NCBI RefSeq assembly: GCF_015644585.1
Contig: NZ_JADOBI010000003.1
Span: 186,001-250,000, forward strand
Direction: 5' to 3'
From: Rahnella laticis
Lineage (GTDB): Bacteria; Pseudomonadota; Gammaproteobacteria; Enterobacterales; Enterobacteriaceae
Length of the DNA stretch: 64,000 bases
The notes below the pieces were generated by a model that was not told the origin of the DNA, made no database searches, and worked only from the letters and a program-made list of their open reading frames with translations. Made by a program: the position numbers and the translations under genes. This document shows positions 1-64,000 of the stretch, in pieces. Within the stretch, counting starts at the first letter, position 1. Every line of letters begins with the position of its first letter.

Positions 1-30
1 ATGTTTAAAATCAAAAAACCATTGCCAGGC

Positions 31-121
31 CTATTATCCACAATTTCCATTGATCGTCAATTCCGATCAAGATCTTTTTATTGATAGCCACAAACTATCA
101 ATAAGACATTATTGATCGATG
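31..121 (-). promoter_or_regulatory. GATC-rich promoter module, copy A (leftward)
   Basis: Read on the minus strand, TTGACG (55-60) and GATAAT (33-38) form a sigma-70-like promoter with a 16-base spacer, pointing out of the window. Upstream is a perfect dyad, TTGATAG-N7-CTATCAA (81-101), and GATC sites start at 52, 65, 71 and 114. The first GATC overlaps the -35 box. The arrangement matches copy B at 7891-7981, including the 13-base spacing between the first two GATCs and 18 bases from the second GATC to GATAG. The dyad fits the OxyR dimer pattern ATAG-N7-CTAT. The gene it would drive lies left of base 1. Confidence 0.55.
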
Positions 122-901
122 CATCATTTATTATTTAAATATCACCCCTGTTATCTGCAACCTTTCCTTAAAATACCTTGATACTTGTTTACAAGAGCCA
201 GGTAGTCACAGGGAAAACAATTAACGGACTAACTTAAAACATGGCGAAATCATTAATAGAAGAGATAAAAAAAAAGCACATTTTTTTCTGCCAAATAAAA
301 AATTAATAATTATTACCTTAAAGGAGATCTCATTACCCCCACAAAAAAAGGATTAAAAGAATATTTACAAAACAGCCTATTCCCAGCAAGACTGACTTAA
401 TGGATTTAAGAAATAAATTAATTAGATACCATTTCAACCTACATGATACTTTCCCTGCCTGAACAACCAATTTTTACATGTCAACATGAAGACTGGACAG
501 GTATTTTTCAAAGAAAACCAGCCCGATAAATTCATAATTACCTGTCAGACTGGTTATTTTACTCACAGCATCTGGAGGGGAGGACTTATTGATAGCAGAC
601 CATGAGGGCACTAGGGGGGGGTAAAATAAGACACTCTTTAACGCCTTGATATTCTGTCAGGCAGCGCAGAAATGATTGATATGTTCAGTCATGGAGTTAT
701 TGATAATCAAAATGGAAACCCGTCAAGCTTCCTCAACGTAATATTAAATGTCCGGCAGCTTAACTGGGACATCGCAGATACGCCAGGCTCTTCCAAATAT
801 AGCACTATCACCGTCATAATTTGTATTACCTGCATACCACCTGATGTCGTGCCCCCGCCTCCTACAAGGGCAACAGGAAGTATGATCACGCCATCATTTA
901 T
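122..901. other. AT-rich intergenic region without a supported gene
   Basis: About 780 bases between promoter copy A and the LuxR-type gene. Short open frames exist (for example 672-905 on +), but they have no convincing ribosome binding site or recognisable product. A G-rich run (ggggggg) occurs near 615-621. I see nothing else that can be supported. Confidence 0.4.
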
Positions 902-1570
902 TTAATATTTACCGCCATCTTTCTCAACCCTGGTCGCGGTGGAATGTTGTGAAAAGGTACCGCATAAAAATGCATGCTGGCTCGAAACGCCTAACTGCTT
1001 TAGCAATAAAGTACGATGATTATAGACAGATTTAATCGGACAATTTTGCATGCGTGCCTGTTGGCTCTGATGCAGCCCGCATATCATTGACCAGAGAGCG
1101 TGCAAGCGAGGAGGTAACAGCTGGATTTCATGCTGCGCAACCGGTGTTAAGGTCGTCGTACCTTCCAGAATACTCCTGAGGGTATACTGCATGTCCTCAC
1201 AAATGAGCCGTGTAGGAACCATGTAGATATTATTCCCCCTGCCCTCGGTAAGCCCGGCAATACGGAGTAATATACTGGCGCATCTCGGCGGCATATCAGA
1301 AATGATAGCCACCCGCCCTTTGCCCATCTTCTTTGCATAAAAATCAACGAGGGACCTGAGAGAAGTAATTTGCTCCGACAGCGTGCCTCGCAAATACAAA
1401 ATTATCCCAGTAGGCATTTTCTCCGGCAAAATGACAGATTGAGTTTCTTTATAATGAGAAATAGAAGACACCAGACAGCTGAGTGCGGCGCGGCTGTAAT
1501 GACAAGTGTCTGTGATAAGGACATGTATACCTGACGGTGTCATGACTAATGTTGAATTATGCTGTTTCAT
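902..1570 (-). CDS. LuxR-type HTH transcriptional regulator of the fimbrial locus
   Basis: 222 aa. Residues ~150-210 have the spacing of a LuxR/FixJ helix-turn-helix (LPPRLHALW ... SVYNHRTLLLKQLGVSS), including the NHR and LKQLGV positions of the recognition helix. The N-terminal ~130 residues resemble the alpha/beta fold of an RcsB/FimZ-type receiver but show no clear phospho-acceptor aspartate, so phosphorylation is doubtful. The ATG at 1570 is preceded by a GAAGAA-type ribosome site. It lies downstream of and in the same direction as the tip-subunit gene, the place where fimbrial loci often keep such regulators. Control of this or a neighbouring fimbrial operon is inferred from position. 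Confidence 0.7.
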   Translation of the reverse strand: MKQHNSTLVMTPSGIHVLITDTCHYSRAALSCLVSSISHYKETQSVILPEKMPTGIILYLRGTLSEQITSLRSLVDFYAKKMGKGRVAIISDMPPRCASILLRIAGLTEGRGNNIYMVPTRLICEDMQYTLRSILEGTTTLTPVAQHEIQLLPPRLHALWSMICGLHQSQQARMQNCPIKSVYNHRTLLLKQLGVSSQHAFLCGTFSQHSTATRVEKDGGKY

Positions 1571-1588
1571 ATTTCTTCAATGCTGCGA

Positions 1589-1955
1589 TCATCCAGTTAT
1601 TCCAGGCTCTTTGTTAGAGATATAATCATCAACGCTGACCACGCCGAAGTATCCCTGATAGCTAATAGCAAAGAGATGAAGGTCTGCTTCAGTAATGCGC
1701 ACCACGCTGTGATGCCACCGTATTTGGGGAATAATCACGGCCTGACAGTAACCCCCCAACCTTGACCGTGTTGAATCCTATAAATATACCTGCCTGGCAG
1801 ATATCATGGCTAAGTGCGGCGATACCGACATAATGGTTTCCTGATAAGGCCATGCGTATGGCAGTGAGCCTGTTGTTTTGGCAGTACTGAATAATCACGA
1901 TGTGTGACATAACGGTGTGACAAAGGGGCCACCTGAAACGCCCACATTGCCACAC
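1589..1955 (-). pseudogene. Possible frameshifted second regulator gene
   Basis: Two leftward reading frames overlap here. The first (1955 to 1689, 88 aa) begins with a receiver-like stretch (SHIVIIQYCQNNRLTAIRMAL) similar in pattern to the N-termini of the LuxR-like proteins at 902-1570 and 50685-51269. The second frame, shifted by one base and open from about 1775 to the TGA at 1589-1591, also reads as protein-like (RITEADLHLFAISYQGYFG). One frameshift near 1700-1770 would join them. No HTH is visible in the joined product, so this may be a decayed remnant. Low confidence that either frame is translated. Confidence 0.3.
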
Positions 1956-1972
1956 GTGGTTTCAGGTGCACG

Positions 1973-3091
1973 TCAAGAGGTGCTGGGCGTGTAAGTGACG
2001 GTCAGGGTACCGAAATAATTACCGCGATACTTGGATGACAGCACAAATTCGGGCGTCGTGAAAGTCAGCGGAGCCGGGATGCAGACGTACACATCGGCGT
2101 AACCGGGCAGTAAGACATTGCGCGTGGCGACACCCGAGCCACGGGTGTCCAGGGTTATCGGTATACCGTTCGCCACCACCTGCGGCGAGCCCGTTACGGG
2201 GTTCACAAAGCTTACCTGGTAGTCAAGCCGCCCGGAAGGAACCGTCACATTGTATTGAAAAAGGGAAAACAGACCAGAATTCCTTCCTGTTGTGTCACCA
2301 TTACCAACAGAATCCTCAAAGAGCAGCGTCATGGAAGAACTCGTGGAGTCGTTGCCGTCGTAAAGGCACATGTCCAGCGTGTTACTCCCGCTGGCTCTGG
2401 TGTTGTTATCTGAGCCGGGCAGGTTCGACAGATTTAAGTTTACGCTCGGCGTGCTATCCGGAAACGCCGGGAAGTAGATTTGGGCCGAGGGCCCCTTAAC
2501 AGTCAGGGTAATGTTTGCCGTCCAGGTTTGACCCCGGTCGGTTTCTGCATTGGATGTCCCTGCTTTATTCTTTAGTGAGAGCCAGAGGGTGGCGGTCCAC
2601 GTGCCGGTCGTGGTCAGTTTGGCTAACTCGCTGTTCGGGATCCAGTATGTAAACGCTGCATAAACAGCCTCAGTACCTTTAAATCCATTCCAGGGCTCAT
2701 AGGAATAATCCGTATCGCTGCCCGCATAGCAGGAGCTCGAATACTTGCATCGGTTTGCCCTGACTGTTAGCTTCTGGGTTCTGCCCCTTGCGGCATTGGT
2801 GAACGTCAGCGTAATGGCACTTGCTGTTACGTTGGTGCCCCGGAAAATACTGCTCGTATTACACGCCCCATAGGTGGCGTCCGAGTAGCTCTGGCACACC
2901 AGCGAGTCATTGGCGTGGCTGGTGTCCGTGCTGCTGTCCCTGCTCACGAGGCCCTGCCAGATGGAGACGTAGGACGGCAGCGAGCCCATATCGAGCGTCT
3001 CGGAGACGGCAGTCGTTCTGGAAACGGCGCCCGCGCTACTCATGCTTCCTGCGACAAGTATGTATAAAATTAGAGTTATCACGGATTTCAA
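1973..3091 (-). CDS. Class 5 fimbrial tip subunit / initiator (CblD/CfaE-like)
   Basis: About 372 aa with an N-terminal hydrophobic signal segment (SVITLILYILVAG). The length, the cysteine pattern, and a C-terminal half with repeated beta-strand texture and the LDMCLYDG segment are those of the CblD/CfaE/CooD tip proteins of alternate chaperone-usher fimbriae. Such proteins start pilus assembly at the usher and act as the adhesin. It is the last structural gene of the operon, 13-40 bases after the usher stop. Start choice: the frame opens at a TTG at 3121 with no ribosome site. A second TTG at 3091 follows GGGAGA at good spacing and directly precedes the signal peptide, so I prefer it. Receptor unknown. 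Confidence 0.8.
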   Translation of the reverse strand: MKSVITLILYILVAGSMSSAGAVSRTTAVSETLDMGSLPSYVSIWQGLVSRDSSTDTSHANDSLVCQSYSDATYGACNTSSIFRGTNVTASAITLTFTNAARGRTQKLTVRANRCKYSSSCYAGSDTDYSYEPWNGFKGTEAVYAAFTYWIPNSELAKLTTTGTWTATLWLSLKNKAGTSNAETDRGQTWTANITLTVKGPSAQIYFPAFPDSTPSVNLNLSNLPGSDNNTRASGSNTLDMCLYDGNDSTSSSMTLLFEDSVGNGDTTGRNSGLFSLFQYNVTVPSGRLDYQVSFVNPVTGSPQVVANGIPITLDTRGSGVATRNVLLPGYADVYVCIPAPLTFTTPEFVLSSKYRGNYFGTLTVTYTPSTS

Positions 3092-3133
3092 GGTGAGTCT
3101 CCCGGCGCTTTCCGCCTGCAAAAAATAGTTAGA

Positions 3134-5866
3134 TTAATGTTCAAGTGAGTGCTGCTGGCCGTTCACCGCCACGGGTTTAGCATCGCGCCGTACGCCCGCA
3201 GACATCAGTTCGACCTGCCGTTGTTCGGCAGGCGGCAGGCGTGCCATGTCGGTGTCCTGGCACGACGTTGCCCCCAGGTAGCGGATCACGTCCCGCACCG
3301 CGCGCACCTTAATCCTGCACTGCCAAAAATGGTCATCCCTCATCAGGTAGAGCGTGCTGATTTTCCGGTCAGTTTCCATCGTGAATCCGCCGTTCCCGAC
3401 CGGCGTCCATGCCGCCACGTTAAGCGGTATGCCGCCCTCAAGTGGCCGGCGTTGTTCGTCCAGCAGCCGGCCCAGCCATAGGTAGCGCGTACTGACCTCC
3501 ACCGTTTTACTCAGCACTTTCCCGGGCGGCATAAAGATACTGCCCCGCCCGGTACCCTTGCGTATTTCACTGCTGACCCCGCCCGGCGTGGCCAGCGCCT
3601 CGTTGACGCTGTAGGTCGTTTTCTCATAGCCCGGCATTAGGAATATGCCCCGCCCGCCGCCGCCGATGTCCCTTCTTCCACCGCTGCCGACCGCCACAGT
3701 CACCCGAGCACGGCTGTCATCCTCATTAGCGTCTACCTTCACCGCCAGCGCGGAGGACGCTCCGCCGGCGGCCCAGCCCCCCAGCGCGACCCCGTCACTG
3801 TCGGCAATCAGAGATGAGCTGTAGGAGCCGCTGCTGCCGGTGGTATGCACGTTCTGTTGCGTATTCCACGCGTCGCTCACGGCCAGCGAGCCGCTGCCGT
3901 ACTGACTGTCCCCGCGCACTTGCGCCAAGGCATTGACGGTGTCGGTATTGATACCGTTCAGCGAAGCGCTCACCGAGTCACCCGGAAGGTTTTCGCTGTA
4001 GCGCGTGTAGCTCGCGTTATACCCAAGCTGGCTTTCGCCGGACCGGCTTTGCTGCCAGCTGGCGCCGGCCGATGCCGCGCTGCGTCCGCCGCTATCATTT
4101 CGGCTAACGCCCGACAGGGAAAAGCTGAGGTAAAAGCCTTTATCCATGCCGTTATAACCGCTGGACCGGCTGGCGAAGGCGCTCAGGCCGACGCCGACGT
4201 TAAGGTTGCTGAGCACAAAGGTGCGATTTAGCCCGGTCTGCCAGGTCTGACTGCGCGAGCGGGACTGGTATACCTGGTCCCAAGGCGCCCCGGCGCTGAC
4301 CTCTTCGCTGTCTGCCGACAGGTCCCGACGGTAAACGTAACGCCCCTCATTACTGCTCAGCGAGTAACCCAGCGTGCCGTTCCAGCCGGCCAGGGGGACG
4401 GAAAACATCGCGTTGGTATTGGTGTAGCACCCGGTAAATCCGTAAGCGCGCGCTTGCTGCATGTTGCAGTCCTCCGAGGTCAGGCTGGTCCGGTAAACGC
4501 TCAGGGAGAACCCGTCGTTGTAGGAAACTTGCTGCGTGCTGCCGCGGGAGCCGTCACTGCCCTGAAGCCAGCTCACGCGCGTGGTGAGCTGGCCGTCCAG
4601 CGGACCGGAGTTGAATCCGTGAGACCAGTCGAGTGCCGACTCCACATACCGTGCAGAACTGAAGAGTGCCACGCCCGTCGTCAGGGCGGCGGACTCGGTC
4701 AGGGGAAGCCTGCCTCCGGCATGCACCACGTAATGCTCTGCCGCCACGCTGTTTGTGGTTAGGGCATTCTGCTCATCGGGAACGCCCGCCTGCAAAAACC
4801 ACTGAAAGTCATTGCCCCAGCCCTGCCCCTGGCGGCTGTAAAGCTGAGTTTCAGTCCTGACCAGCTGGTTATTCTCATAAATATTCAGGGTGAGCGTGTA
4901 GCTCCCCGCCGGGAAGCTGCGGGTATCCAGCGCCTGTGCACCCGCCTTAAGGTAGAAGGAGGTAAGAAGCTGGTTATTCCGGTAGGCGTCAACGCGAGCG
5001 TCACGGGTAAGGAGTACGTTAACGGGCGTACCTGCGGATACGGTCTCGCGGTTAACCCAGGCAAGCGTCGAACCGGCCCGCACGCCGCGGATACGACCCA
5101 GGGGCAGCTGCGTCAGGGCAATGTTCCCCCCCGCATTGGTATAGATATCCTGTGAGTTCATCAGCCCGGCCTGCAGGTAAATGCGTTTCAGGAAATCCTG
5201 ACGGAAATAGGCGTTGGGGGCTTCAATTTGCTGAGCCGTTCCCTCGCCTGAGCGCTGAGCAAGCCAGTTCCAGTCAACCCCGAGGTAGCTGCTGTCGCCC
5301 ACGCCCAGCGCGCCATTCCCCTGCACCGACAGGGACTGATAGCGGCCGCTGGTTGCAAAATTAACGTTCTGCTGATGCACCAGCGCGTTCTTTATCTCAG
5401 GGCTTGCCTGATAATATCTGGCGTCTTCGCGGGTGAGAGGAGCGTACTGCTCGCCCAGAAAGAGGTGGATAACCGCGTTATTTTCATCGTATATCAGCCC
5501 CAGGCTGTCGGTTTTCAGGTAGTCACACCCGACCCTGTGGCCGTTGGTGCTGCAGGATAGGTCGCCGTTTCGCCTAAGCGCCTGTCGGATTTTACTTTCC
5601 AGCATGACGTTCAGCGCCGGGGCGTCGCCGTATAGCTTTTTGACCGCGGCCGAGAGCACGTCTGGCTGTAAAAAAGTCACGTTTTCCAGGTCAACATGCA
5701 CGCGTACAGTCCCAAGGGGCTGACCGTACAGGTCAACATCAGCAACAATGTCCTGGCCACGTGCAAGCTCCTCAAACCCGTCCGGCACGCGGACGCTGGC
5801 ATAAGCTGGAGGCAGAAGCGAGCACAACATGATGATGATGCGGGCTGTAGGGCTGGACTTTCGCAC
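3134..5866 (-). CDS. Outer membrane fimbrial usher (CblC/CfaC/TcfC-like)
   Basis: 910 aa, the expected size of the usher of CS1/CFA/I-type pili. GTG start with AAGAGA upstream, then a short signal peptide (MLCSLLPPAYA). The mature N-terminus begins VRVPDGFEEL. The central region (~residues 180-650) is rich in alternating Gly/Ser/Tyr strands typical of the 24-strand beta barrel, and the C-terminal ~200 residues form the periplasmic domains. It would accept chaperone-subunit complexes and pass the fibre through the outer membrane. It lies between pilin and tip genes, as in cblBACD and cfaABCE. No disruption seen. Confidence 0.88.
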   Translation of the reverse strand: MRKSSPTARIIIMLCSLLPPAYASVRVPDGFEELARGQDIVADVDLYGQPLGTVRVHVDLENVTFLQPDVLSAAVKKLYGDAPALNVMLESKIRQALRRNGDLSCSTNGHRVGCDYLKTDSLGLIYDENNAVIHLFLGEQYAPLTREDARYYQASPEIKNALVHQQNVNFATSGRYQSLSVQGNGALGVGDSSYLGVDWNWLAQRSGEGTAQQIEAPNAYFRQDFLKRIYLQAGLMNSQDIYTNAGGNIALTQLPLGRIRGVRAGSTLAWVNRETVSAGTPVNVLLTRDARVDAYRNNQLLTSFYLKAGAQALDTRSFPAGSYTLTLNIYENNQLVRTETQLYSRQGQGWGNDFQWFLQAGVPDEQNALTTNSVAAEHYVVHAGGRLPLTESAALTTGVALFSSARYVESALDWSHGFNSGPLDGQLTTRVSWLQGSDGSRGSTQQVSYNDGFSLSVYRTSLTSEDCNMQQARAYGFTGCYTNTNAMFSVPLAGWNGTLGYSLSSNEGRYVYRRDLSADSEEVSAGAPWDQVYQSRSRSQTWQTGLNRTFVLSNLNVGVGLSAFASRSSGYNGMDKGFYLSFSLSGVSRNDSGGRSAASAGASWQQSRSGESQLGYNASYTRYSENLPGDSVSASLNGINTDTVNALAQVRGDSQYGSGSLAVSDAWNTQQNVHTTGSSGSYSSSLIADSDGVALGGWAAGGASSALAVKVDANEDDSRARVTVAVGSGGRRDIGGGGRGIFLMPGYEKTTYSVNEALATPGGVSSEIRKGTGRGSIFMPPGKVLSKTVEVSTRYLWLGRLLDEQRRPLEGGIPLNVAAWTPVGNGGFTMETDRKISTLYLMRDDHFWQCRIKVRAVRDVIRYLGATSCQDTDMARLPPAEQRQVELMSAGVRRDAKPVAVNGQQHSLEH

Positions 5867-5941
5867 GTGAGTTCTCTTGTATTATTTTGGTCGACGGTGC
5901 TGAAGCCGGCAGAGGAATTTCTCTGCCGGGAAGTCATAAGA

Positions 5942-6433
5942 TTAGTTGGAGGTAGCCTGAGCGAGCACCAGGCCGACGGTACCGGTGTAGGTACCCGCCG
6001 TCTTCAAAGCCCCTGCGGTGGTCTGGGAAATTTCCAAAGGTACGGCAAGCGACCCGGTGGTGTTACCGTTCGGAAAGTAGGTGGCGTAGGTGAGGGCCGT
6101 AGCGGTGGTGGTGAGGGTCTTACCATCTAACTTCACCGTAAGCGGCACCTGAGTTGTCCCGGAGGCAAGATTGACCGCGCTCGCCAGGCTGATGTTAAGA
6201 TTTGCCGTGGTTGAGTTGGTCCACAGTTTCACCTGCTGAGAAATAGGCTGCAGCCCCGTCACCACGTTATACTCCATGGTCAGCGCGTCCGGCAGCGCTG
6301 AGCCGTCGGCAAGGGTCATGTCAACCGTCGGGTCAACCACCGCCGTGACGGTAATGTTGCGCTGTACGGCCTGGGTAGCGAAGGCGCTCAGAAGAAGAGC
6401 GGAGAGCAGTGTGGTTTTAAAAATGTGCTTCAT
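5942..6433 (-). CDS. CS1-type major fimbrial subunit (CblA/CfaB-like)
   Basis: 163 aa with a clear signal peptide (TLLSALLLSAFATQA, cleavage before VQRNITV). The mature protein has the class 5 pilin pattern: N-terminal donor strand with VDPTVDMTLADG, then VTGLQPISQQVKLWTNS and a C-terminal GTYTGTVGLVLAQ. Such pilins polymerise by donor-strand exchange into the fimbrial shaft. ATG at 6433 follows AAGGAAAC. It sits between chaperone and usher; the 75-base gap to the usher start could hold a processing or attenuation signal, but I cannot identify one. Confidence 0.88.
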   Translation of the reverse strand: MKHIFKTTLLSALLLSAFATQAVQRNITVTAVVDPTVDMTLADGSALPDALTMEYNVVTGLQPISQQVKLWTNSTTANLNISLASAVNLASGTTQVPLTVKLDGKTLTTTATALTYATYFPNGNTTGSLAVPLEISQTTAGALKTAGTYTGTVGLVLAQATSN

Positions 6434-6482
6434 GATGTTTCCTTTTCTCGCTTACATTATTCCATTCGACATAAATGGAATT

Positions 6483-7217
6483 TCAGTTTTTCAGTTTTTC
6501 CAACGCTATTTCCTGCAGATGATCATTTATCCCGTCCAGATATTTTGCCCGGTATGTTTCACCGGCGTGAAACGTGACTCCTGCAGCCGCTTTTTTCATA
6601 CCCGGATAGACCGTCATGATATTTTTCTGCCAGCGGCAGTACCCTGTCGCCGAGCATATGCCTATTTCTCGCAGGGGAAGCCGCACGGTGCCGGTATTAA
6701 TCATCTGACCGGAATTTTCCTGATACTGCAGCGCTACTCTTGTGGTCTGCGGAACCACGTGTATAAGTGCGCCCCAGATAATATTCACCCCGACATTCCC
6801 CGTGCTCTTTTTAATGGCATCGTCACCGGGGGTTTCGTTAAAAATTCGCTCATCAACCGCCTCAAAATAAGCGCGCCAGGTCGTTTCTTTTTCAGGGGGG
6901 AGCATGGATATGACTCTCACCACCCGCTCACTGCCGGACGCAAGGGCGATTTTCGTCGGCACCACGGCGACGCCCGCCGCGTCGCTGATGTCAGCATCAA
7001 TCTCTTTTTCTTCTGGTGTACCGGGATTGATGATTTGTTTTAACGTCACCCTGACAAACTGGACTTCATCGCTTTTCGAAATGAGCTTAAGTTGAGCGGC
7101 CCCTTTTTGACCTAGAGTCAGCTCCATGGGATAGACATACATGCCGGCATTGGCCATCGACATGCTGCACACAAACAGCGTCCCAACCACCACACGAATT
7201 AACAGGTTAAACATCAT
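6483..7217 (-). CDS. Periplasmic fimbrial chaperone (CblB/CfaA-like)
   Basis: 244 aa. Signal peptide (IRVVVGTLFVCSMSMANA) followed by two immunoglobulin-like domains. Domain 1 has MYVYPMELTLGQKGAAQLKLISKS and RVVRVISMLPPEKETTWR, which fits the subunit-binding G1-strand region of alternate-family chaperones. Domain 2 contains GVNIIWGALIHVVPQ. It would hold pilin and tip subunits in the periplasm and deliver them to the usher. First of the four core structural genes, 49 bases upstream of the pilin. Two ATGs in tandem open the frame. Confidence 0.85.
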   Translation of the reverse strand: MMFNLLIRVVVGTLFVCSMSMANAGMYVYPMELTLGQKGAAQLKLISKSDEVQFVRVTLKQIINPGTPEEKEIDADISDAAGVAVVPTKIALASGSERVVRVISMLPPEKETTWRAYFEAVDERIFNETPGDDAIKKSTGNVGVNIIWGALIHVVPQTTRVALQYQENSGQMINTGTVRLPLREIGICSATGYCRWQKNIMTVYPGMKKAAAGVTFHAGETYRAKYLDGINDHLQEIALEKLKN

Positions 7218-7443
7218 ATTTCATTCTCTTAATTAATAATAAACGCCGTGATGAAAGGAAATAAAACGCTCTGCCCTGCCCCTTTAAAAATAAAATAAGT
7301 CGTCAAAAAACCTGTTCTGATATGCTTTTCCCGGCAATGACGAATTACTACAGAAGAGAGGCTATCTATGAGCACCCTATTTTTACACGAGCGCATCCGC
7401 TGAGTTATTAAAAAAAATCAACCCAGTAAAACCCTCAGGTATA

Positions 7444-7779
7444 TCACTCATCCTTCTCATGGGATGAATGCATGGATATCGCATATTTTTTTGATAAATA
7501 ACAGCGAAGGGCATGATTAATGTCATGCAGCAGCGCCAGCATCCCAGAAAAATAAGCACTCCCGTCATCATGCTCCAGCAGGCACTCTATTAATTTCCTC
7601 TGAATATATTTCAGCTCTGGCTCCCCAGGGGGGTCATCACAAATGTAATTAAGAAAATTAATGATTTGCCCACACTCAATGAATCCATAGAGTGAGATTT
7701 TTTCCTTCAGGACGCTCCTTGTCAAAAAGGACTGATGGCGGCAGTTGCGGGAAGATTCATTTCTTCTGTGTTTGGCCAT
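7444..7779 (-). CDS. Unknown small protein at the head of the fimbrial operon
   Basis: About 111 aa, basic N-terminus (MAKHRRNESSRNCRHQSF), mostly helical-looking middle and a His/acidic tail (SMHSSHEKDE). No signal peptide or membrane span. A strong ribosome site (GGAGGGG) precedes the tandem ATGs at 7782/7779, which supports translation. It lies between the GATC-rich promoter (copy B) and the chaperone gene, 226 bases upstream of the latter, so it is probably first in the fimbrial operon. Fimbrial operons often begin with a small regulator, which is a reasonable guess, but I recognise no family. Confidence 0.55.
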   Translation of the reverse strand: MAKHRRNESSRNCRHQSFLTRSVLKEKISLYGFIECGQIINFLNYICDDPPGEPELKYIQRKLIECLLEHDDGSAYFSGMLALLHDINHALRCYLSKKYAISMHSSHEKDE

Positions 7780-7890
7780 CATCACCCCTCCGCATTTGAA
7801 ATCACCTCAACCTTATTTCAGGTCAAAACCCATACTGACATTCAGTATTTGATTCATTATGAGAAATTTCCCATGTCCTATTTTCGAAGC

Positions 7891-7981
7891 ATTATGCACA
7901 GATATCCATTGATCGTCAAACCCGATCATAAAATTTATTTTGATAGCTAACAACTATCAAAAAGCCCGCCATCGATCGATC
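7891..7981 (-). promoter_or_regulatory. GATC-rich promoter module, copy B (fimbrial operon)
   Basis: On the minus strand TTGACG (7914-7919) and CATAAT (7891-7896) are separated by exactly 17 bases and point at the fimbrial operon. GATC sites begin at 7911, 7924, 7974 and 7978; the first overlaps the -35 hexamer. A perfect dyad TTGATAG-N7-CTATCAA (7940-7960) is centred about 65 bases upstream of the expected start site. Dam sites around an ATAG-N7-CTAT dyad are the hallmark of OxyR/Dam phase-variable promoters (agn43, gtr, opvAB). OxyR as the binder is inferred; another LysR-type protein is possible. Confidence 0.6.
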
Positions 7982-7989
7982 GCCACAGA

Positions 7990-9680
7990 AACGCAACAAA
8001 CCAACCAACAAATTAACATACTGATTAAAAACAAAATTCCCCTCCTAAGTTAATAAAAAGTGAATATACTGCGCAAAAAATACGAACCATGTGATTCACC
8101 TAACCCAATAGAGTCCATTTTTTGAGAATTTCCTTTGATATTATTTGTAAACCCTGAAGCTTATAAATTTTGCGATATCATATTCTGATATATTCCTCAC
8201 TTGCAGACAGTAAAGCTTAATTAATGATTAATAAGTCTTACAAACAGCTTAATGATATTCACCTTGCTTATTACCTAAAGTGTGAGACATTGCCAATAAA
8301 TCGATTTTTGGCTTTCATCGCGATCAGATAACCCCACCGCTGCCCGTCGGTGATATCGCGCAGAAAAATAGATGTTTAAAATCAACCGGTGAAAACCTAT
8401 TAAAAGGCGCTCATCGATTGAGCCTTACTGACATTTAGATGGGGTGAACTGGCGCTGTGGCGCAAGTAAGAAGCACTCAAGCGTTTTCGCGTGGGAAATC
8501 GTTTCTCTGAGCTATCTTGACTCTCAATACACAGATGCTGATACGCTTCTTTCGCCGCACATTGCTTTCCGTGCAGGGGGGATGAATTTTTTATGAAGCT
8601 CCTGTTCTGTTGTAAGGCTTATCTCTCACCCCCATCGAAACAGTAAAGTGGCTTCCGCCGATGGCGTTTATGCACAAAACATGCCATGCGAGCGGCTAAA
8701 TAAGAAAGTGAAGACGCTTATTCCACCGCGAACCTGAGCGTGTTATTGGCAGTTTTCATTGGGAAAGGAAATCGGAAGGTGGTGAGGCTGAGAAAGAGCA
8801 AAACTGACAGAAAGTGGAACACGGTTTTAACCCATATTCACTGGTCAAAACGGCGAGGTACCGGATTAGAAAACCGGTAGGCTGGCACATCATGCGGCTT
8901 GAATACGATGCGCAGAACTGTGAGATTGTGGCCTGAAATCGAAGATATCTTTCATCAGGCGTCCGCGTTCAGTCACTCGCCGGACCTGCGATACTCCTTC
9001 CCGTGCCGCCGTATCGTAGATACCACTACGATCAAGTGATCCACTTGTATTTTCGGGTATTTTTGAACCCGGCTGTCAGCGTACGTTGGTCAAGTCCATG
9101 AAGAAAAGCCAAGGCGCGGCGATGCGAATTATGTCTGAACCGTTTAAAGCGGGGCTCATTTGGACGGAGGGCTCGATTTGTTTCACGTAACGTTGATGCC
9201 TGGGCTATACCCATTTTCCCGGATTCGGCACTGACAGCGAAAGCCCGCTTTCTGGCAAGCGCGAGGAAAGCATGCTAATTTACTCTGGCATCCTGCTCAG
9301 GACTACGATACCCGCTGGGTCTTCAGGCAATTAATGTAGCGTTATCAGCGAAAGTAAAGCCGTCCCCTTTGCGGTCAAATACAGGCATGACAACCCATGA
9401 AACATGTTTTAGATGTTTGACACGGTGAGGCAATCCGATGACTTTCAGCAAAGCCTGCATCACAATGACATATGACATCACGCCGTATTACGACCAAACG
9501 CGATCTCATCAATACGGGGGGTTGACGCCGAATGAACCCGAACGATTATTCCTCAAAAACCCTACCCCGGTGGTCCGTTTTCAACGACCACGACGGTCCG
9601 CCCCATTCAACAACCCCGTATTGCGTTAAAGGCTAAACGAGAGCCGGAAACATGATAACCTCCCTGCCTCCGGCCTTAAG
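7990..9680. other. Degenerate DNA without intact genes
   Basis: Roughly 1.7 kb with no open frame above about 63 codons on either strand. Patches of protein-like sequence with frequent stops (for example around 8850-9020 and 9040-9230 on +) suggest old insertion-sequence or gene remnants, but I cannot name a family. An imperfect inverted repeat (caatacgggg at 9510-9519 against ccccgtattg at 9614-9623) may mark the end of a small element. This decayed block separates the fimbrial operon from the sugar operon. Confidence 0.4.
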
Positions 9681-10373
9681 TCAGACGGGTATCTTTTGCC
9701 TCTCCTCCTGGGCCAGGGCGGCTTGCTCTTGGAGAATATCGATGGCTTCCTTATAGGACATATCTTTGCAGAACAGGCCTGCCGTACCGAGAACAAACAT
9801 ATCCACATCCGCCCCCAGCATTTTTACCACCTGCGGCGAAATGGCCCCATCGATGGCTATTTTGGCGTGACTCTGCTGCTGTCTCAGCAGCGCTCTTAAC
9901 CGTTGCACTTTCCCGACAGAAGATGCAATGAAGGGCTGGCCAGCAAACCCCGGGTTAACAGACATCACCATGACGATATCCACGACGTCTAGCACTTCTT
10001 CCAGCATACTAAGGGATGTTCCCGGATTAATCGCCACCCCCGCTTTGATGCCCCGGCTGCGTATACTGCTTAGCGTGCGGTGAAGATGAACGGGGGCTTC
10101 GGCATGGACATAAATAACGCTGCACCCCAAATTGGCAAAACGTTCTATGTAAGGATCGGGGTTGGTCACCATCAAGTGAACATCGTAAGGAATCCTCGCC
10201 AGCTTAGATACCGCTTTGATGTCCTCCGGGCCGAGGGCAAAGTTGGGAACAAAATGTCCGTCCATCACGTCAATATGGAACATGGCCGCCCCGGCATTCT
10301 CTAACTGAGCGATCTCTTCACTCAGCCGGGCGAAGTCCACGCACATTAATGACGGGCAAAATTCCACGTTCAT
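9681..10373 (-). CDS. alsE: D-allulose-6-phosphate 3-epimerase-like (RPE family)
   Basis: 230 aa, full length for the ribulose-phosphate 3-epimerase TIM barrel. Visible motifs: FCPSLMCVDF at the N-terminus, the metal/catalytic segment HIDVMDGHFVPN (~34-45), DVHLMV (~65), VNPGFAGQPF (~139-148) and IAIDGAIS (~173-180). It is nearer AlsE/SgcE-type paralogues than housekeeping Rpe because of its context with an RpiB-like isomerase and a PTS permease. Proposed step: D-allulose-6-P to D-fructose-6-P in the cytosol. Its ATG overlaps the stop of the upstream isomerase (ATGA-type), indicating translational coupling. Last gene of the operon. The sugar specificity is inferred. Confidence 0.72.
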   Translation of the reverse strand: MNVEFCPSLMCVDFARLSEEIAQLENAGAAMFHIDVMDGHFVPNFALGPEDIKAVSKLARIPYDVHLMVTNPDPYIERFANLGCSVIYVHAEAPVHLHRTLSSIRSRGIKAGVAINPGTSLSMLEEVLDVVDIVMVMSVNPGFAGQPFIASSVGKVQRLRALLRQQQSHAKIAIDGAISPQVVKMLGADVDMFVLGTAGLFCKDMSYKEAIDILQEQAALAQEERQKIPV

Positions 10374-10816
10374 GGCTGTTCCTCCTCAATCGCTGCGATC
10401 ATTTCCACTCTTTTCTGGTGACGGTCCCCTTCAAATTTGGCATCCAGCCACGCGTCGACAATCATTTTGGCCAGCGCTGAGCCAATGACGCGGGAACCGA
10501 AAGAAAGCACATTCGTATTATTATGCTCGCGGGATAACTTAGCCGAGTAGGGTTCACTGCATACCACTGCCCGGATACCTTTCACTTTATTGGCAGCAAT
10601 GGCGATACCCACACCTGAACCGCAAAAAACAATACCCAGATCCGCTTCTCCTGAGACAACGGCCTCAGCGACCGCTTTGCCATAGATGGGATAATCAGTA
10701 CGGGTGTCTTCATGTGCGCCTTTATCAATGACGGTAATACCGCGTGCAACAAGATGCTCTGTAATGACCGGTTTGAGAATAATCCCGACGTGATCGCAGC
10801 CAATAGCAATTTTCAT
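10370..10816 (-). CDS. rpiB: RpiB/LacAB-family sugar-phosphate isomerase
   Basis: 148 aa from the ATG at 10816, which follows GAGAGA; an in-frame ATG at 10828 has weaker support. RpiB signatures are clear: IAIGCDHVGI at the N-terminus, DYPIYGKAVAEAV (~45), the active-site cysteine region FCGSGVGIAIAANK (~66-80) and EHNNTNVLSFGSR (~98-110). RpiB-type enzymes interconvert ribose-5-P/ribulose-5-P, and several also isomerise allose-6-P to allulose-6-P. Next to an AlsE-like epimerase and a PTS EIICB, the second reaction makes a complete route to fructose-6-P. Start and stop overlap with its neighbour supports one operon. Confidence 0.78.
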   Translation of the reverse strand: MKIAIGCDHVGIILKPVITEHLVARGITVIDKGAHEDTRTDYPIYGKAVAEAVVSGEADLGIVFCGSGVGIAIAANKVKGIRAVVCSEPYSAKLSREHNNTNVLSFGSRVIGSALAKMIVDAWLDAKFEGDRHQKRVEMIAAIEEEQP

Positions 10817-10881
10817 GTTCTCTCTCATATTGTCAGATTAAATTAAGATGTTTGTTAACGGGAGCCGCCGCTCCCTTTGAG

Positions 10882-12495
10882 TTAATGCGTACCCTGTAAG
10901 CTATCTTCCAGGTTGGATTTGATCAGGGTGACGTGTGGCCCGTAGATGACCTGCACGCCTTTGCCTTTCTGGATCACGCCCTTTGCGCCGGAGCTTTTCA
11001 GCATGTCTCCATCCACTTTATTTTCATCAAACACGGTGACCCGCAGGCGAGTGGCACAACAATCAAGGTCCGAAATATTGGTCATTCCCCCCAGCCCCGC
11101 CAGGATCAACGCTGCGATTTCGTCGTCTCCGGCTACGTGATTGTCGACAACGGATGGCTTATTGCGGGCTTCGAGATCTTTTCGGGTATAAAGCTTTGTC
11201 TCCTGGTTATCGTCCTCTTCGCGCCCCGGCGTCTTAAAATCAAACCGGGTGATCAGATAGCGGAAGCTGAAGTAGTAAATCGGGAACAGGGGCAGACCAA
11301 TCAGGACAGCGTTAATCCAATGGCTTTTAGCATTGCCCTGCATGACGCCAAAGAGGACAAAGTCAATCAGGCTGCCTGAAAACGTCTGGCCCACCCCCAC
11401 GTTGAAAATGTGGCAAAACATGAAAGACAAGCCGGCCAAGATACAGTGCAGTACATACAGCAGGGGGGCGGCGAACAGGAAGGAAAACTCAATCGGTTCG
11501 GTTATTCCGGTGAGCACCGCGGTCAGTGCGGCGGACAGCAGCAGGCCCAGAACCAGTTTGCGTTTTTCTGGCCGTGCGGTGTGATAGATAGCCAGCGCCG
11601 CGCCGGGGATCCCAAACAGATAGAACGGGAATTTACCGGCCATGAAGCGGGTCGCTTCAACGGAAAACTCATGGGTATTTGGACTGGCTAACTCTGCAAA
11701 GAAAATGTTTTGCGCGCCTGATACGGTCACGCCATCAATAATGGCGGTGCCCCCCAGCCCCGTCTGCCAGAATGGCATATAAAAGACGTGATGCAGGCCA
11801 AAGGGAATGAGGGCCCGCTCAATCACACCATAGATAAATGTTCCGGCGTAGCCCGCACTGTTGACCAGCGCGCCCAGGTGCAAAATGCCATTCTGAATAG
11901 CAGGCCAGATAAAGAACATCAAAATGCCGACCCCCAGGTACGTAATCGCCGAGACGATAGGGATAAACCGCGTCCCGCCGAAAAAGGAGAACGTGGCAGG
12001 CAGTTCAATCCGGTAAAAACGATTGTGCAATGCCGCGACGCCAAGCCCTGCAATCACGCCGCCAAATACGCCCATCTGAAGGGAGTTGATACCCAGAGTC
12101 ATCCCCAGCGAACCGTCGGGCAATGCCCCTTCGGCCAACAGCCCGCGGATCTCGAGCATGGCATTGATGGTCGCGTGCATCACGAAAAAACCGATGGCGC
12201 CGGAAATGGCGGCCACTTCTTTTTCTTTCTTAGCCATTCCCATCGCGACACCAATGGCAAAGAGCACCGGCAGGTTGGAGAAAATAATACTTCCGGCACT
12301 TTTCATTACGGTGAGTAAAGCGTGAAGAATTGTGCCATCCCCCAGAAAAGACTGGAGTCCGTATGAGTCAATGGTCGTCTGATTGGTAAAGGAAGCGCCA
12401 ATGCCCAACAGCAAACCGGCCACTGGCAATAAAGCGATGGGGAGCATAAAAGAGCGCCCTATACGCTGAAGAATTCCAAAAATTGTTGTTTTCAT
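10882..12495 (-). CDS. PTS EIICB sugar permease, glucose/maltose (MalX-like) family
   Basis: 537 aa. Residues ~1-400 are the membrane EIIC domain with about ten hydrophobic spans and the conserved GITEPIEFSFLF and GLHHVFYMPFW segments. Residues ~455-537 form EIIB, with the phospho-cysteine in DLDCCATRLRV (Cys480 by alignment with PtsG CxTRLR; Cys479 beside it is unusual). No EIIA is encoded here, so the general glucose EIIA (Crr) probably donates phosphate, as for other permeases of this family. It would import and 6-phosphorylate a hexose. The downstream isomerase and epimerase suggest D-allose or a similar epimer. First gene of the leftward operon. Confidence 0.82.
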   Translation of the reverse strand: MKTTIFGILQRIGRSFMLPIALLPVAGLLLGIGASFTNQTTIDSYGLQSFLGDGTILHALLTVMKSAGSIIFSNLPVLFAIGVAMGMAKKEKEVAAISGAIGFFVMHATINAMLEIRGLLAEGALPDGSLGMTLGINSLQMGVFGGVIAGLGVAALHNRFYRIELPATFSFFGGTRFIPIVSAITYLGVGILMFFIWPAIQNGILHLGALVNSAGYAGTFIYGVIERALIPFGLHHVFYMPFWQTGLGGTAIIDGVTVSGAQNIFFAELASPNTHEFSVEATRFMAGKFPFYLFGIPGAALAIYHTARPEKRKLVLGLLLSAALTAVLTGITEPIEFSFLFAAPLLYVLHCILAGLSFMFCHIFNVGVGQTFSGSLIDFVLFGVMQGNAKSHWINAVLIGLPLFPIYYFSFRYLITRFDFKTPGREEDDNQETKLYTRKDLEARNKPSVVDNHVAGDDEIAALILAGLGGMTNISDLDCCATRLRVTVFDENKVDGDMLKSSGAKGVIQKGKGVQVIYGPHVTLIKSNLEDSLQGTH

Positions 12496-12633
12496 AATGT
12501 TTTATTAACCATGTTAGGGACAAGGTTCGAATCAGGTGCGGGCCATAAAGGGTGTCTTTATTTTTCATCACCCGAGCAGTAACTTCACAAAATCCATTAT
12601 CACTGTGAAGACATGGGCTGACAAGCACGGCAT

Positions 12634-12649
12634 GATGACGAACATCACA
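12634..12649. promoter_or_regulatory. Candidate CRP site in the PTS/RpiR intergenic region
   Basis: GATGA-N6-TCACA (12634-12649) keeps one perfect CRP half-site and TGA of the other, with the right 6-base spacing. It lies about 140 bases upstream of the EIICB start within the 375-base divergent region (12496-12870). Catabolite control of a non-preferred PTS sugar would make sense. A single-site match of this quality arises by chance quite often. Confidence 0.3.
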
Positions 12650-12870
12650 AAAATAAATGAATCTGTATTATTAAGCATTAACTCAGGACAAAAGAAATAC
12701 TTTAACTAATTGTTTTTATTGTCTTTTTGTTTATGCTGGAAAATTTATAATTCACATTAAAATATAAATTAGTAAAATTAAAGACTCTGACGCACAAGAT
12801 TAGCATTCAGCCGGTCGGCGCCTTGTGATAGAATTTTCCGACTCATTGTCATGGCCGTTAGGGTGTAAAA

Positions 12871-13758
12871 ATGACCGGTAAACAAGGTAATGTCAGGGAC
12901 ACGGACAGTCCGCTCGCGATCGGAGCACGGATAAAAATGTCGCTTTCCCAGCTCAACCCCACTGAACGAAGAATTACGGAATGGCTGATAACAAAAGGCA
13001 ATATCCGCCAGCAAACAGGATTACGCGAGGTAGCCTGCATCCTTGACGTCTCAGAGCCTTTGCTCGTTAAGGTCGCCAAAAAGATTGGGTTTTCGGGCTT
13101 TCGTGAGCTGCGAAGCGCACTTCTCAGCTATTTTGCAGCCCTGCCCTATGAAAGGGAGGAGGAAATCACAGAGCTCGACAGCCTCGATACGGTGCTCGAT
13201 AAAGTCTTCTCAAGCAGTATCCAGTTGCTGAAAGAGGCCCGGTCGGTGTCTGACCCGACTATTTTAGGGCAGTCGGCCCGCCTGATATTTCAGGCGCGCA
13301 GGGTAGTTATCTTTGGCGTGGGGGGGTCGGCGTCGGTCGGTATGGATTTTGAGCACAAGCTCCTGCGCATTGGCATCATCTGTCATGCGTACAGTGATTT
13401 TCATTTGATGCTCATGGCTGCAAGCCAGCTTGATGAGAAGGATGTCGTGATCGCGATTTCTCAGACGGGCGATACCCGGGAAATAGTAGATGCGGTGAAT
13501 ACCTCCCGCGCCAACAAAGCGAAGATCATCTGTATCACCAACGATAATGGTTCACCGCTTTCACAGTGCTCAGATCTCTCTATTTTCAGCCCAGCCATGA
13601 GCGGACCGCTGTTAGGACAAAACGCGGTCGCCAGGATCGTGCAACTTAACCTGCTGGACAGCTTGTTTATTGCCGTAATGCTAGAGGATTATCAGGGGAA
13701 CAGGGTAAAGCTTCTGAAAGGTATTAACATCGTCAGTCCATTACATGGCATGAAATAG
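12871..13758 (+). CDS. RpiR/MurR-family transcriptional regulator
   Basis: 295 aa, standard length. N-terminal HTH_6 domain (~15-90; LSQLNPTERRITEWLI, then VACILDVSEPLLVKVAKKIGF) and a C-terminal SIS sugar-phosphate-binding domain (~130-260) with VVIFGVGGSASVG and the phosphosugar loop AISQTGDTREIVDAV. RpiR proteins sense sugar phosphates and usually repress the adjacent catabolic operon; the E. coli paralogue RpiR controls both rpiB and als genes. It is divergent from EIICB-rpiB-alsE, so these are the likely targets, with a phosphorylated hexose as effector. A GC-rich hairpin follows the gene. Confidence 0.85.
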   Translation: MTGKQGNVRDTDSPLAIGARIKMSLSQLNPTERRITEWLITKGNIRQQTGLREVACILDVSEPLLVKVAKKIGFSGFRELRSALLSYFAALPYEREEEITELDSLDTVLDKVFSSSIQLLKEARSVSDPTILGQSARLIFQARRVVIFGVGGSASVGMDFEHKLLRIGIICHAYSDFHLMLMAASQLDEKDVVIAISQTGDTREIVDAVNTSRANKAKIICITNDNGSPLSQCSDLSIFSPAMSGPLLGQNAVARIVQLNLLDSLFIAVMLEDYQGNRVKLLKGINIVSPLHGMK

Positions 13759-13782
13759 GCAGGATGTCGGGGTTTTGCGCGC

Positions 13783-13815
13783 AGACCACCGAACGGCCTG
13801 TTTCAGTGGTCTTTT
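13783..13815 (+). terminator. Probable Rho-independent terminator after the RpiR gene
   Basis: AGACCAC (13783-13789) pairs with GTGGTCT (13806-13812), followed by TTTT. The loop is long (16 bases), so strength is uncertain. Confidence 0.5.
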
Positions 13816-13942
13816 AAAACGCCATGGGCCCCGTCTCAATGGGTCACTTTTTGATTTAGCCCCCCTGCCCCATCACGCCTCTGTAAGCAGGTCCCATCGC
13901 CTTCCTCTTTCCTGCCGGCGCAAAGAATGGGGATGAGGGGCA

Positions 13943-14869
13943 TCATTGTGCATGGCCTCTGAGCCACTGAATAAACGCATCGATTTTAGGCCAGTGGCGG
14001 CCGGACAGCGTTGATACGTAATAATTCTGTGGGCATTCCAGCGCCTTTTCCCCAAACGGGGTAATAAGCTCTCCCCGCTCAAGCCGCTTTTGCACCAACC
14101 GCTTACGCCCCATGGCCACCCCGACGTGGTTTATCGCCGCGGTGACGGCCAAATCTGAGCGATCGAAGCCGATGCCCGCTGAGGGCGGCAAGCTCACCGC
14201 AAAATGCTGCGCCCAGCTAAACCATTCGTCGGTACCGGAATCATTACTCCATGCCTGCCGGTCGTGTAATAGGGTGCAGTGCCGCAGGTTATCGGGATTT
14301 TGTATTAATTCATGCTGGCGGGCATACGCCGGCGAACACACGGGCAGGATGGCTTCGTGCATTAAAAAGCAGGACGCCTGCTGCATGACCTTCATGTCGT
14401 CAAAATAGAGAGCCAGATCGATACCGGTCCGCTGCATGTCCGGGTAATCATTGCCCGTCAGAATGGTCAGGGAGATAGACGGAAACTGGCGGGTAAAATC
14501 GCCCAGTCTGGGGACCAGCCAGCACTGGGCTATCGACGGACGCGAGTACACTGTCAGCGTGCCGGACAGTGACTGATTCTGTATGTCCAGTACCTCCTGG
14601 TTCAGGGCGTCCAATGACGACTTGAGCGTCCAGTAAACCCGCTTCCCCTCTCCGGTCAGTTCCACCTTACGGTGTGAGCGCGCGAACAGCGTAATGCCCA
14701 GCTCTTCTTCAAGAAGGTTGATGCGGTGGCTCACCGCGCTCGGGCTGAGCGAGAGCTCCGACGCCGCCAGGGCAAAGGACTCATGCCGCGCGGCCGCCTC
14801 GAAGGTGTGCATTTTTGACAACTGCCAGCTGTTAAGCCGGCGATTCCTGACCTCATTGACGTCATCCAT
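13943..14869 (-). CDS. dsdC: D-serine deaminase activator, LysR family
   Basis: 308 aa. Very close in pattern to E. coli DsdC along its whole length: NRRLNSWQLSKMHTFEAAAR at the N-terminus, LysR HTH (FALAASELSLSPSAVSHRIN), and the effector domain with RPSIAQCWLVPRLGDFTR, HCTLLHDRQAWSNDSGTDEW and GVAMGRKRLVQKRL. It binds D-serine and activates dsdXA together with CRP in E. coli. Divergent from dsdX with 212 bases between starts, the usual dsd layout. ATG at 14869 follows AAAGGAAC. Identification is strong from sequence and neighbours. Confidence 0.95.
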   Translation of the reverse strand: MDDVNEVRNRRLNSWQLSKMHTFEAAARHESFALAASELSLSPSAVSHRINLLEEELGITLFARSHRKVELTGEGKRVYWTLKSSLDALNQEVLDIQNQSLSGTLTVYSRPSIAQCWLVPRLGDFTRQFPSISLTILTGNDYPDMQRTGIDLALYFDDMKVMQQASCFLMHEAILPVCSPAYARQHELIQNPDNLRHCTLLHDRQAWSNDSGTDEWFSWAQHFAVSLPPSAGIGFDRSDLAVTAAINHVGVAMGRKRLVQKRLERGELITPFGEKALECPQNYYVSTLSGRHWPKIDAFIQWLRGHAQ

Positions 14870-15081
14870 TTCAGTTCCTTTCGCGATGTTTTTATGCCCA
14901 GACCAACCAGCATTGGTGAATTATCATGAGCCATTTACTTAACAATGGCATTTTAATTGACCTGTATCACTCTCTTGATGCAATACAGCTCACCTCAAGC
15001 ACGATTTTATCCGTTTGTCAGGCGGTTCATTTCTTTGTCCAATAGCAGCACATTGCATAAGGATTAGGAATGAGGTGACAT

Positions 15082-16419
15082 ATGGGATCTCAGGTCTGGG
15101 TTGTAGCGACGCTCTTGAGCAGCATCGTATTGATTGTATTAACCATCGTTAAACTGAAGTTTCATCCTTTTCTCGCCTTGCTGCTGGCCAGTTTTTTCGT
15201 CGGCACCATGATGGGGATGAGCCCGCTGGATATGGTCAATGCGATTGAAAGCGGCATCGGCAGCACGCTGGGTTTTCTCGCCGCGGTGATCGGTCTGGGC
15301 ACTATTCTGGGCAAAATGATGGAGGTGTCCGGGGCGGCGGAGCGCATTGGCCTGACGCTACAGCGGTGCCGCTGGCTGTCCGCCGATGTGATCATGGTTC
15401 TGGTGGGGCTTATTTGTGGTATCACGCTGTTTGTTGAAGTGGGCGTCGTGCTGCTTATCCCGCTGGCCTTTTCCGTTGCCAAAAGTACGCAAACCTCATT
15501 GCTGAAACTGGCGATCCCTTTATGTACCGCCCTGATGGCCGTTCACTGCGTGGTTCCGCCACATCCGGCGGCGCTGTTTGTCACCAACAAACTGGGGGCT
15601 GACGTCGGGACGGTGATCGTTTACGGGCTGCTGGTCGGACTGACGGCCTCGCTGATGGGAGGGCCGCTTTTTTTGAAATTACTCGGCAACCGTCTGCCGC
15701 TTAAACCCGTGCCGGCAGAATTCTCGGCATTAAAGGTGCGTGAAGAACACACGCTGCCGTCCCTGGGGGCCACCCTCTTTACCCTCCTGCTGCCCATCGG
15801 CCTGATGCTGTCCAGGACGCTTGCTGAGCTGAATATGCAAAATGACGGCGCACTCTTTACGCTTCTGGAGTTTGTCGGCAACCCAATTACCGCCATGTTT
15901 ATCGCCGTCTTCGTGGCCTATTACCTGCTGGGGCTGCGCCGCCAAATCGGCATGGCCGCGCTTTTGAAACACACTGAAAATGGCTTTGGTTCTATCGCCA
16001 ACATTTTGCTGATTATCGGGGCGGGCGGCGCGTTCAACGCCATTCTTAAGACCAGCGGACTGGCCGATACCCTGGCCCTTCTCCTTTCTCATATGCACAT
16101 GCACCCGATTTTGCTGGCCTGGCTGGTCGCGCTCATCCTGCATGCGGCGGTAGGCTCTGCCACGGTGGCGATGATGGGGGCCACGGCGATTGTGTCACCG
16201 ATGCTGCCGCTTTATCCCGACGTTAGCCCGGAGATTATCGCCATCGCCATCGGGTCCGGAGCCATTGGCTGCACCATCGTGACGGACTCCCTCTTTTGGC
16301 TGGTGAAGCAGTACTGCGGCGCGACCCTGAATGAGACCTTCAAATACTATACGACGGCGACGTTTATCGCCTCAGTGCTGGCCCTGGGCGGCACGTTCCT
16401 GCTTTCTTTCATTATCTGA
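15082..16419 (+). CDS. dsdX: D-serine permease, GntP family
   Basis: 445 aa inner-membrane protein with 12 or more hydrophobic segments and GntP-family texture ([32 protein letters not shown] in outline, [13 protein letters not shown] near 150, [16 protein letters not shown] near 395). The length matches DsdX. It sits between dsdC and dsdA; the start follows GAGGTGACAT and dsdA begins 14 bases after its stop. It imports D-serine by proton symport; the family assignment alone would also allow gluconate, but context settles it. Confidence 0.93.
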
Positions 16420-16433
16420 GCGTAAAGAGACAA

Positions 16434-17726
16434 ATGATGACAAACGAAAAAATTAGCGCATTAACGGCGAAGTATCCCTTGGTTGCAGACCTGATGGCTT
16501 TAAAAGAAACCACCTGGCTCAATCCGCGTAACACTTCGCTGGCCGAAGGACTGCCGTATGTCGGGCTGACGCAGGCGGACGTGGACGACGCGCACGCGCG
16601 CCTGGCCCGTTTTGCGCCGTATCTGGCACGAGCTTTTCCGGAAACGGCGGAAAACAACGGCATTATTGAGTCTGAGGTCGTGGAAATTCCCGCCATGCAG
16701 AAACGGCTGGAGAAAGAGTTCGGCGCAGCTATAAACGGCAACCTGCTGCTGAAAAAGGACAGCCACCTGCCGATTTCCGGATCCATCAAGGCGCGCGGCG
16801 GTATCTATGAGGTGCTTACCCACGCCGAAAAGCTGGCGATAAACGCCGGCCTGCTGTCACACACTGACAATTACAGCGTATTGCTCGAACCCCGCTTTCG
16901 GGATTTTTTCAGCCAGTACAGCATTGCCGTCGGGTCGACCGGCAATCTCGGGATGTCCATCGGGATAATGAGCGCCCGCGTAGGCTTCAAGGTTACGGTG
17001 CATATGTCCGCAGACGCCCGGGAATGGAAAAAGGCCAAGCTGCGCCGCCACGGCGTAAAAGTCGTCGAGTACGAGCAGGATTACGGCGTGGCGGTGGAGC
17101 AGGGTCGCAAGGCGGCCGAAGGCGACCCCAACTGCTTCTTTATTGATGATGAGAATTCCCGGACGTTGTTTTTAGGCTATGCGGTCGCGGGTGAACGCCT
17201 GAAGGCCCAGTTTGCCGAACAGGGTCGCGTGGTAGATGAACAACATCCGCTGTTTGTGTATTTGCCCTGCGGCGTCGGCGGAGGGCCTGGCGGCGTAGCG
17301 TTCGGGCTGAAGCTGGCGTTTGGCGATAACGTACACTGCTTCTTCGCCGAACCCACGCATTCCCCCTGCATGCTGCTGGGGGTCTACACCGGACTGCACG
17401 ACAGTATCGCGGTGCAGGACCTGGGCATTGACAACCTGACGGCGGCGGATGGTCTGGCGGTTGGCCGGGCGTCCGGCTTCGTTGGCCGCGCCATGGAGCG
17501 CCTGCTCGACGGATTTTACACGCTAAGCGACCAGAGCATGTACAACCTGCTAGGCTGGCTGGCAGAGGAGGAAGGGATACGTCTTGAGCCTTCCGCGCTG
17601 GCGGGCATGGCGGGGCCAGTGCGCGTACCCACCCCGTCGCTAACCCCAACGCACCTGGTGTGGGCGACGGGCGGCGGCATGGTGCCGCCTGATGAGATGG
17701 AGAAATATCTGGCAAAGGGGCGCTAA
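16434..17726 (+). CDS. dsdA: D-serine ammonia-lyase (D-serine deaminase)
   Basis: 430 aa fold-type II PLP enzyme converting D-serine to pyruvate and ammonia. The PLP lysine lies in SGSIKARGG (Lys118 if the second ATG is used), and [13 protein letters not shown] phosphate loop ([13 protein letters not shown]) and [14 protein letters not shown] are intact. It is nearly collinear with E. coli DsdA (442 aa) until the C-terminal region: after ALAGMAGP the sequence passes through [15 protein letters not shown], about 13 residues shorter than the E. coli loop, then resumes the conserved WATGGGMVP. The loss is in frame, so activity may be kept. Operon with dsdX. Confidence 0.95.
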
Positions 17727-17856
17727 CTTCAGCCCTGCGCTCTTTTTTTTAAAGGACTAGCCTATTCGCAGAGGCGTTCTGAAAGAGAGGTCTGTTCAGT
17801 CAATGGCCTGTATTTCATTATGAATAACTGCCCACAAATCGCGCCCCTGAGGCAAA

Positions 17857-17886
17857 AGTCCCCGGGCAGTCACGCCGGGGGCTTTT
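17857..17886 (+). terminator. Rho-independent terminator after dsdXA
   Basis: AGTCCCCGG (17857-17865) pairs with CCGGGGGCT (17875-17883), with one G-T wobble, followed by TTTTT and preceded by AAAA. The rest of the 17727-18138 interval shows no gene. Confidence 0.75.
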
Positions 17887-18138
17887 TGACTGAATGATGT
17901 GCGCTTGCCTGTTTCATTAAAAAGCAGGGTGGACCGCTTCTAACGTGACGGTCATCAGGGGTAAACCGACACAAGGTAAGCAATGGACTCAGACGTCTAT
18001 GCCTGTGCCTCCCCTAAGTCCCGGACCAATGCTGCCAAGATATATGTCTTCAGTTCATACTGCACACATTCCCGTGTAACTAACGACGAGCGGTTAACCC
18101 GCCGCTCGTTTGCTGTCTGGTTGGTAACGCCTGTTCTC

Positions 18139-18744
18139 CTACTCAGGTAGTAACGTGATCCTGTTGGATCCCAGAATGGCAACTTGTAAAACATGGGTCT
18201 GAAAAGCATCTATACATGCTGACATATCCCCGAGCACCCTAAACTCAACCGGCTCAACAAGTTTGCCATCATCTGAAAATCCGCAGGTCAATGCCGACTT
18301 TTTTACCAGCAGTGCAACACTGTTACCGTAATCTTCGCTCAGAGATTTTTCGTCCCAGTCGTCATCATTGATCACCGCATTGATCCAGCCCTGTGATTTA
18401 AGCTGTTCAATAGCGTAAGTCAGCCGGTATAAATCCGACTGAGCAGGCACCGGCCCTGTGCAGGATGTCCACAGATACTCCAGACGGTTGAATAAGCTGG
18501 CGGCAATGCCTTTCTTGCGTCCCAATGCCAGTAAACCCGCAATATCGGGTGCAACGGTGCGCGGAAAGCGTTTTTGCTTTTGCGCCACGGCGAGCCAGCG
18601 CAGCAAAAACGTATGGGCAGCCAGCGGAGATCCCGCCTGACCGTCCTGCTGAGCGGTACGCAATGCAACAAGTCCGCACCAGGCAAAATGCGCCAGGTCA
18701 GCGACGGTGTGTTCGGGTGATACAGAAGGAGGGGCTTTTTTCAT
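18139..18744 (-). CDS. DUF2913-type protein of unknown function
   Basis: 201 aa, soluble, no signal peptide. The block with AWCGLVALRTAQQDG, FLLRWLAVAQKQKRFPRTVA and LEYLWTSCTGP followed by DLYRLTYAIEQL matches my memory of the DUF2913 family, small proteins found in mobile or accessory regions of Gammaproteobacteria. Function is unknown. It is a single gene between dsdA and a glycosyltransferase, transcribed leftward, with an ATG at 18744. Family name from recall; not verified by search. Confidence 0.65.
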   Translation of the reverse strand: MKKAPPSVSPEHTVADLAHFAWCGLVALRTAQQDGQAGSPLAAHTFLLRWLAVAQKQKRFPRTVAPDIAGLLALGRKKGIAASLFNRLEYLWTSCTGPVPAQSDLYRLTYAIEQLKSQGWINAVINDDDWDEKSLSEDYGNSVALLVKKSALTCGFSDDGKLVEPVEFRVLGDMSACIDAFQTHVLQVAILGSNRITLLPE

Positions 18745-18885
18745 AGGTTAGTGAGTATACCGTGGAACATTCGACAGGCAAATGCGGGTCTCTGCACCAC
18801 TGCGGCACAATGTTCGCGGTAACGCCTCCCGTACTCTCCCTGATACGATATTTACATCGGGATAACTTTCTGCTAACAGACCGGT

Positions 18886-19845
18886 TTACGAAAGCTTAAC
18901 CCAAAGCTTCACCAGAAAAAAAACATCGCTGATACTGCTTATCCCACGGGCCAGACTGACCTTCGATATACGGCGGCTGAAATCCGCTTTCAATGCGGGC
19001 CTGTTATGCACATGATTCCGGTACAGTCCCAAAAAATGACGGGCTTCCCTCAGTGCATGGCGGTACAGAAATAAACTAACCGCCTTATTTGACTTCAATT
19101 CCGCCAGACGAATGATTTCTGCAACCACGTCGATATAACTCTGTGCCCTGACGTCATAGTAGTCATGCCGGTGGGTGATCGAAGCGGCATTGATCCGGTA
19201 GGTATAGTCTTTGAGATCCGACAGATAAAACCGACCGTTCGCCACCGCGAGATCCAACGTCCAGAGAATATCTTTGTGGCTTTTCCCGGTCTGGAAATGC
19301 AGCGCGTTGCCTTTGGCGTAGGATGACCTGACAATCTGCAACCACAGGTAGTGGGGCCATTCGCGTTGCGTCACGCAGTGGCGTATCCATTCATGCCCGG
19401 ATAAGGAGTGTCCATAGGGTTGCTTCGTGTGTACGGCAGCTCTGGAAGTTCCGGCACCGGTGCGCCAGGCATTGAAGATCACCACGTCGGCCTGGGTTTT
19501 TATCGCGGTCTGCCAGCGTGCAAAGATGAATCCCTCTTCAGCATCATCATCTGCATCCAGAAATATCACCCACTCACCACGGTGGATCGCCAACGCGGCA
19601 TTGCGTGCTGCATAGACACCCTGATTTTCCTGCTCAATGAGAATAATTCGGCCGTCGCGCATACCCTGAATAATACTGCCGGTACCATCGGTAGAACCGT
19701 CATTAACGATGATAAGTTCGATAGCGATACGGGTTTCGCTGAGGATATTGGTGATAAGACTACTGAGGGTATCTGCGGCGTTAAAAACAGGGATAATGAC
19801 GCTGACCTCGATCACGGCCTGCTGATTTTGCTGAATGAACGCCAT
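18886..19845 (-). CDS. Family 2 glycosyltransferase (GT-A fold)
   Basis: 319 aa. The N-terminal GT2 domain is complete: VSVIIPVFNAADTLSSLI, ELIIVNDGSTDGT (first Asp pair), NQGVYAARNAAL and VIFLDADDDAEEGF containing the metal-binding DxD near residue 98. The C-terminal ~140 residues are helical and less conserved (WTLDLAVANGRFYLSD). It likely transfers a sugar to a surface polysaccharide or lipid acceptor, but no other glycan gene is nearby, so donor and acceptor are unknown. Its ATG directly abuts the stop of the small zinc-ribbon gene upstream (TAA-ATG), so both are one transcript. Confidence 0.85.
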   Translation of the reverse strand: MAFIQQNQQAVIEVSVIIPVFNAADTLSSLITNILSETRIAIELIIVNDGSTDGTGSIIQGMRDGRIILIEQENQGVYAARNAALAIHRGEWVIFLDADDDAEEGFIFARWQTAIKTQADVVIFNAWRTGAGTSRAAVHTKQPYGHSLSGHEWIRHCVTQREWPHYLWLQIVRSSYAKGNALHFQTGKSHKDILWTLDLAVANGRFYLSDLKDYTYRINAASITHRHDYYDVRAQSYIDVVAEIIRLAELKSNKAVSLFLYRHALREARHFLGLYRNHVHNRPALKADFSRRISKVSLARGISSISDVFFLVKLWVKLS

Positions 19846-19995
19846 TTAATCTTTGTGCCTTTTGACCGGGATTTCTCTTCTTTCTCGGATTTCCAATTGA
19901 ATATCGTATAAGCATTCCTCACAGATCTCTTTATCCAGCGCGAATAACCGTTCGATGAAGTTTCTTTTTTTATTACAGCGGGCACATCTTTTCAT
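19846..19995 (-). CDS. Small zinc-ribbon-like protein coupled to the GT2 gene
   Basis: About 49 aa from the ATG at 19995, which follows GAAGAG at 6 bases; the frame stays open upstream to 20178 (110 codons) but that part looks non-coding. Two CxxC pairs (RCARCNKK and CEECLYD) suggest a zinc ribbon, ending in a basic tail (RRREIPVKRHKD-like). The stop touches the GT2 start codon. Function unknown; tight coupling suggests a partner of the glycosyltransferase. Confidence 0.5.
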   Translation of the reverse strand: MKRCARCNKKRNFIERLFALDKEICEECLYDIQLEIRERREIPVKRHKD

Positions 19996-20210
19996 TTTCA
20001 TCTCTTCACGGCTGCATCGTTCAAGCATGGTGGCCTGGTGTTGGCGTACTAATCTGAAGCAATAAAGGTTAACTGAGGGACGATTTGTTTCTGGCATCCC
20101 TGCAGTGATGGCGTAGCAAGCCCCACAGCTGTAATACGCCGCGATGCAAAGCCATTTTTCGTCATCAATGGAAGCCAAGGATAACCAGAGAGATTGCTGA
20201 AAAGATAATC

Positions 20211-20254
20211 GTTTTTATAGATCGATAATTCGATTTCGATCGTTATCGCCAATC
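20211..20254. repeat. GATCG-rich motif, left copy flanking the alpA-yfjIJ module
   Basis: The segment atagatcgataattcgatt followed by tcgatcgttatcgcc (about 20218-20251) shares GA(A)TTTC(G)ATCGTTATC with the segment at 25258-25306, on the other side of the YfjJ-AlpA-YfjI block. It lies 30 bases downstream of the YfjJ-like stop. It may be a replication or attachment sequence of the element, or chance similarity of GATC-rich DNA. Confidence 0.3.
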
Positions 20255-20286
20255 AATGTACTGGTATGCGAGCAGGCAGCGGGTTT

Positions 20287-21357
20287 CTAATCTGGTTTGG
20301 AAATACCGGCTGACTTGCTCCCCGTTGTTTCAACAGCCAACCGTGGCCGCCCACGCTTTTTCCCCTGTCGTACAACGTATTCACTGCGCCCAAACGTACG
20401 AGCTCCTTTGGGTAACGTCAGTCGTACAGCCGTATCTACTTTAGCCAAGTATGTTATTGCTTTCTTTAATGCGTTACGTTTTGTATGGTCTGTATAATGG
20501 ATATCACCGATCCCTGACTGGTCGTAGCTATTGGCAATCGCATTACAATTAAAGTACAGCCCTTTACCCTCGGTAATCTCATTTATCCAGAACTCACCAA
20601 TTCGACGAGCTAATATAACATCAGCTCGAGCTTTGCTTGCGTCAAATAAGAAGCAGGTATGGTAATGGAAACCTTTGTATTGCCCGTACTCAAGTTTCCA
20701 GATGTACCCCAGGCAGTGTTCAAATAAGGAATGTAACTGAACACGTTTAAATAAACGTTTTCGATGTAACCGCGTCATGTCGGCGCAGACGACATTATTC
20801 TTCACAATGGCTTTCTGATATGAGAGATCTACACGGATAACCAGCAACCGGGAGTGATGCTCAAATAAGTGATCAACGTAAGCTAATGCACCTGACAGGT
20901 TCTTACCGGCGGCCCTCTGGAAATAACGTAGCTTCCGCTTATGTGAGGCGGATCTCACTTCTGTTCTGAATAATTTCAACCAGCTGTTTATTAAATCAGC
21001 TTCGTGAGGTGATGTATTCCATAATGCCAGCATCTCTGGCAGGTTATGTGTTTTGAACGTCGTACTAAATAACTGTATCGTTGGGTGTAATTGCTGATGC
21101 TCACCGATACCATTTTCCAGTACAGTTAATCCACCCACAGCTTCCTCAAGGAGATCGCCAGTTTTTGTTTTCTTATAGCTTTCTGTCTTGGTAATCCCGA
21201 ATGCTCCAGCTTCGGATTTGACAATTTTATTTAAAATTGAGAGTAACCTGCACTGTTGTTGTACAGTATCAAGGTCATCGTTGACCATGAGTGTAGTATC
21301 ACGGTCAGCTAAATGCATACTGGTTGATTCAACATCAAAATAGCTGTCAGTAAACAT
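20287..21357 (-). CDS. yfjJ: Inovirus Gp2 / YagK-YfjJ domain protein (Rep-like)
   Basis: 356 aa. The C-terminal half holds the YagK/YfjJ domain: VIRVDLSYQKAIV (~175), the HUH-like KGFHYHTCFLFD (~235-246), GEFWINEITEGKG and GDIHYTDHTKRNALKKAITYLAK. The family is related to rolling-circle initiators of filamentous phages and occurs in P4/CP4-type satellites. The extreme C-terminus (KKRGRPRLAVE) contains an AT-hook-like GRP core. It would act on DNA in replication or mobilisation of the element. Longer than E. coli YfjJ (208 aa). The gene symbol marks family membership only. Order with AlpA and YfjI-like is as in CP4-57. Confidence 0.72.
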   Translation of the reverse strand: MFTDSYFDVESTSMHLADRDTTLMVNDDLDTVQQQCRLLSILNKIVKSEAGAFGITKTESYKKTKTGDLLEEAVGGLTVLENGIGEHQQLHPTIQLFSTTFKTHNLPEMLALWNTSPHEADLINSWLKLFRTEVRSASHKRKLRYFQRAAGKNLSGALAYVDHLFEHHSRLLVIRVDLSYQKAIVKNNVVCADMTRLHRKRLFKRVQLHSLFEHCLGYIWKLEYGQYKGFHYHTCFLFDASKARADVILARRIGEFWINEITEGKGLYFNCNAIANSYDQSGIGDIHYTDHTKRNALKKAITYLAKVDTAVRLTLPKGARTFGRSEYVVRQGKKRGRPRLAVETTGSKSAGISKPD

Positions 21358-21797
21358 AATAATGTTTTTCCTGTTTCAACGTCATTAGACATAATGATAA
21401 TGTTTGACGAAGGTAACCATTCCTGGTTACCTCCATGCCAATATTAAAGGTGTTATTATCTCGTCCTCTATAAGGTGGGTTTCATAAAGAGAATTAGATG
21501 AGTGCTCTTGATGGTTAAATTATTGGTTGGTTATTGAGTTAATAATAGTTTCAATGGCTAATTAACATAATCAATGCTATGCATGATTACTATCAAATAA
21601 CAACATGATTAATATTATTAATAATATAAGAACCATTATTGCTCTACTTTTAGCATCACACCCATGAACCTATGTTGTAAATATAATGCCAGTAGGACAC
21701 TTGTTTCAATACACACATACTTATCGATTATATCGAGAAAGTTAGTGTTCCTTTTTTTAGGCGATATCTGTGCCTGGATAGGCAAGCTTTCTCCTTA
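21358..21797. other. AT-rich gap between YfjJ-like and AlpA genes
   Basis: 440 bases, clearly AT-rich, with no supported open frame. A short palindromic TTATCGATTATATCGA-like patch lies near 21721-21740. It presumably holds the promoter of the YfjJ-like gene. Confidence 0.35.
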
Positions 21798-22031
21798 TCA
21801 GGATGCCTTCACTTCCTGAGGCAACCTATCCAGCCACTCCTGAAATTCACTGAGGCGCCAACGACTGGAGCGCCCAATTTTCAATGGTTTTGGGAATAAG
21901 TTGTTATTCATTAGCTTATAGATATATGCCTTTGAAAATCCTGTTTTTTCACAGATAAATTTCAAATCAACCAGCTTGAACCGCTGCTCATCTTTCTGAT
22001 ATTCGTTTTGCTGCTTTTTATCTATCATCAT
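21798..22031 (-). CDS. alpA: AlpA-family transcriptional activator
   Basis: 77 aa with the AlpA/MerR-like winged HTH: FKLVDLKFICEKTGFSKAYIYKLM followed by NLFPKPLKIGRSSRWRLSEFQEWLD. In CP4-57 AlpA activates the integrase/excisionase of the prophage. Here no integrase is visible, so its target may be lost or outside the window. It has a 10-20 residue charged N-terminal extension (MMIDKKQQNEYQKDEQ). It lies between the YfjJ-like gene and an unknown gene, all leftward. Confidence 0.88.
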   Translation of the reverse strand: MMIDKKQQNEYQKDEQRFKLVDLKFICEKTGFSKAYIYKLMNNNLFPKPLKIGRSSRWRLSEFQEWLDRLPQEVKAS

Positions 22032-22141
22032 TTTGCCCTTGTTGTGTTTTCAGAGCACTACAATAAGCAACAGCATCAATGAAGTAATGATAAAAATTTT
22101 TTTGTAAAAAAGAACGTTGACATAAGTATATTAGTATGAAC

Positions 22142-23161
22142 TCAAGGTGCTTTATCCTGTAATTCATCTAGGCTGATATCATAATGCCCTGTCTTATCGT
22201 CAAGTGCGTCCAGTAACGGTAAAAGCGTTCCCTGGCCCAGCACCTTTTCAAGCGTCCTAAGAACGCCTTTATTGAATTTACTCCAGTCAAATCCGGTAAT
22301 GCTATCTGAACATTCTACGGGGAGTCCTTCAAGCAGGTTAAAAATTTGCCTTAATGGCAATCGCTTTTTTTCTTTGACCTGCCAGATAATCAGATCCATT
22401 AACGGAAGAATTTTATGCAATTTAATATCTAATATCTTCCTTCTGGTGAGTTTCTTGTGTGGACGCAGTTCTGCAAGTATCTTTTCGAACGCAGTAATGA
22501 GTTGAGCTTCACTGAAGGAAAGATCAACAGACAGATAAAGTTGTTCTATTCCATGATTTTTTGACTGAATGGTGGTTAATGTTGTTTCATTAGTGATGTC
22601 TTCTTTTTTCAAAAATCCAGTATAGCAAGGGTGTGACGTATTTGCATAAATAGGCACAGTGATAATTTCAGTTGATGAGGTGGCATGATAGCAATCATGG
22701 ATATCGCTGATATTCAATTCTCGTACCGGTATGTTGGAACGGACCTGATCGAGTGTAATAAATTTCAACTCGCCACTGTCAGATATTTCAACTTCCTCTT
22801 CCATTTTATTAGCTAGAGATATAATTCGCGGGTCATCATGATCATAAACAAAGTAATTATTTATAGTGGGATGACCGGTTATTATATCAGAATAAATTTT
22901 ATCAAATATCGATGCAGATACAATGCCGTAGCTACCTTCTGTATACGCAACATTCGCTGAATCAACCCTCGCTATCAACTCACAAATAAGTTCTTTGAAA
23001 GGGATTCTGTTTGTAAACTGATAATTTTTTATGTCAAACCAATCTACATCCTCCTGTGAGGCATTGTATTTCTCACACTTTGCACGAGACAGAACCTGAT
23101 GGTAATAGCTCTTTTCCTCCGTGTCCCTAGCAACATTTGTATCCTTTATTTCGTCCTTCAT
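22142..23161 (-). CDS. Unknown mobile-element protein (possibly DUF6387-like)
   Basis: 339 aa, soluble, acidic. ATG at 23161 follows AAGGAGAAC, an excellent ribosome site. Early segment DVDWFDIKNYQF resembles the W-F-D-L-E-N-Y start of DUF6387 proteins often next to alpA in enterobacterial islands; that assignment is from memory and tentative. The C-terminal third (LRPHKKLTRRKILDIKLHKILPLMDLIIW in part) looks helical and may bind nucleic acid or protein. No enzymatic motif seen. Genes of unknown role at this position in P4-like satellites are sometimes anti-phage systems, but nothing in the sequence shows that here. Confidence 0.6.
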   Translation of the reverse strand: MKDEIKDTNVARDTEEKSYYHQVLSRAKCEKYNASQEDVDWFDIKNYQFTNRIPFKELICELIARVDSANVAYTEGSYGIVSASIFDKIYSDIITGHPTINNYFVYDHDDPRIISLANKMEEEVEISDSGELKFITLDQVRSNIPVRELNISDIHDCYHATSSTEIITVPIYANTSHPCYTGFLKKEDITNETTLTTIQSKNHGIEQLYLSVDLSFSEAQLITAFEKILAELRPHKKLTRRKILDIKLHKILPLMDLIIWQVKEKKRLPLRQIFNLLEGLPVECSDSITGFDWSKFNKGVLRTLEKVLGQGTLLPLLDALDDKTGHYDISLDELQDKAP

Positions 23162-23347
23162 ATGTTCTCCTTATTGAACAGAAGTAGCATTATTTCGAGT
23201 GGAATTATATTGCAAAAATAAAAATAAAGGGGTGTTAATCACCTCATCATTCTCATTTAAAGCGGCTAAATTTGCTAAGTTAAGCAGATTTAGCAGCTTT
23301 ATGGGCTCTATGTTAATCTAGATTGGTTAAATTTGCCGTTTACTGCT

Positions 23348-24793
23348 TTACCACCTGAAATCATAAGGAGCGATAAGCATCGTTCTGCCGTTATGTGCAA
23401 TCGCTACCCGGTAGTTACTCTGCAGGTGCTCTAGTGCCGGCTGCAACCGACCCGGCCTGCGAAGCTGATTTGGCACCCTGGGGCTCATCCAGCTTCTCGT
23501 TATGGGCTGACCGTTATTATCCATAAAACGCTCATGCAGCCATCGCCATAACAGATCTGCATCCTGAACATATTGCGGTTGCTCGGGTTGAGTGCCAAAC
23601 AAACAAAGTGCTTCCTTGAGATACCACTCACTGACCTTCTGCGCATCCAGTAAGGTTTTTTCCGCGATGCAGCCTTCATCACCATTAAAGTAGTGGAACA
23701 AGGCAGCAAGACGCGCCACTTTATTTCCTTCTTTAGAGGCAAAATCGCGCAGGGAATAATAGCGGCCATTCTCAGCCATTTCCCGCTCAAGATAGTCACC
23801 TATATCCCCCCATCGAAGCTGTGCTTCTGGCGTGAAAGTCAGTTTTTGACGGTCAGAAAGGGCCTTTGTTTCTGTTTTATGGGCATAATCCTCTATCAGT
23901 TGTTGCAGACGCCGATGGTACGGGGCCAGCAATTGTTGATACCCTTCCAGAGTAGAGCCGGTACGTGTACCAATAGTGCTATCAGGGCTAGCGAAAAAGA
24001 ACCTTGCCAGAAAACCACTTCCCCGTGCCTGCTGCTGTGCGCGCTTGAAATACTTACGTAACGGGGCATCCTGCACCATCAGACTCGCGCTCAGTCTGGC
24101 ACCGTGGACACTAAAACTCTCAGAACAACGGCGGGAGACAGTAAACGGTGCGCCATCCCACAGGTCGTTAAGCAGCCCCAGATTCTGTATTGCCTGTCCT
24201 CCCAGAATGATATCCCCCTCTGCGGAGTGTAAGCCTATTGAGCCTCCCCCTTTATACAACTGATATTGCAACGCAGCAGGAGTGATATCGCTGGCTAATA
24301 ATTGTATCCGGAAAGGTTCCTGCGGAATGGTTTCCCGGTGCGCCCTGATGCTTTCTTTAATCTCCTCTGTTGGCTGGTTTTTTTTGACCTGTTTATTCAG
24401 TTTACTTTTCAGTGCCTTAAGTTCCTCCTCCCATATCTCCCGTTCAGTCTCATACTGCTGAATCGCATTGCCATACCGAATCCCGGCTTCACGCTCGAAC
24501 TCATGTATTGGGGCCATAAAAAGCTTATCCACCGTAGACTTACGTTCTCCAGATTCCGCTACAGTGCAAAAATTGCTTGAAACAGGAAATGTCAGTCCTT
24601 CAGCCGGACTGACATCCGTTAATCCCTGGCAAAGCAGAGAAACCGGTGCCATTGCGGAAGCAAAAATCAACGGCAGGGGGGCTTTTGTTTTGCTGGCAGC
24701 GCCAATAATCGCTTCACGGATCAGGTTTGGTACAGACTTTAAGGGAAACTGCGGCCCTTCATTTAAGGTAGCTAATGGATAAATACTGTTCAC
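23348..24793 (-). CDS. yfjI: YfjI/DUF3987-family primase-helicase-like protein
   Basis: 481 aa, close to E. coli YfjI in length (469 aa). DUF3987 features: IREAIIGAASKTKAPLPLIF near the N-terminus, a P-loop-like AESGERKSTVDKLF (~78-91), a charged coiled-coil-like insertion (~115-150, ETEREIWEEELKALKSKLNK in part), and LSASLMVQDAPLRKYF plus ARGSGFLARFFFA near 235-265. The fold is related to P4-type primase/helicases, so a role in element replication is likely. Family partner of AlpA and YfjJ, as in CP4-57. Confidence 0.8.
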   Translation of the reverse strand: MNSIYPLATLNEGPQFPLKSVPNLIREAIIGAASKTKAPLPLIFASAMAPVSLLCQGLTDVSPAEGLTFPVSSNFCTVAESGERKSTVDKLFMAPIHEFEREAGIRYGNAIQQYETEREIWEEELKALKSKLNKQVKKNQPTEEIKESIRAHRETIPQEPFRIQLLASDITPAALQYQLYKGGGSIGLHSAEGDIILGGQAIQNLGLLNDLWDGAPFTVSRRCSESFSVHGARLSASLMVQDAPLRKYFKRAQQQARGSGFLARFFFASPDSTIGTRTGSTLEGYQQLLAPYHRRLQQLIEDYAHKTETKALSDRQKLTFTPEAQLRWGDIGDYLEREMAENGRYYSLRDFASKEGNKVARLAALFHYFNGDEGCIAEKTLLDAQKVSEWYLKEALCLFGTQPEQPQYVQDADLLWRWLHERFMDNNGQPITRSWMSPRVPNQLRRPGRLQPALEHLQSNYRVAIAHNGRTMLIAPYDFRW

Positions 24794-25435
24794 AATATCT
24801 CCTCTGTGTTTTTAGGTAATGAATAGTGCCTCCTGAATCTATTGAAAGCATTCACTGTATTTATTACAAGCAATTATCGCTGACGATTTTCAGTCGATTA
24901 CGCCTATTGATTTCTGTAGACAAAGAGAGATGTCCATAGAATTAAGCAAGTTTTTTGAGTTATTTTTATAACATATAACTCTATTTTTCGGATTAGCAAT
25001 GATTTTTCTATTCATTGAAAAAGGGTATAAGTGGAGACGGGGAATTAGAAGTTACAATTACCTTCCTTGCGTATTTGATTTAATGAATCATTTTCAACTA
25101 CTCTGTTTCAGAAACTTTTAAGATATATATTACCCTCATGAATCCATGGCCTATATATACGCTCTGAGGACGTTTTAATGAAGGGAGATAATATTTGTCT
25201 GGACTCTTAAAATGTTGGGTTAATAAATTAATGGCTTCGATAAATATGCTTGCTCAATGACGATCGATTTTGTCGATCGGTACGATCGAATTTCATCGTT
25301 ATCCCCCGCATTTTTGTGGTTATAGAATCCTCTGGGCTTTCTGCGACCCTGAAGGTTTTATTCAAAATCATCGCTTTAAATAAATATCTCTGGCACGGAG
25401 GCTGACACCTCACGCTGTCTGATAAGGAGCAAGAA
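24794..25435. other. Gap with GATCG repeat, right copy
   Basis: 640 bases, AT-rich, without a supported gene. Near its right end (25258-25306) GATCG occurs repeatedly (cgatcgattttgtcgatcg is an imperfect palindrome), followed by GAATTTCATCGTTATCCCCC, resembling the motif near 20218-20251. It separates the leftward replication-like genes from the rightward accessory run, so it may hold divergent promoters or an origin. Confidence 0.4.
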
Positions 25436-25900
25436 ATGGATAAAAAACGAATATACGCATCACTACTGGCTTGCACATTGTTACCCACGACTGCACTGGC
25501 ATTCGGAAACGCTGATGCCTGGACGAGTGGCTGGGGTCAGGGCGTTTCTGAGTTTGTCATTAAAGGAAAAGGTCAGTCGCAGCTGTACCTCGCCTGTGAA
25601 GACGAAGGCACGAGGCCTGCCACCATTATCTTCAAGGACGTCAGGGGACATCAGACCAGTATAGACGAAGGAAAAACGCTTCAGGTCCAGATTGACAGGG
25701 AGGAAGCCATTGATATCAGCGACTCCGACAGCCGCGTCGGTGACAGTAATCTCACTCTGGCCTGGAATGCCATGCGAACCGGTAAGCAGGTCACCGTCTC
25801 CGGTGACGGCGTGCGTTCGGCAACATTTACGCTCAGCGGGGCCGGGAAAGTTCTGCCCGCCTTTAACACACACGGCTGCGTTTCGAAGTTTGCGTTGTAA
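25436..25900 (+). CDS. Exported protein of unknown function
   Basis: 154 aa with a good signal peptide (ASLLACTLLPTTALA, cleavage before FGNADAW) and AAGGAGCAAG before the ATG. The mature part is beta-rich; two cysteines (YLACEDEG and the C-terminal HGCVSKF) could form a disulphide. Likely periplasmic. First of four small rightward genes, all of unknown function, between the replication-like module and DUF932. Proteins of this look recur in enterobacterial islands, but I cannot assign a role. Confidence 0.65.
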   Translation: MDKKRIYASLLACTLLPTTALAFGNADAWTSGWGQGVSEFVIKGKGQSQLYLACEDEGTRPATIIFKDVRGHQTSIDEGKTLQVQIDREEAIDISDSDSRVGDSNLTLAWNAMRTGKQVTVSGDGVRSATFTLSGAGKVLPAFNTHGCVSKFAL

Positions 25901-25958
25901 CCACTCAGGTCAGGCGACTGCCTGAATTCTTATTAAATCAAGTAAGGATACACATTGT

Positions 25959-26471
25959 ATGGACGATATCTCCACCCTCAGCCAGCGTCTGGCAACTCCT
26001 ACCCTGCACTTCGTGCTGCTCACTATCGTCACCTGCGGCGTCTGGCCGCTGCTCTGGCTGTACAAAAAGCAGGACATTATCAGCGACACCACGGGGATGC
26101 CGGTTTTCGGTAACCTGTTCATCATCTGGCTGACGGTTTGCTTTGGCGTCGGACGCCAGCTGGCGGCATCGGCATCACCGGATTTAATGGGCTACGACCC
26201 GACCAGCGACACGCTGCTGGCACTGAGCGGCCTGCTGTCGCTGGCCTGCGCCGTGATGTATATCGTCTGGGCATTCAGGGCCAGAGCCGCGCTGCGTCAC
26301 TATGCGCTGACCACCTTCCGCTTTGACCTGAAGATGAATGCCTTCTATACCGTGGTGTTCAACGTCTTCTATATCACGTACTGCATCAACGATTTGCCGC
26401 AGGCGCTGGCAAAGCACCGCATCATTCATCAGCAGATTCAAACGTCTTCCGACATCCCCTCTCAGCCTTAA
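25959..26471 (+). CDS. Inner membrane protein, DUF4234-like
   Basis: 170 aa with four hydrophobic segments (LHFVLLTIVTCGVWPLLWLY, NLFIIWLTVCFGV, LALSGLLSLACAVMYIVWAF, AFYTVVFNVFYITY). The TCGVWPLLWLYK motif close to the first span and FRARAALRHY are typical of the DUF4234 family. Function unknown. It follows the exported protein by 58 bases and is probably co-transcribed. Confidence 0.65.
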   Translation: MDDISTLSQRLATPTLHFVLLTIVTCGVWPLLWLYKKQDIISDTTGMPVFGNLFIIWLTVCFGVGRQLAASASPDLMGYDPTSDTLLALSGLLSLACAVMYIVWAFRARAALRHYALTTFRFDLKMNAFYTVVFNVFYITYCINDLPQALAKHRIIHQQIQTSSDIPSQP

Positions 26472-26565
26472 CCCCGCACTTGCAGAAAAACTGCTGCGTT
26501 TTAACTGACTGCCGGTCACGGGCCGGCATTTGCATTCCGTCGTTATACTCGGAAAGGACTGCTCT

Positions 26566-26925
26566 GTGAAAATTAAACATGGGTTAATACCCGCACTGCT
26601 CTTGCTGTCCGCTCAGGCGATGGCCGCACCGGACCCGCTGATAAAAGTGGAGGCCAGCAACAGCGTTCATCCTGCCGGAACCCACTTTGTCAACGTCATC
26701 GTCACCGCACTCGATGACAGCGTGACGATCAAAAATATTGACGTTAACCGCGGTAACTGCCGAATCGATAACCAGAAGTATCTTTACTCCAGCAATAAGG
26801 AAACCATTCTGCCTGCCGCCCTGCACTACGGGCAGTCGGTCAGCGTGAACTTTTATAACAATTGCGTGGCATCTGAAGTGGTAGTCACGACCGATAAAGG
26901 CGCATGGCGTTACACCTATCACTGA
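26566..26925 (+). CDS. Small exported protein of unknown function
   Basis: 119 aa from a GTG at 26566 preceded by GGAAAGGA; a longer frame starts at 26530 but has no ribosome site. Signal peptide MKIKHGLIPALLLLSAQAMA, mature part beginning APDPLIKVEASNS. Two cysteines (GNCRI and NNCVAS) may pair. Beta-rich, probably periplasmic. Part of the same run of small island genes. Confidence 0.6.
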   Translation: MKIKHGLIPALLLLSAQAMAAPDPLIKVEASNSVHPAGTHFVNVIVTALDDSVTIKNIDVNRGNCRIDNQKYLYSSNKETILPAALHYGQSVSVNFYNNCVASEVVVTTDKGAWRYTYH

Positions 26926-27003
26926 TTGGCGCTTCTGCTTTATCCCCCTTAATAACTCCATGACCCCACGGACTGCTGCCCGGCAGTCCGGAGCACACAC
27001 CCT

Positions 27004-27216
27004 ATGACCTTTCTGAAAATGCTGGTGACCGCCCTGGGTCAGGTGCTGACCTGGTGCGGCGGGCAGCATGCCCGACAGTTTATTGAAATCCGCTTTCGTC
27101 AGGCCGGTTATGACGACGAGGCTATTGATGCCGCCAGAGAAGCCGTGACCCTGCTGGTCACCGCACTGATAACGGCGCTGATGGCACAGATACTGCACAT
27201 TCTGGACAGCCTCTGA
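27004..27216 (+). CDS. Small membrane-associated protein of unknown function
   Basis: 70 aa. N-terminal amphipathic stretch, a middle part IEIRFRQAGYDDEAIDAAREAV and a C-terminal hydrophobic segment (LLVTALITALMAQILHIL) that may be a tail anchor. Followed by a strong terminator, so it probably ends the 25436-27216 operon. Confidence 0.5.
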   Translation: MTFLKMLVTALGQVLTWCGGQHARQFIEIRFRQAGYDDEAIDAAREAVTLLVTALITALMAQILHILDSL

Positions 27217-27254
27217 CGCTACAGCGTGCTGCGACGCCTGCGTAACACACACAG

Positions 27255-27285
27255 CCCCCGCCTCCTCACGGAGCGGGGGTTTTTG
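27255..27285 (+). terminator. Rho-independent terminator
   Basis: CCCCCG-C-CTCC (27255-27265) pairs with GGAG-CGGGGG (27270-27279) with one bulged C, followed by TTTTTGCTTTT. Confidence 0.75.
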
Positions 27286-27316
27286 CTTTTATGCCCGTCA
27301 ATTTAAGGAAATTACC

Positions 27317-28135
27317 ATGAGATTAGCCAGCCGTTTTGGCCGTATAAACCAGATACGCCGCGACCGTCCGTTAACCCGCGAAGAGATGATGCACCATGTC
27401 CCCAGCGTATTTGGGAGTGACAAGCATGAATCACGCAGCCAGCACTATTCCTACATCCCCACGATTACCCTGCTGGAAAACCTTCAGCGCGAAGGCTTTG
27501 AACCCTTCTTCGCCTGTCAGACCCGCGTACGCGACCCGGGCCGCCGTGAGCACACCAAACACATGCTGCGCCTTCGACGCGCCGGTCAAATAAACGGTCA
27601 GCAGGTGCCGGAAATCATCATTCTGAATTCGCACGGCGGCGAATCCAGTTTCCAGTTAATTCCGGGGATCTTCAGAAGCGTGTGCACGAACTCGCTTGTC
27701 TGTGGACAGTCGTTTGGTGAAATAAGGGTTCCGCACCGCGGCGATATTGTGGAGAAAGTGATTCAAGGGGCCTACGAGGTCCTCGGGATATTTGACCGGG
27801 TGGAGGAAAAACGTGAGGCCATGCAGTCGCTGCTATTACCACCGCCGGCACAACACGCTCTGGCGAAAGCGGCTCTAACGTACCGGTTTGGTGAAGAGCA
27901 CCAGCCGGTGATCGAGGCGCAAATACTGACTCCGCGTCGATATGAAGACCGGAAAGACGACCTGTGGTCAGTCTTCAATCGCTGCCAGGAGAATCTGAGT
28001 AAGGGTGGCCTGCCCGGGCGTTCGGCGCAGGGCAAACACAGCCGCACCCGTGCAGTCAACGGTATCGATGGCGATATCAAATTAAACCGTGCGCTTTGGG
28101 TTATGGCCGAAGAGTTGCAACAGACCCTGAGATGA
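27317..28135 (+). CDS. yfjQ: DUF932 protein (YfjQ/YafZ-like)
   Basis: 272 aa, matching the 273-aa E. coli YfjQ/YafZ family. Features: SRFGRINQIRRDRPLTREEMMHH, ESRSQHYSYIPTITLLENLQREGFEPFF, then a DUF932 core with EIIILNSHGGESSFQLIPG and RSVCTNSLVCG. Family function is unknown; it is a conserved member of the accessory gene set on CP4-type islands just upstream of antirestriction and RadC-like genes. The stop overlaps the next ATG (ATGA), so the small downstream protein is translationally coupled. The symbol denotes family. Confidence 0.85.
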   Translation: MRLASRFGRINQIRRDRPLTREEMMHHVPSVFGSDKHESRSQHYSYIPTITLLENLQREGFEPFFACQTRVRDPGRREHTKHMLRLRRAGQINGQQVPEIIILNSHGGESSFQLIPGIFRSVCTNSLVCGQSFGEIRVPHRGDIVEKVIQGAYEVLGIFDRVEEKREAMQSLLLPPPAQHALAKAALTYRFGEEHQPVIEAQILTPRRYEDRKDDLWSVFNRCQENLSKGGLPGRSAQGKHSRTRAVNGIDGDIKLNRALWVMAEELQQTLR

Positions 28136-28287
28136 GGCAGCACGTGCCTGCAAATGCACGCAAGGCGGAGGTCTGGCCTGTGCCCCTGGAAAAACACTCC
28201 GCCTGTCGTTCTATTTCTGATGATGACCTGTGCGCCTGGTGTACACATCTCTGTTACCGCCCCGGCGAACTCAGTCTGTGCCGGTAG
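28132..28287 (+). CDS. Small Cys-rich protein coupled to DUF932
   Basis: 51 aa from the ATG overlapping the DUF932 stop. C-terminal half ISDDDLCAWCTHLCYRPGEL ends in SLCR, four cysteines, probably metal binding. It is paralogous to 29734-29946, which has IADDDLCTECYYL and GRLSLC. Unknown function. Confidence 0.5.
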   Translation: MRQHVPANARKAEVWPVPLEKHSACRSISDDDLCAWCTHLCYRPGELSLCR

Positions 28288-28488
28288 GCTGAGGCTGACG
28301 GCATCTGGCCTTCACGATGCAACGCTGACGGCTAAGCGCAATCCTGCCCGCTGCTGCACCGGATCGTACTACCTGTTGATGTTACCTGCGGATAATACCG
28401 CTCTCCCTTCAGCTCCGAACCTTGCTTCTCGCCAATAAGGCCCCTGTTCAACGGGACCCTGATTATTACCTTTCAAAAGGAACAACCG

Positions 28489-28941
28489 ATGAATAACGCC
28501 GTAAATCAACACATCGCTACAGATACTGAAAATACCGATGCCATCACCGCCACTCTGCTGCCCGATCACCTGCGCCCGAACTTCTGGCCGCAACACTTTG
28601 GCACCGTTCCCCAATAGATACTGCTCGAACCCAAAATCTTCACCTGGCTGGACCGCCTGAGGGCGGATTATCACGGCGACTTTTGGGATTTTTATACCTT
28701 ACCCAACGGCGGCGCGTTTATGGTTCCGGGCACTGAACAGAACTACGCGCTGTTTAACGAGTTCAACGGCAACGGGGCCACCGTCAGTCGTGAAGCCGCA
28801 GGTATTGTCGCCAGCCTGATGACCTACAGCCACCACGCCTGCCTCACAGAGCACGACGACATGATCACCCATTTCTACCGGCTGCGGGAATACGCGCTGC
28901 ACCATCGCGAAAGCCAGGCCATCTTTACCCTGATTGACTGA
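28489..28941 (+). pseudogene. klcA: Antirestriction protein (KlcA/YfjX-like) with in-frame TAG
   Basis: The frame from ATG 28489 to TGA 28939 would encode 150 codons of a KlcA/ArdB-type antirestriction protein, which inhibits type I restriction without mimicking DNA charge. The sequence LRPNFWPQHFGTVPQ is followed by TAG (28615-28617) and then, in the same frame, ILLEPKIFTWLDRLRADY, NGGAFMVPGTEQNYALFNEF and AAGIVASLMTYSHHAC. Family members I remember have Trp at the interrupted position (PQW), one transition away from TAG. Both halves are otherwise intact with no frameshift. Unless suppressed, only a 42-aa peptide is made, or a C-terminal part from internal ATG 28720. Confidence 0.8.
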
Positions 28942-28951
28942 GGTAACCGGT

Positions 28952-29176
28952 ATGGACCGGCTTGAATTTGCACAACTGGAACGTTTGTAGCATGCGCTGG
29001 GAAGGGTGGGTACCACGCAAGAGGATGAGGACGTGGTTATCTGTGAGTCTTTCGGCCCCTTTGCGACAGGGATGCCTGTTTTGCACATCTGGTCATTGTT
29101 CGAAGCACAGAACGGAGATTTCCCGGTCGCCCATCAGTTATACGAAACTCCGGTCAGCGGGCCGTCGTCAGTATAA
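28952..29176 (+). pseudogene. Small unknown island gene with in-frame TAG
   Basis: From ATG 28952, 11 bases after the antirestriction stop, the frame reads DRLEFAQLERL, TAG (28988-28990), then without shift HALGRVGTTQEDEDVVICES, FGPFATGMPVLHIWSLFEAQ and so on to TAA at 29174. The continuity of protein-like sequence across the TAG makes a single 74-codon gene the best reading. Family not recognised. It is the second of three consecutive genes interrupted only by TAG. Confidence 0.6.
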
Positions 29177-29280
29177 TCCGGATGTAAAACAATCAGCCAT
29201 CTCCTCGCTAAAAATATCCTCATCATACAAGCCCGCACGTCAGAAACAGGCTGTCGGCTTTTCATACATTGGAGTGAACT

Positions 29281-29730
29281 ATGCAATACCAAACCCAACA
29301 ACGGGTAGTCCAGATGGCACTGACCCTGCTGGAAAAACAAATGAAACAGAAACGCGTGGGGTTCAATTCGACAGAAGAAACAATGCAGTACCTGCGACTT
29401 CAGCTGGAGCCGCTCGAACGCGAAGTCTTCAGGGAGCTGTAGCTGGACAATCAGCACCGCCTTATCGCCAGCGAGACCACCTCAATGGGCACCATCAACG
29501 CCGCCGCCGTTTACCCGAGGGAAATTATCAAGGCGGCATTGGGGCACAACGCGGCCGCCGTCGTGGTGGCTCATAATCACCCCTCGGGCCTGGCAGAGCC
29601 CAGCAAAGAAGACCGGAAGGTCACGAAGCGACTCATTGACGCGCTGTTACTGGTCGCTATCCGCGTACTGGACCACGTCGTCGTTGGCCACGGCCAGGCG
29701 GTGTCGTTTGCCGAACGTGGCTGGCTGTGA
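29281..29730 (+). pseudogene. yfjY: RadC-like JAB domain protein (YeeS/YfjY type) with in-frame TAG
   Basis: 150 codons from ATG 29281 to TGA 29728, the usual length of the short RadC paralogues of CP4-type islands. The N-terminal part ends PLEREVFREL, then TAG (29440-29442), then in frame [40 protein letters not shown] and the metal-site motif AHNHPSG with the downstream D of the JAMM pattern. In relatives the interrupted position is an aromatic or other hydrophobic residue, so TGG-to-TAG or a similar change is likely. The catalytic-site half could be made from the GTG/ATG at 29485 region. Function of these paralogues is uncertain. Confidence 0.8.
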
Positions 29731-29733
29731 GGT

Positions 29734-29946
29734 ATGCCGATGGCAGATACCCTGTCCAACAGTGAAAAAGCCCATGGCCGCCTCATTGCTGATGACGATC
29801 TTTGTACCGAGTGCTATTACCTCATCCATTACCCAGGCCGTTTATCGCTGTGCAGCCGGTTAATCGGCACAGAGCGCTGGCCCTGTGCCATCGGCACGGA
29901 CAACTACACGCTTTACTGTGAACGCTTTACCGACTATCGGGGATAG
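29734..29946 (+). CDS. Small Cys-rich protein (paralogue of 28132-28287)
   Basis: 70 aa (68 if the second ATG at 29740 is used, better spaced from GTGAGG). The sequence LIADDDLCTECYYLIHYPGR with later SLCSRLIG, WPCAIG and LYCERF has five cysteines, probably zinc binding. It begins 3 bases after the RadC-like stop. Unknown function. Confidence 0.55.
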   Translation: MPMADTLSNSEKAHGRLIADDDLCTECYYLIHYPGRLSLCSRLIGTERWPCAIGTDNYTLYCERFTDYRG

Positions 29947-29999
29947 CGATATGCCCCTGATGGTGTGATCCCTTCCCCATAACCTCAAGGAATACTGAA

Positions 30000-30368
30000 A
30001 TGACTCTACTACTCCCCTCTGTCACCCAGCCGACTGTCGTCCCTGTGAGTCCGCATTGGGGGCTTAGGAACGATATATCTCCGTGCTTCAGTGCCCGCCT
30101 GGTGCAGGAAAGCAGCCGTCTGCATTATCTGGCCGACCGGGCAGGCTTCTGCGGTGAATTCAGCGCAGACGCCGCCCTGCGGCTCGACCAGGCATTTCCA
30201 CTGATACACAAACAGCTGGAGCGAACGCTGGTGTCCGGTGGGCTTGAACCGCGCCATCAGCAACGCGTTACGTTGCATCACAATGGCCTGACCTGCGACG
30301 CTGACACCCTCGGATCGCACGGGTATGTGTACCTGTCCGTTTATCCGACACCGTCTGCGGCAACATGA
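30000..30368 (+). CDS. yfjZ: CbeA/YfjZ/YeeU-family antitoxin
   Basis: 122 aa. Strong family match: WGLRNDISPCFSARLVQES, RLHYLADRAGFCGEFS, LDQAFPLIHKQLERTL, LEPRHQQRVTLHHNGLTCDA and GYVYLSVYPTPS all follow the CbeA/YfjZ consensus. These proteins are type IV antitoxins that stabilise MreB and FtsZ filaments, counteracting the CbtA-type toxin encoded next. 76 bases separate it from the toxin. Intact, unlike the three genes upstream. Confidence 0.92.
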   Translation: MTLLLPSVTQPTVVPVSPHWGLRNDISPCFSARLVQESSRLHYLADRAGFCGEFSADAALRLDQAFPLIHKQLERTLVSGGLEPRHQQRVTLHHNGLTCDADTLGSHGYVYLSVYPTPSAAT

Positions 30369-30443
30369 AATCCCTCCACTTATCTTACAGTTACTTCAAT
30401 ACATTCCCTGACTCTATTTCTCACGCATAGCGAGATCACCACC

Positions 30444-30845
30444 ATGAAAATTTCAACCTCTGCGGCACCGTCAGCGGTGCCCGTATCGTCATGCCCGTCA
30501 CCTGTAGCCGTCTGGCAGCAACTGCTGACGTACCTGTTCGACCGCCATTACGGCCTGACGCTCAACGACACGCCGTTACACTATGAATCCGTGATAGAGG
30601 AATATATTGATGCCTGTATTTCTTTGAAAGATGCGGTGAACTTTGTGGCTGAACGATATGGCCTGCTGCGCATTGACTGCAGCAGCTTTTCTTTCACGGA
30701 GCAGCCGCCGTTCATTTCCTACGTCAACATTCTTCAGGCACGTCGGGCCACCGGCCTGATGCAACAAGAAGGGTATAAAGAGATAAGCGTTCTCACCCAA
30801 GGCAAAAGGACCACCGAAGGCAGGACAAATGAAAATCCCCGTTAA
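30444..30845 (+). CDS. ypjF: CbtA/YpjF/YkfI-family toxin
   Basis: 133 aa. PSPVAVWQQLLTYLFDRHYG, LTLNDTPLHYESVIEEYIDA, GISL-like CISLKDAVNFVAERYGLLRI and ILQARRATGLM match CbtA/YpjF closely. Family members inhibit polymerisation of FtsZ and MreB. The pair with the upstream CbeA-type antitoxin is a complete type IV toxin-antitoxin cassette. It overlaps the following gene by 17 bases. C-terminal tail (EGRTNENPR) is a little longer than in E. coli CbtA. Confidence 0.92.
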   Translation: MKISTSAAPSAVPVSSCPSPVAVWQQLLTYLFDRHYGLTLNDTPLHYESVIEEYIDACISLKDAVNFVAERYGLLRIDCSSFSFTEQPPFISYVNILQARRATGLMQQEGYKEISVLTQGKRTTEGRTNENPR

Positions 30846-31242
30846 TGCCACGGAGAATGCCGTCAGCCATCACCACGGGACACTGCGTATCGCTGATGAA
30901 CCCGGCAATATCATCGTTGAGAGTACTTTACCAACGACGGTCCGCCTTACCGGTATCCAATGCAGCACCGCCCATATCACCCATGCCGACAATAGCCTGC
31001 TATTTCATGCATCGCATCAGCGGGAAGAATACGGCGCTGCGGAATGGATCCACTTTTCCGGCACGGGATATCTGCTCAGGCTCAGCGCCTGGGAATATCC
31101 CCTACTGCGGCTAAAACGTATGGGGCTGTCAAAACCCTGTCGCCGGCTTATTGTCAGGCTCATGCAATTACACGGTATCGACTTGCTTCACCTGGACGCG
31201 GCGGGCGACGTGCTGCCAACGTTTGCGACCTTTGACTGGTAG
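30829..31242 (+). CDS. Conserved island protein downstream of the toxin
   Basis: 137 aa, no signal or membrane span. Contains WIHFSGTGYLLRLSAWEYPL and LRLKRMGLSKPCRRLIVRLM followed by a C-terminal FATFDW. It overlaps the toxin gene, so it is co-translated with the TA cassette. I have seen similar proteins beside CbtA-type genes but cannot name the family or function. Followed by a terminator. Confidence 0.6.
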   Translation: MKIPVNATENAVSHHHGTLRIADEPGNIIVESTLPTTVRLTGIQCSTAHITHADNSLLFHASHQREEYGAAEWIHFSGTGYLLRLSAWEYPLLRLKRMGLSKPCRRLIVRLMQLHGIDLLHLDAAGDVLPTFATFDW

Positions 31243-31296
31243 CCATCGGTTGCAACACCACGCCATTTTATCCTTCAAACCTTATCATCAGCACAC

Positions 31297-31327
31297 AACA
31301 CCCGTCCTCGTCCGGCGGGTGTTTTCT
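31297..31327 (+). terminator. Rho-independent terminator of the TA operon
   Basis: AACACCCG (31297-31304) pairs with CGGGTGTT (31316-31323), followed by TTCTTTT. Confidence 0.7.
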
Positions 31328-31344
31328 TTTATGGAGAAAAAATT

Positions 31345-32180
31345 ATGCAGGCAGAACCCGAAGTGTTAACCGATCACACTGACGTGATTTGCTCCACCAG
31401 CATTGAACGCATTGTCACCGGACGTGATACCGCGCTGGCACAAATTGAAGCATTGATCCGCCAGTTTGGCGATATTTCGACGCTGACCGGCAGCATCGGT
31501 GGCAAAACTGCCCTGGACTGGGCCATGAAACAGGATTTTCGCTGCGGCTGCTGGTTGATGGAGAAAGCAGAAACGGCAATGAAAGTGATCACCCGCAATC
31601 TCGACCGCGGTATATGGCGGGATCTGATGAAAAAGTCGGGTATGCTCAGTCTGATGGACTCTCAGGCCCGGGAGCACTGGGGCAGAAATCTTGAAGGGGA
31701 CGAAATCCCCGCCATCAGTGAAGCCAACATACTCAGCACCTTTGAGCAACTGCACCAGAGTAAAAGCGATGTATTTGAGCGGGGGATTATCAACGTCTTT
31801 AAGGGACTGTTATGGGACTACAAAACCAATAGCCCGTGCAGTTTCGGAAAGAAGATCATCATCAACAGTCTGGTGGCTTACAACCGTTGGGGCTTCAGTC
31901 TGTGCGGGGGATGGCGGCGGGATCAATTAGCTGACCTGGAAAGAATGCTTTACTTACTGGATGGAAAACCCATCCCGGACAACCGGGGTGATATTACTAC
32001 CCGGCTGATGGATCATGTCAGTTTACAGAAAGCATCGCATATCTACGAGGACGACTACTTCAGTATTCGTTACTTTCAAAAAGGCACGGGCATATCACCT
32101 TTAAAAGGCTGGACCTCGTTGATAAGATGAACGACATCGTGGCGAAACATTTTCCTTCCATGCTGCCCTCTCGTTCCTGA
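31345..32180 (+). pseudogene. DUF4942 protein, frameshifted near the C-terminus
   Basis: A 261-codon frame runs to 32130 and has DUF4942 texture (TGRDTALAQIEALIRQFGDI, IWRDLMKKSGMLSLMD, VFKGLLWDYKTNSPCSFGKK, IIINSLVAYNRWGF). Near 32090 the sequence YFQKGTG leaves the expected path: the shifted frame reads GHITFKRLDLVDKMNDIVAK and ends HFPSMLPSRS at TGA 32178-32180, which is the usual C-terminal shape of the family. A single missing base around 32085-32092 explains this. The annotated protein would lack about 30 native residues. Function unknown; typical neighbour of CbtA-type toxins. Confidence 0.75.
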
Positions 32181-32288
32181 GTTTACGTCCCTTATTTCAA
32201 CATCAAATGGGATTGAGGGTATAAATGAGGGTGCAAAATAAATCAAATTAAATAAAACTAATATATATCAACGAGTTAAACTTGAGTG

Positions 32289-32351
32289 TCGATTCCGAGT
32301 CCGGCACCATATTTAAAGAAACCAGCCTGATGGCTGGTTTTTTGCTTTCTG
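32289..32351 (+). repeat. tRNA-Phe 3'-end remnant with terminator, copy 1 (att scar)
   Basis: GATTCCGAGTCCGG-CACCA (32291-32309) matches the T-arm/acceptor 3' end of enterobacterial tRNA-Phe (GATTCCGAGTCCGGGCACCA) with one G missing. It is followed by ACCAGC/GCTGGT (32321-32338) and T6, the tRNA terminator. No tRNA body precedes it. It is the kind of partial duplication left by tRNA-targeting integrases and marks the right end of an island. Confidence 0.7.
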
Positions 32352-32452
32352 AGCTACGGACTCTCCATCGAACTCCGTTCGATTATTCGTCTCATACTGA
32401 GACTCACCCCTTCGGGGCCAGCGCAAGCGCTGTTCAAAGCTGCTCCGCAGCA

Positions 32453-32514
32453 TTGTCCGAGTCTGGGCACCATCTTTAAAGAAACCAGCTTAACGGCTGG
32501 TTTTTTGCTTTCTG
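32453..32514 (+). repeat. tRNA-Phe 3'-end remnant with terminator, copy 2 (att scar)
   Basis: GTCCGAGTCTGGGCACCA (32455-32472) plus ATCTTTAAAGAAACCAGC and T6 repeats copy 1 at 164-base distance; one C-to-T change relative to tRNA-Phe. The two copies and the spacer between them suggest two successive integration scars at the same site. Confidence 0.7.
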
Positions 32515-32588
32515 TCCTTTCTGTTTTTCTGTCCTTTCTTCTCTTTATAGTTACTCTGGGTCTTCCTTCAATTTCCGGTGATAGCTCA

Positions 32589-32921
32589 ATGAACGCTGTG
32601 TGTTATGTCCTGCTGATACTGGCGGCCGGTGTCAGCCTCATCTCTCCTTATCTTGTCCCGGTTAGCTTGCTGCTGATCAACCTGCTGACATTGCTGATTT
32701 ACGGTGCCGACAAGCTTGCTGCCCGCAAAAGCTGGCGCAGGATACCGGAAACCACATTATTGCTGTTCGGGCTGCTCGGTGGTTGGGCTGGTGCGCTGGC
32801 GGGTCAGCAACTTTTCCGGCATAAAACGCAGAAGCAACCTTTCAGAACGAGATTTATGCTCAGTATCGCTGCCAATATCGCTGCTGTTTTACTGGCACTC
32901 TGGCTGGGATACGGACGGTAA
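32589..32921 (+). CDS. DUF1294 small membrane protein
   Basis: 110 aa from ATG 32589; the frame is open from 32505 but that part overlaps the tRNA terminator. Three or four hydrophobic segments. The signature LLIYGADKLAARKSWRRIPE followed by TTLLLFGLLGGWAGALAGQQ, FRHKTQKQPFR and a last span is DUF1294. Function unknown; usually a chromosomal housekeeping-like gene. It marks the return to non-island sequence. Confidence 0.85.
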   Translation: MNAVCYVLLILAAGVSLISPYLVPVSLLLINLLTLLIYGADKLAARKSWRRIPETTLLLFGLLGGWAGALAGQQLFRHKTQKQPFRTRFMLSIAANIAAVLLALWLGYGR

Positions 32922-32934
32922 AAAGCAGGCAAAA

Positions 32935-32972
32935 AAAAGCCGGAGAATGTCAGCGCATTCTCCGGCTTTTTT
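32935..32972. terminator. Bidirectional terminator between DUF1294 and gmd-like gene
   Basis: GCCGGAGAATG (32939-32949) pairs perfectly with CATTCTCCGGC (32956-32966), flanked by A8 on the left and T6 on the right. It serves the rightward DUF1294 gene and the leftward EPS operon. Confidence 0.88.
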
Positions 32973-32998
32973 ATACATCTCAGAAACAGCGGCTGGCG

Positions 32999-34084
32999 TT
33001 ATCCGTACAATTTCAGCCGTGCAGCTTTCTTCGCGCAAGCAAGGTCTGCCTGAACCATCTCAATCACCATATCCTGCAAAGATGTTTCCGGTGCCCAGCC
33101 GAGTTTACGGCGTGCTTTGGTCGGATTGGCATTGACCTTACAGGCTTCGGCAGGCCGGATATAACGCGGATCGACGGCGACAATCACGTCCCCGACTTTC
33201 AGGGCCGCCGCAACCGGGCTGATGATCGCGGTAATAATTCCCTTCTCTTCCACGCCCTTGCCGGTAAAGCGCAGTTTAATCCCGAGCTCCAGCGCGGCAA
33301 ACGTCACAAACTGGCGGACGGTATACTGCACGCCGGTAGCCACTACAAAATCTTCGGGATTATCCTGTTGCAGCATCAGCCACTGCATTTTGACGTAATC
33401 CCGGGCATGGCCCCAGTCACGCAGCGCATTCAGATTCCCGAGATGCAGGCATTTCTCCAGCCCCTGCGTGATATTGGCCAGGCTGCGGGTAATTTTGCGG
33501 GTGACGAAGTTCTCGCTGCGGCGCGGTGATTCATGATTAAAAAGAATGCCGCTGCACGCATATAACCCGAACGTTTCGCGATAATTCACAATAGTCCAGA
33601 AATCAGAAATCCCCGTGGCATACCAGGAGGGATAAATATTCAGGCTCACCATTTCATTAATCGCGATGCCATTCACCAGACCGCATAATGCCGAAGGCGA
33701 CGCATGATAATAACGTGTTTTCGTTTCCAGCCCGAGAATACGGATGGCCTCCAGTACCTTCAGCGCACTGAATTCCCCCGTGGAAAACAGATCATCTGCG
33801 GAGTCAGAGTTTTCGGACAACTGACCCGCTCCGCCCAGATTATAAACTTCGTCCGGCCGGATAATAGCGAGTAAATCACGGGCCGTTCCCGTGCTGATAT
33901 CAGCATGGGTATAAATATGAAGATCAGAGGATTTATCGTGAAAATTACTGCCCGCATTACCGGTATTAAGCGGAACGACATTCCCGCCAATCCCGTGAAC
34001 AGTATAACCTTTCTTTAATAAAAGTTCGGCAAGATAAGAACCATCCTGCCCGGTTATATGGGTAATCAGTGCGACTTTAGACAT
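32999..34084 (-). CDS. GDP-mannose 4,6-dehydratase homologue with degenerate active site
   Basis: 361 aa, collinear with Gmd (373 aa in E. coli). From residue ~163 on it is strongly conserved (TIVNYRETFGLYACSGILFN, HESPRR, RDWGHARDYVKMQW, AVDPRYIRPAE). The N-terminal catalytic half is not: the dinucleotide loop TGVTGQDG is THITGQDG (Gly to His9), the region of the NADP-binding arginines reads GIGGNVVP, the catalytic STSE is SPSA (Thr to Pro130, Glu to Ala132), and YxxxK is YATGI (Tyr155 kept, Lys to Ile159). The frame is fully open. Normal 4-dehydration of GDP-mannose looks impossible. Last gene of the EPS operon; no fcl follows. Pseudoenzyme or early decay. Confidence 0.82.
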   Translation of the reverse strand: MSKVALITHITGQDGSYLAELLLKKGYTVHGIGGNVVPLNTGNAGSNFHDKSSDLHIYTHADISTGTARDLLAIIRPDEVYNLGGAGQLSENSDSADDLFSTGEFSALKVLEAIRILGLETKTRYYHASPSALCGLVNGIAINEMVSLNIYPSWYATGISDFWTIVNYRETFGLYACSGILFNHESPRRSENFVTRKITRSLANITQGLEKCLHLGNLNALRDWGHARDYVKMQWLMLQQDNPEDFVVATGVQYTVRQFVTFAALELGIKLRFTGKGVEEKGIITAIISPVAAALKVGDVIVAVDPRYIRPAEACKVNANPTKARRKLGWAPETSLQDMVIEMVQADLACAKKAARLKLYG

Positions 34085-34229
34085 ATAAGATCCTTTGATT
34101 ACAATTTAATAAACACATCATGAACGATGCCCGATTATAATCGTAAGGTTATTCACCGGAAGGCAGAGAGCGAACCAGAATTAAGATGCAGAAACGGTTT
34201 AATAAATTCCATAAATGAACCGTGAATAA

Positions 34230-35387
34230 TTAATAGATGACTTTCTTACTTTCATTAAACGCTTGCCACTTTGTTTTAATATAGTCATCCAGTTCACTGT
34301 GAAAACGTTCCTCAGAGAACCGCAATGCATTGTTGCGGCAATTCACTGGCAGGAACGATTCCTGAATGGTCTCGAAGTGCAAAACAGCGCGCAGGAGTGA
34401 ATCTGCCGTCTGCTCCGCAAAGAAAATACCGGTAGGATTTACTTCGCCGTAAGGCCGGATGGACTCCAGCACGCCGCCTTTGCCAAAAGCAATAACCGGC
34501 GTACCGCAGGCCTGCGCTTCAACCGGCGTGATGCCAAAATCTTCTTCGGCAGCAAAAACGAACGCCTTCGCACGACGCATATGATCCTGCATGACCTCGT
34601 CCGGCTGATACCCTAAAATCTGGATATTCTTACCCGCCTTGGCCTTTATTTTGGCCATCTCAGATCCGTCGCCAATGACCACCAGCTTCTTATCCGGCAT
34701 CTGGCTGAATGCTTCCACAATAATATCGATGCGCTTGTAGGGCACCATACGGGACGCGGTAAAATAGAAGTCGTCTTTATTTTCCTGCAACGTAAAACGG
34801 TCCACGCTCACCGGTGGATAAATAACATCTGCATCACGCCCGTAGACTTTTTTAATTCTCCGCGCGATGAAATGTGAATTAGCAATAAAATGGTCCACGC
34901 CGTTGGCGGTACGGCAATCCCAGATACGTATTTTGTGCAAGAACCATCGTGCTAATTTTCCCTTAAGGCCTTTATCCAAACCGGCTTCCCTGAGGTACTG
35001 ATGCTGAAAATCCCAGGCATAACGTATCGGAGAATGGACATAACTGATATGCAGCTGGTCGGGCCCGGTGAGAACCCCTTTTGCTACGGCATGGCTGCTG
35101 GAAAGAATAATATTGTGCTTTGTGACATCCAGCTGCTCGATGGCTAACGGCATCAGCGGCAAATATTGCTGATACTTTGTTTTTGCATACGGAAGCCGTT
35201 GAATAAAAGATGTCTTTACATCTTTACCGTAAAATTGTTTTCTGGATTCATCAGAGAGAAAATCAACAACCGAATAAAGCTCAGATTCAGGATAAAGTTT
35301 TATAAATTCTGCAATAACTTTTTCTGCCCCGGCAAAAGTCACCAACCAGTCAGCGACAATCCCAACACTCACTTCATGTGACATCAT
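34230..35387 (-). CDS. GT4 glycosyltransferase, WbaZ-like (probable mannosyltransferase)
   Basis: 385 aa, GT-B fold. N-terminal VGIVADWLVTFAGAEKVIAE, middle YVHSPIRYAWDFQHQYL, and the C-terminal nucleotide-sugar domain with FTASRMVPYKRIDIIVEAF and the E-x7-E motif EEDFGITPVEAQACGTPVIAF in part. This pattern is that of GT4 WbaZ-type enzymes that use GDP-mannose. It sits next to manB and manC, which make that donor. Cytoplasmic, acting on the lipid-linked EPS repeat unit. Linkage is not predictable from sequence. Confidence 0.85.
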   Translation of the reverse strand: MMSHEVSVGIVADWLVTFAGAEKVIAEFIKLYPESELYSVVDFLSDESRKQFYGKDVKTSFIQRLPYAKTKYQQYLPLMPLAIEQLDVTKHNIILSSSHAVAKGVLTGPDQLHISYVHSPIRYAWDFQHQYLREAGLDKGLKGKLARWFLHKIRIWDCRTANGVDHFIANSHFIARRIKKVYGRDADVIYPPVSVDRFTLQENKDDFYFTASRMVPYKRIDIIVEAFSQMPDKKLVVIGDGSEMAKIKAKAGKNIQILGYQPDEVMQDHMRRAKAFVFAAEEDFGITPVEAQACGTPVIAFGKGGVLESIRPYGEVNPTGIFFAEQTADSLLRAVLHFETIQESFLPVNCRNNALRFSEERFHSELDDYIKTKWQAFNESKKVIY

Positions 35388-35528
35388 TAAAACCTCATAA
35401 ATTATTATTTTGGTATGATGATAAAAAATATAAATAAGAGTAAACGCGAAACCTCTCGGAAATTAAAAGTGAATAATACGAATAAGAGAGTGAGCTGTAT
35501 TACTCACCAGAAAATATTTTACAGATAA

Positions 35529-36911
35529 TTACATACTGCGGAGAATAGAAAGGATCCTTCTCGTCTGTTCCTGCATCAGTTTTGAATTAGCCCTGGATTC
35601 CACATTCAGACGCACAACCGGTTCCGTATTTGAGCTGCGAAGATTAAACCGCCATTCATCAAACTCAAGGCTGATACCGTCCGTATGATCGACGTGAATC
35701 GCTTCACCTTCATACACCGCCAGCACGCGCGCAATAGATTCTTTCGGCTGATGCAGAAAACTGTTTATTTCACCCGAAGCCGGATAGGCAATAATGCGGT
35801 CATTAATCAGTTGCCGCAGGGACTTGCCTTTTACATGCAGTAATTCCGCGACAAGAAGCCACGGGATCATCCCGCTGTCGCAATAAAAGAAATCACGGAA
35901 GTAATGATGGGCGCTCATCTCACCGCCGTAAACTGCATCTTCCTGGCGCATACGTTCTTTAATAAAAGCATGGCCGGTTTTCGACATAACAGGCACGCCA
36001 CCCGCTCCGCTGACAATATCAATGGTATTCCAGCTTAAGCGCGGGTCGTGGATGATTCGGGATTGCGGATATTTTTCGAGGAAAGCGTCAGCTAATAACC
36101 CGACAATATAATAGCCTTCGATGAAATTCCCCAGATCATCAAACAGGAAACACCGATCAAAATCACCGTCAAACGCAATCCCCATATCGGCGTTGTGTTT
36201 GATAATGGCGTCCGTAGTGTCCTGACGACATTCTGGTAATAGCGGATTGGGGATCCCGTTAGGGAAAGTGCCGTCTGGCTGGTGGTGGACTTTGATAAAC
36301 TCAACCGGCGCACCGGCCTGTTTGAAGCGCGCTTCGATGGCATCAATAACATGCCCCGCAGCGCCATTACCCGAGTTAATGACCAGTTTCAGCGGGCGGG
36401 TAAAATTCTTTAAATCGACATAACTGAGTAATTTGTCGATATACGCATCGAGTACCGACGCTTTTTCGTAGGTTCCACGCTGAGCAGGATCGGCAGGTGA
36501 AAAATTGTTCTCTTCTGCCAGACGTTGTATTTCCCCAAGCCCGGTATCGCCGCTTATAGGTTTAGATTCTTCACGAACTAATTTCATGCCGTTATAGTTC
36601 ATCGGATTATGGCTGGCTGTCACTTCTATTCCGCCATCCAGTGCCAGATAAGACGTCGCAAAATAGATTTCCTCTGTCCCTGTCACACCAATATCGACAA
36701 CATCTGTTCCTGAATCCTGCAAACCATTCGCCAGTGCCAGTTTTAACGCTTCACTGGTTAAACGAACATCCCCGCCTACTACCATCTTTTTTGGTTTTAA
36801 ATATTCACCGTAAGCCCGACCAATCCGGTAAGCAATATCTTCATTAAGTTCAACGCCCAGTTCACCGCGAATATCGTAAGCTTTAAAGCAGGTCAATTTA
36901 TCTGACATCAT
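35529..36911 (-). CDS. manB: Phosphomannomutase
   Basis: 460 aa alpha-D-phosphohexomutase. N-terminal [12 protein letters not shown], phosphoserine loop [14 protein letters not shown] (~97-110), metal-binding [11 protein letters not shown] (~243-253), sugar-binding [12 protein letters not shown] (~324-335) and the C-terminal phosphate loop [12 protein letters not shown]. Converts mannose-6-P to mannose-1-P, feeding ManC. Eleven bases downstream of manC, clearly co-transcribed. Also called cpsG in colanic-acid clusters. Confidence 0.95.
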
Positions 36912-36922
36912 TCATCCCCAAA

Positions 36923-38344
36923 TTAACAACGACCATAGTGATCTTGTGTACGGACAATATCGTCATCCTCCAGATAGGAGCCTGACTGAATTTCCAAAAG
37001 CTCCAGCGGGATCTTTCCGGGGTTCTCCAGCCTGTGCTGCGCCCCGATGGGAATAAACGTTGACTGGTTTTCAGTCAGCAGGAAGTTCTCATCATTAATT
37101 GTGACTCTGGCCGTTCCTGAAAGAATGACCCAGTGTTCAGCGCGGTGATGATGCATTTGCAGGGAGAACTGACCGCCCGGTTTAACTGTTATTCGGTTAA
37201 CATGATATCTCGGGGTATTAACCACAATATCGTTTCTGCCCCACGGGCGATAAGACTCGCGATGCAAACGATATTCGCGGCGCTGAGCACTCTTTAAATA
37301 TTCAACGACTTTTTTAACGTCCTGCACCTGGGATTTATCAATAACTAAAACGGCATCCTTGGTATTAACAATAACAAGATTCTCAACGCCAATTGCCGCC
37401 ACAAGTTTTTCATCGGTATTGATATAACAATTCTCAGCATTATGGGTAAACACGTCGCCGGTAACGGCATTCCCGGCGGTATTCTTATTATTGACATCCC
37501 ACAATGCCGCCCAGGAACCAATATCATTCCAGCCCGCATCTAACGGAACCACAATGGCATCAGTCGTTTTTTCCATAACCGCATAATCGACAGATTCATC
37601 CGGGCAGGCCGAAAATGATTCCTTATCTACGCGGATAAAATTCTGCTGCTGATCAGGTTCCAGTGTTTCGATAGCTTTCAGACAAGCTTGCAGAATATCT
37701 GGCCGGAAGGTGGCCATCTCTTCGAGAAAACGTTTTGCCCGGAACAGGAACATCCCGCTGTTCCAGTAATATTCCCCTGTCTCGAGATATTGCAGTGCCG
37801 TCGGTAAATTGGGTTTCTCCACAAAACGTTGCACACGAAAAACAGATTCCGCGTTACTGCTCAGTTCCATTCCACGCTGAATATACCCGTATCCTGTTTC
37901 AGGGCCGGTCGGCACAATGCCGAACGTTACCAGCTTCCCCTGCTCGGCAAACGGAATGGCATTCTGCACCGCCTGATGAAAGGCTTCGGGATTTTCAATC
38001 ACGTGGTCAGCGGCCAGAACCAGTAATAAGGGATCGCTGCCTTCATCGATTGCACTGAGCGCCGCCAGCGTAATCGCCGGCGCAGTATTACGCCCCACAG
38101 GCTCCAGGATAATATTTTTTGATAACCGGTTAATCTGCCGTAATTGTTCAGCAACAAGGAACCGGTGCTCTTCATTACAAATAACCAAAGGTTCAGAAGC
38201 CCCTAAACCATTTAATCGCGTGACAGTTTCCTGCAACATCGATTGCTCGCCATGAAGACGAAGAAATTGTTTAGGATAAAGTTCACGAGACATTGGCCAT
38301 AAACGACTGCCGGTACCACCGGCCATGATTACTGGAAGGATCAT
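36923..38344 (-). CDS. manC: Mannose-1-phosphate guanylyltransferase / mannose-6-P isomerase
   Basis: 473 aa bifunctional type II PMI/GMP. N-terminal pyrophosphorylase motif [37 protein letters not shown] and FVEKPN; C-terminal cupin (~365-460) with RPWGRNDIV and [17 protein letters not shown] for the metal site. It makes GDP-mannose from mannose-1-P and GTP. Within the EPS operon this supplies the two GT4 enzymes. Confidence 0.95.
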
Positions 38345-38610
38345 GATTACCTCGACGAAAAGATACTGCTCTAACTTCTGAGAGATTAGTGTGATAAGCC
38401 ATGAAGTAGACTATACATTTAAAAGATATATCGAGATCGAGATAAAATAAAATGCGTAATGGAAAATAATAATTTCATGTCGAATAAATTATAATCCCGC
38501 ATGATAAAAATTATATAAATCGAAAAAATGTTTGATCTTTTCATGCCAAATCAATTCAGGCCAATAAAATATCAACCTTATTCTCTGAATTACATTATCA
38601 AAAATAATAA

Positions 38611-39840
38611 TTACTTTGCTAAATCCATGTTGCATTTCCTGCTTCCCTGAATATGCCAAGAGGTACAAAGCCCCAATATAATAAACAGATTTGTTGCAGT
38701 GGGAGGGAGCCAATAAGCACCATCTGACAATGATGCTGAAAAATATGCTATAAATGGGAGGACGTATGGAGATTTCACTATTAATTTTAACTTTGATAAA
38801 ACAAAAAAAACATAGAAAATCAGTATGGGCAACCCTAGTATTTGTAAAATAGCAACAGGTAAAACTTCATAAGCCTCCTCAAACTCTTTGCTGTAAAAAA
38901 GCATTCCGTTAACCAAGACCCAGGGATTATTACCAACGAGAGTGACATATTCTTTTATTTTTTCAATTCGACCGCTCCCTTCTGACAGATCTCTGTTAAA
39001 TAATCTCTCCTGGATTATTGTAAGAAATATATTATCAGTACTAAACATAACAGTTAATATTAGTGCAAGTATTAGCACGCCGAACCAAAACATCACAACT
39101 GTACTCCCAGAATTATTTTTTGATGTGAAGAACATCCATAAACAGCCAACAATTAAACCGAGGTAGATAGAAACAGACGCAGTCAGCAATACGACAATGC
39201 ATAAGAAAATCATCGGGAGCATTATTTTTTTATTAGCAGACCTGTTATTCGCTATCACTGAATATCCAATAAGTAAAAGGTTAGCACCAAATAAGTTACC
39301 ATTTTGGTATGTCGAAGTTGCTTTTAAATAACCAATTCCCCAGATCATGTTATTCTTACCCGCTAAAAAGTCATGCGTCATAGCATCTTGATAATTAGCT
39401 GTTATTCCAGGGATCGTGACATTGTAGTCACCAAATATTTTTTGCATTAATGCATAAATAACAAGAAGGTAAAATATGACTGCAATATGTTTCTTCCACT
39501 CTTCAGAGTTTTTTATTTTCAAAGCACCGTAATAACATAAAAATGAAAAAAATGAAGTTATGTATGCAATTACAGATGCAAATCCGAGATATCCATTTCT
39601 GTAGTAGTCGGCCCCGGCAAAAGATAACTGATTAAACAAAAACATAATACATATTAGACTAAAAGCCAACAAGACAAAAAGAAGATCTGTTTTTCTTTTT
39701 AAAACAAATATTAACCCAGATACCATAAAGTAGAAACTACTTATAAGTGATACATAAAGCGGAAACCCTCCAATCTTGGCTCCTGCTTTAGGTAAAGCAA
39801 ATGTCATAAATAGCAAAAAATTTTTTAACCTAATCATCAT
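38611..39840 (-). CDS. wzy: Wzy-like EPS repeat-unit polymerase
   Basis: 409 aa integral membrane protein with about ten to twelve hydrophobic segments and a longer polar loop around residues 120-190. Very low sequence conservation is usual for Wzy; the call rests on topology, on position among wzx, GT and manCB genes, and on there being no other polymerase in the cluster. C-terminal part has LPPTATNLFIILGLC. Strikingly AT-rich compared with manC and wzc. Acts in the periplasm with Wzx and Wzc. Confidence 0.75.
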   Translation of the reverse strand: MMIRLKNFLLFMTFALPKAGAKIGGFPLYVSLISSFYFMVSGLIFVLKRKTDLLFVLLAFSLICIMFLFNQLSFAGADYYRNGYLGFASVIAYITSFFSFLCYYGALKIKNSEEWKKHIAVIFYLLVIYALMQKIFGDYNVTIPGITANYQDAMTHDFLAGKNNMIWGIGYLKATSTYQNGNLFGANLLLIGYSVIANNRSANKKIMLPMIFLCIVVLLTASVSIYLGLIVGCLWMFFTSKNNSGSTVVMFWFGVLILALILTVMFSTDNIFLTIIQERLFNRDLSEGSGRIEKIKEYVTLVGNNPWVLVNGMLFYSKEFEEAYEVLPVAILQILGLPILIFYVFFVLSKLKLIVKSPYVLPFIAYFSASLSDGAYWLPPTATNLFIILGLCTSWHIQGSRKCNMDLAK

Positions 39841-39865
39841 AATTCCTGAAGTGATAATTTGAAAT

Positions 39866-41245
39866 TTACTTTTGAAGTATTGTTGAAACCGTTACTGAAT
39901 TAGGTACCTGTCTTTTCTCAACAGAATTATCTCTTATGATTGGTAAGATCTCTGAATCCCTATACATTAAAATATTTATACGATATATAGAATCATTCAA
40001 AAACCATTTGTTATCGCTGAAAACATCATTACTCTCTAATATAAAACCGCCGTCATTTTTAAGCACACTTGACACATTAACAATAAACGTATTTTCATGT
40101 GGCGGAATGTTAAATTTAAATTTGTTTTTTGCAATCTTCATCTCGCCATTATTTGGACTAGTAAGAATTAACAAGGTATTTAAAAACTTATTATTCTGAA
40201 CAAGAAGTTCATTTACTGAGCCATGTTGAGTAAATGAAGATATAACACCATCGCCAATAAAATAGTTACTAATAAATTTTATGTTTGTATTGGTTTGTTT
40301 AAGCGTTGAATTGAAAATAGCAACAACGACATTGCCTTCTTCGGATGAAACTGTTGTATTATTCTCAAAGAGAATATCATTGCAGAGAAAGAATGTGGCA
40401 AGCCCACCATGCCTAAAATTTTTCACTATGTTATTAATAGCCGTAGACCTATTGCATCCTTCAAAATCAATTCCAACATCGCCTCCTTTTTCAAGGTAGT
40501 TTGAGTCAATAGTAACATACTCCCCCATTGAGCCCCAGATGCCACCTTGTTGAACATTACTTATACTGTTTTTTATTATTCTAATGTTACCTGTTTTTCT
40601 TTCTTTATATACCGCCCCATTCTTTTTGGGGTTAGAATCCCCCCCCCAAAACAATATGCCATGATAGTAACCATCAACAATACATTTTTGACACACTGAG
40701 TTTTTAGTATATCGCAATGCAATAAAAGCCTTTTTGGTGTTAACATTTACTGTCTTTCCACGACATTCAGTGATGTTCAAATTCATATTGATGTCAGTAT
40801 TTCTTATTGCATCATAGTTTTTTGTCACGTTAGAAGATAACAATCGACAACCAATACAAAATAGTTCATTTATTGATATGTTTTTTGACCCATTTTTAAT
40901 GCTAATAACCTCTACCACATCATCATCTGCTTTGAATATACCGCCACTAATTTCAATATTCTCTGATCCATCGATTAAGAACAAACAATTTTTATTATCT
41001 TTATTCTTGTTGAGAGTAAAATATGCATTTCTTGAGAAAATTAATTTACTATTTGAACGAAGTTTAATTGAAACTACATCTATGGAGTAATTGCCATCTG
41101 GGATATTTACAGGTTTATTTTTTGAGATAAGATCTATTATCAAGCCGGTTATATTAATAAGTTTTTTATTTTCCAATGCATAAGAAAACTTTTCTTTAAA
41201 AGCTATAATAGGTAATATCAATCTTAAGAACAACCTCCTATTCAT
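39866..41245 (-). CDS. Right-handed beta-helix protein of the EPS cluster
   Basis: 459 aa. Repeated short strands separated by Asn-rich turns (VTIDSNYLEKGGDVG, STAINNIVKNFRHGGLA, DILFENNTTVSSEEGN) are characteristic of pectate-lyase-like parallel beta-helices; the N-terminus (NRRLFLRLILPIIAF) may be a signal sequence. Such proteins in polysaccharide clusters can be depolymerases, lyases or epimerases, but I see no catalytic motif that decides. Lies between the GT4 and wzy genes, low GC. Likely periplasmic or exported. Confidence 0.65.
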   Translation of the reverse strand: MNRRLFLRLILPIIAFKEKFSYALENKKLINITGLIIDLISKNKPVNIPDGNYSIDVVSIKLRSNSKLIFSRNAYFTLNKNKDNKNCLFLIDGSENIEISGGIFKADDDVVEVISIKNGSKNISINELFCIGCRLLSSNVTKNYDAIRNTDINMNLNITECRGKTVNVNTKKAFIALRYTKNSVCQKCIVDGYYHGILFWGGDSNPKKNGAVYKERKTGNIRIIKNSISNVQQGGIWGSMGEYVTIDSNYLEKGGDVGIDFEGCNRSTAINNIVKNFRHGGLATFFLCNDILFENNTTVSSEEGNVVVAIFNSTLKQTNTNIKFISNYFIGDGVISSFTQHGSVNELLVQNNKFLNTLLILTSPNNGEMKIAKNKFKFNIPPHENTFIVNVSSVLKNDGGFILESNDVFSDNKWFLNDSIYRINILMYRDSEILPIIRDNSVEKRQVPNSVTVSTILQK

Positions 41246-41340
41246 ATTACACCTTTTTATAAAAAATCTATTTTTTAATAAAAGAATGACATTTAAAAAT
41301 AATAATCTACCTTTTCATTTCGCGATGGTGCATTACACAG

Positions 41341-42444
41341 TCACTTCAAGATTTCAGAATATAAATTCAATTCAGCAAGATAAGTCTCTTTAGGTGAAAA
41401 TCTATCGATTATAAATTCTTTTGCTTTTAATTTTATATTATCATTATTTTCTTTAACTAATTTAAGTCTCTCGGATAATTGCTCTATATTTCCAAGTTCA
41501 TAAAGATACCCAGTAATTTCATTTTCTATTAACTCTGAATTCCCACCGGAATTTGATGCAAGAACAGGGATTTCGTATAACTGTGTTTCAAAAATCACTC
41601 TCCCTAAGGGCTCTCTATCTGAAGGTACACAAACTAATTTAACATCATTCAACTGGTCTCGAACATCAGAGATAAACCCTGTAAACTCAACGCGATCTTG
41701 CAGGTTCTTATCTTTCGTAAATTTTCGTATTTCCTCATAGTAATCCTTGTCCTTTTCAGTACTCCTTGGCTCTCCGATAAAACGCAGTTTTACAGAGGGG
41801 TCATTCATTAAGAACAACGCCTTTAACACTTCCATTTGGTTCTTAACATCGGTAATTGCACCAATTACCGCAATTACATATGTACCATCATTGTTAATAT
41901 TTTCAATATTTTTTTGTTTTAAAAACTTCAAATCCAATGGATTATATATGACTTTAATTTTAGACAATGAATTAGAAACACGATCAAATGTTTTTTTTAC
42001 ATATTCAGAGTTTGCCAGTATTACTGTTGAGAGTTGATAAATGATATTGTCTACATAGCCATGATTTGACAAATCAATACCGCATCTTGCTCGGAAGATA
42101 GTTTTTCTCCCTCTTAGCCTGAATGATGGCATAGCAAATAAACCATCATAAAATGTATTGCAATGGATAATAGAATAATTCTTACTTTTACTTAATGTTC
42201 TTAATGCTAAATTAATTCCACCAAGAAATCGTGAGTTAAATGGTTTGCTATTAATATATTTAATCTTACTTTCACTTACTCCTGATTTTAATAACTCTTT
42301 TTTATACTTGTTATTATCCTTATCTATTAAAATATTGAAGTCTATTTTATCATTTATTTTTTCTAATAAAGCGATTAAACTCCTCTGACCTCCAGCAACA
42401 TCATGGCATGTATCAACGTATAATACCTTCTCTCTTTTCATCAT
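41341..42444 (-). CDS. GT4 glycosyltransferase
   Basis: 367 aa. N-terminal VLYVDTCHDVAGGQRSLIAL with the glycine-rich acceptor loop, middle IYNPLDLKFLK, and donor-domain motifs VIAVIGAITDVKNQMEVLKA, FTGFISDV and E-x7-E in SDREPLGRVIFETQLYEIP. GT-B family 4. It adds one sugar of the EPS repeat unit at the inner face of the membrane; donor unknown. AT-rich, serotype-specific block with wzx and wzy. Confidence 0.88.
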   Translation of the reverse strand: MMKREKVLYVDTCHDVAGGQRSLIALLEKINDKIDFNILIDKDNNKYKKELLKSGVSESKIKYINSKPFNSRFLGGINLALRTLSKSKNYSIIHCNTFYDGLFAMPSFRLRGRKTIFRARCGIDLSNHGYVDNIIYQLSTVILANSEYVKKTFDRVSNSLSKIKVIYNPLDLKFLKQKNIENINNDGTYVIAVIGAITDVKNQMEVLKALFLMNDPSVKLRFIGEPRSTEKDKDYYEEIRKFTKDKNLQDRVEFTGFISDVRDQLNDVKLVCVPSDREPLGRVIFETQLYEIPVLASNSGGNSELIENEITGYLYELGNIEQLSERLKLVKENNDNIKLKAKEFIIDRFSPKETYLAELNLYSEILK

Positions 42445-42549
42445 TTCATCCCATTTAAATTCTTAAGTTAGAATATTATTATCAAAAATCAAAAAATCGA
42501 CTGAAACATATTCGCGCTGCTATTTATCACATATGAAAATAGCATTCAG

Positions 42550-43995
42550 TTATTTTCTTTTAATAAACTTAAATCTAGCATAATTTAATACCTCCCACAG
42601 AGAGTCAACTTTAAAAATAATGCAACATATTATATAAATGGAAGCACCAACAGAAATCTTAACAAGGATGTCAATAAGTCCACCATCAAATGAAAAGTAA
42701 TTTGTAGATAAAAACATCAAGAATGTAGCAGTGATAACAGGAAAAACATCTTTTAATTGTCTGAATGCACCATATCCAAACAACTTCCCAGGGTAATAAG
42801 CATTGATGAAGAAATAAAAAATGGATACAACAAAATTACTTATCACCATATACTCAAGTCCAAATGGCGCTGAAATAAACAAACCTAATATTGTCAAAGG
42901 TAGCTTTATCAAATCAATTTTCAAGTAGAGGTCAGAACGTCCGACAGCATTCAAAAGATTTGCGTTTATTGCACCAAGTGGGATAATCATACGAGAAAGA
43001 GATAACCACTGAATAATAAACACCGATGGTAGCCATTTTTCCGTCAAAAATAACCTGACAAAGGGTTCAGCAATTACGACCAACCCGACCATACAAGGGA
43101 GTACAATAAATGCCGTCATATCTAAACTTTTCTTATATATCTTCAGAAGCCTTTGTCTGTCGTCTTGAGCATCTGCCATAACTGGGAATAAAACACCTTG
43201 CAGCACATTGAATAGATTAACAGAAAGTAGATCCGGAAGATTACGTCCTTGCGAATAGAACCCGACTTCTTTACTTGTGAATATTCGTCCAATCAAGATT
43301 GAGTACGAATTATCAGATAAAACAGCAGCTAAACCAGCCAGAAAAACCTTAGAACCGAAGCTGAAAAGTTCTTTTGTTCTGGAAAATGAAAACTCCAGAC
43401 TGGGTCTCCACTTTGATATTATAAAAAATAAAATTGTAACTATAGCTGAGTAAATAATTGCCTGATAAATCAATGAAAATACACCATAGCCTGCATAGGC
43501 CAAATAAATAGCAAATACTCCGCTAATTAAAACAGCCCAAAAATTCACCAGAGTTTTTAGTCTAAAATTTAGTTCAATACTCAGCTTGGCAATTTGCACT
43601 ACGCTTAACGATTTAATCACTATACTAATAGATAGTAGCCTGATTACTTCTATTAGCCTATCATCTTTATAAAAACTTGCTATCTCCGGAGCAAACCAAT
43701 ATAGCAAGATATAAATAATCACACCTAATGTAAGATTAATATAAAAGACAGTCGAGTAGTCTAAATCTGTACGGTCCTTTTTTTGTATCAATGCCTGTGA
43801 AAAACCTCCATTTATGATTACATCTGACAGGACTAAAAAAACAGCAACCATTCCTACAAGTCCGTACTCTGCGGGTGTAATCATTCTGGCAATCATGATT
43901 CGAATTACAAACTGCCCGCCCTGTACCATAAATCTTTCAACGGCATTCCAAATCAATCCTGAAATAGTCCGTTCTTTTAAAGTTCTTGTTGTCAT
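42550..43995 (-). CDS. wzx: Wzx-type lipid-linked oligosaccharide flippase
   Basis: 481 aa, about 12-14 membrane spans, MOP/polysaccharide transport superfamily close to WzxC: N-terminal GLIWNAVERFMVQGGQFVIR and IMIARMITPAEYGLVGMVAV, FSQALIQKKDR, SQGRNLPDLLSVNLFNVLQG and FLTEKWLPSVFIIQ. It flips the undecaprenyl-linked repeat unit to the periplasm for Wzy. Follows wzc by 56 bases. Confidence 0.88.
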   Translation of the reverse strand: MTTRTLKERTISGLIWNAVERFMVQGGQFVIRIMIARMITPAEYGLVGMVAVFLVLSDVIINGGFSQALIQKKDRTDLDYSTVFYINLTLGVIIYILLYWFAPEIASFYKDDRLIEVIRLLSISIVIKSLSVVQIAKLSIELNFRLKTLVNFWAVLISGVFAIYLAYAGYGVFSLIYQAIIYSAIVTILFFIISKWRPSLEFSFSRTKELFSFGSKVFLAGLAAVLSDNSYSILIGRIFTSKEVGFYSQGRNLPDLLSVNLFNVLQGVLFPVMADAQDDRQRLLKIYKKSLDMTAFIVLPCMVGLVVIAEPFVRLFLTEKWLPSVFIIQWLSLSRMIIPLGAINANLLNAVGRSDLYLKIDLIKLPLTILGLFISAPFGLEYMVISNFVVSIFYFFINAYYPGKLFGYGAFRQLKDVFPVITATFLMFLSTNYFSFDGGLIDILVKISVGASIYIICCIIFKVDSLWEVLNYARFKFIKRK

Positions 43996-44051
43996 GTGAT
44001 ATTCTAATTAGTTTTTAGATTAAATGATTCATTGCCATCCTTGGCGTACTC

Positions 44052-46223
44052 TCATTTATTATCAGAATATGCATAGCCATAGTGGCTATACCCGTAGCCA
44101 TAATAGCTACTGGCTTTTTTCACTACACTATTCAGTATGCATCCTTTGACAGGCACACCACTTTGCTCAAAGCGGCGAATACTTACTTCAACTTCTTTAA
44201 CGGTGTTCATTTCAAAACGCGCTACCAACAGGGTCGTTCCTACATACCGGCCGATAATAGCGGCATCGGTTACTGCAAGAATCGGTGGCGTATCGATAAT
44301 GACCAGACTGTATTTTTGCGATGCCCAGTTCACCAGTTTCCCAAAGCGCTCATGCATCAGCAATTCTGCCGGGTTTGGCGGTAATTCACCGCGTGAAATA
44401 AAATCAATACTTACCGATGATATATTCCTGACAGCATTTTCAGGTTCAACCTTGCCTGACAATATGTCTGATAACCCGTTCTCCAACCCTGTTTTAAATA
44501 ATTTATGCGAATACCCTTTCCTCATATCTGCATCGATAAAGAGAACCCGTTTATTTGTTTGTGAAATAACGGCCGCAAGGTTGCTACTGATGAATGTTTT
44601 CCCCGCACTTTGACTGGGACCTGAAATCATCAATACATTATTTTTTGCTTCCATCATGGCGAAGTGAAGACTGGTGCGAAGACTACGGATGGCCTCAATA
44701 GCCAGGTCTGCTGAGTTTTCAACCGCAAGAAAGTTAGTCTCTTCACCTTTTCGCTTTTTATTCGTTGCCTTATTTTTACCTGGTTTACTTTTCTTGCTTA
44801 GCCATTCAGACAGAGGAATGCTGGCGTAAACATTGATTCCCCGCTCTTCAAGCTGTTCAGGGGAATCGATCCCATTACGCAAGAACACACGTAGCAGAAC
44901 GATCCCGATAGAAATAAACGCCCCCAGGATTAGCCCCACCAGAACAACCAGAACTTTTTTAGGTTTGACGGCCTTGGGTTCCGTTACCGCCGGATCAATT
45001 ATACGTACGTTACCAATTGCGCTGGATTTCGCGATGCTCAGTTCCTGCTGCCGGTTAAGTAACTGCATATAGATAGCGCGGTTAGATTCCGCGTCACGGC
45101 TCAGTCTGGCCACTTCCTGCTGCGTACCCGGCATAGCTGAAACGCTCTTATTCAGCCGGTCCCTTTCTTTAAGCAGCGTTTGGCGCTTTTCCAGCAACGC
45201 TTTGTAGGTCGGATGGTCTTTTGTATACAGCTGAGAAATCTCTGCCTCACGGAAAGTCAGCTCGTTCAGCTGACTTTCAACGTTCACGATTTGATCCAGT
45301 ACAGATTTAGCTTCAAGCGAAAGATCGACAGAGTCTTTTTGCCGGCGGTAAGCATTCAATGCATCTTCTGATGTATTCAGGTCTGCGCGCACCTGCGGAA
45401 GCTGCTGGTTGAGGAAATCCAGACTTTTGGCATCCTGAGCTGCTTGCCGTGCGATATTTTGGTCCAGATAATTCTGGCTGATGCTATTCAAAATAGCCGC
45501 CGTAAGATCTCCGTTATCGCCGTTCAGTGTCAGTGTCAGGATCCCAGTATCTTTACCTTGGTCGGCGACATTGAATGCATCCAGTAAATTATTGATAGCA
45601 TTCAGCTTCGTCAGATAATTAACATTAAACCGCGTTCCCGGCTGCGCCTGAATATCATTGATCATCAGCGAGATGCCTTTCTCATTAAGCAACTCACCGA
45701 CCACACCTTTCAGCTCGAAGTCATCCCCTTCGACCAGATAGTGATTTTTATCTACCACCTTAACCACTATTTTCGGCACATCGCTGCCATCCTGCGGCAG
45801 ATATAAACGCGTGACTGTCAGATTGCCCGGCACTTCACCGGTCAGTCTTGCCCAGCCACGCCCGAAAATCGGGAAGTATTTCTGTTGCACGACGGCCTGT
45901 AAATTCAGGTCTTCGACCGTTTTGCCCAAAATCATCCTTGACTGTAAAAGTGCTATTTCTGGGGCAGACTGCGGTTGTGCATCCGGCAAGACCTGGCTAA
46001 GGCTTTCTAAAATGGCATTGCCTTGTTTTTGTTCTACCTGAATTAATGCATCAGCCTGATAAATCGGCGTCGCAAATAGCGCATAGACCACGGCGAGCAC
46101 GGTAAACAAAGCGGTTAAGCTGATGATGAGTTTGCGGTGGTCGATAAGCTCACCGATTAAGCGACCTAAATCTATTTCATCTGAATCTGGCGAAGAGGGG
46201 GTTTTAGAAATTACTGGTGACAT
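44052..46223 (-). CDS. wzc: Wzc tyrosine autokinase / polysaccharide co-polymerase
   Basis: 723 aa, the expected size of enterobacterial Wzc. N-terminal Wzz-like periplasmic domain between two spans (IISLTALFTVLAVVYALF near 35 and VLVVLVGLILGAFISIGIVL near 425), with a long coiled-coil. C-terminal BY-kinase: Walker A GPSQSAGKTFISSNL (~528-542), Walker A' VLFIDADMRKGY, Walker B LVIIDTPPILAVTDA, and a tyrosine cluster at the end (YYGYGYSHYGYAYSDNK). Controls chain length and high-molecular-weight EPS export together with Wza; phosphorylation is reversed by Wzb next to it. Confidence 0.95.
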   Translation of the reverse strand: MSPVISKTPSSPDSDEIDLGRLIGELIDHRKLIISLTALFTVLAVVYALFATPIYQADALIQVEQKQGNAILESLSQVLPDAQPQSAPEIALLQSRMILGKTVEDLNLQAVVQQKYFPIFGRGWARLTGEVPGNLTVTRLYLPQDGSDVPKIVVKVVDKNHYLVEGDDFELKGVVGELLNEKGISLMINDIQAQPGTRFNVNYLTKLNAINNLLDAFNVADQGKDTGILTLTLNGDNGDLTAAILNSISQNYLDQNIARQAAQDAKSLDFLNQQLPQVRADLNTSEDALNAYRRQKDSVDLSLEAKSVLDQIVNVESQLNELTFREAEISQLYTKDHPTYKALLEKRQTLLKERDRLNKSVSAMPGTQQEVARLSRDAESNRAIYMQLLNRQQELSIAKSSAIGNVRIIDPAVTEPKAVKPKKVLVVLVGLILGAFISIGIVLLRVFLRNGIDSPEQLEERGINVYASIPLSEWLSKKSKPGKNKATNKKRKGEETNFLAVENSADLAIEAIRSLRTSLHFAMMEAKNNVLMISGPSQSAGKTFISSNLAAVISQTNKRVLFIDADMRKGYSHKLFKTGLENGLSDILSGKVEPENAVRNISSVSIDFISRGELPPNPAELLMHERFGKLVNWASQKYSLVIIDTPPILAVTDAAIIGRYVGTTLLVARFEMNTVKEVEVSIRRFEQSGVPVKGCILNSVVKKASSYYGYGYSHYGYAYSDNK

Positions 46224-46243
46224 GCGATGGTTTCCCTGATGGT

Positions 46244-46678
46244 TTATCCGTTCAGTTTCAGTAACCAGGACTGGCAGGCCTGATCAATTAACCGGTAAAC
46301 AGATTCAAAGGCTTCCTGACTTTTGCGGTAGGGATCGGGAATTTCTCTGCTTCCGACCCAATGACCTAACAACATGATTTTGCCGCGCGCCTCAGGTGAG
46401 ACACGGCTTATCTGCTCCTGATGAGATTTTTCCATCACCAGAATGAGGTCATATTGACGCCCTAGCGCAGAGGTAAATTGCGTAGCCCGGTGGCCATCAA
46501 GCTCCAGATTGTGCTTTTTAGCCACGGCAGCGGCAGACGGGTCAGCGGCGTTATCCACCAATGCCGACACACCCGCCGAATCAATTTTCCTGTCAGGTAA
46601 TATCTGCCTTAATAATCTCTCCGCAATCGGAGAACGGCAGATATTGCCCGTGCAGACGATCAAAATAGAATCAAACAT
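46244..46678 (-). CDS. wzb: Low-molecular-weight protein-tyrosine phosphatase
   Basis: 144 aa from the ATG that shares a base with the wza stop (TAATG); an ATG four codons upstream also exists. P-loop CTGNICRSP (CX5RS), with DPYRKSQEAF giving the general-acid aspartate. Dephosphorylates the Wzc tyrosine cluster, needed for cycles of polymerisation. Overlap with wza indicates coupled translation. Confidence 0.95.
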   Translation of the reverse strand: MFDSILIVCTGNICRSPIAERLLRQILPDRKIDSAGVSALVDNAADPSAAAVAKKHNLELDGHRATQFTSALGRQYDLILVMEKSHQEQISRVSPEARGKIMLLGHWVGSREIPDPYRKSQEAFESVYRLIDQACQSWLLKLNG

Positions 46679-47817
46679 TACGGATTCCACTGCCGTACAA
46701 ACCGGCCAGCCTCAATCAAGTCGTGTACACCCGTAATCGTCGGCACGATCTGCGAAATAACACGGTTCCAGCGTGCAATCGGTGCGGTCGTCACGTAGAC
46801 AATGTCGTAGGGCTGCAACTGGAATTCCGTGCTCATCACCATCGATGAGGCATCTTTGGCATTCAGCTGGTAAATGTTGGCGATTTTCCCCTGGTTGCTG
46901 CCTTTCAGAGAACGGATAACGAAGATCCCGGAGGCGTCCGCCATGCTTTGCGAAATGCCCTCGGAATTCCCCAAAGCCTCGGCCAGCGTCATACCGCTGC
47001 GGTCCATTTTGAGCGTGCTTTGTTTCCCGACTTCTCCCATCACAAACACTTTCAGGTCGTCGTTGCGCGGCACAAAAAGAATATCGCCCGGATACAGCAA
47101 CCGGTTCTGCGTCAGGTCACCCTTCTGCATCAGCGCGTGTAATGAAATGGAGGTGTCCTGCCCGTTGTGGTTCAGCACCACGTTTCGCCAGTCGGCGTCC
47201 GGCGCTAAGCCGCCCGCGGCATTTATCGCATCAATAATGGTGAGAGGAATATTGGTAATCGGCTGCTGGCCGGATTTGATCACTTCGCCGGTTGTATACA
47301 CTTTCTGGGAACGGAAAGCGGCGATGCTGACATCAACCTGCGGGCTCTCAATATAGGTCGCCAGCTTACTGCTGATGTCCTGCCGCACCTGGCTGACCGT
47401 CTTGCCGGTGACCTTTAATTTGCCAATATACGGATAGAAAATCGTGCCATCGGAATTGACCCAGTTACCCGTGTCACTCGCGCTGCGGTATTGCCCCGCA
47501 GGTGTCGTCAGCTCAGGGTGATCCCAGACGGTAACCATTAATACGTCGCCGACGCCGATATGGTATTCATAATTTTTTAACTGCTGGTCTAGCTGCGGAT
47601 TAGGCCGCGCCATGACCGATGCAGGCCGTAAATTGTCTACCAGTGTTGGTGTCAGAGGATAAATATTGACGAGTTTATCAATATTGTAATTATTGTCCGG
47701 CTGTTCAACGACGTTCTTTCCCACTGTGTTCAAATGCTGTCCCGGAATCACAGTACAACCGCTTAGCAAGCCGAACGTAGATATCATTATCGAAATATTA
47801 AAAAAGCTATTTTTCAT
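46678..47817 (-). CDS. wza: Outer membrane polysaccharide export lipoprotein
   Basis: 379 aa. Lipoprotein signal with lipobox LLSGC (Cys21), then PES domain ([20 protein letters not shown]), SLBB-type repeats ([30 protein letters not shown]) and a C-terminal amphipathic helix region ([12 protein letters not shown]) forming the outer membrane pore. Octameric channel for EPS export, partnered by Wzc. First of the wza-wzb-wzc set, 281 bases downstream of wbaP. Confidence 0.95.
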
Positions 47818-48098
47818 TATCTCACATCATCTGTAGTTCAGGTTTAATATCTGCCTCTCAACGAGACTTCCTATTCCAATCGGGCAATGTCGATTGCTCA
47901 TTACTGTGCGTAGATATTAAAAAAATATAAAAACACTTTCATATCAATGCGTTTACGCGCTGGTAAATAGCGCGTATTCAATGCGTTGAACAAAAAGTTA
48001 AATTTAAAGTTTATTCTGTGAGGTCTGTCTGATGAATTTATAAAACCACCATTAACATAAAAACAAACCAGCGGCATTACCGCCGGTTATTATAAAAA

Positions 48099-49529
48099 TT
48101 AATAAGCACCTTCTTTACGAAGAACAACACCTACGGTTTTGAACAAAATGGCAATGTCATTCCACATAGACCAGTTTTTTACATACCACGCATCAAGATA
48201 AACGCGGGTGGAATAATCCACTTCACTGCGGCCACTCACCTGCCAGAGCCCCGTCATCCCCGGTTTACTCAGCAGGTAATATTCCACTTCATCGTAATAA
48301 CGTCCCAGCTCAGCGGTAATAATCGGCCGCGGCCCGACCAGACTCATTTCTCCTTTCAACACGTTAAATAACTGCGGTAATTCATCCAGGCTGGTGCGGC
48401 GCAGGAACTGTCCGATAGAAGTAATGCGCGGATCATTTCTAAGCTTGAATGTCAGGTCCCACTCCTCACGCGCCTGCGGATCGGTTTCTAATAACGTTTC
48501 CAGCACTTCTTTAGAGTTGATGACCATCGAACGGAACTTCAGGCATTTAAACGGTTTGCCGGATTGTCCGATCCGCTCGTGCCCGTAAATCGCCGGGCCG
48601 CCGTCTTTTCTTACCTTACGGCTGATGTAAATCAGCAGCGGCGACAGCAAGGCGATGATGGCCAGAGAGGCGGCGATATCGAATGCGCGCTTAGTCACCC
48701 GCGAAGACCATTTGGCCAGGTTCTGATGTACCCGGAATATCATCACTTCATGGCTAAAGATAAATGACATATCGGTGTTATCCAGCGGCATGCCGCGCAG
48801 CGTCGGGATGACGGACACAGAACGGAAGCCGTTAATCATGAAAACCCGCAGCCAGGCGTTACGTATACCACTCTGGTGCGACTCGACGGCCACAATGAAT
48901 TGGGTTTTCTTATCGACGTTCGCCCGCACCCATTTCTCATCCGACGGCATAATCGCAACGTTGTCGATTTTATCGCCGGGCTTGTCCTGAGGTTCACTCG
49001 AGATAAATCGTGTGACTCGCAGACCGAGATTTTTGTCGGCTTTAATCGCATTATAGGCTTCTCTCGCATTTGCACCGCTGCCGATAATAATGGCGTCGCG
49101 CTGCCAGCAGCCCAGATTATTGAGCGTGCGTTTGGTGAGCATTCTCGCCACGGGCACCAGAACCAGCACCAACATCCAGGTCAGCACAAAGAGATAACGT
49201 GAAAAATACCATTTGGCGAAGGCAATCACGGCAATTTCAATTAAGGCGAAAATCAGTAAAGTGCGAAGGATTTCTTTAAGTTCAAACCAGAATGTTTTGC
49301 GGTAGTAATAATGTCGCAACCGCAGGTGAAACCACCCGACACAACAAATTGCCAGCAAGGTGTGCAGCGCAATCCATCCCGACGTCTGGGCATCAGGAAT
49401 ACGCAGTTCAAAATGCGTCATCACATGGCTGAGGATCCATTTAGCCAGATACAGAGAGAGGGTAAAGCTGAGGAAGTCGGATATGGCGAGTAATAAACTC
49501 GACCAAAGGTTTCTGGTGAGATATGTCAT
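48099..49529 (-). CDS. wbaP: Undecaprenyl-phosphate galactosephosphotransferase (WbaP)
   Basis: 476 aa, identical in length to Salmonella WbaP and similar throughout: VGWFHLRLRHYYYRKTFWFE, IIGSGANAREAY, DNTDMSFIFSHEVMIFRVHQ and the C-terminal catalytic domain with KRAFDI, GGPAIYGHERIG, CLKFRSMV, RTSLDELPQLFNVLKGEMSL, VGPRP and KPGMTGLWQVSGR. It moves galactose-1-P (less likely glucose-1-P) to undecaprenyl phosphate, the first step of repeat-unit assembly. First gene after the JUMPStart element. Confidence 0.9.
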   Translation of the reverse strand: MTYLTRNLWSSLLLAISDFLSFTLSLYLAKWILSHVMTHFELRIPDAQTSGWIALHTLLAICCVGWFHLRLRHYYYRKTFWFELKEILRTLLIFALIEIAVIAFAKWYFSRYLFVLTWMLVLVLVPVARMLTKRTLNNLGCWQRDAIIIGSGANAREAYNAIKADKNLGLRVTRFISSEPQDKPGDKIDNVAIMPSDEKWVRANVDKKTQFIVAVESHQSGIRNAWLRVFMINGFRSVSVIPTLRGMPLDNTDMSFIFSHEVMIFRVHQNLAKWSSRVTKRAFDIAASLAIIALLSPLLIYISRKVRKDGGPAIYGHERIGQSGKPFKCLKFRSMVINSKEVLETLLETDPQAREEWDLTFKLRNDPRITSIGQFLRRTSLDELPQLFNVLKGEMSLVGPRPIITAELGRYYDEVEYYLLSKPGMTGLWQVSGRSEVDYSTRVYLDAWYVKNWSMWNDIAILFKTVGVVLRKEGAY

Positions 49530-49745
49530 ATACCCCTCACAACGCTGTGTGATAAAAATGATTCTCCGCGTCCGGGAAATTCATTTTCATGATGATAAAT
49601 GAAATGCTGCAAGTCAGCTTATCAGCATCCGTCTTTCTAATTTTTGGAGGATTTTAAATTTTAGCGTGAGGTGTTCAGCCAGTGAAATAAATACAAAGCC
49701 CCGTCACTCCCAATGAATAACAGGTCAGCATTCCCTGTTATTTTT

Positions 49746-49784
49746 AGCTATGCTACCGCCCCTGGTTTACGGCCACCAATTTGC
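49746..49784 (-). promoter_or_regulatory. JUMPStart / ops element (RfaH recruitment) of the EPS operon
   Basis: On the minus strand 49760-49752 reads GGCGGTAGC, the ops core, preceded by CCAGG; the whole stretch GGCCGTAAACCAGGGGCGGT fits the JUMPStart consensus. It lies about 220 bases upstream of wbaP in the transcript leader (the 49530-49900 interval). ops pauses RNA polymerase and recruits RfaH, giving antitermination through long surface-polysaccharide operons. This predicts a single transcript of about 17 kb down to the gmd-like gene. Confidence 0.88.
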
Positions 49785-49900
49785 CAAAATATTTTTCCAA
49801 TAGTTTTCCGCGCAGGGAAGCCTCGCCATTAAATATCAGGCGAAACTTCCTCAGCGTTTACAAAGGTCATCAATGCTTTAAAACTTTATGGCGATAAGAC

Positions 49901-50596
49901 TCAGCTATTCGAAAAAAATGACTGAATCAGTTCCTCCTGATTATAGGAGGACCACAATATTCCCTGCATGCCATGAATATTGCTGCCCGTTAGATATTCT
50001 ACATGTTGTGCATTTTCGACACCTTTAACAATAACGCCCTGACAGTAAGGCGTGAGGTGTTCAATCGTTTTTCTAAAGGACTGGGTTCCCTGGTGTTGCC
50101 AAAAAAAACTTTCGTCGATCTTTATATATTCAAACGATTCGTTCATAACCAGTGAAAGGCTGGTGTTCCCGGCCCCAAAGTTGTCTAACCATAAAGTACA
50201 GAATGCTGATAATGACCGGATTACCTTACGCGGAGCTTCCTGCGTAAACTCCGGGAAATTCTGATCCACTTCCAGCCTGATAAAGCGGTGTTGCTCTAAC
50301 ACGTTCCGCAGTGCTGTGTTGCTCACGATATGACAGGCGATGTCATAATCGATATTTACGGATAATAGAAAATCATTATCGGTAAATATGTTGGCATTGA
50401 CGCAGGCAAGAGTGACCTGGTTGAAAAATACTTTTATCTTATCTTCGGGAGATAACTTATATTCATAACCATCTGAATCTGATTGACTTTCTACTTTGTA
50501 CGATCTTCTTACTAATTCGAAACCCAGTAAGCCACCGGATGCTGTGACGATAGGTTCAAAAATATGTCCCGGATAACCACGTGTGACCGATTGCAT
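49901..50596 (-). CDS. Degenerate EAL-domain protein
   Basis: 231 aa from the ATG at 50596, which follows CAGGGGAC; the frame opens at a TTG at 50620. EAL fold landmarks are recognisable but altered: FEPIV...GFELVRRS in place of EAL-LR, LSVNID, LEVD, LDNFGAGNTSLS in place of DDFGTGYSS, YIKIDESFF, and VKGVEN in place of AEGVET. Loss of the second Asp of DDFG and the Glu of AEGVE argues against c-di-GMP hydrolysis, leaving a protein-binding or c-di-GMP-binding regulator (like YdiV). Close to, and transcribed with, a LuxR-type gene just upstream of the EPS operon. Confidence 0.75.
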   Translation of the reverse strand: MQSVTRGYPGHIFEPIVTASGGLLGFELVRRSYKVESQSDSDGYEYKLSPEDKIKVFFNQVTLACVNANIFTDNDFLLSVNIDYDIACHIVSNTALRNVLEQHRFIRLEVDQNFPEFTQEAPRKVIRSLSAFCTLWLDNFGAGNTSLSLVMNESFEYIKIDESFFWQHQGTQSFRKTIEHLTPYCQGVIVKGVENAQHVEYLTGSNIHGMQGILWSSYNQEELIQSFFSNS

Positions 50597-50684
50597 ACCG
50601 TCCCCTGAAATAAACAGCAATAGCCGAATAAAACTGATTCAAAGTAGAAATTATCTTTAATGCTCTTTATTTTTATCGGTTAAC

Positions 50685-51269
50685 TCAACTTCCTACAGCA
50701 TGTCGGTGTAAAAAGAACAATGCCGAACTGCTGCTGGCATCCACACCTATTTTTCTTAATGAATTGCATTTGTGCACGCTGATAGTTTTCACACTCAGTT
50801 TCAGTATATTTGAGATGCTGGTGACAGAAAGGCCGGACATCATCATCACCAAAACCTTCTCTTCCATTCGCGTGATATTATAATTAAACGCCTCCTTGTT
50901 TATCGGGGTACCGCGCAGCTGGATAAACTGTTCCACGGCATTCTCCACATCGGATAAATCTTTTTTCTTCTTCAGAAATTTAAATTCTTTTTTCAGAAGA
51001 AGTTCAAGCATCAGGACATCCACCGCCGAAGACACAATGAGTATCCGTTCCGGGTCCAAAACATTCAGATTCTCTCTCAAAAACTCGTAGCATTTGTGGA
51101 AACCGCCCGCTGACGGGTCAATGATCAGATAATCCTTTGTATACAATTGCACCTGTTCGCTTTGGTCAAAGGAAATGACACCGTTCACGTAAGGCACCTT
51201 CTTGGAGATTATTTCTTTCAACGCCAGTTTCGTAAACTGGCACTCACTCCAGATAATTACCCGAGGCAT
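50685..51269 (-). CDS. LuxR-type HTH transcriptional regulator
   Basis: 194 aa. C-terminal LuxR HTH (~130-190): ITRMEEKVLVMMMSGLSVTS, ISNILKLSVKTISVHKCNSL, RKIGV. The N-terminal part (VIIWSECQFTKLALKEIIS, YLIIDPSAGG) is a divergent receiver-like domain without a clear phospho-Asp site. It precedes the EAL-like gene by 89 bases, probably one operon. Architecture recalls RcsB/FimZ/EcpR-type regulators of fimbriae or EPS. Target unknown; the neighbouring EPS promoter is a natural candidate. Confidence 0.78.
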   Translation of the reverse strand: MPRVIIWSECQFTKLALKEIISKKVPYVNGVISFDQSEQVQLYTKDYLIIDPSAGGFHKCYEFLRENLNVLDPERILIVSSAVDVLMLELLLKKEFKFLKKKKDLSDVENAVEQFIQLRGTPINKEAFNYNITRMEEKVLVMMMSGLSVTSISNILKLSVKTISVHKCNSLRKIGVDASSSSALFFLHRHAVGS

Positions 51270-52339
51270 TGGGCCGCCTAATTTTGTGGTTTTAAAAACG
51301 CTAAAACTCTACTCCGGGAGAACGGGGGAGAATAAAGCACTTTCAGAACGATATAAAGAAAACGAAGTTTACCTGCGTTTTAATTCATATTTTTCCTTTC
51401 CAGTGACTGTATGTAGAGTAATACGCAGCGGAAACTCTTCAAATCGTTTTTCTCGCTCATAATCACGAGCAACAATAGGTTTGACCGATCGATTTACACA
51501 TTCTTATCGTTATTAACCTACCTCTTTCCTAGGCGAATTCTTACTTATCTTCCTAATGATTCACAGAAATGTGAGCTATACGACGCTTTTGACTGATATG
51601 ACTGCAAAAATCTAAGAACTATCTTATTAGGAACTAATCGCATTCTCACGAATTTGTTTACACCCGATTTAGTCTAAATATTTACACTACAACAGAGCAT
51701 TATTCTTTTTTAGTGCAAATTTTGGTTTTAATTTTCACCAAAATTAAACATCCATATTTCAAAATTGGGTTATTTTCTGAAAAACTCTGTTAAAAAACTA
51801 AACTATTGGAATTTTGTACATGCTTATGGCACAAAAATAACTTTTTTCTAATTCAGATAATTACCTAGGAGTTATCTTAAAGAGACCACTAAATATACTT
51901 AGTGCTTTATTTTCAAGCCGCTTTAGGAATTTTATTACTCAACTATAATTTTCCTAATCAAGAAGAGTCTTAAGCGCAATAGCATTAATTGCTAAATAAG
52001 GGTGAAGATTCTGGCAGATAGCCGCAGTAATGCGCCTGTAAAACCCTGCAAGCAAAATGAACAGCAATAACGTACTGACGGCAGGCATAAAAATCTATGG
52101 TCACCCCCATTTTTGCAACACCGATTTTGATTTATGATGGGCTTGCTTAAATCTATACGGCGTCTGATGGGTAACTCTACGTTGCCCGCGCCACGATGAA
52201 GTCCGCACCTGCTGAACCTTAAAAAACCGACGGCTTCAAAGAGCCATTTTTTATGTCAGGTTCATCCGCAGGTCGCTGTGCCGTTCATGTCATCAATAAT
52301 CAGTCTTCGCAAAACCAGATGGTAACCCGGTAATACCTC
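51270..52339. other. Long AT-rich non-coding region
   Basis: More than 1 kb without a supported gene upstream of the LuxR-type gene. The left two thirds are very AT-rich and may hold the promoter region of the LuxR-EAL pair, possibly H-NS-bound. From about 52140 the composition changes, and part of this segment probably belongs to the IS110-family element interrupted by the IS3 insertion. A GATCGAT motif occurs near 51486. Confidence 0.4.
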
Positions 52340-52375
52340 AGAGCTAACAGCCGCTAACTGTTAGCTCTTTTTATT
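52340..52375. terminator. Perfect hairpin next to the IS junction
   Basis: AGAGCTAACAG (52340-52350) pairs perfectly with CTGTTAGCTCT (52358-52368), loop CCGCTAA, followed by TTTATT on +. It lies just beyond the native stop of the IS110 transposase and may be its terminator or an end structure of that element. Confidence 0.5.
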
Positions 52376-52430
52376 GGCTTGACCCGTCCTAAATAGCGTT
52401 GACACATTTAACTCGTATATTGAGGAAAAT

Positions 52431-52832
52431 GTGATGAACCAATATGTTAAACGTACCCAACGCGATTACTCTCTATCCTTTAAATTGGCCGTAGTCGAAC
52501 AGGTCGAAAAAGGCGAAATGACTTACCGCGAGGCGCAAGACCGGTATGGTATTCAAGGCAGCCACACCGTCATGAAATGGTTGCGAAAATACGGTCAACT
52601 TGACTGGTACCCTCCTTCTCCTGCAAGAACGTGCGGAGCCAACATGCCAAAATTACCTCTTACTCCCGAGCAGAGAATTAAAGAACTCGAACAGCAACTT
52701 GCTGAATCTGAAGTTAAAGCGCAGTTTTTCGAAGCCGTCGTGAAGGTCATGAACACGGAGTTCGGAGCCACGCTAACAAAAAAGCAGCTGGCCACCTTAT
52801 CGCGCAAGCACAAACGCCGGGACTCACAGTAA
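52431..52832 (+). CDS. IS3-family transposase OrfA (HTH)
   Basis: 133 aa. N-terminal helix-turn-helix (YSLSFKLAVVEQVEKGEMTY, REAQDRYGI, HTVMKWLRKYG) and a leucine-zipper-like LTPEQRIKELEQQLAESEVK. Near its end is the slippery heptamer A-AAA-AAG (52778-52784), in the right phase for a -1 shift into the orfB frame (ALSRKHK region). Binds the IS ends; fused to OrfB it forms the transposase. Confidence 0.9.
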   Translation: MMNQYVKRTQRDYSLSFKLAVVEQVEKGEMTYREAQDRYGIQGSHTVMKWLRKYGQLDWYPPSPARTCGANMPKLPLTPEQRIKELEQQLAESEVKAQFFEAVVKVMNTEFGATLTKKQLATLSRKHKRRDSQ

Positions 52833-53647
52833 CGCGTGCTTGCCAGTTCATAGGGATTAGCCGACAGGCGTGGTATCAGTCTTTACAACGTGAGCGCGGA
52901 AGAGAAAGACAGGCGCGACAAGTCGTTGAACACGTCATGGACATTCGGCGGCACCAGCCCCGGTTGGGCACGCGCAAATTGCATTACTTGTTGCGGCAGC
53001 AGCCAGAACCGGCGTTACACGTTGGTCGGGATCGTCTGTTCCAGATACTGCGTTGCTCGCGGTTACTGGTCATGCCAAAACGGGCGTATCACAAAACGAC
53101 GAATAGCCATCATCGCTTTTATCGTCACCCTAATTTGTTGAAGTCAGGAGAAAAGCAGGTTATTGCCTGCCGTCCGGAGCAGGTATGGGTAGCGGATATT
53201 ACGTACCTTCCCCTACGTAACGGAACGGCGTACGTCAGCCTGGTCACCGACGCCTGGTCGAGGAAAATCGTGGGGTATCATGTACATGAAAGTCTGCATA
53301 CCCATCATGTGGCGAATGCGCTGAAAATGGCGCTGGCGAGCAGACGCAGCACATGTCCGCTGGTGCATCACTCGGATCGTGGTATCCAGTACTGTTCAAA
53401 GGAATATCAGGCGCTACATGAGCGACATGGCGTGATCTGCTCAATGACGGACGGATATGACTGTTATCAGAACGCGCTGGCGGAGCGGGTAAATGGGATA
53501 TTGAAAATGGAATATCTGCTTGTTAAACCGGCAGATATCATGCAGGCAAGAAAGATGGTCAGGGAGTCGGTGGAAATCTACAACACGCAGCGGCCCCATC
53601 AGTCGTTAAAATACAAAACGCCCGATGAAGTTCATCGGGCGTTTTGA
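52785..53647 (+). CDS. IS3-family transposase OrfB (DDE), expressed by -1 frameshift
   Basis: Frame entered at the A6G slip site; continuous sequence GLTVTRACQFIGISRQAWYQ precedes the first ATG (52937). The integrase core has all three acidic residues: WVADITYLPL, HHSDRGIQYCS and ALAERVNGILK, followed by YNTQRPHQSLKYKTPDEVH. Intact, so the element may be active; translation from ATG 52937 alone would give 236 aa lacking the start of the domain. Confidence 0.88.
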
Positions 53648-53679
53648 GGCTGAAAAGTGTCAACCTATATCAGGACTGG

Positions 53680-54681
53680 TCAGCTAAAGGCGGTACGATG
53701 TGCCGTCACCGCCCAGGCTATTCGGGCCAGTTTATTGGCTAATCCGCAGGCCACCACGTTTGAGTGATGCCGCGTCTGCTGTACCTTCACCCACTCAGCC
53801 AGTCGCCCCGGATTATGCTCGAGCCGCTGCATAAAAACCCGTGCGCACTGGACTAAAAGCCGTCGCAGATTTTTATCCCCTCGCTTACTTATCCCCATCA
53901 GCGTCGTTTTTCCTCCCGTGCTGTACTGTCGCGGGACCAGCCCCGTCGAAGCGGCAAAGTCCCGACTGCTGGCGTAGTTTTTCCCATCGCACAGCTTCGT
54001 TGCCAGAAGGCTGGCCGTTATCATTCCGACGCCAGGGATGGTCAGCAAACGCTGTGCGGTATCATCTTCCGCCATGTGCGTTTTTAGCTCCTGTTCGAGC
54101 CCTTCAATCTGTTCGCTGAGATAGGAATAATGCTGATGAAGCCGGAGAAGCAGGCGGGTTAAATAAGGGGGAAATTGATGTTCTTCAAGCACCGCGGACA
54201 GACGCCGGATAACGGCAATGCCGCGCGGCATACTTATCCCGAACTCCAGCAGGAAAGCGTGCATTTGGTTAGTGGTTTTGACGCGCTCCCTGACAAGTGC
54301 ATCACGAACGCGATGCAGTGCAGACATCGCCTGCTGGTCTTCCGTTCGTGGCGTAACGAAGCGCATAGAGGGCCGCGATGCCGCTTCACAGATAGCTTCT
54401 GCATCAATAAAATCATTCTTGTTACTTTTTACAAAAGGCCGAACAAACTGCGGTGAAATGAGCCTAACCTGATGGCCGAGCTGGCTGATGTGTCGGGCCA
54501 TAAAGTGCGCGCCGGCGCAGGACTCCATCACAACGGTGGCGGCAGAACATGTGGAAAGAAAGGCGGTTAACTGGGTGCGAGAAAACTTCTTACGTAGCAA
54601 TGCATGGCCGCTTTTATCCTGAGCGTGGACATGGAACGAATGCTTGCCGAGGTCGATACCGATGAGCGTAACGTTTTGCAT
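53680..54681 (-). CDS. IS110-family transposase with stop codon supplied by an IS3 end
   Basis: 333 aa from ATG 54681 (the frame stays open to 54840, but the MQNVTLIGIDLGKHSF start is canonical). N-terminal DEDD RuvC-like domain: IGIDLGKHSF, VVMESCAGAHFMAR, KNDFIDAEAI; C-terminal transposase_20 domain with LLTIPGVGMITASLLATKL and FAASTGLVPRQYSTGG. The last codons before the IS3 insertion read AFS; the stop TGA is the complement of the IS3 terminal TCA. Removing IS3 and one GCT copy restores AFSQ and TAA, so only one residue is lost and the protein may still work. Confidence 0.9.
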   Translation of the reverse strand: MQNVTLIGIDLGKHSFHVHAQDKSGHALLRKKFSRTQLTAFLSTCSAATVVMESCAGAHFMARHISQLGHQVRLISPQFVRPFVKSNKNDFIDAEAICEAASRPSMRFVTPRTEDQQAMSALHRVRDALVRERVKTTNQMHAFLLEFGISMPRGIAVIRRLSAVLEEHQFPPYLTRLLLRLHQHYSYLSEQIEGLEQELKTHMAEDDTAQRLLTIPGVGMITASLLATKLCDGKNYASSRDFAASTGLVPRQYSTGGKTTLMGISKRGDKNLRRLLVQCARVFMQRLEHNPGRLAEWVKVQQTRHHSNVVACGLANKLARIAWAVTAHRTAFS

Positions 54682-54689
54682 GATGATCC

Positions 54690-54780
54690 CCTTCAGAAAG
54701 AAAAACACCCTGTCAGCGTACCGCTCACAGGGTGGGGGTGACCATCTCATTAAACCCGCCTCGTGGCGGGTTGTTTGCGG
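54690..54780 (-). ncRNA. Structured leader of the IS110 element, candidate bridge RNA region
   Basis: Upstream of the transposase two strong hairpins occur: AACCCGCC/GGCGGGTT (54753-54772) and CACCCTGT/ACAGGGTG (54706-54734), the latter followed on - by T5. IS110-type elements are known to encode a structured bridge RNA in a non-coding end beside the transposase. That this segment is it is inferred from position and fold only; the element end is not mapped. The remaining bases to 55157 hold no gene I can support. Confidence 0.35.
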
Positions 54781-55157
54781 GCTAATTAATCGATTTAACA
54801 ATGCTGAAGCACGGCAGGAAATTGAATTTATAACCTTCACGCGGCCAGTTTCCGATGACGCTGGCTCCCTGTTCCGTGGCGGCGTGATAAAAAACCTTAT
54901 TGCTCACAGGCCAGCAGTGCCTTTCCGGCTCCGCCATAGCGGCTCCTTTCGATCTGCACTCCGACGATTTCAAAAACGGCCAGCCGCTTCCTGTTTCGAT
55001 TGTCGGAGACGAGCAGAATATTCGGCCTAAAAAATGAAGCCAGGAGCCACTTAGACAGGGTGGCATTTAGGGTTGAACTGGCATATTTCGTTCTCTGGCG
55101 AAACATGAGTATGTTAATGAAAATATGCTCATCCTTCTGACAAATAAGGGGGTAGGT

Positions 55158-55769
55158 ATGAGCACACAACGGGTCGATTTACTTTCTCTGTACTTTGGAA
55201 ATCCAGTAGCAATTTTATCCAGTCAGAATGATGACGGAACAACAAACCTAAGCCCGATATCTTCATGGTGGATACTCGATCAGAGCATCGTCTTCGGCCT
55301 TGGAACGTCAGGAAAGTGCTATGAAAATTTGATAAAACGCCCTGAAGTTGTTCTGAATATTCCTGACAGTTCTTTGTGGGAAAATGTTGAGTTCTTAGCA
55401 GCAACGACAGGAAAGGAGTCTCTACCCGATTCCAAGAAAAAAATGGGGTACTATTTTGAGAGTGATAAATTTTCATGCAGCGGCCTGACAGAAACAGAAA
55501 GTCATGACATTAAGCCGGGAAGAATAAAGGAATGCCCTGTTCAAATAGAAACCAGGGTCGTCAACGCGATGTTTCTGGGTAGCCACAGGAATGAGATGAT
55601 ATCAATGGAAGCGAAAGTGTTAAATGTTCATGTATCAGAAGAAATGCTGAAACTGGAAACGGGCAATGTCAGGTTTAATGTCGGGAAATGGAAGCCTCTG
55701 TATTACGTTTTCCGTCATTATTTTTCCCTGGGCGAAGCGCTCGGGAAAAACTTCAGATGCAGTGAGTAG
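55158..55769 (+). CDS. Flavin reductase-like FMN-binding split-barrel protein
   Basis: 203 aa from ATG 55158, which follows AAGGGGGTAGG; a longer frame from 55125 is less likely. Features: FGNPVAILSSQNDDGTTNLS, PISSWWILDQSIVFGLG, KCYENLIKRPEVVLNIPDSS, and CPVQIETRVVNAM followed by GKWKPLYYVFRHYF. This is the layout of flavin-reductase-domain proteins that bind FMN and react with flavin or small oxidised substrates. Physiological substrate unknown. Single gene followed by a terminator shared with the ATPase gene. Confidence 0.8.
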   Translation: MSTQRVDLLSLYFGNPVAILSSQNDDGTTNLSPISSWWILDQSIVFGLGTSGKCYENLIKRPEVVLNIPDSSLWENVEFLAATTGKESLPDSKKKMGYYFESDKFSCSGLTETESHDIKPGRIKECPVQIETRVVNAMFLGSHRNEMISMEAKVLNVHVSEEMLKLETGNVRFNVGKWKPLYYVFRHYFSLGEALGKNFRCSE

Positions 55770-55826
55770 AAAGCTTTCACTTCATAAGCCTTAACCTGAC
55801 ACAAAAATCCGGCTTGCGAAAAAAAC

Positions 55827-55857
55827 ATCCTGAACGGCTACCTTCGCCGTTCAGGAT
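55827..55857. terminator. Strong terminator between flavin reductase and P-type ATPase genes
   Basis: ATCCTGAACGGC (55827-55838) pairs perfectly with GCCGTTCAGGAT (55846-55857). On the minus strand the stem is followed by G and a T-rich run, so it mainly serves the leftward ATPase. Confidence 0.85.
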
Positions 55858-55869
55858 ATGGGTTTCTCT

Positions 55870-58578
55870 CTAACTCTTACGCCAGCCGCGCGTCAGCACT
55901 TTCTCTATCTCGACAATCACGAACAGCGCGACGCCGATCAGCAGGCCGATGATCCAGTAGATAAACGGCAGCGGGCGCGTACCGAACAGTGTGTTCATCA
56001 GCGGCACATAAATAATGATTGCCTGAAGCGCGAACAGTACAACGGTGACAATCCAGATCCCTTTATTTTCCAGCAGCCCGCGGCTGAGGGAGAAGTTATC
56101 CGAATCGCGACAGTTGATCATGTAAACCCACTGCGCGGTCACCAGCGTCTGCAATAGCACGGTACGGATGAATTCCGGTTCATATCCACGCGGTTGCAGC
56201 CAGGCTTCCAGCATGAAGGCGCTGACGGAAATCAGCAAACCGACGAACGCCACGCGCCAGATGGCATATTTGTCCATCACGTGTGCGCTGACGTTACGCG
56301 GCGGACGGCGCATCACGCGGCTTTCCGCCTCTTCAAACGCCAGACCAAATGACAGCGTGGCCGAGGTTGCCATGTTCATCCAGAGAATTTGTACCGGCGT
56401 TAACGGCAGAAAATTCCCCATCAGAATGGCGATAATAATCAGCAACCCTTGCGCCAGGTTGGTCGGCATAATAAAGAGAATGGTTTTTTTCAGGTTGTCA
56501 TAAACCCGGCGCCCTTCCCTGACCGCGTTGGCGATGGTGGCAAAGTTGTCATCCACCAGGATCATATCCGCCGATTCCTTGGTCACTTCCGTCCCTTTGA
56601 TCCCCATCGCGATACCGACGTTCGCCTGTTTCAGCGCTGGCGCATCGTTCACGCCGTCGCCGGTCATCCCGACAATTTCACCGGTTTCCTGCAACGCTTT
56701 TACCAGCCGCAGTTTATGTTCCGGGCTGGTGCGGGCGAAGATATCAAACAGCGTCGCGGCAACCCGCAGCTGATCGTCATTCATATGCTCCAGTTCATAC
56801 CCGGTGATCGAGTTTTCGCTGTTGCCGATCCCGAGCATTTTACCGATTGCCATCGCGGTTTCCTGATGGTCACCGGTGATCATCTTGACGCGGATCCCCG
56901 CCTGCTGACATTCACCGATCGCCACAATCGCTTCCGGACGCGGCGGATCCATCATGCCTGCAATGCCAATCAGTACCATGCCGTGGCTGAGTTCCGGGTG
57001 ATCGAGCGCCGTCACCGGCTGATCCACCGGCTTCCAGGCCGCCGCCACCATACGCAAACCTTCGCTGGCGTATCGGGTAATCGCCGATTCCCAATAGGCG
57101 TGATCTAACGGAACGGCACCGTCCGGCGTCTGCTGATACTGGCAAAGTTTCAGCAAAACATCCGGTGCGCCGGTGAGCATAATCTGAGCCTCACCGTTTT
57201 TATCGCCCGCCACCGCCATGTATTTGTAGAGCGAATCGAATGGAATTTTGCTGCTCAGGTTAAACGGCAATTCCGGCAAATGCGCCTTCGCGGCCAGCAC
57301 TTTCAGCGCGCCTTCCGTCGGCCCGCCGGTAATGCCCCAGTGGCCCTGCGCGTCCTGTTTTAACGTGCTGTCATTACAGATATCGACCGTGCGCAGGAAT
57401 TGCGTCAGCAACGGCGAGGAATCTGGCGGCACCTGCGCCGCCGAACCGGCAAGAGAAAAACTGCCCATCGGTTCGTAGCTGTTGCCTTCGACGGTCCAGA
57501 CGTTATCGGCCAGAATCACCGCTTTCACGGTCATTTCATTCATGGTCAGCGTGCCGGTTTTATCCGAACAAATCACTGACATTGCGCCGAGGGTTTCGAC
57601 CGTCGGCAGCTTACGGATAATGGCTTTGGAACGCGCCATCGCCTGCACGCCGAGCGACAAGATGATCGAGATAATCGCCGGCAGCCCTTCCGGAACGGCG
57701 GCTACGGCCAGGCTGATGACCGAAAGCAGCAGCTCGCCAAACGGAATATCGCGCAGCAGGAAACCGAAGATCAGCAGCGCCACCATCATGAACAGAATGA
57801 TGATAAAAATGGATTTACCCAGTTTATCTATCTGCACCAGCAGCGGCGTTTTGTTGTCTTCAATCGAGGAAAGCATTTCATTGATGTGGCCGAGTTCCGT
57901 CTGGCCACCGGTGGCAAACACCACGCCGCTGGCAGTCCCGGAGCTGACGGTCGTTCCCGAGAACGCAAGGTTTTTGCGGTCGCCGATGGATTTCTCGCCT
58001 TCCAGCGAATCGGTTTTTTTCGAGACGACGGTGGATTCGCCGGTCAGAATCGCTTCTTCAACACGCAGGTTGTGCACGTCAATCAGGCGTAAATCGGCAG
58101 GAATTTTGTCGCCGGGGCGTAACAGAACAATATCTCCCGGCACAATTTCGTCGGTTCCCACGGTAACCTGTTGTCCACCGCGTAATACCAGCGCCTCACT
58201 GGAGAGCATATTCTGGATGCTCTTCAATGATTTTTCAGCGTTATTTTCCTGGATGAAGCCGATAAGCGCATTGATAACTGCCACCGCTAATATCACCAGC
58301 GTGTCGACCCAGTGCCCCATTATTGCGGTGACCACACCCGCGGCCAGTAATATATAAATCAGGATGTCTTTAAAGTGAGAGATAAACTTAATAAATAAAG
58401 ACTTACCTTCTTTTTGCGGCAGAACATTCGGGCCGTAATGTTGCAGTTTGTTTTTGGCTTCTTCGGGTGTCAGCCCGGCTGGCCCGGATTGAAGCCCGGC
58501 CAGGCTCTCTTCTACGGTGTGCTGATACCACAATTTTTCCGATGTTTTATTACCGGAAGCTGGTGCTGGATTATTCAT
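55870..58578 (-). CDS. Type II (SERCA/PMCA-like) P-type cation ATPase
   Basis: 902 aa. N-terminal cation_ATPase_N domain (YQHTVEESLAGLQSGPAGLT), actuator domain with TGES (179-182), M4 motif PEGLP (296-300), phosphorylation site CSDKTGTLTMNEMTVK (Asp339), hinge MTGDGVNDAPALKQANVGIA and about ten spans in total. It belongs to the type IIA calcium-pump-like branch of bacterial ATPases; calcium or another divalent cation is plausible, not proven. Pumps out of the cytosol. Stands alone, leftward, with its own terminator. Confidence 0.88.
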   Translation of the reverse strand: MNNPAPASGNKTSEKLWYQHTVEESLAGLQSGPAGLTPEEAKNKLQHYGPNVLPQKEGKSLFIKFISHFKDILIYILLAAGVVTAIMGHWVDTLVILAVAVINALIGFIQENNAEKSLKSIQNMLSSEALVLRGGQQVTVGTDEIVPGDIVLLRPGDKIPADLRLIDVHNLRVEEAILTGESTVVSKKTDSLEGEKSIGDRKNLAFSGTTVSSGTASGVVFATGGQTELGHINEMLSSIEDNKTPLLVQIDKLGKSIFIIILFMMVALLIFGFLLRDIPFGELLLSVISLAVAAVPEGLPAIISIILSLGVQAMARSKAIIRKLPTVETLGAMSVICSDKTGTLTMNEMTVKAVILADNVWTVEGNSYEPMGSFSLAGSAAQVPPDSSPLLTQFLRTVDICNDSTLKQDAQGHWGITGGPTEGALKVLAAKAHLPELPFNLSSKIPFDSLYKYMAVAGDKNGEAQIMLTGAPDVLLKLCQYQQTPDGAVPLDHAYWESAITRYASEGLRMVAAAWKPVDQPVTALDHPELSHGMVLIGIAGMMDPPRPEAIVAIGECQQAGIRVKMITGDHQETAMAIGKMLGIGNSENSITGYELEHMNDDQLRVAATLFDIFARTSPEHKLRLVKALQETGEIVGMTGDGVNDAPALKQANVGIAMGIKGTEVTKESADMILVDDNFATIANAVREGRRVYDNLKKTILFIMPTNLAQGLLIIIAILMGNFLPLTPVQILWMNMATSATLSFGLAFEEAESRVMRRPPRNVSAHVMDKYAIWRVAFVGLLISVSAFMLEAWLQPRGYEPEFIRTVLLQTLVTAQWVYMINCRDSDNFSLSRGLLENKGIWIVTVVLFALQAIIIYVPLMNTLFGTRPLPFIYWIIGLLIGVALFVIVEIEKVLTRGWRKS

Positions 58579-58871
58579 GATGCCTGACTCCTTGACCCCT
58601 GAAATGGTTCATGAATGAAGCGGATAATGAATTAATTGTCGTGTTGATTCTGGCAAGATACCTAAAGCTGTATAAACTATAATATACCGTGTTAAATAGT
58701 GTTAACGGGTTGCCTGAAAAAACAAATTATTAAAGAAAAACAATAAGTCACCGCACAGTTCCAATGGGAATACGTCGAAGGCAGAATATACCGAATCCTG
58801 TTTATCAAAAGCCCTTATATATTCTGCCGGGATTTATTAATTTCGCGTGTAGTTGCATGAGGGGAAGTATT

Positions 58872-59957
58872 TTGAAGATCCGTTTTTCTCTCGTTCTGGC
58901 CCTCGCTTTAGCGTTAAGCGCCTGCGACCAGAAAACGGCGGACGCGCCCGCGCCGCCGCGTCAGGTAAAAATTGCCACCGCCGAAGCGGCCAGCCCGCTA
59001 AGTACCCGCGTTTTTCCGGCACGTATTCTCGCAGGCGATAACACCGACATTGCCTTTAAGCGCGCCGGTCAGTTGCAGACGCTTGATGTGCGCGAAGGTG
59101 AAGCCGTGAAACAGGGGCAAGTTCTCGCCCGTCTCACCAACAACGACGCCCGCCAGCGGCTCAACGATCGCCGCAGTGCCGCGACACTCGCTCAGCGCCA
59201 GTTCGAGCGTTATCAGACCCTCGCCCGTCGCCATGTCGTTTCTCAGGCTGAACTTGAAGTGCATAAAGCCAGCCGGGATTCTGCGGCAGCGGCGCTGAAA
59301 ATTGCGCAGGAAGAACTCAATGATCTCAATCTGGTAGCGCCTTTCAGCGGCGTCATTGCCCGGCTGAATGTGCGTAATCATCAGGTGATTGCCGCCGGTC
59401 AGCCGGTGGCGACGCTCAGCCGTTCCGATGTGCTGGACGTTATTTTCAGCGTGCCGGAAAACCTCTTCACCAGCCTTGATATGCGTAACGCCGATTACCG
59501 CCCGCGGGTACGCATCAACCAGCTTCCCGACCGCGAATTCACCGCGACTTATAAAGAACACACCGCCAGCAGCGAAGCCAACACGCTGACCTGGCAGGTG
59601 ACGCTGACCATGCCGCGTCCGGAAAACTTCCCGGCGGTAGCCGGGCTGAGCGGCACCGTTACGGTGAACCCGGCCAATCTCGCCACGGCCACGCCGGACT
59701 CCACGCTGGTGATCCCGGTTGAAGCCGTGTTTAATCCGGACAACACGCAGCGCAACGACCCGCACGTCTGGGTGATCGCCGGAGAAGGCGACACTCTGCA
59801 CGTTGAAGATCGCAAAGTCACCGTCGGCAAACTCACCTCGCAGGGCATTGAAATTACAGCCGGTTTGAAACAGGGCGACCGCGTTGTCGCCGCCGGTGTC
59901 GGTGAATTACATGCGCAGCAACCGGTTCGCATCTGGACACGGGAACGGGGCCTGTAA
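58872..59957 (+). CDS. RND efflux periplasmic adaptor (membrane fusion lipoprotein)
   Basis: About 361 aa from a TTG at 58872, well placed after GAGGGGA; ATG 58857 (five codons earlier) and 58764 are alternatives. The TTG start gives a clean lipoprotein signal KIRFSLVLALALALSAC. HlyD-type layout: lipoyl half AGQLQTLDVREGEAVKQGQV, coiled-coil hairpin (~90-140), second half NLVAPFSGVIARLNVRNHQV, then beta-barrel and membrane-proximal domains (LVIPVEAVFNPD). Connects the pump to a TolC-type channel. One base separates its stop from the pump start. Confidence 0.9.
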   Translation: MKIRFSLVLALALALSACDQKTADAPAPPRQVKIATAEAASPLSTRVFPARILAGDNTDIAFKRAGQLQTLDVREGEAVKQGQVLARLTNNDARQRLNDRRSAATLAQRQFERYQTLARRHVVSQAELEVHKASRDSAAAALKIAQEELNDLNLVAPFSGVIARLNVRNHQVIAAGQPVATLSRSDVLDVIFSVPENLFTSLDMRNADYRPRVRINQLPDREFTATYKEHTASSEANTLTWQVTLTMPRPENFPAVAGLSGTVTVNPANLATATPDSTLVIPVEAVFNPDNTQRNDPHVWVIAGEGDTLHVEDRKVTVGKLTSQGIEITAGLKQGDRVVAAGVGELHAQQPVRIWTRERGL

Positions 59958-59958
59958 T

Positions 59959-62900
59959 ATGGGGATCAACGAGAGTTTTATCAGTAACCCGACGCGCGTC
60001 TGGCTGGTGATCCTGCTGCTCGGCGTGGGCGGGTTAATTGCATTGTTCAACATCGGGCGGCTGGAAGATCCGGCGTTTACCATCAAAACGGCGGTGGTTT
60101 CCGTCCAGTATCCGGGCGCATCCTCGCAACAGGTAGAAGAAGAAGTCACGCTGCCGCTGGAAAACGCGCTTCAGCGCCTGCCTTACGTCGATAACATCAC
60201 GTCAATTTCTGCCGTCGGTTTATCGCAAATCACCGTGAATATCGATGCCCGCTATCACTCTTCCGAACTGCCGCAAATCTGGGATGAACTGCGCCGCCGG
60301 GTGAATGACGCGACGCTGCAATTCCCGCCCGGCGTCAGTCCGCCGTTCGTTAACGATGATTTCGGTGACGTGTACGGATACTTTTTCTCGGTTTACGGTG
60401 ACAGTTTTACCAACCCCGAACTGCGCGCGTACGCCGAGCAGCTTCGCAGGCAACTGGTTCTGGTGCCCGGTGTGGGCAAAGTCGCGATTGGCGGCGTCAT
60501 TCCCGAGCAGGTTTACATCGAGATTTCGCGGGCGAAAATGGCGGCTTACGGCGTCACGCTGGCGCGTCTGGCGGATGTGCTGAACCGGCAAAATATGGTT
60601 TCCGACGCGGGCAGTATGACGGTCGGCAGTGAATCCATCCGTCTGCATCCGACCGGCGGTTTTCAGAATATCGATGAACTCAATAATGTCCTCATCAGCC
60701 CGGCCGGTTCCACGCACAGCATTTATCTGCGCGACATCGCCACGGTTTCGCAGGGCGTGACGGATCATCCCGGCAATATTTACCACGCCAATGGCCGCAA
60801 CGCGCTGACCATTGGTGTCTCCTATATTCCCGGCGTGAATGTCATGAATATCGGCCACGCCATCGAAGCCAGAATGAAGCAGCTCAGCGCCGACAAACCG
60901 GCCGGGATCGAGCTGAAAGTCTTCTACGATCAGGCTGCCGAAGTGAAGAAATCTGTTGACGGTTTCATCATTAACTTCCTGATGGCGCTGGCGATTGTGG
61001 TCGGCGTCTTGCTCATATTCATGGGATTACGCAGCGGAATTATCATCGCCGTGTCGCTGGCGCTGAACGTGCTCGGCACGTTGCTGATCATGTATTTATT
61101 TGGCATCGAGCTTCAGCGCATTTCGCTCGGCGCGCTGATTATCGCGCTGAGTATGCTGGTGGATAACGCGATTGTGGTGGTGGAAGGCGTGCTGATTTCC
61201 CGACAGCAGGGCAATCCGCTGATGAGTGCAATTTCGCACATTATTAAACGCTCCGCCCTGCCGCTGCTGGGCGCGACGGTCATCGCCATTCTGGCGTTTG
61301 CGCCTATCGGGCTGTCTCAGGATTCGACCGGAGAATACTGTAAATCGCTGTTCCAGGTATTACTGATTTCGCTGATGCTCAGTTGGGTGACGGCGCTGAC
61401 GCTCACGCCGGTGCTGGTCAAATGGGCGTTTGCCAATATGCCGGTGCCGGAGAAAAAACCGGATGAACAGGCTGACCCGTACGGCGGCTGGATTTTCCGC
61501 GTTTACCGGCGTTTGCTGTCGGCGCTGCTGGTACGCCAGACGGTCACGCTGGTCACGCTGGCGGCGCTGCTCGCGGCGTCCGTCTGGGGATTCGGCTTTG
61601 TACGGCAGAACTTTTTCCCGTCTTCCAACACGCCGATTTTCTTCGTCGATCTCTGGCTGCCTTACGGCACCGATATCAATTACACCGCCCGCGTCGCCCG
61701 CGAAATAGAACAGAACATCAGTAAACAGGAGGGCGTGGAAAACACCGTGACCACCGTCGGTCAGGGCGGCATGCGCTTCATTCTGACCTATAACGGCCAG
61801 CGCCAGTATTCCAACTACGCGCAGATTATGGTGCGGATGGACGACCAGCGGAAAATCGCCGGACTGGTTCGCCACACCGAGCAGGATATCCAGAAAAATT
61901 ACCCCGAGGTGAATGCGCGGCTCAAACGCATCATGTTCGGACCGTCCGGCGACAGCGCCATTGAAGTGCGCATTAAAGGCTCCGACCCGGATACGCTGCG
62001 CAGCATCGCCAGCCGGGTGGATAAAATCATCCTTGATGACGGCGCGGCCGACGGCGTACGCAACGACTGGCAGGATCGCAGCAAAATGGTCAGACCGGTA
62101 TTTTCCCCGTATCTGGGCCGTGAACTGGGCGTGGATAAAGGTGAAGTCGACAGCGCCTTACAGATGAATTTCAGCGGCAGCACGGTCGGGATTTACCGCG
62201 ATGGCTCCACGCTCATGCCCATCGTGTTACGCCCGCCTGCCGCGGAAAGGCTGGATGTCGATCACATGGCGAATATCATGGTCTGGAGCCAGACGCGCCA
62301 GCAGTTTATTCCGCTGAGCAACGTGGTCAGTGATTTCAAAGTGGAATGGGAAGATCCGCTGATCATGCGTCGCGACCGTATCCGCATGCTCACCGTGCAA
62401 ACCGACCCCGATGCGGCCACCGGCGAAACGTCCGGCGATATGCTCGCGCGGATAAAACCGCAGGTTGAGGCGCTGACCTTGCCGCACGGTTACAGCATTG
62501 AATGGGGTGGCGACGCGGAGAATTCCGCCGAGGCGCAGGAAGGCCTGTTTACCACGCTGCCGATTGGCTTCCTGATGATGTTTATCATCACGGTGCTGAT
62601 GTTCAGTTCGGTGAAAAATGCGATTGCCATCTGGCTGACAGTACCGCTGGCGCTGATTGGCGTGACGTTTGGTTTCCTGCTGACCGGCATTCCGTTCGGG
62701 TTTATGGCGCTGATTGGCCTGCTCAGCCTGAGCGGCATGCTGATCCGCAACGGTATCGTGCTGGTCGAAGAAATCGGCCAGCAGAAGAAAGAGAAAAACC
62801 AGACGGAAGCGATTATCTACGCAGCCACGTCACGCCTGCGCCCTATCCTGCTGACGGCGTTTACCACCGTGCTCGGGCTCGCGCCGTTGTTACTTGATGT

Positions 62901-63024
62901 ATTTTTCCAGAGCATGGCGGTTGTTATCATGTTCGGTCTGGGGTTTGCGACCGTGCTGACGCTTCTGGTTCTGCCGGTGATTTACAACTGTTTCCATCGT
63001 GAAGGACAACGAATTCAACAATGA
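59959..63024 (+). CDS. RND family efflux permease
   Basis: 1021 aa, full length AcrB/MexK-class pump. N-terminal span VWLVILLLGVGGLIALF, periplasmic pore domain with VVSVQYPGASSQQVEEEVTL, central span cluster with LVDNAIVVVEGVLISR including the proton-relay acidic residues of span 4, second half starting VTLVTLAALLAASVWGF, and the C-terminal RLRPILLTAFTTVLGLAPLL. Exports lipophilic or drug-like substrates with the adaptor upstream; no outer membrane channel gene here, so TolC is the likely partner. Overlaps the next gene by four bases (ATGA). Confidence 0.93.
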   Translation: MGINESFISNPTRVWLVILLLGVGGLIALFNIGRLEDPAFTIKTAVVSVQYPGASSQQVEEEVTLPLENALQRLPYVDNITSISAVGLSQITVNIDARYHSSELPQIWDELRRRVNDATLQFPPGVSPPFVNDDFGDVYGYFFSVYGDSFTNPELRAYAEQLRRQLVLVPGVGKVAIGGVIPEQVYIEISRAKMAAYGVTLARLADVLNRQNMVSDAGSMTVGSESIRLHPTGGFQNIDELNNVLISPAGSTHSIYLRDIATVSQGVTDHPGNIYHANGRNALTIGVSYIPGVNVMNIGHAIEARMKQLSADKPAGIELKVFYDQAAEVKKSVDGFIINFLMALAIVVGVLLIFMGLRSGIIIAVSLALNVLGTLLIMYLFGIELQRISLGALIIALSMLVDNAIVVVEGVLISRQQGNPLMSAISHIIKRSALPLLGATVIAILAFAPIGLSQDSTGEYCKSLFQVLLISLMLSWVTALTLTPVLVKWAFANMPVPEKKPDEQADPYGGWIFRVYRRLLSALLVRQTVTLVTLAALLAASVWGFGFVRQNFFPSSNTPIFFVDLWLPYGTDINYTARVAREIEQNISKQEGVENTVTTVGQGGMRFILTYNGQRQYSNYAQIMVRMDDQRKIAGLVRHTEQDIQKNYPEVNARLKRIMFGPSGDSAIEVRIKGSDPDTLRSIASRVDKIILDDGAADGVRNDWQDRSKMVRPVFSPYLGRELGVDKGEVDSALQMNFSGSTVGIYRDGSTLMPIVLRPPAAERLDVDHMANIMVWSQTRQQFIPLSNVVSDFKVEWEDPLIMRRDRIRMLTVQTDPDAATGETSGDMLARIKPQVEALTLPHGYSIEWGGDAENSAEAQEGLFTTLPIGFLMMFIITVLMFSSVKNAIAIWLTVPLALIGVTFGFLLTGIPFGFMALIGLLSLSGMLIRNGIVLVEEIGQQKKEKNQTEAIIYAATSRLRPILLTAFTTVLGLAPLLLDVFFQSMAVVIMFGLGFATVLTLLVLPVIYNCFHREGQRIQQ

Positions 63025-63986
63025 ACACAACGGGACTGAACATTATTAAAACGCTCGGCTGCCTGACCGCCGTGACCTTTTTCACCGTCTATAACACGTA
63101 CGATAATTACAATTATAACTACGATCAGATCCTGGCCTTTCTGACCTTTATTTCCACCATCGCCACGCCGCTGTTTTTTGTCGTGACCGGATATATGGAC
63201 GCCGATTCCCAGCACACGCCGGAATGGCAGATGAAAAAGATACGCGGGATCCTGACGATATTTATCTTCTGGTTCTCGATTTATTATCTGTGGGGACCGT
63301 ATCAGAAAGGCTATCTGATCCAGCCGTGGTTCATCTTTTCGCTGGTGATCATTTACACCTTTCATCCGGTGGTGGAATGGCTGGCGAAACGCCGGGTGAT
63401 CCTGGCCTCACTGGTTCTGGCGCTGCTGATTTTCTCTTTCGCCTATGATCTGCTGGCGATCTATTTCACTGAAAGTAAAAGCTTCTCCGCGCCCGCGCAA
63501 TTCCGCATCTGGACGTGGGTGCTTTATTATCTGACCGGCCAGCTGCTTTACGATCCGGTGGTTTCCTCACTTTACAGCCGCCCGCGCATCGCGAAATACG
63601 CCGCCATCGCGATCCCGTTTGTTTATACCTTTACGTGGTTTTATGAGAAGCACTTTTTCTTCTCGATATTCAACGTTGAACGCAACAGCTTTATTCTGAC
63701 CGGCTCGCAGGTCTATATTCTGGTGATCTTAATCATCATTGCCGCAAACGGCGTAAAACCGGACGCCACGCGGCTACCGGTCAGCGAAATGGTCAGCTCG
63801 CTAGGTAAGACCATGACCGGCGTTTATATCTTGCATTACACCTTCTTCAATCTGCTTATCGAGTGGATCCCGATCAATTCCCTGACCGCCAAACTGCTGG
63901 TCATTCTGATGACATTCCTGCTTTCGGTGGTGTCGTCCATGCTGCTGCTCAAAAGCAATCTGACGAAAAAGCTGATTACGTTTTGA
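63021..63986 (+). CDS. Membrane acyltransferase-3 family protein
   Basis: 321 aa with about ten spans. Layout of the Acyl_transf_3/WecH family: NIIKTLGCLTAVTFFTVYN at the N-terminus, ISTIATPLFFVVTGYMDADS, WFIFSLVIIYTFHPVVEWLA, and GKTMTGVYILHYTFFNLLIE near the C-terminus. The usual catalytic His early in the first span region is not obvious here (ITC/TAV context), so activity is uncertain. Translationally coupled to the RND pump (ATGA overlap), an unusual pairing; it might modify an envelope component or the pump substrate. Ends 14 bases before the window edge. Confidence 0.75.
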   Translation: MNTTGLNIIKTLGCLTAVTFFTVYNTYDNYNYNYDQILAFLTFISTIATPLFFVVTGYMDADSQHTPEWQMKKIRGILTIFIFWFSIYYLWGPYQKGYLIQPWFIFSLVIIYTFHPVVEWLAKRRVILASLVLALLIFSFAYDLLAIYFTESKSFSAPAQFRIWTWVLYYLTGQLLYDPVVSSLYSRPRIAKYAAIAIPFVYTFTWFYEKHFFFSIFNVERNSFILTGSQVYILVILIIIAANGVKPDATRLPVSEMVSSLGKTMTGVYILHYTFFNLLIEWIPINSLTAKLLVILMTFLLSVVSSMLLLKSNLTKKLITF

Positions 63987-64000
63987 TTTAGCTTTGCTCC

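Follow-up and report, generated by a model that had tools for sequence, protein, structure and literature searches.

A probable gtr-type OxyR/Dam promoter switch before a class 5 fimbrial operon of Rahnella laticis, with a twin before a second fimbrial operon

The promoter region of a class 5 fimbrial operon in Rahnella laticis combines several GATC sites with an OxyR-like dyad, which raises the question of whether these fimbriae are switched on and off through OxyR and Dam methylation, as an earlier note on this DNA had proposed. The locus lies in a stretch of 64,000 nucleotides (NZ_JADOBI010000003.1, positions 186,001-250,000; assembly GCF_015644585.1), called the window below, and coordinates are those of the window unless another locus is named. 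The literature covered describes phase variation by OxyR and Dam at a few loci (agn43, gtr and opvAB). The note knew of no such control for class 5 fimbriae, and none was found for class 5 or chaperone-usher fimbriae among the matches listed in a search of titles and abstract openings of the open-licence PMC literature. Effects of OxyR on fimbriae are reported in S. Typhi (PMC12502779). For this and the other papers cited, our statements refer to the parts of each text that were covered.

The element before the operon occupies 7908-7980 on the minus strand and scores 51.6 bits against R1, a sequence-only profile described below. Its promoter, located by promoter comparison, is TTGACG-N17-CATAAT on the minus strand (-35 box at 7914-7919, -10 box at 7891-7896), with 10 of 12 matches and a 17-bp spacer. 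It runs from 7919 to 7891 and faces the operon, just as the note had read it. The four GATC sites that had been named, one over the -35 box and three more, are indeed present at 7911, 7924, 7974 and 7978. GATC-4 (7911-7914, +36 from the dyad centre) has base 7914 in common with the -35 box, GATC-3 lies at 7924-7927 (+23) and GATC-2 at 7974-7977 (-27), and an extra GATC is found at 7978-7981 (-31), where GATC-1 of P22 is at -40. The perfect dyad ATAGnTnnnAnCTAT in 7891-7981 (minus strand) can be read as TTGATAG-N7-CTATCAA at 7940-7960, centred on 7950; it lies about 66 bp upstream of the expected, unmapped start near 7884, compared with the 65 bp given before. Three OxyR-like sites can be placed on the minus strand: a central site B (ATAGTTGTTAGCTAT, 7943-7957) with 10 of 10 consensus bases, a downstream site C (ATCGGGTTTGACGAT, 7912-7926) with 6 of 10, overlapped by GATC-3 and GATC-4, and a weak upstream site A (TCTGTGGCGATCGAT, 7975-7989) with 5 of 10, a score of at least 5 being reached by shuffled flanks in about half of the trials. 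The low site scores of this copy may partly result from the -35 sequence TTGACG being written into site C. The order along the minus strand is thus upstream GATCGATC, the dyad TTGATAG-N7-CTATCAA, and TGATCG-N6-ACGATC overlapping the TTGACG-N17-CATAAT promoter. A search of Rfam with window 1-12000 gave no match.

The assignment of the operon to class 5 holds on Pfam evidence, as it encodes a Fimbrial_CS1 subunit, a TcfC-type usher and a CblD-type tip protein, the set of the class 5 (alpha) fimbriae. All genes are on the minus strand. The first open frame after the switch, orf113 (7444-7785), has no family match and is followed by a CooB-like chaperone (6483-7217; best NCBIfam model TcfA, below its cut-off), a CooA-like CS1-type major subunit (5942-6433; PF04449), a CooC/TcfC-type usher (3134-5866; PF17271 and PF16967), a CooD/CblD-type tip protein (1973-3121; PF07434) and a 222-amino-acid protein (902-1570) without a Pfam or NCBIfam match. 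Besides itself, orf113 has one distant homologue in the protein database. In Pantoea stewartii, a 56-amino-acid piece 43 % identical to orf113 lies between the element and cooB, and a frame 38 % identical to the 222-amino-acid protein follows cooD, so that both occupy matching places. The stretch 7100-7850 showed nothing that resembled a terminator, and a second promoter-like site lies within orf113 (7725-7697). In E. coli genomes neither the 401-bp promoter region nor cooBA had a match.

How much of this arrangement could be expected by chance depends on which part is considered. The ATAG-N7-CTAT dyad alone is not rare, with two occurrences in the window against 0.73 expected and 20 in the genome. 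Clusters of at least four GATC sites within 71 bp occur twice in the window (7911-7981 and 52-117), and at least two such clusters were obtained in 3.8 % of 2000 random placements of the window's 202 sites. Neither the dyad alone nor four GATCs in 71 bp alone is strong evidence; the full spacing is stronger. When the whole layout was written as a pattern of 24 fixed bases, drawn from both window copies and from the Pantoea and Ag1 relatives, exactly two exact matches were found in the window, while 100 shuffles of the window contained none even with up to three mismatches. As the window, Ag1 and Pantoea copies served to design the pattern, the fit of those copies is partly circular, and a family-wide test with a reversed control is therefore fairer.

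The second exact match (52-100, same strand as the first) had been overlooked in the earlier note. It belongs to a twin element at 49-120 (minus strand, 56.7 bits), with TTGACG at 55-60 and GATAAT at 33-38 as the -35 and -10 boxes on the minus strand, separated by a 16-bp spacer. The promoter is common to both elements in the aligned 121-bp regions. The twin precedes a FimA-chaperone-usher operon just outside the window (4990-11741 of locus L005): its centre is 350 bp before a FimA-like subunit, behind which come a chaperone of PapD type, a PapC-type usher and more subunits, the usher being one of 12 PF00577 ushers in the genome. The operons behind the two elements encode different types of fimbriae. 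On one side both operons are flanked by a tRNA-Phe gene (L005 649-724) with a neighbouring tyrosine integrase gene (920-2176), on the other by a sequence (window 32289-32309) that repeats the 3' end of the tRNA imperfectly. This arrangement is suggestive of an island about 43.6 kb long. The same island contains a weaker third element (20206-20266, minus strand, 30 bits) before a 110-amino-acid frame and a family 2 glycosyltransferase; its central site scores 7 of 10 and it has no upstream GATC. Small regulators near putatively switched adhesin operons (L005 3912-4433 and L116 4262-4804, both minus strand) resemble TviA/EcpR models, below the cut-offs.

The closest known counterpart is gtr of P22 and Salmonella (PMC2909390, PMC3688519). 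Relative to the dyad centre, GATC sites start at -40, -27, +24 and +37 in P22, at -31, -27, +23 and +36 in the window element, and at -26, +17, +23 and +36 in the twin. Shared with gtr are a perfect central OxyR site, the upstream GATC at -27, GATC-3 and GATC-4 with a spacing of 13 bp over site C and the -35 box, and a promoter downstream of site C. The gtr -35 box is described as overlapped by GATC-4 and site C (PMC2909390), as is the case here. The cargo differs, being O-antigen glucosylation in gtr and fimbriae in the window, GATC-1 is displaced by 9 bp, and the B-to-C spacing is 31 bp from centre to centre and not 32. The consensus scores of sites A, B and C are 8, 10 and 8 in P22 and 5, 10 and 6 in the window, whose outer sites are thus weaker; they are 6, 9 and 6 in the twin, 7, 9 and 7 in Enterobacter sp. 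Ag1, 5, 10 and 4 in P. stewartii and Pantoea sp., and 6, 9 and 7 in P. agglomerans. GATC-4 is absent from the P. stewartii copies. Of the features that define a gtr-type switch, the putative central site available to two alternative partners is intact (site B, 10 of 10), the GATC pair 13 bp apart lies over the -35 box and a site C of only 6 of 10, and on the upstream side GATC-2 is in place while GATC-1 is displaced and site A is weak at 5 of 10. Of the gtr contexts tested, one tolerated the loss of GATC-1 and another did not (PMC3688519). Both proteins of the switch are encoded in the genome: OxyR is 89 % identical to E. coli OxyR, with one change in residues 1-60 and both redox cysteines kept, and Dam, matched at one place in the genome, is 71 % identical to that of E. 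coli.

Other Dam-dependent systems resemble the element less. The agn43 (flu) control region of E. coli belongs to the same profile family and has a GATC pair at +24 and +37, but it carries a GATC inside the central site (+5) and none upstream; with offsets of +5, +24 and +37 against -31, -27, +23 and +36, an agn43-type layout was rejected. OxyR represses agn43 (PMC3350482). By its sequence, then, the layout is gtr-type rather than agn43-type, two alternative OxyR sites having the central site in common. As described, opvAB of Salmonella likewise has four GATCs and combines perfect OxyR sites with weaker GATC-bearing ones, but it has four OxyR sites and determines O-antigen chain length (PMC3350482, PMC12902445). 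The std operon of Salmonella, also by description, is a fimbrial operon with GATC methylation and a LysR-type protein, differing in that the protein is HdfR and the GATCs are two (PMC3264584). The pap-type switch (Lrp/PapI/Dam) gives Dam-dependent fimbrial phase variation of the kind proposed here; its GATC boxes are separated by 102 bp, and it uses a PapI-like protein (PMC2909390). The GATC spacings of 4, 50 and 13 bp led to rejection of a pap-type layout, and none of the six proteins scanned had a PapI-like Pfam match.

Beyond the two own copies, a DNA search with the whole element in 295 family genomes gave short, weak matches (20 of the 295 at E ≤ 0.01), and for this reason the spaced pattern, and then the profile, were used. 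With up to three mismatches of 24, the core pattern was present in 124 of 392 sampled genomes of the family, from 68 of 154 genera, compared with one genome (G163) for the reversed-pattern control. In a sample of the order it occurred in 14 of 394 genomes, 11 within the family and three outside, and with a spacer one base longer in 26 of 246 genomes, where the control matched none. The exact pattern was not found in viral contigs. BLAST against phages yielded weak matches at E up to 10, P22 gtr not being among the best 20 of 67 that were listed, and with a consensus query there was no match at E 0.1, P22 gtr included.

Positions that the pattern leaves free provide evidence on which protein reads the element. 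In 50 thinned elements the free OxyR consensus bases of the central site are enriched (T in 28 and A in 31), as are those of the downstream site (T in 40, p 4e-11; A in 38, p 4e-9). Two other free columns, 31 (T 84 %, adjoining the downstream site) and 22 (A 72 %), are as conserved and are not named by the OxyR consensus. On the upstream side, which the search pattern did not contain, 37 of 49 elements carry a GATC at the mirrored position against 0.75 expected, and the inner bases of an OxyR site, A (89 %) and T (67-68 %), usually come before it. The enrichment of an upstream OxyR-like site points to three sites, A-B-C, which is the layout described for gtr (PMC2909390). Site A scores 7 or 8 in 34 of 49 thinned elements, which places the window copy, with 5, at the low end. 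The profile R1 was built from 38 elements of other genomes, none from this one; Ag1 was included, so the fit of Ag1 is partly circular, which is not the case for the matches to P22 gtr and agn43. In 41 kb of P22 the best sites were all in the gtr control region (29.6, 29.6, 15.5 and 15.1 bits; top E 2.5e-8), the best site outside gtr reaching 7.0 bits, and in 2.5 kb around E. coli flu the agn43 control region scored 29.9 bits. Both loci are reported to be controlled by OxyR and Dam (PMC2909390, PMC3350482). The reading of the element as an OxyR/Dam switch thus gains support from comparison, as its motif family holds P22 gtr and E. coli agn43 and is enriched in OxyR-consensus bases and an upstream OxyR-like site.

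The genes near the element were called at 80 loci sampled from the matches listed (64 with at most two mismatches and 16 hand-picked with three; not a census), one of them, L160, from the R. laticis genome itself, by sequence searches with window proteins and a few locus representatives at E ≤ 1e-4. In raw counts that include close relatives, chaperone-usher or class 5 genes were within 4 kb of the element at 13 of the 80 loci, autotransporters were nearby at eight, and small lipoproteins, an inner-membrane protein or a relaxase at 36. The remaining 23 loci had none of these three classes; at six of these a small regulator or EAL query gave a match. Among four annotated E. coli matches examined, three were beside relaxase genes and one beside agn43. 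We think it somewhat probable that the Enterobacteriaceae share the gtr-type OxyR/Dam switch as a portable epigenetic cassette, present in about one-third of the sampled species before many unrelated surface genes, and that its two copies here put two fimbriae of one island under twin switches. The surface genes behind this proposed cassette would encode autotransporters, fimbriae of class 5 and of a type-1-like kind, small lipoproteins carried on elements with a relaxase, and small regulators at the head of adhesin operons.

Several individual loci were also observed. A large class of elements (L114, L118-L120 and others; L195-L197 in E. coli) has a relaxase gene on one side and, on the other, small genes for membrane proteins, lipoproteins or hypothetical proteins. 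L160 (C10:55384-55432) is a strong element of 56.6 bits between a relaxase gene and a small-lipoprotein-like frame. Judged by eye, related GATC-rich elements lie within about 1 kb of fliF-like genes in this genome (L191, C19:16146-16192) and in another (L171), and a partial element lies between two phage-tail-like genes (L190, C1:403879-403927). At L105, L106 and L128 the element separates a FimA-type operon from a divergent EAL-domain gene, and a single switch could therefore control both.

The element precedes class 5 operons elsewhere as well: on plasmids of Pantoea stewartii and Pantoea sp. JZ29, with a further plasmid, DC283, among the matches listed, in Enterobacter sp. Ag1, and in two congeners, where the intervening gene is LuxR-type by eye. 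In P. agglomerans it is located between class 5 genes and a LuxR-type gene. Where matched, CooB of these relatives is 44-55 % identical to that of the window. The link is not universal, since a protein search of named genomes yielded six class 5 loci, and five of them (L036, L038-L041) lacked the element within the stretches examined, Ag1 alone having it.

The element is real and conserved, and its sequence most likely represents a gtr-type OxyR/Dam switch in a new setting, given the twin, the family-wide matches, the gtr geometry, the matches of R1 and the presence of OxyR and Dam genes. From the whole analysis we consider it likely (probability about 0.74) that 7880-7981 is a gtr-type promoter that switches the class 5 operon on and off heritably through OxyR binding versus Dam methylation. 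By analogy with gtr (PMC2909390), OxyR bound to the central site and the downstream one would lie over the -35 box, turn the promoter off and keep GATC-3 and GATC-4 unmethylated. OxyR on the upstream and central sites would instead activate the promoter and hold it on, keeping the upstream GATCs unmethylated and leaving GATC-3 and GATC-4 methylated. Methylated GATCs would block rebinding of OxyR, and we propose that each state would thereby be inherited by daughter cells until replication permits a change. The neighbouring fimbrial operon would be controlled in the same manner by the twin element.

Three other explanations were weighed against this switch. Dyads of the form T-N11-A are common to LysR-type proteins, and a LysR-type regulator other than OxyR might read the dyad together with Dam. 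The genome offers many such relatives, with 85 matches to OxyR at E ≤ 0.001, and the two conserved free columns are left unexplained by the OxyR consensus. There is also a published precedent, as methylation of two GATCs blocks HdfR at the std fimbrial operon of Salmonella (PMC3264584). We nevertheless regard another regulator as unlikely: the dyad agrees with the OxyR consensus at 10 of 10 bases, the inner bases of OxyR sites are enriched, and the element family includes two loci published as OxyR-controlled. It is similarly doubtful that OxyR regulates this promoter in the ordinary way, by activation or repression and with no heritable states, the outer sites having become too weak to sustain bistability. 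Sites A and C are weaker than in gtr, and OxyR acts on fim of Salmonella Typhi in a paper from whose covered text the terms 'GATC' and 'methylation' are absent (PMC12502779). However, the GATC offsets are nearly unchanged in relatives and in the twin, and some gtr operons tolerate loss of GATC-1 (PMC3688519).

Chance, or a relic in which a promoter coincides with GATCs and a dyad, would be compatible with the fact that neither the dyad nor the GATC cluster is very rare by itself. It is made very improbable by the 24-base pattern, which matches exactly twice in 64 kb and never in the shuffles, and by the family-wide occurrence against the reversed-pattern control.

If the gtr-type reading is true, OxyR/Dam switches also drive chaperone-usher fimbriae, and cell-to-cell variation of adhesins could exceed what the classical pap and fim cases suggest. 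The sequence signature is directly testable in existing long-read methylation data of many species. In R. laticis the twin elements would likely let genetically identical cells differ in the fibres that they display, and the two switches, if independent, would provide up to four surface states.
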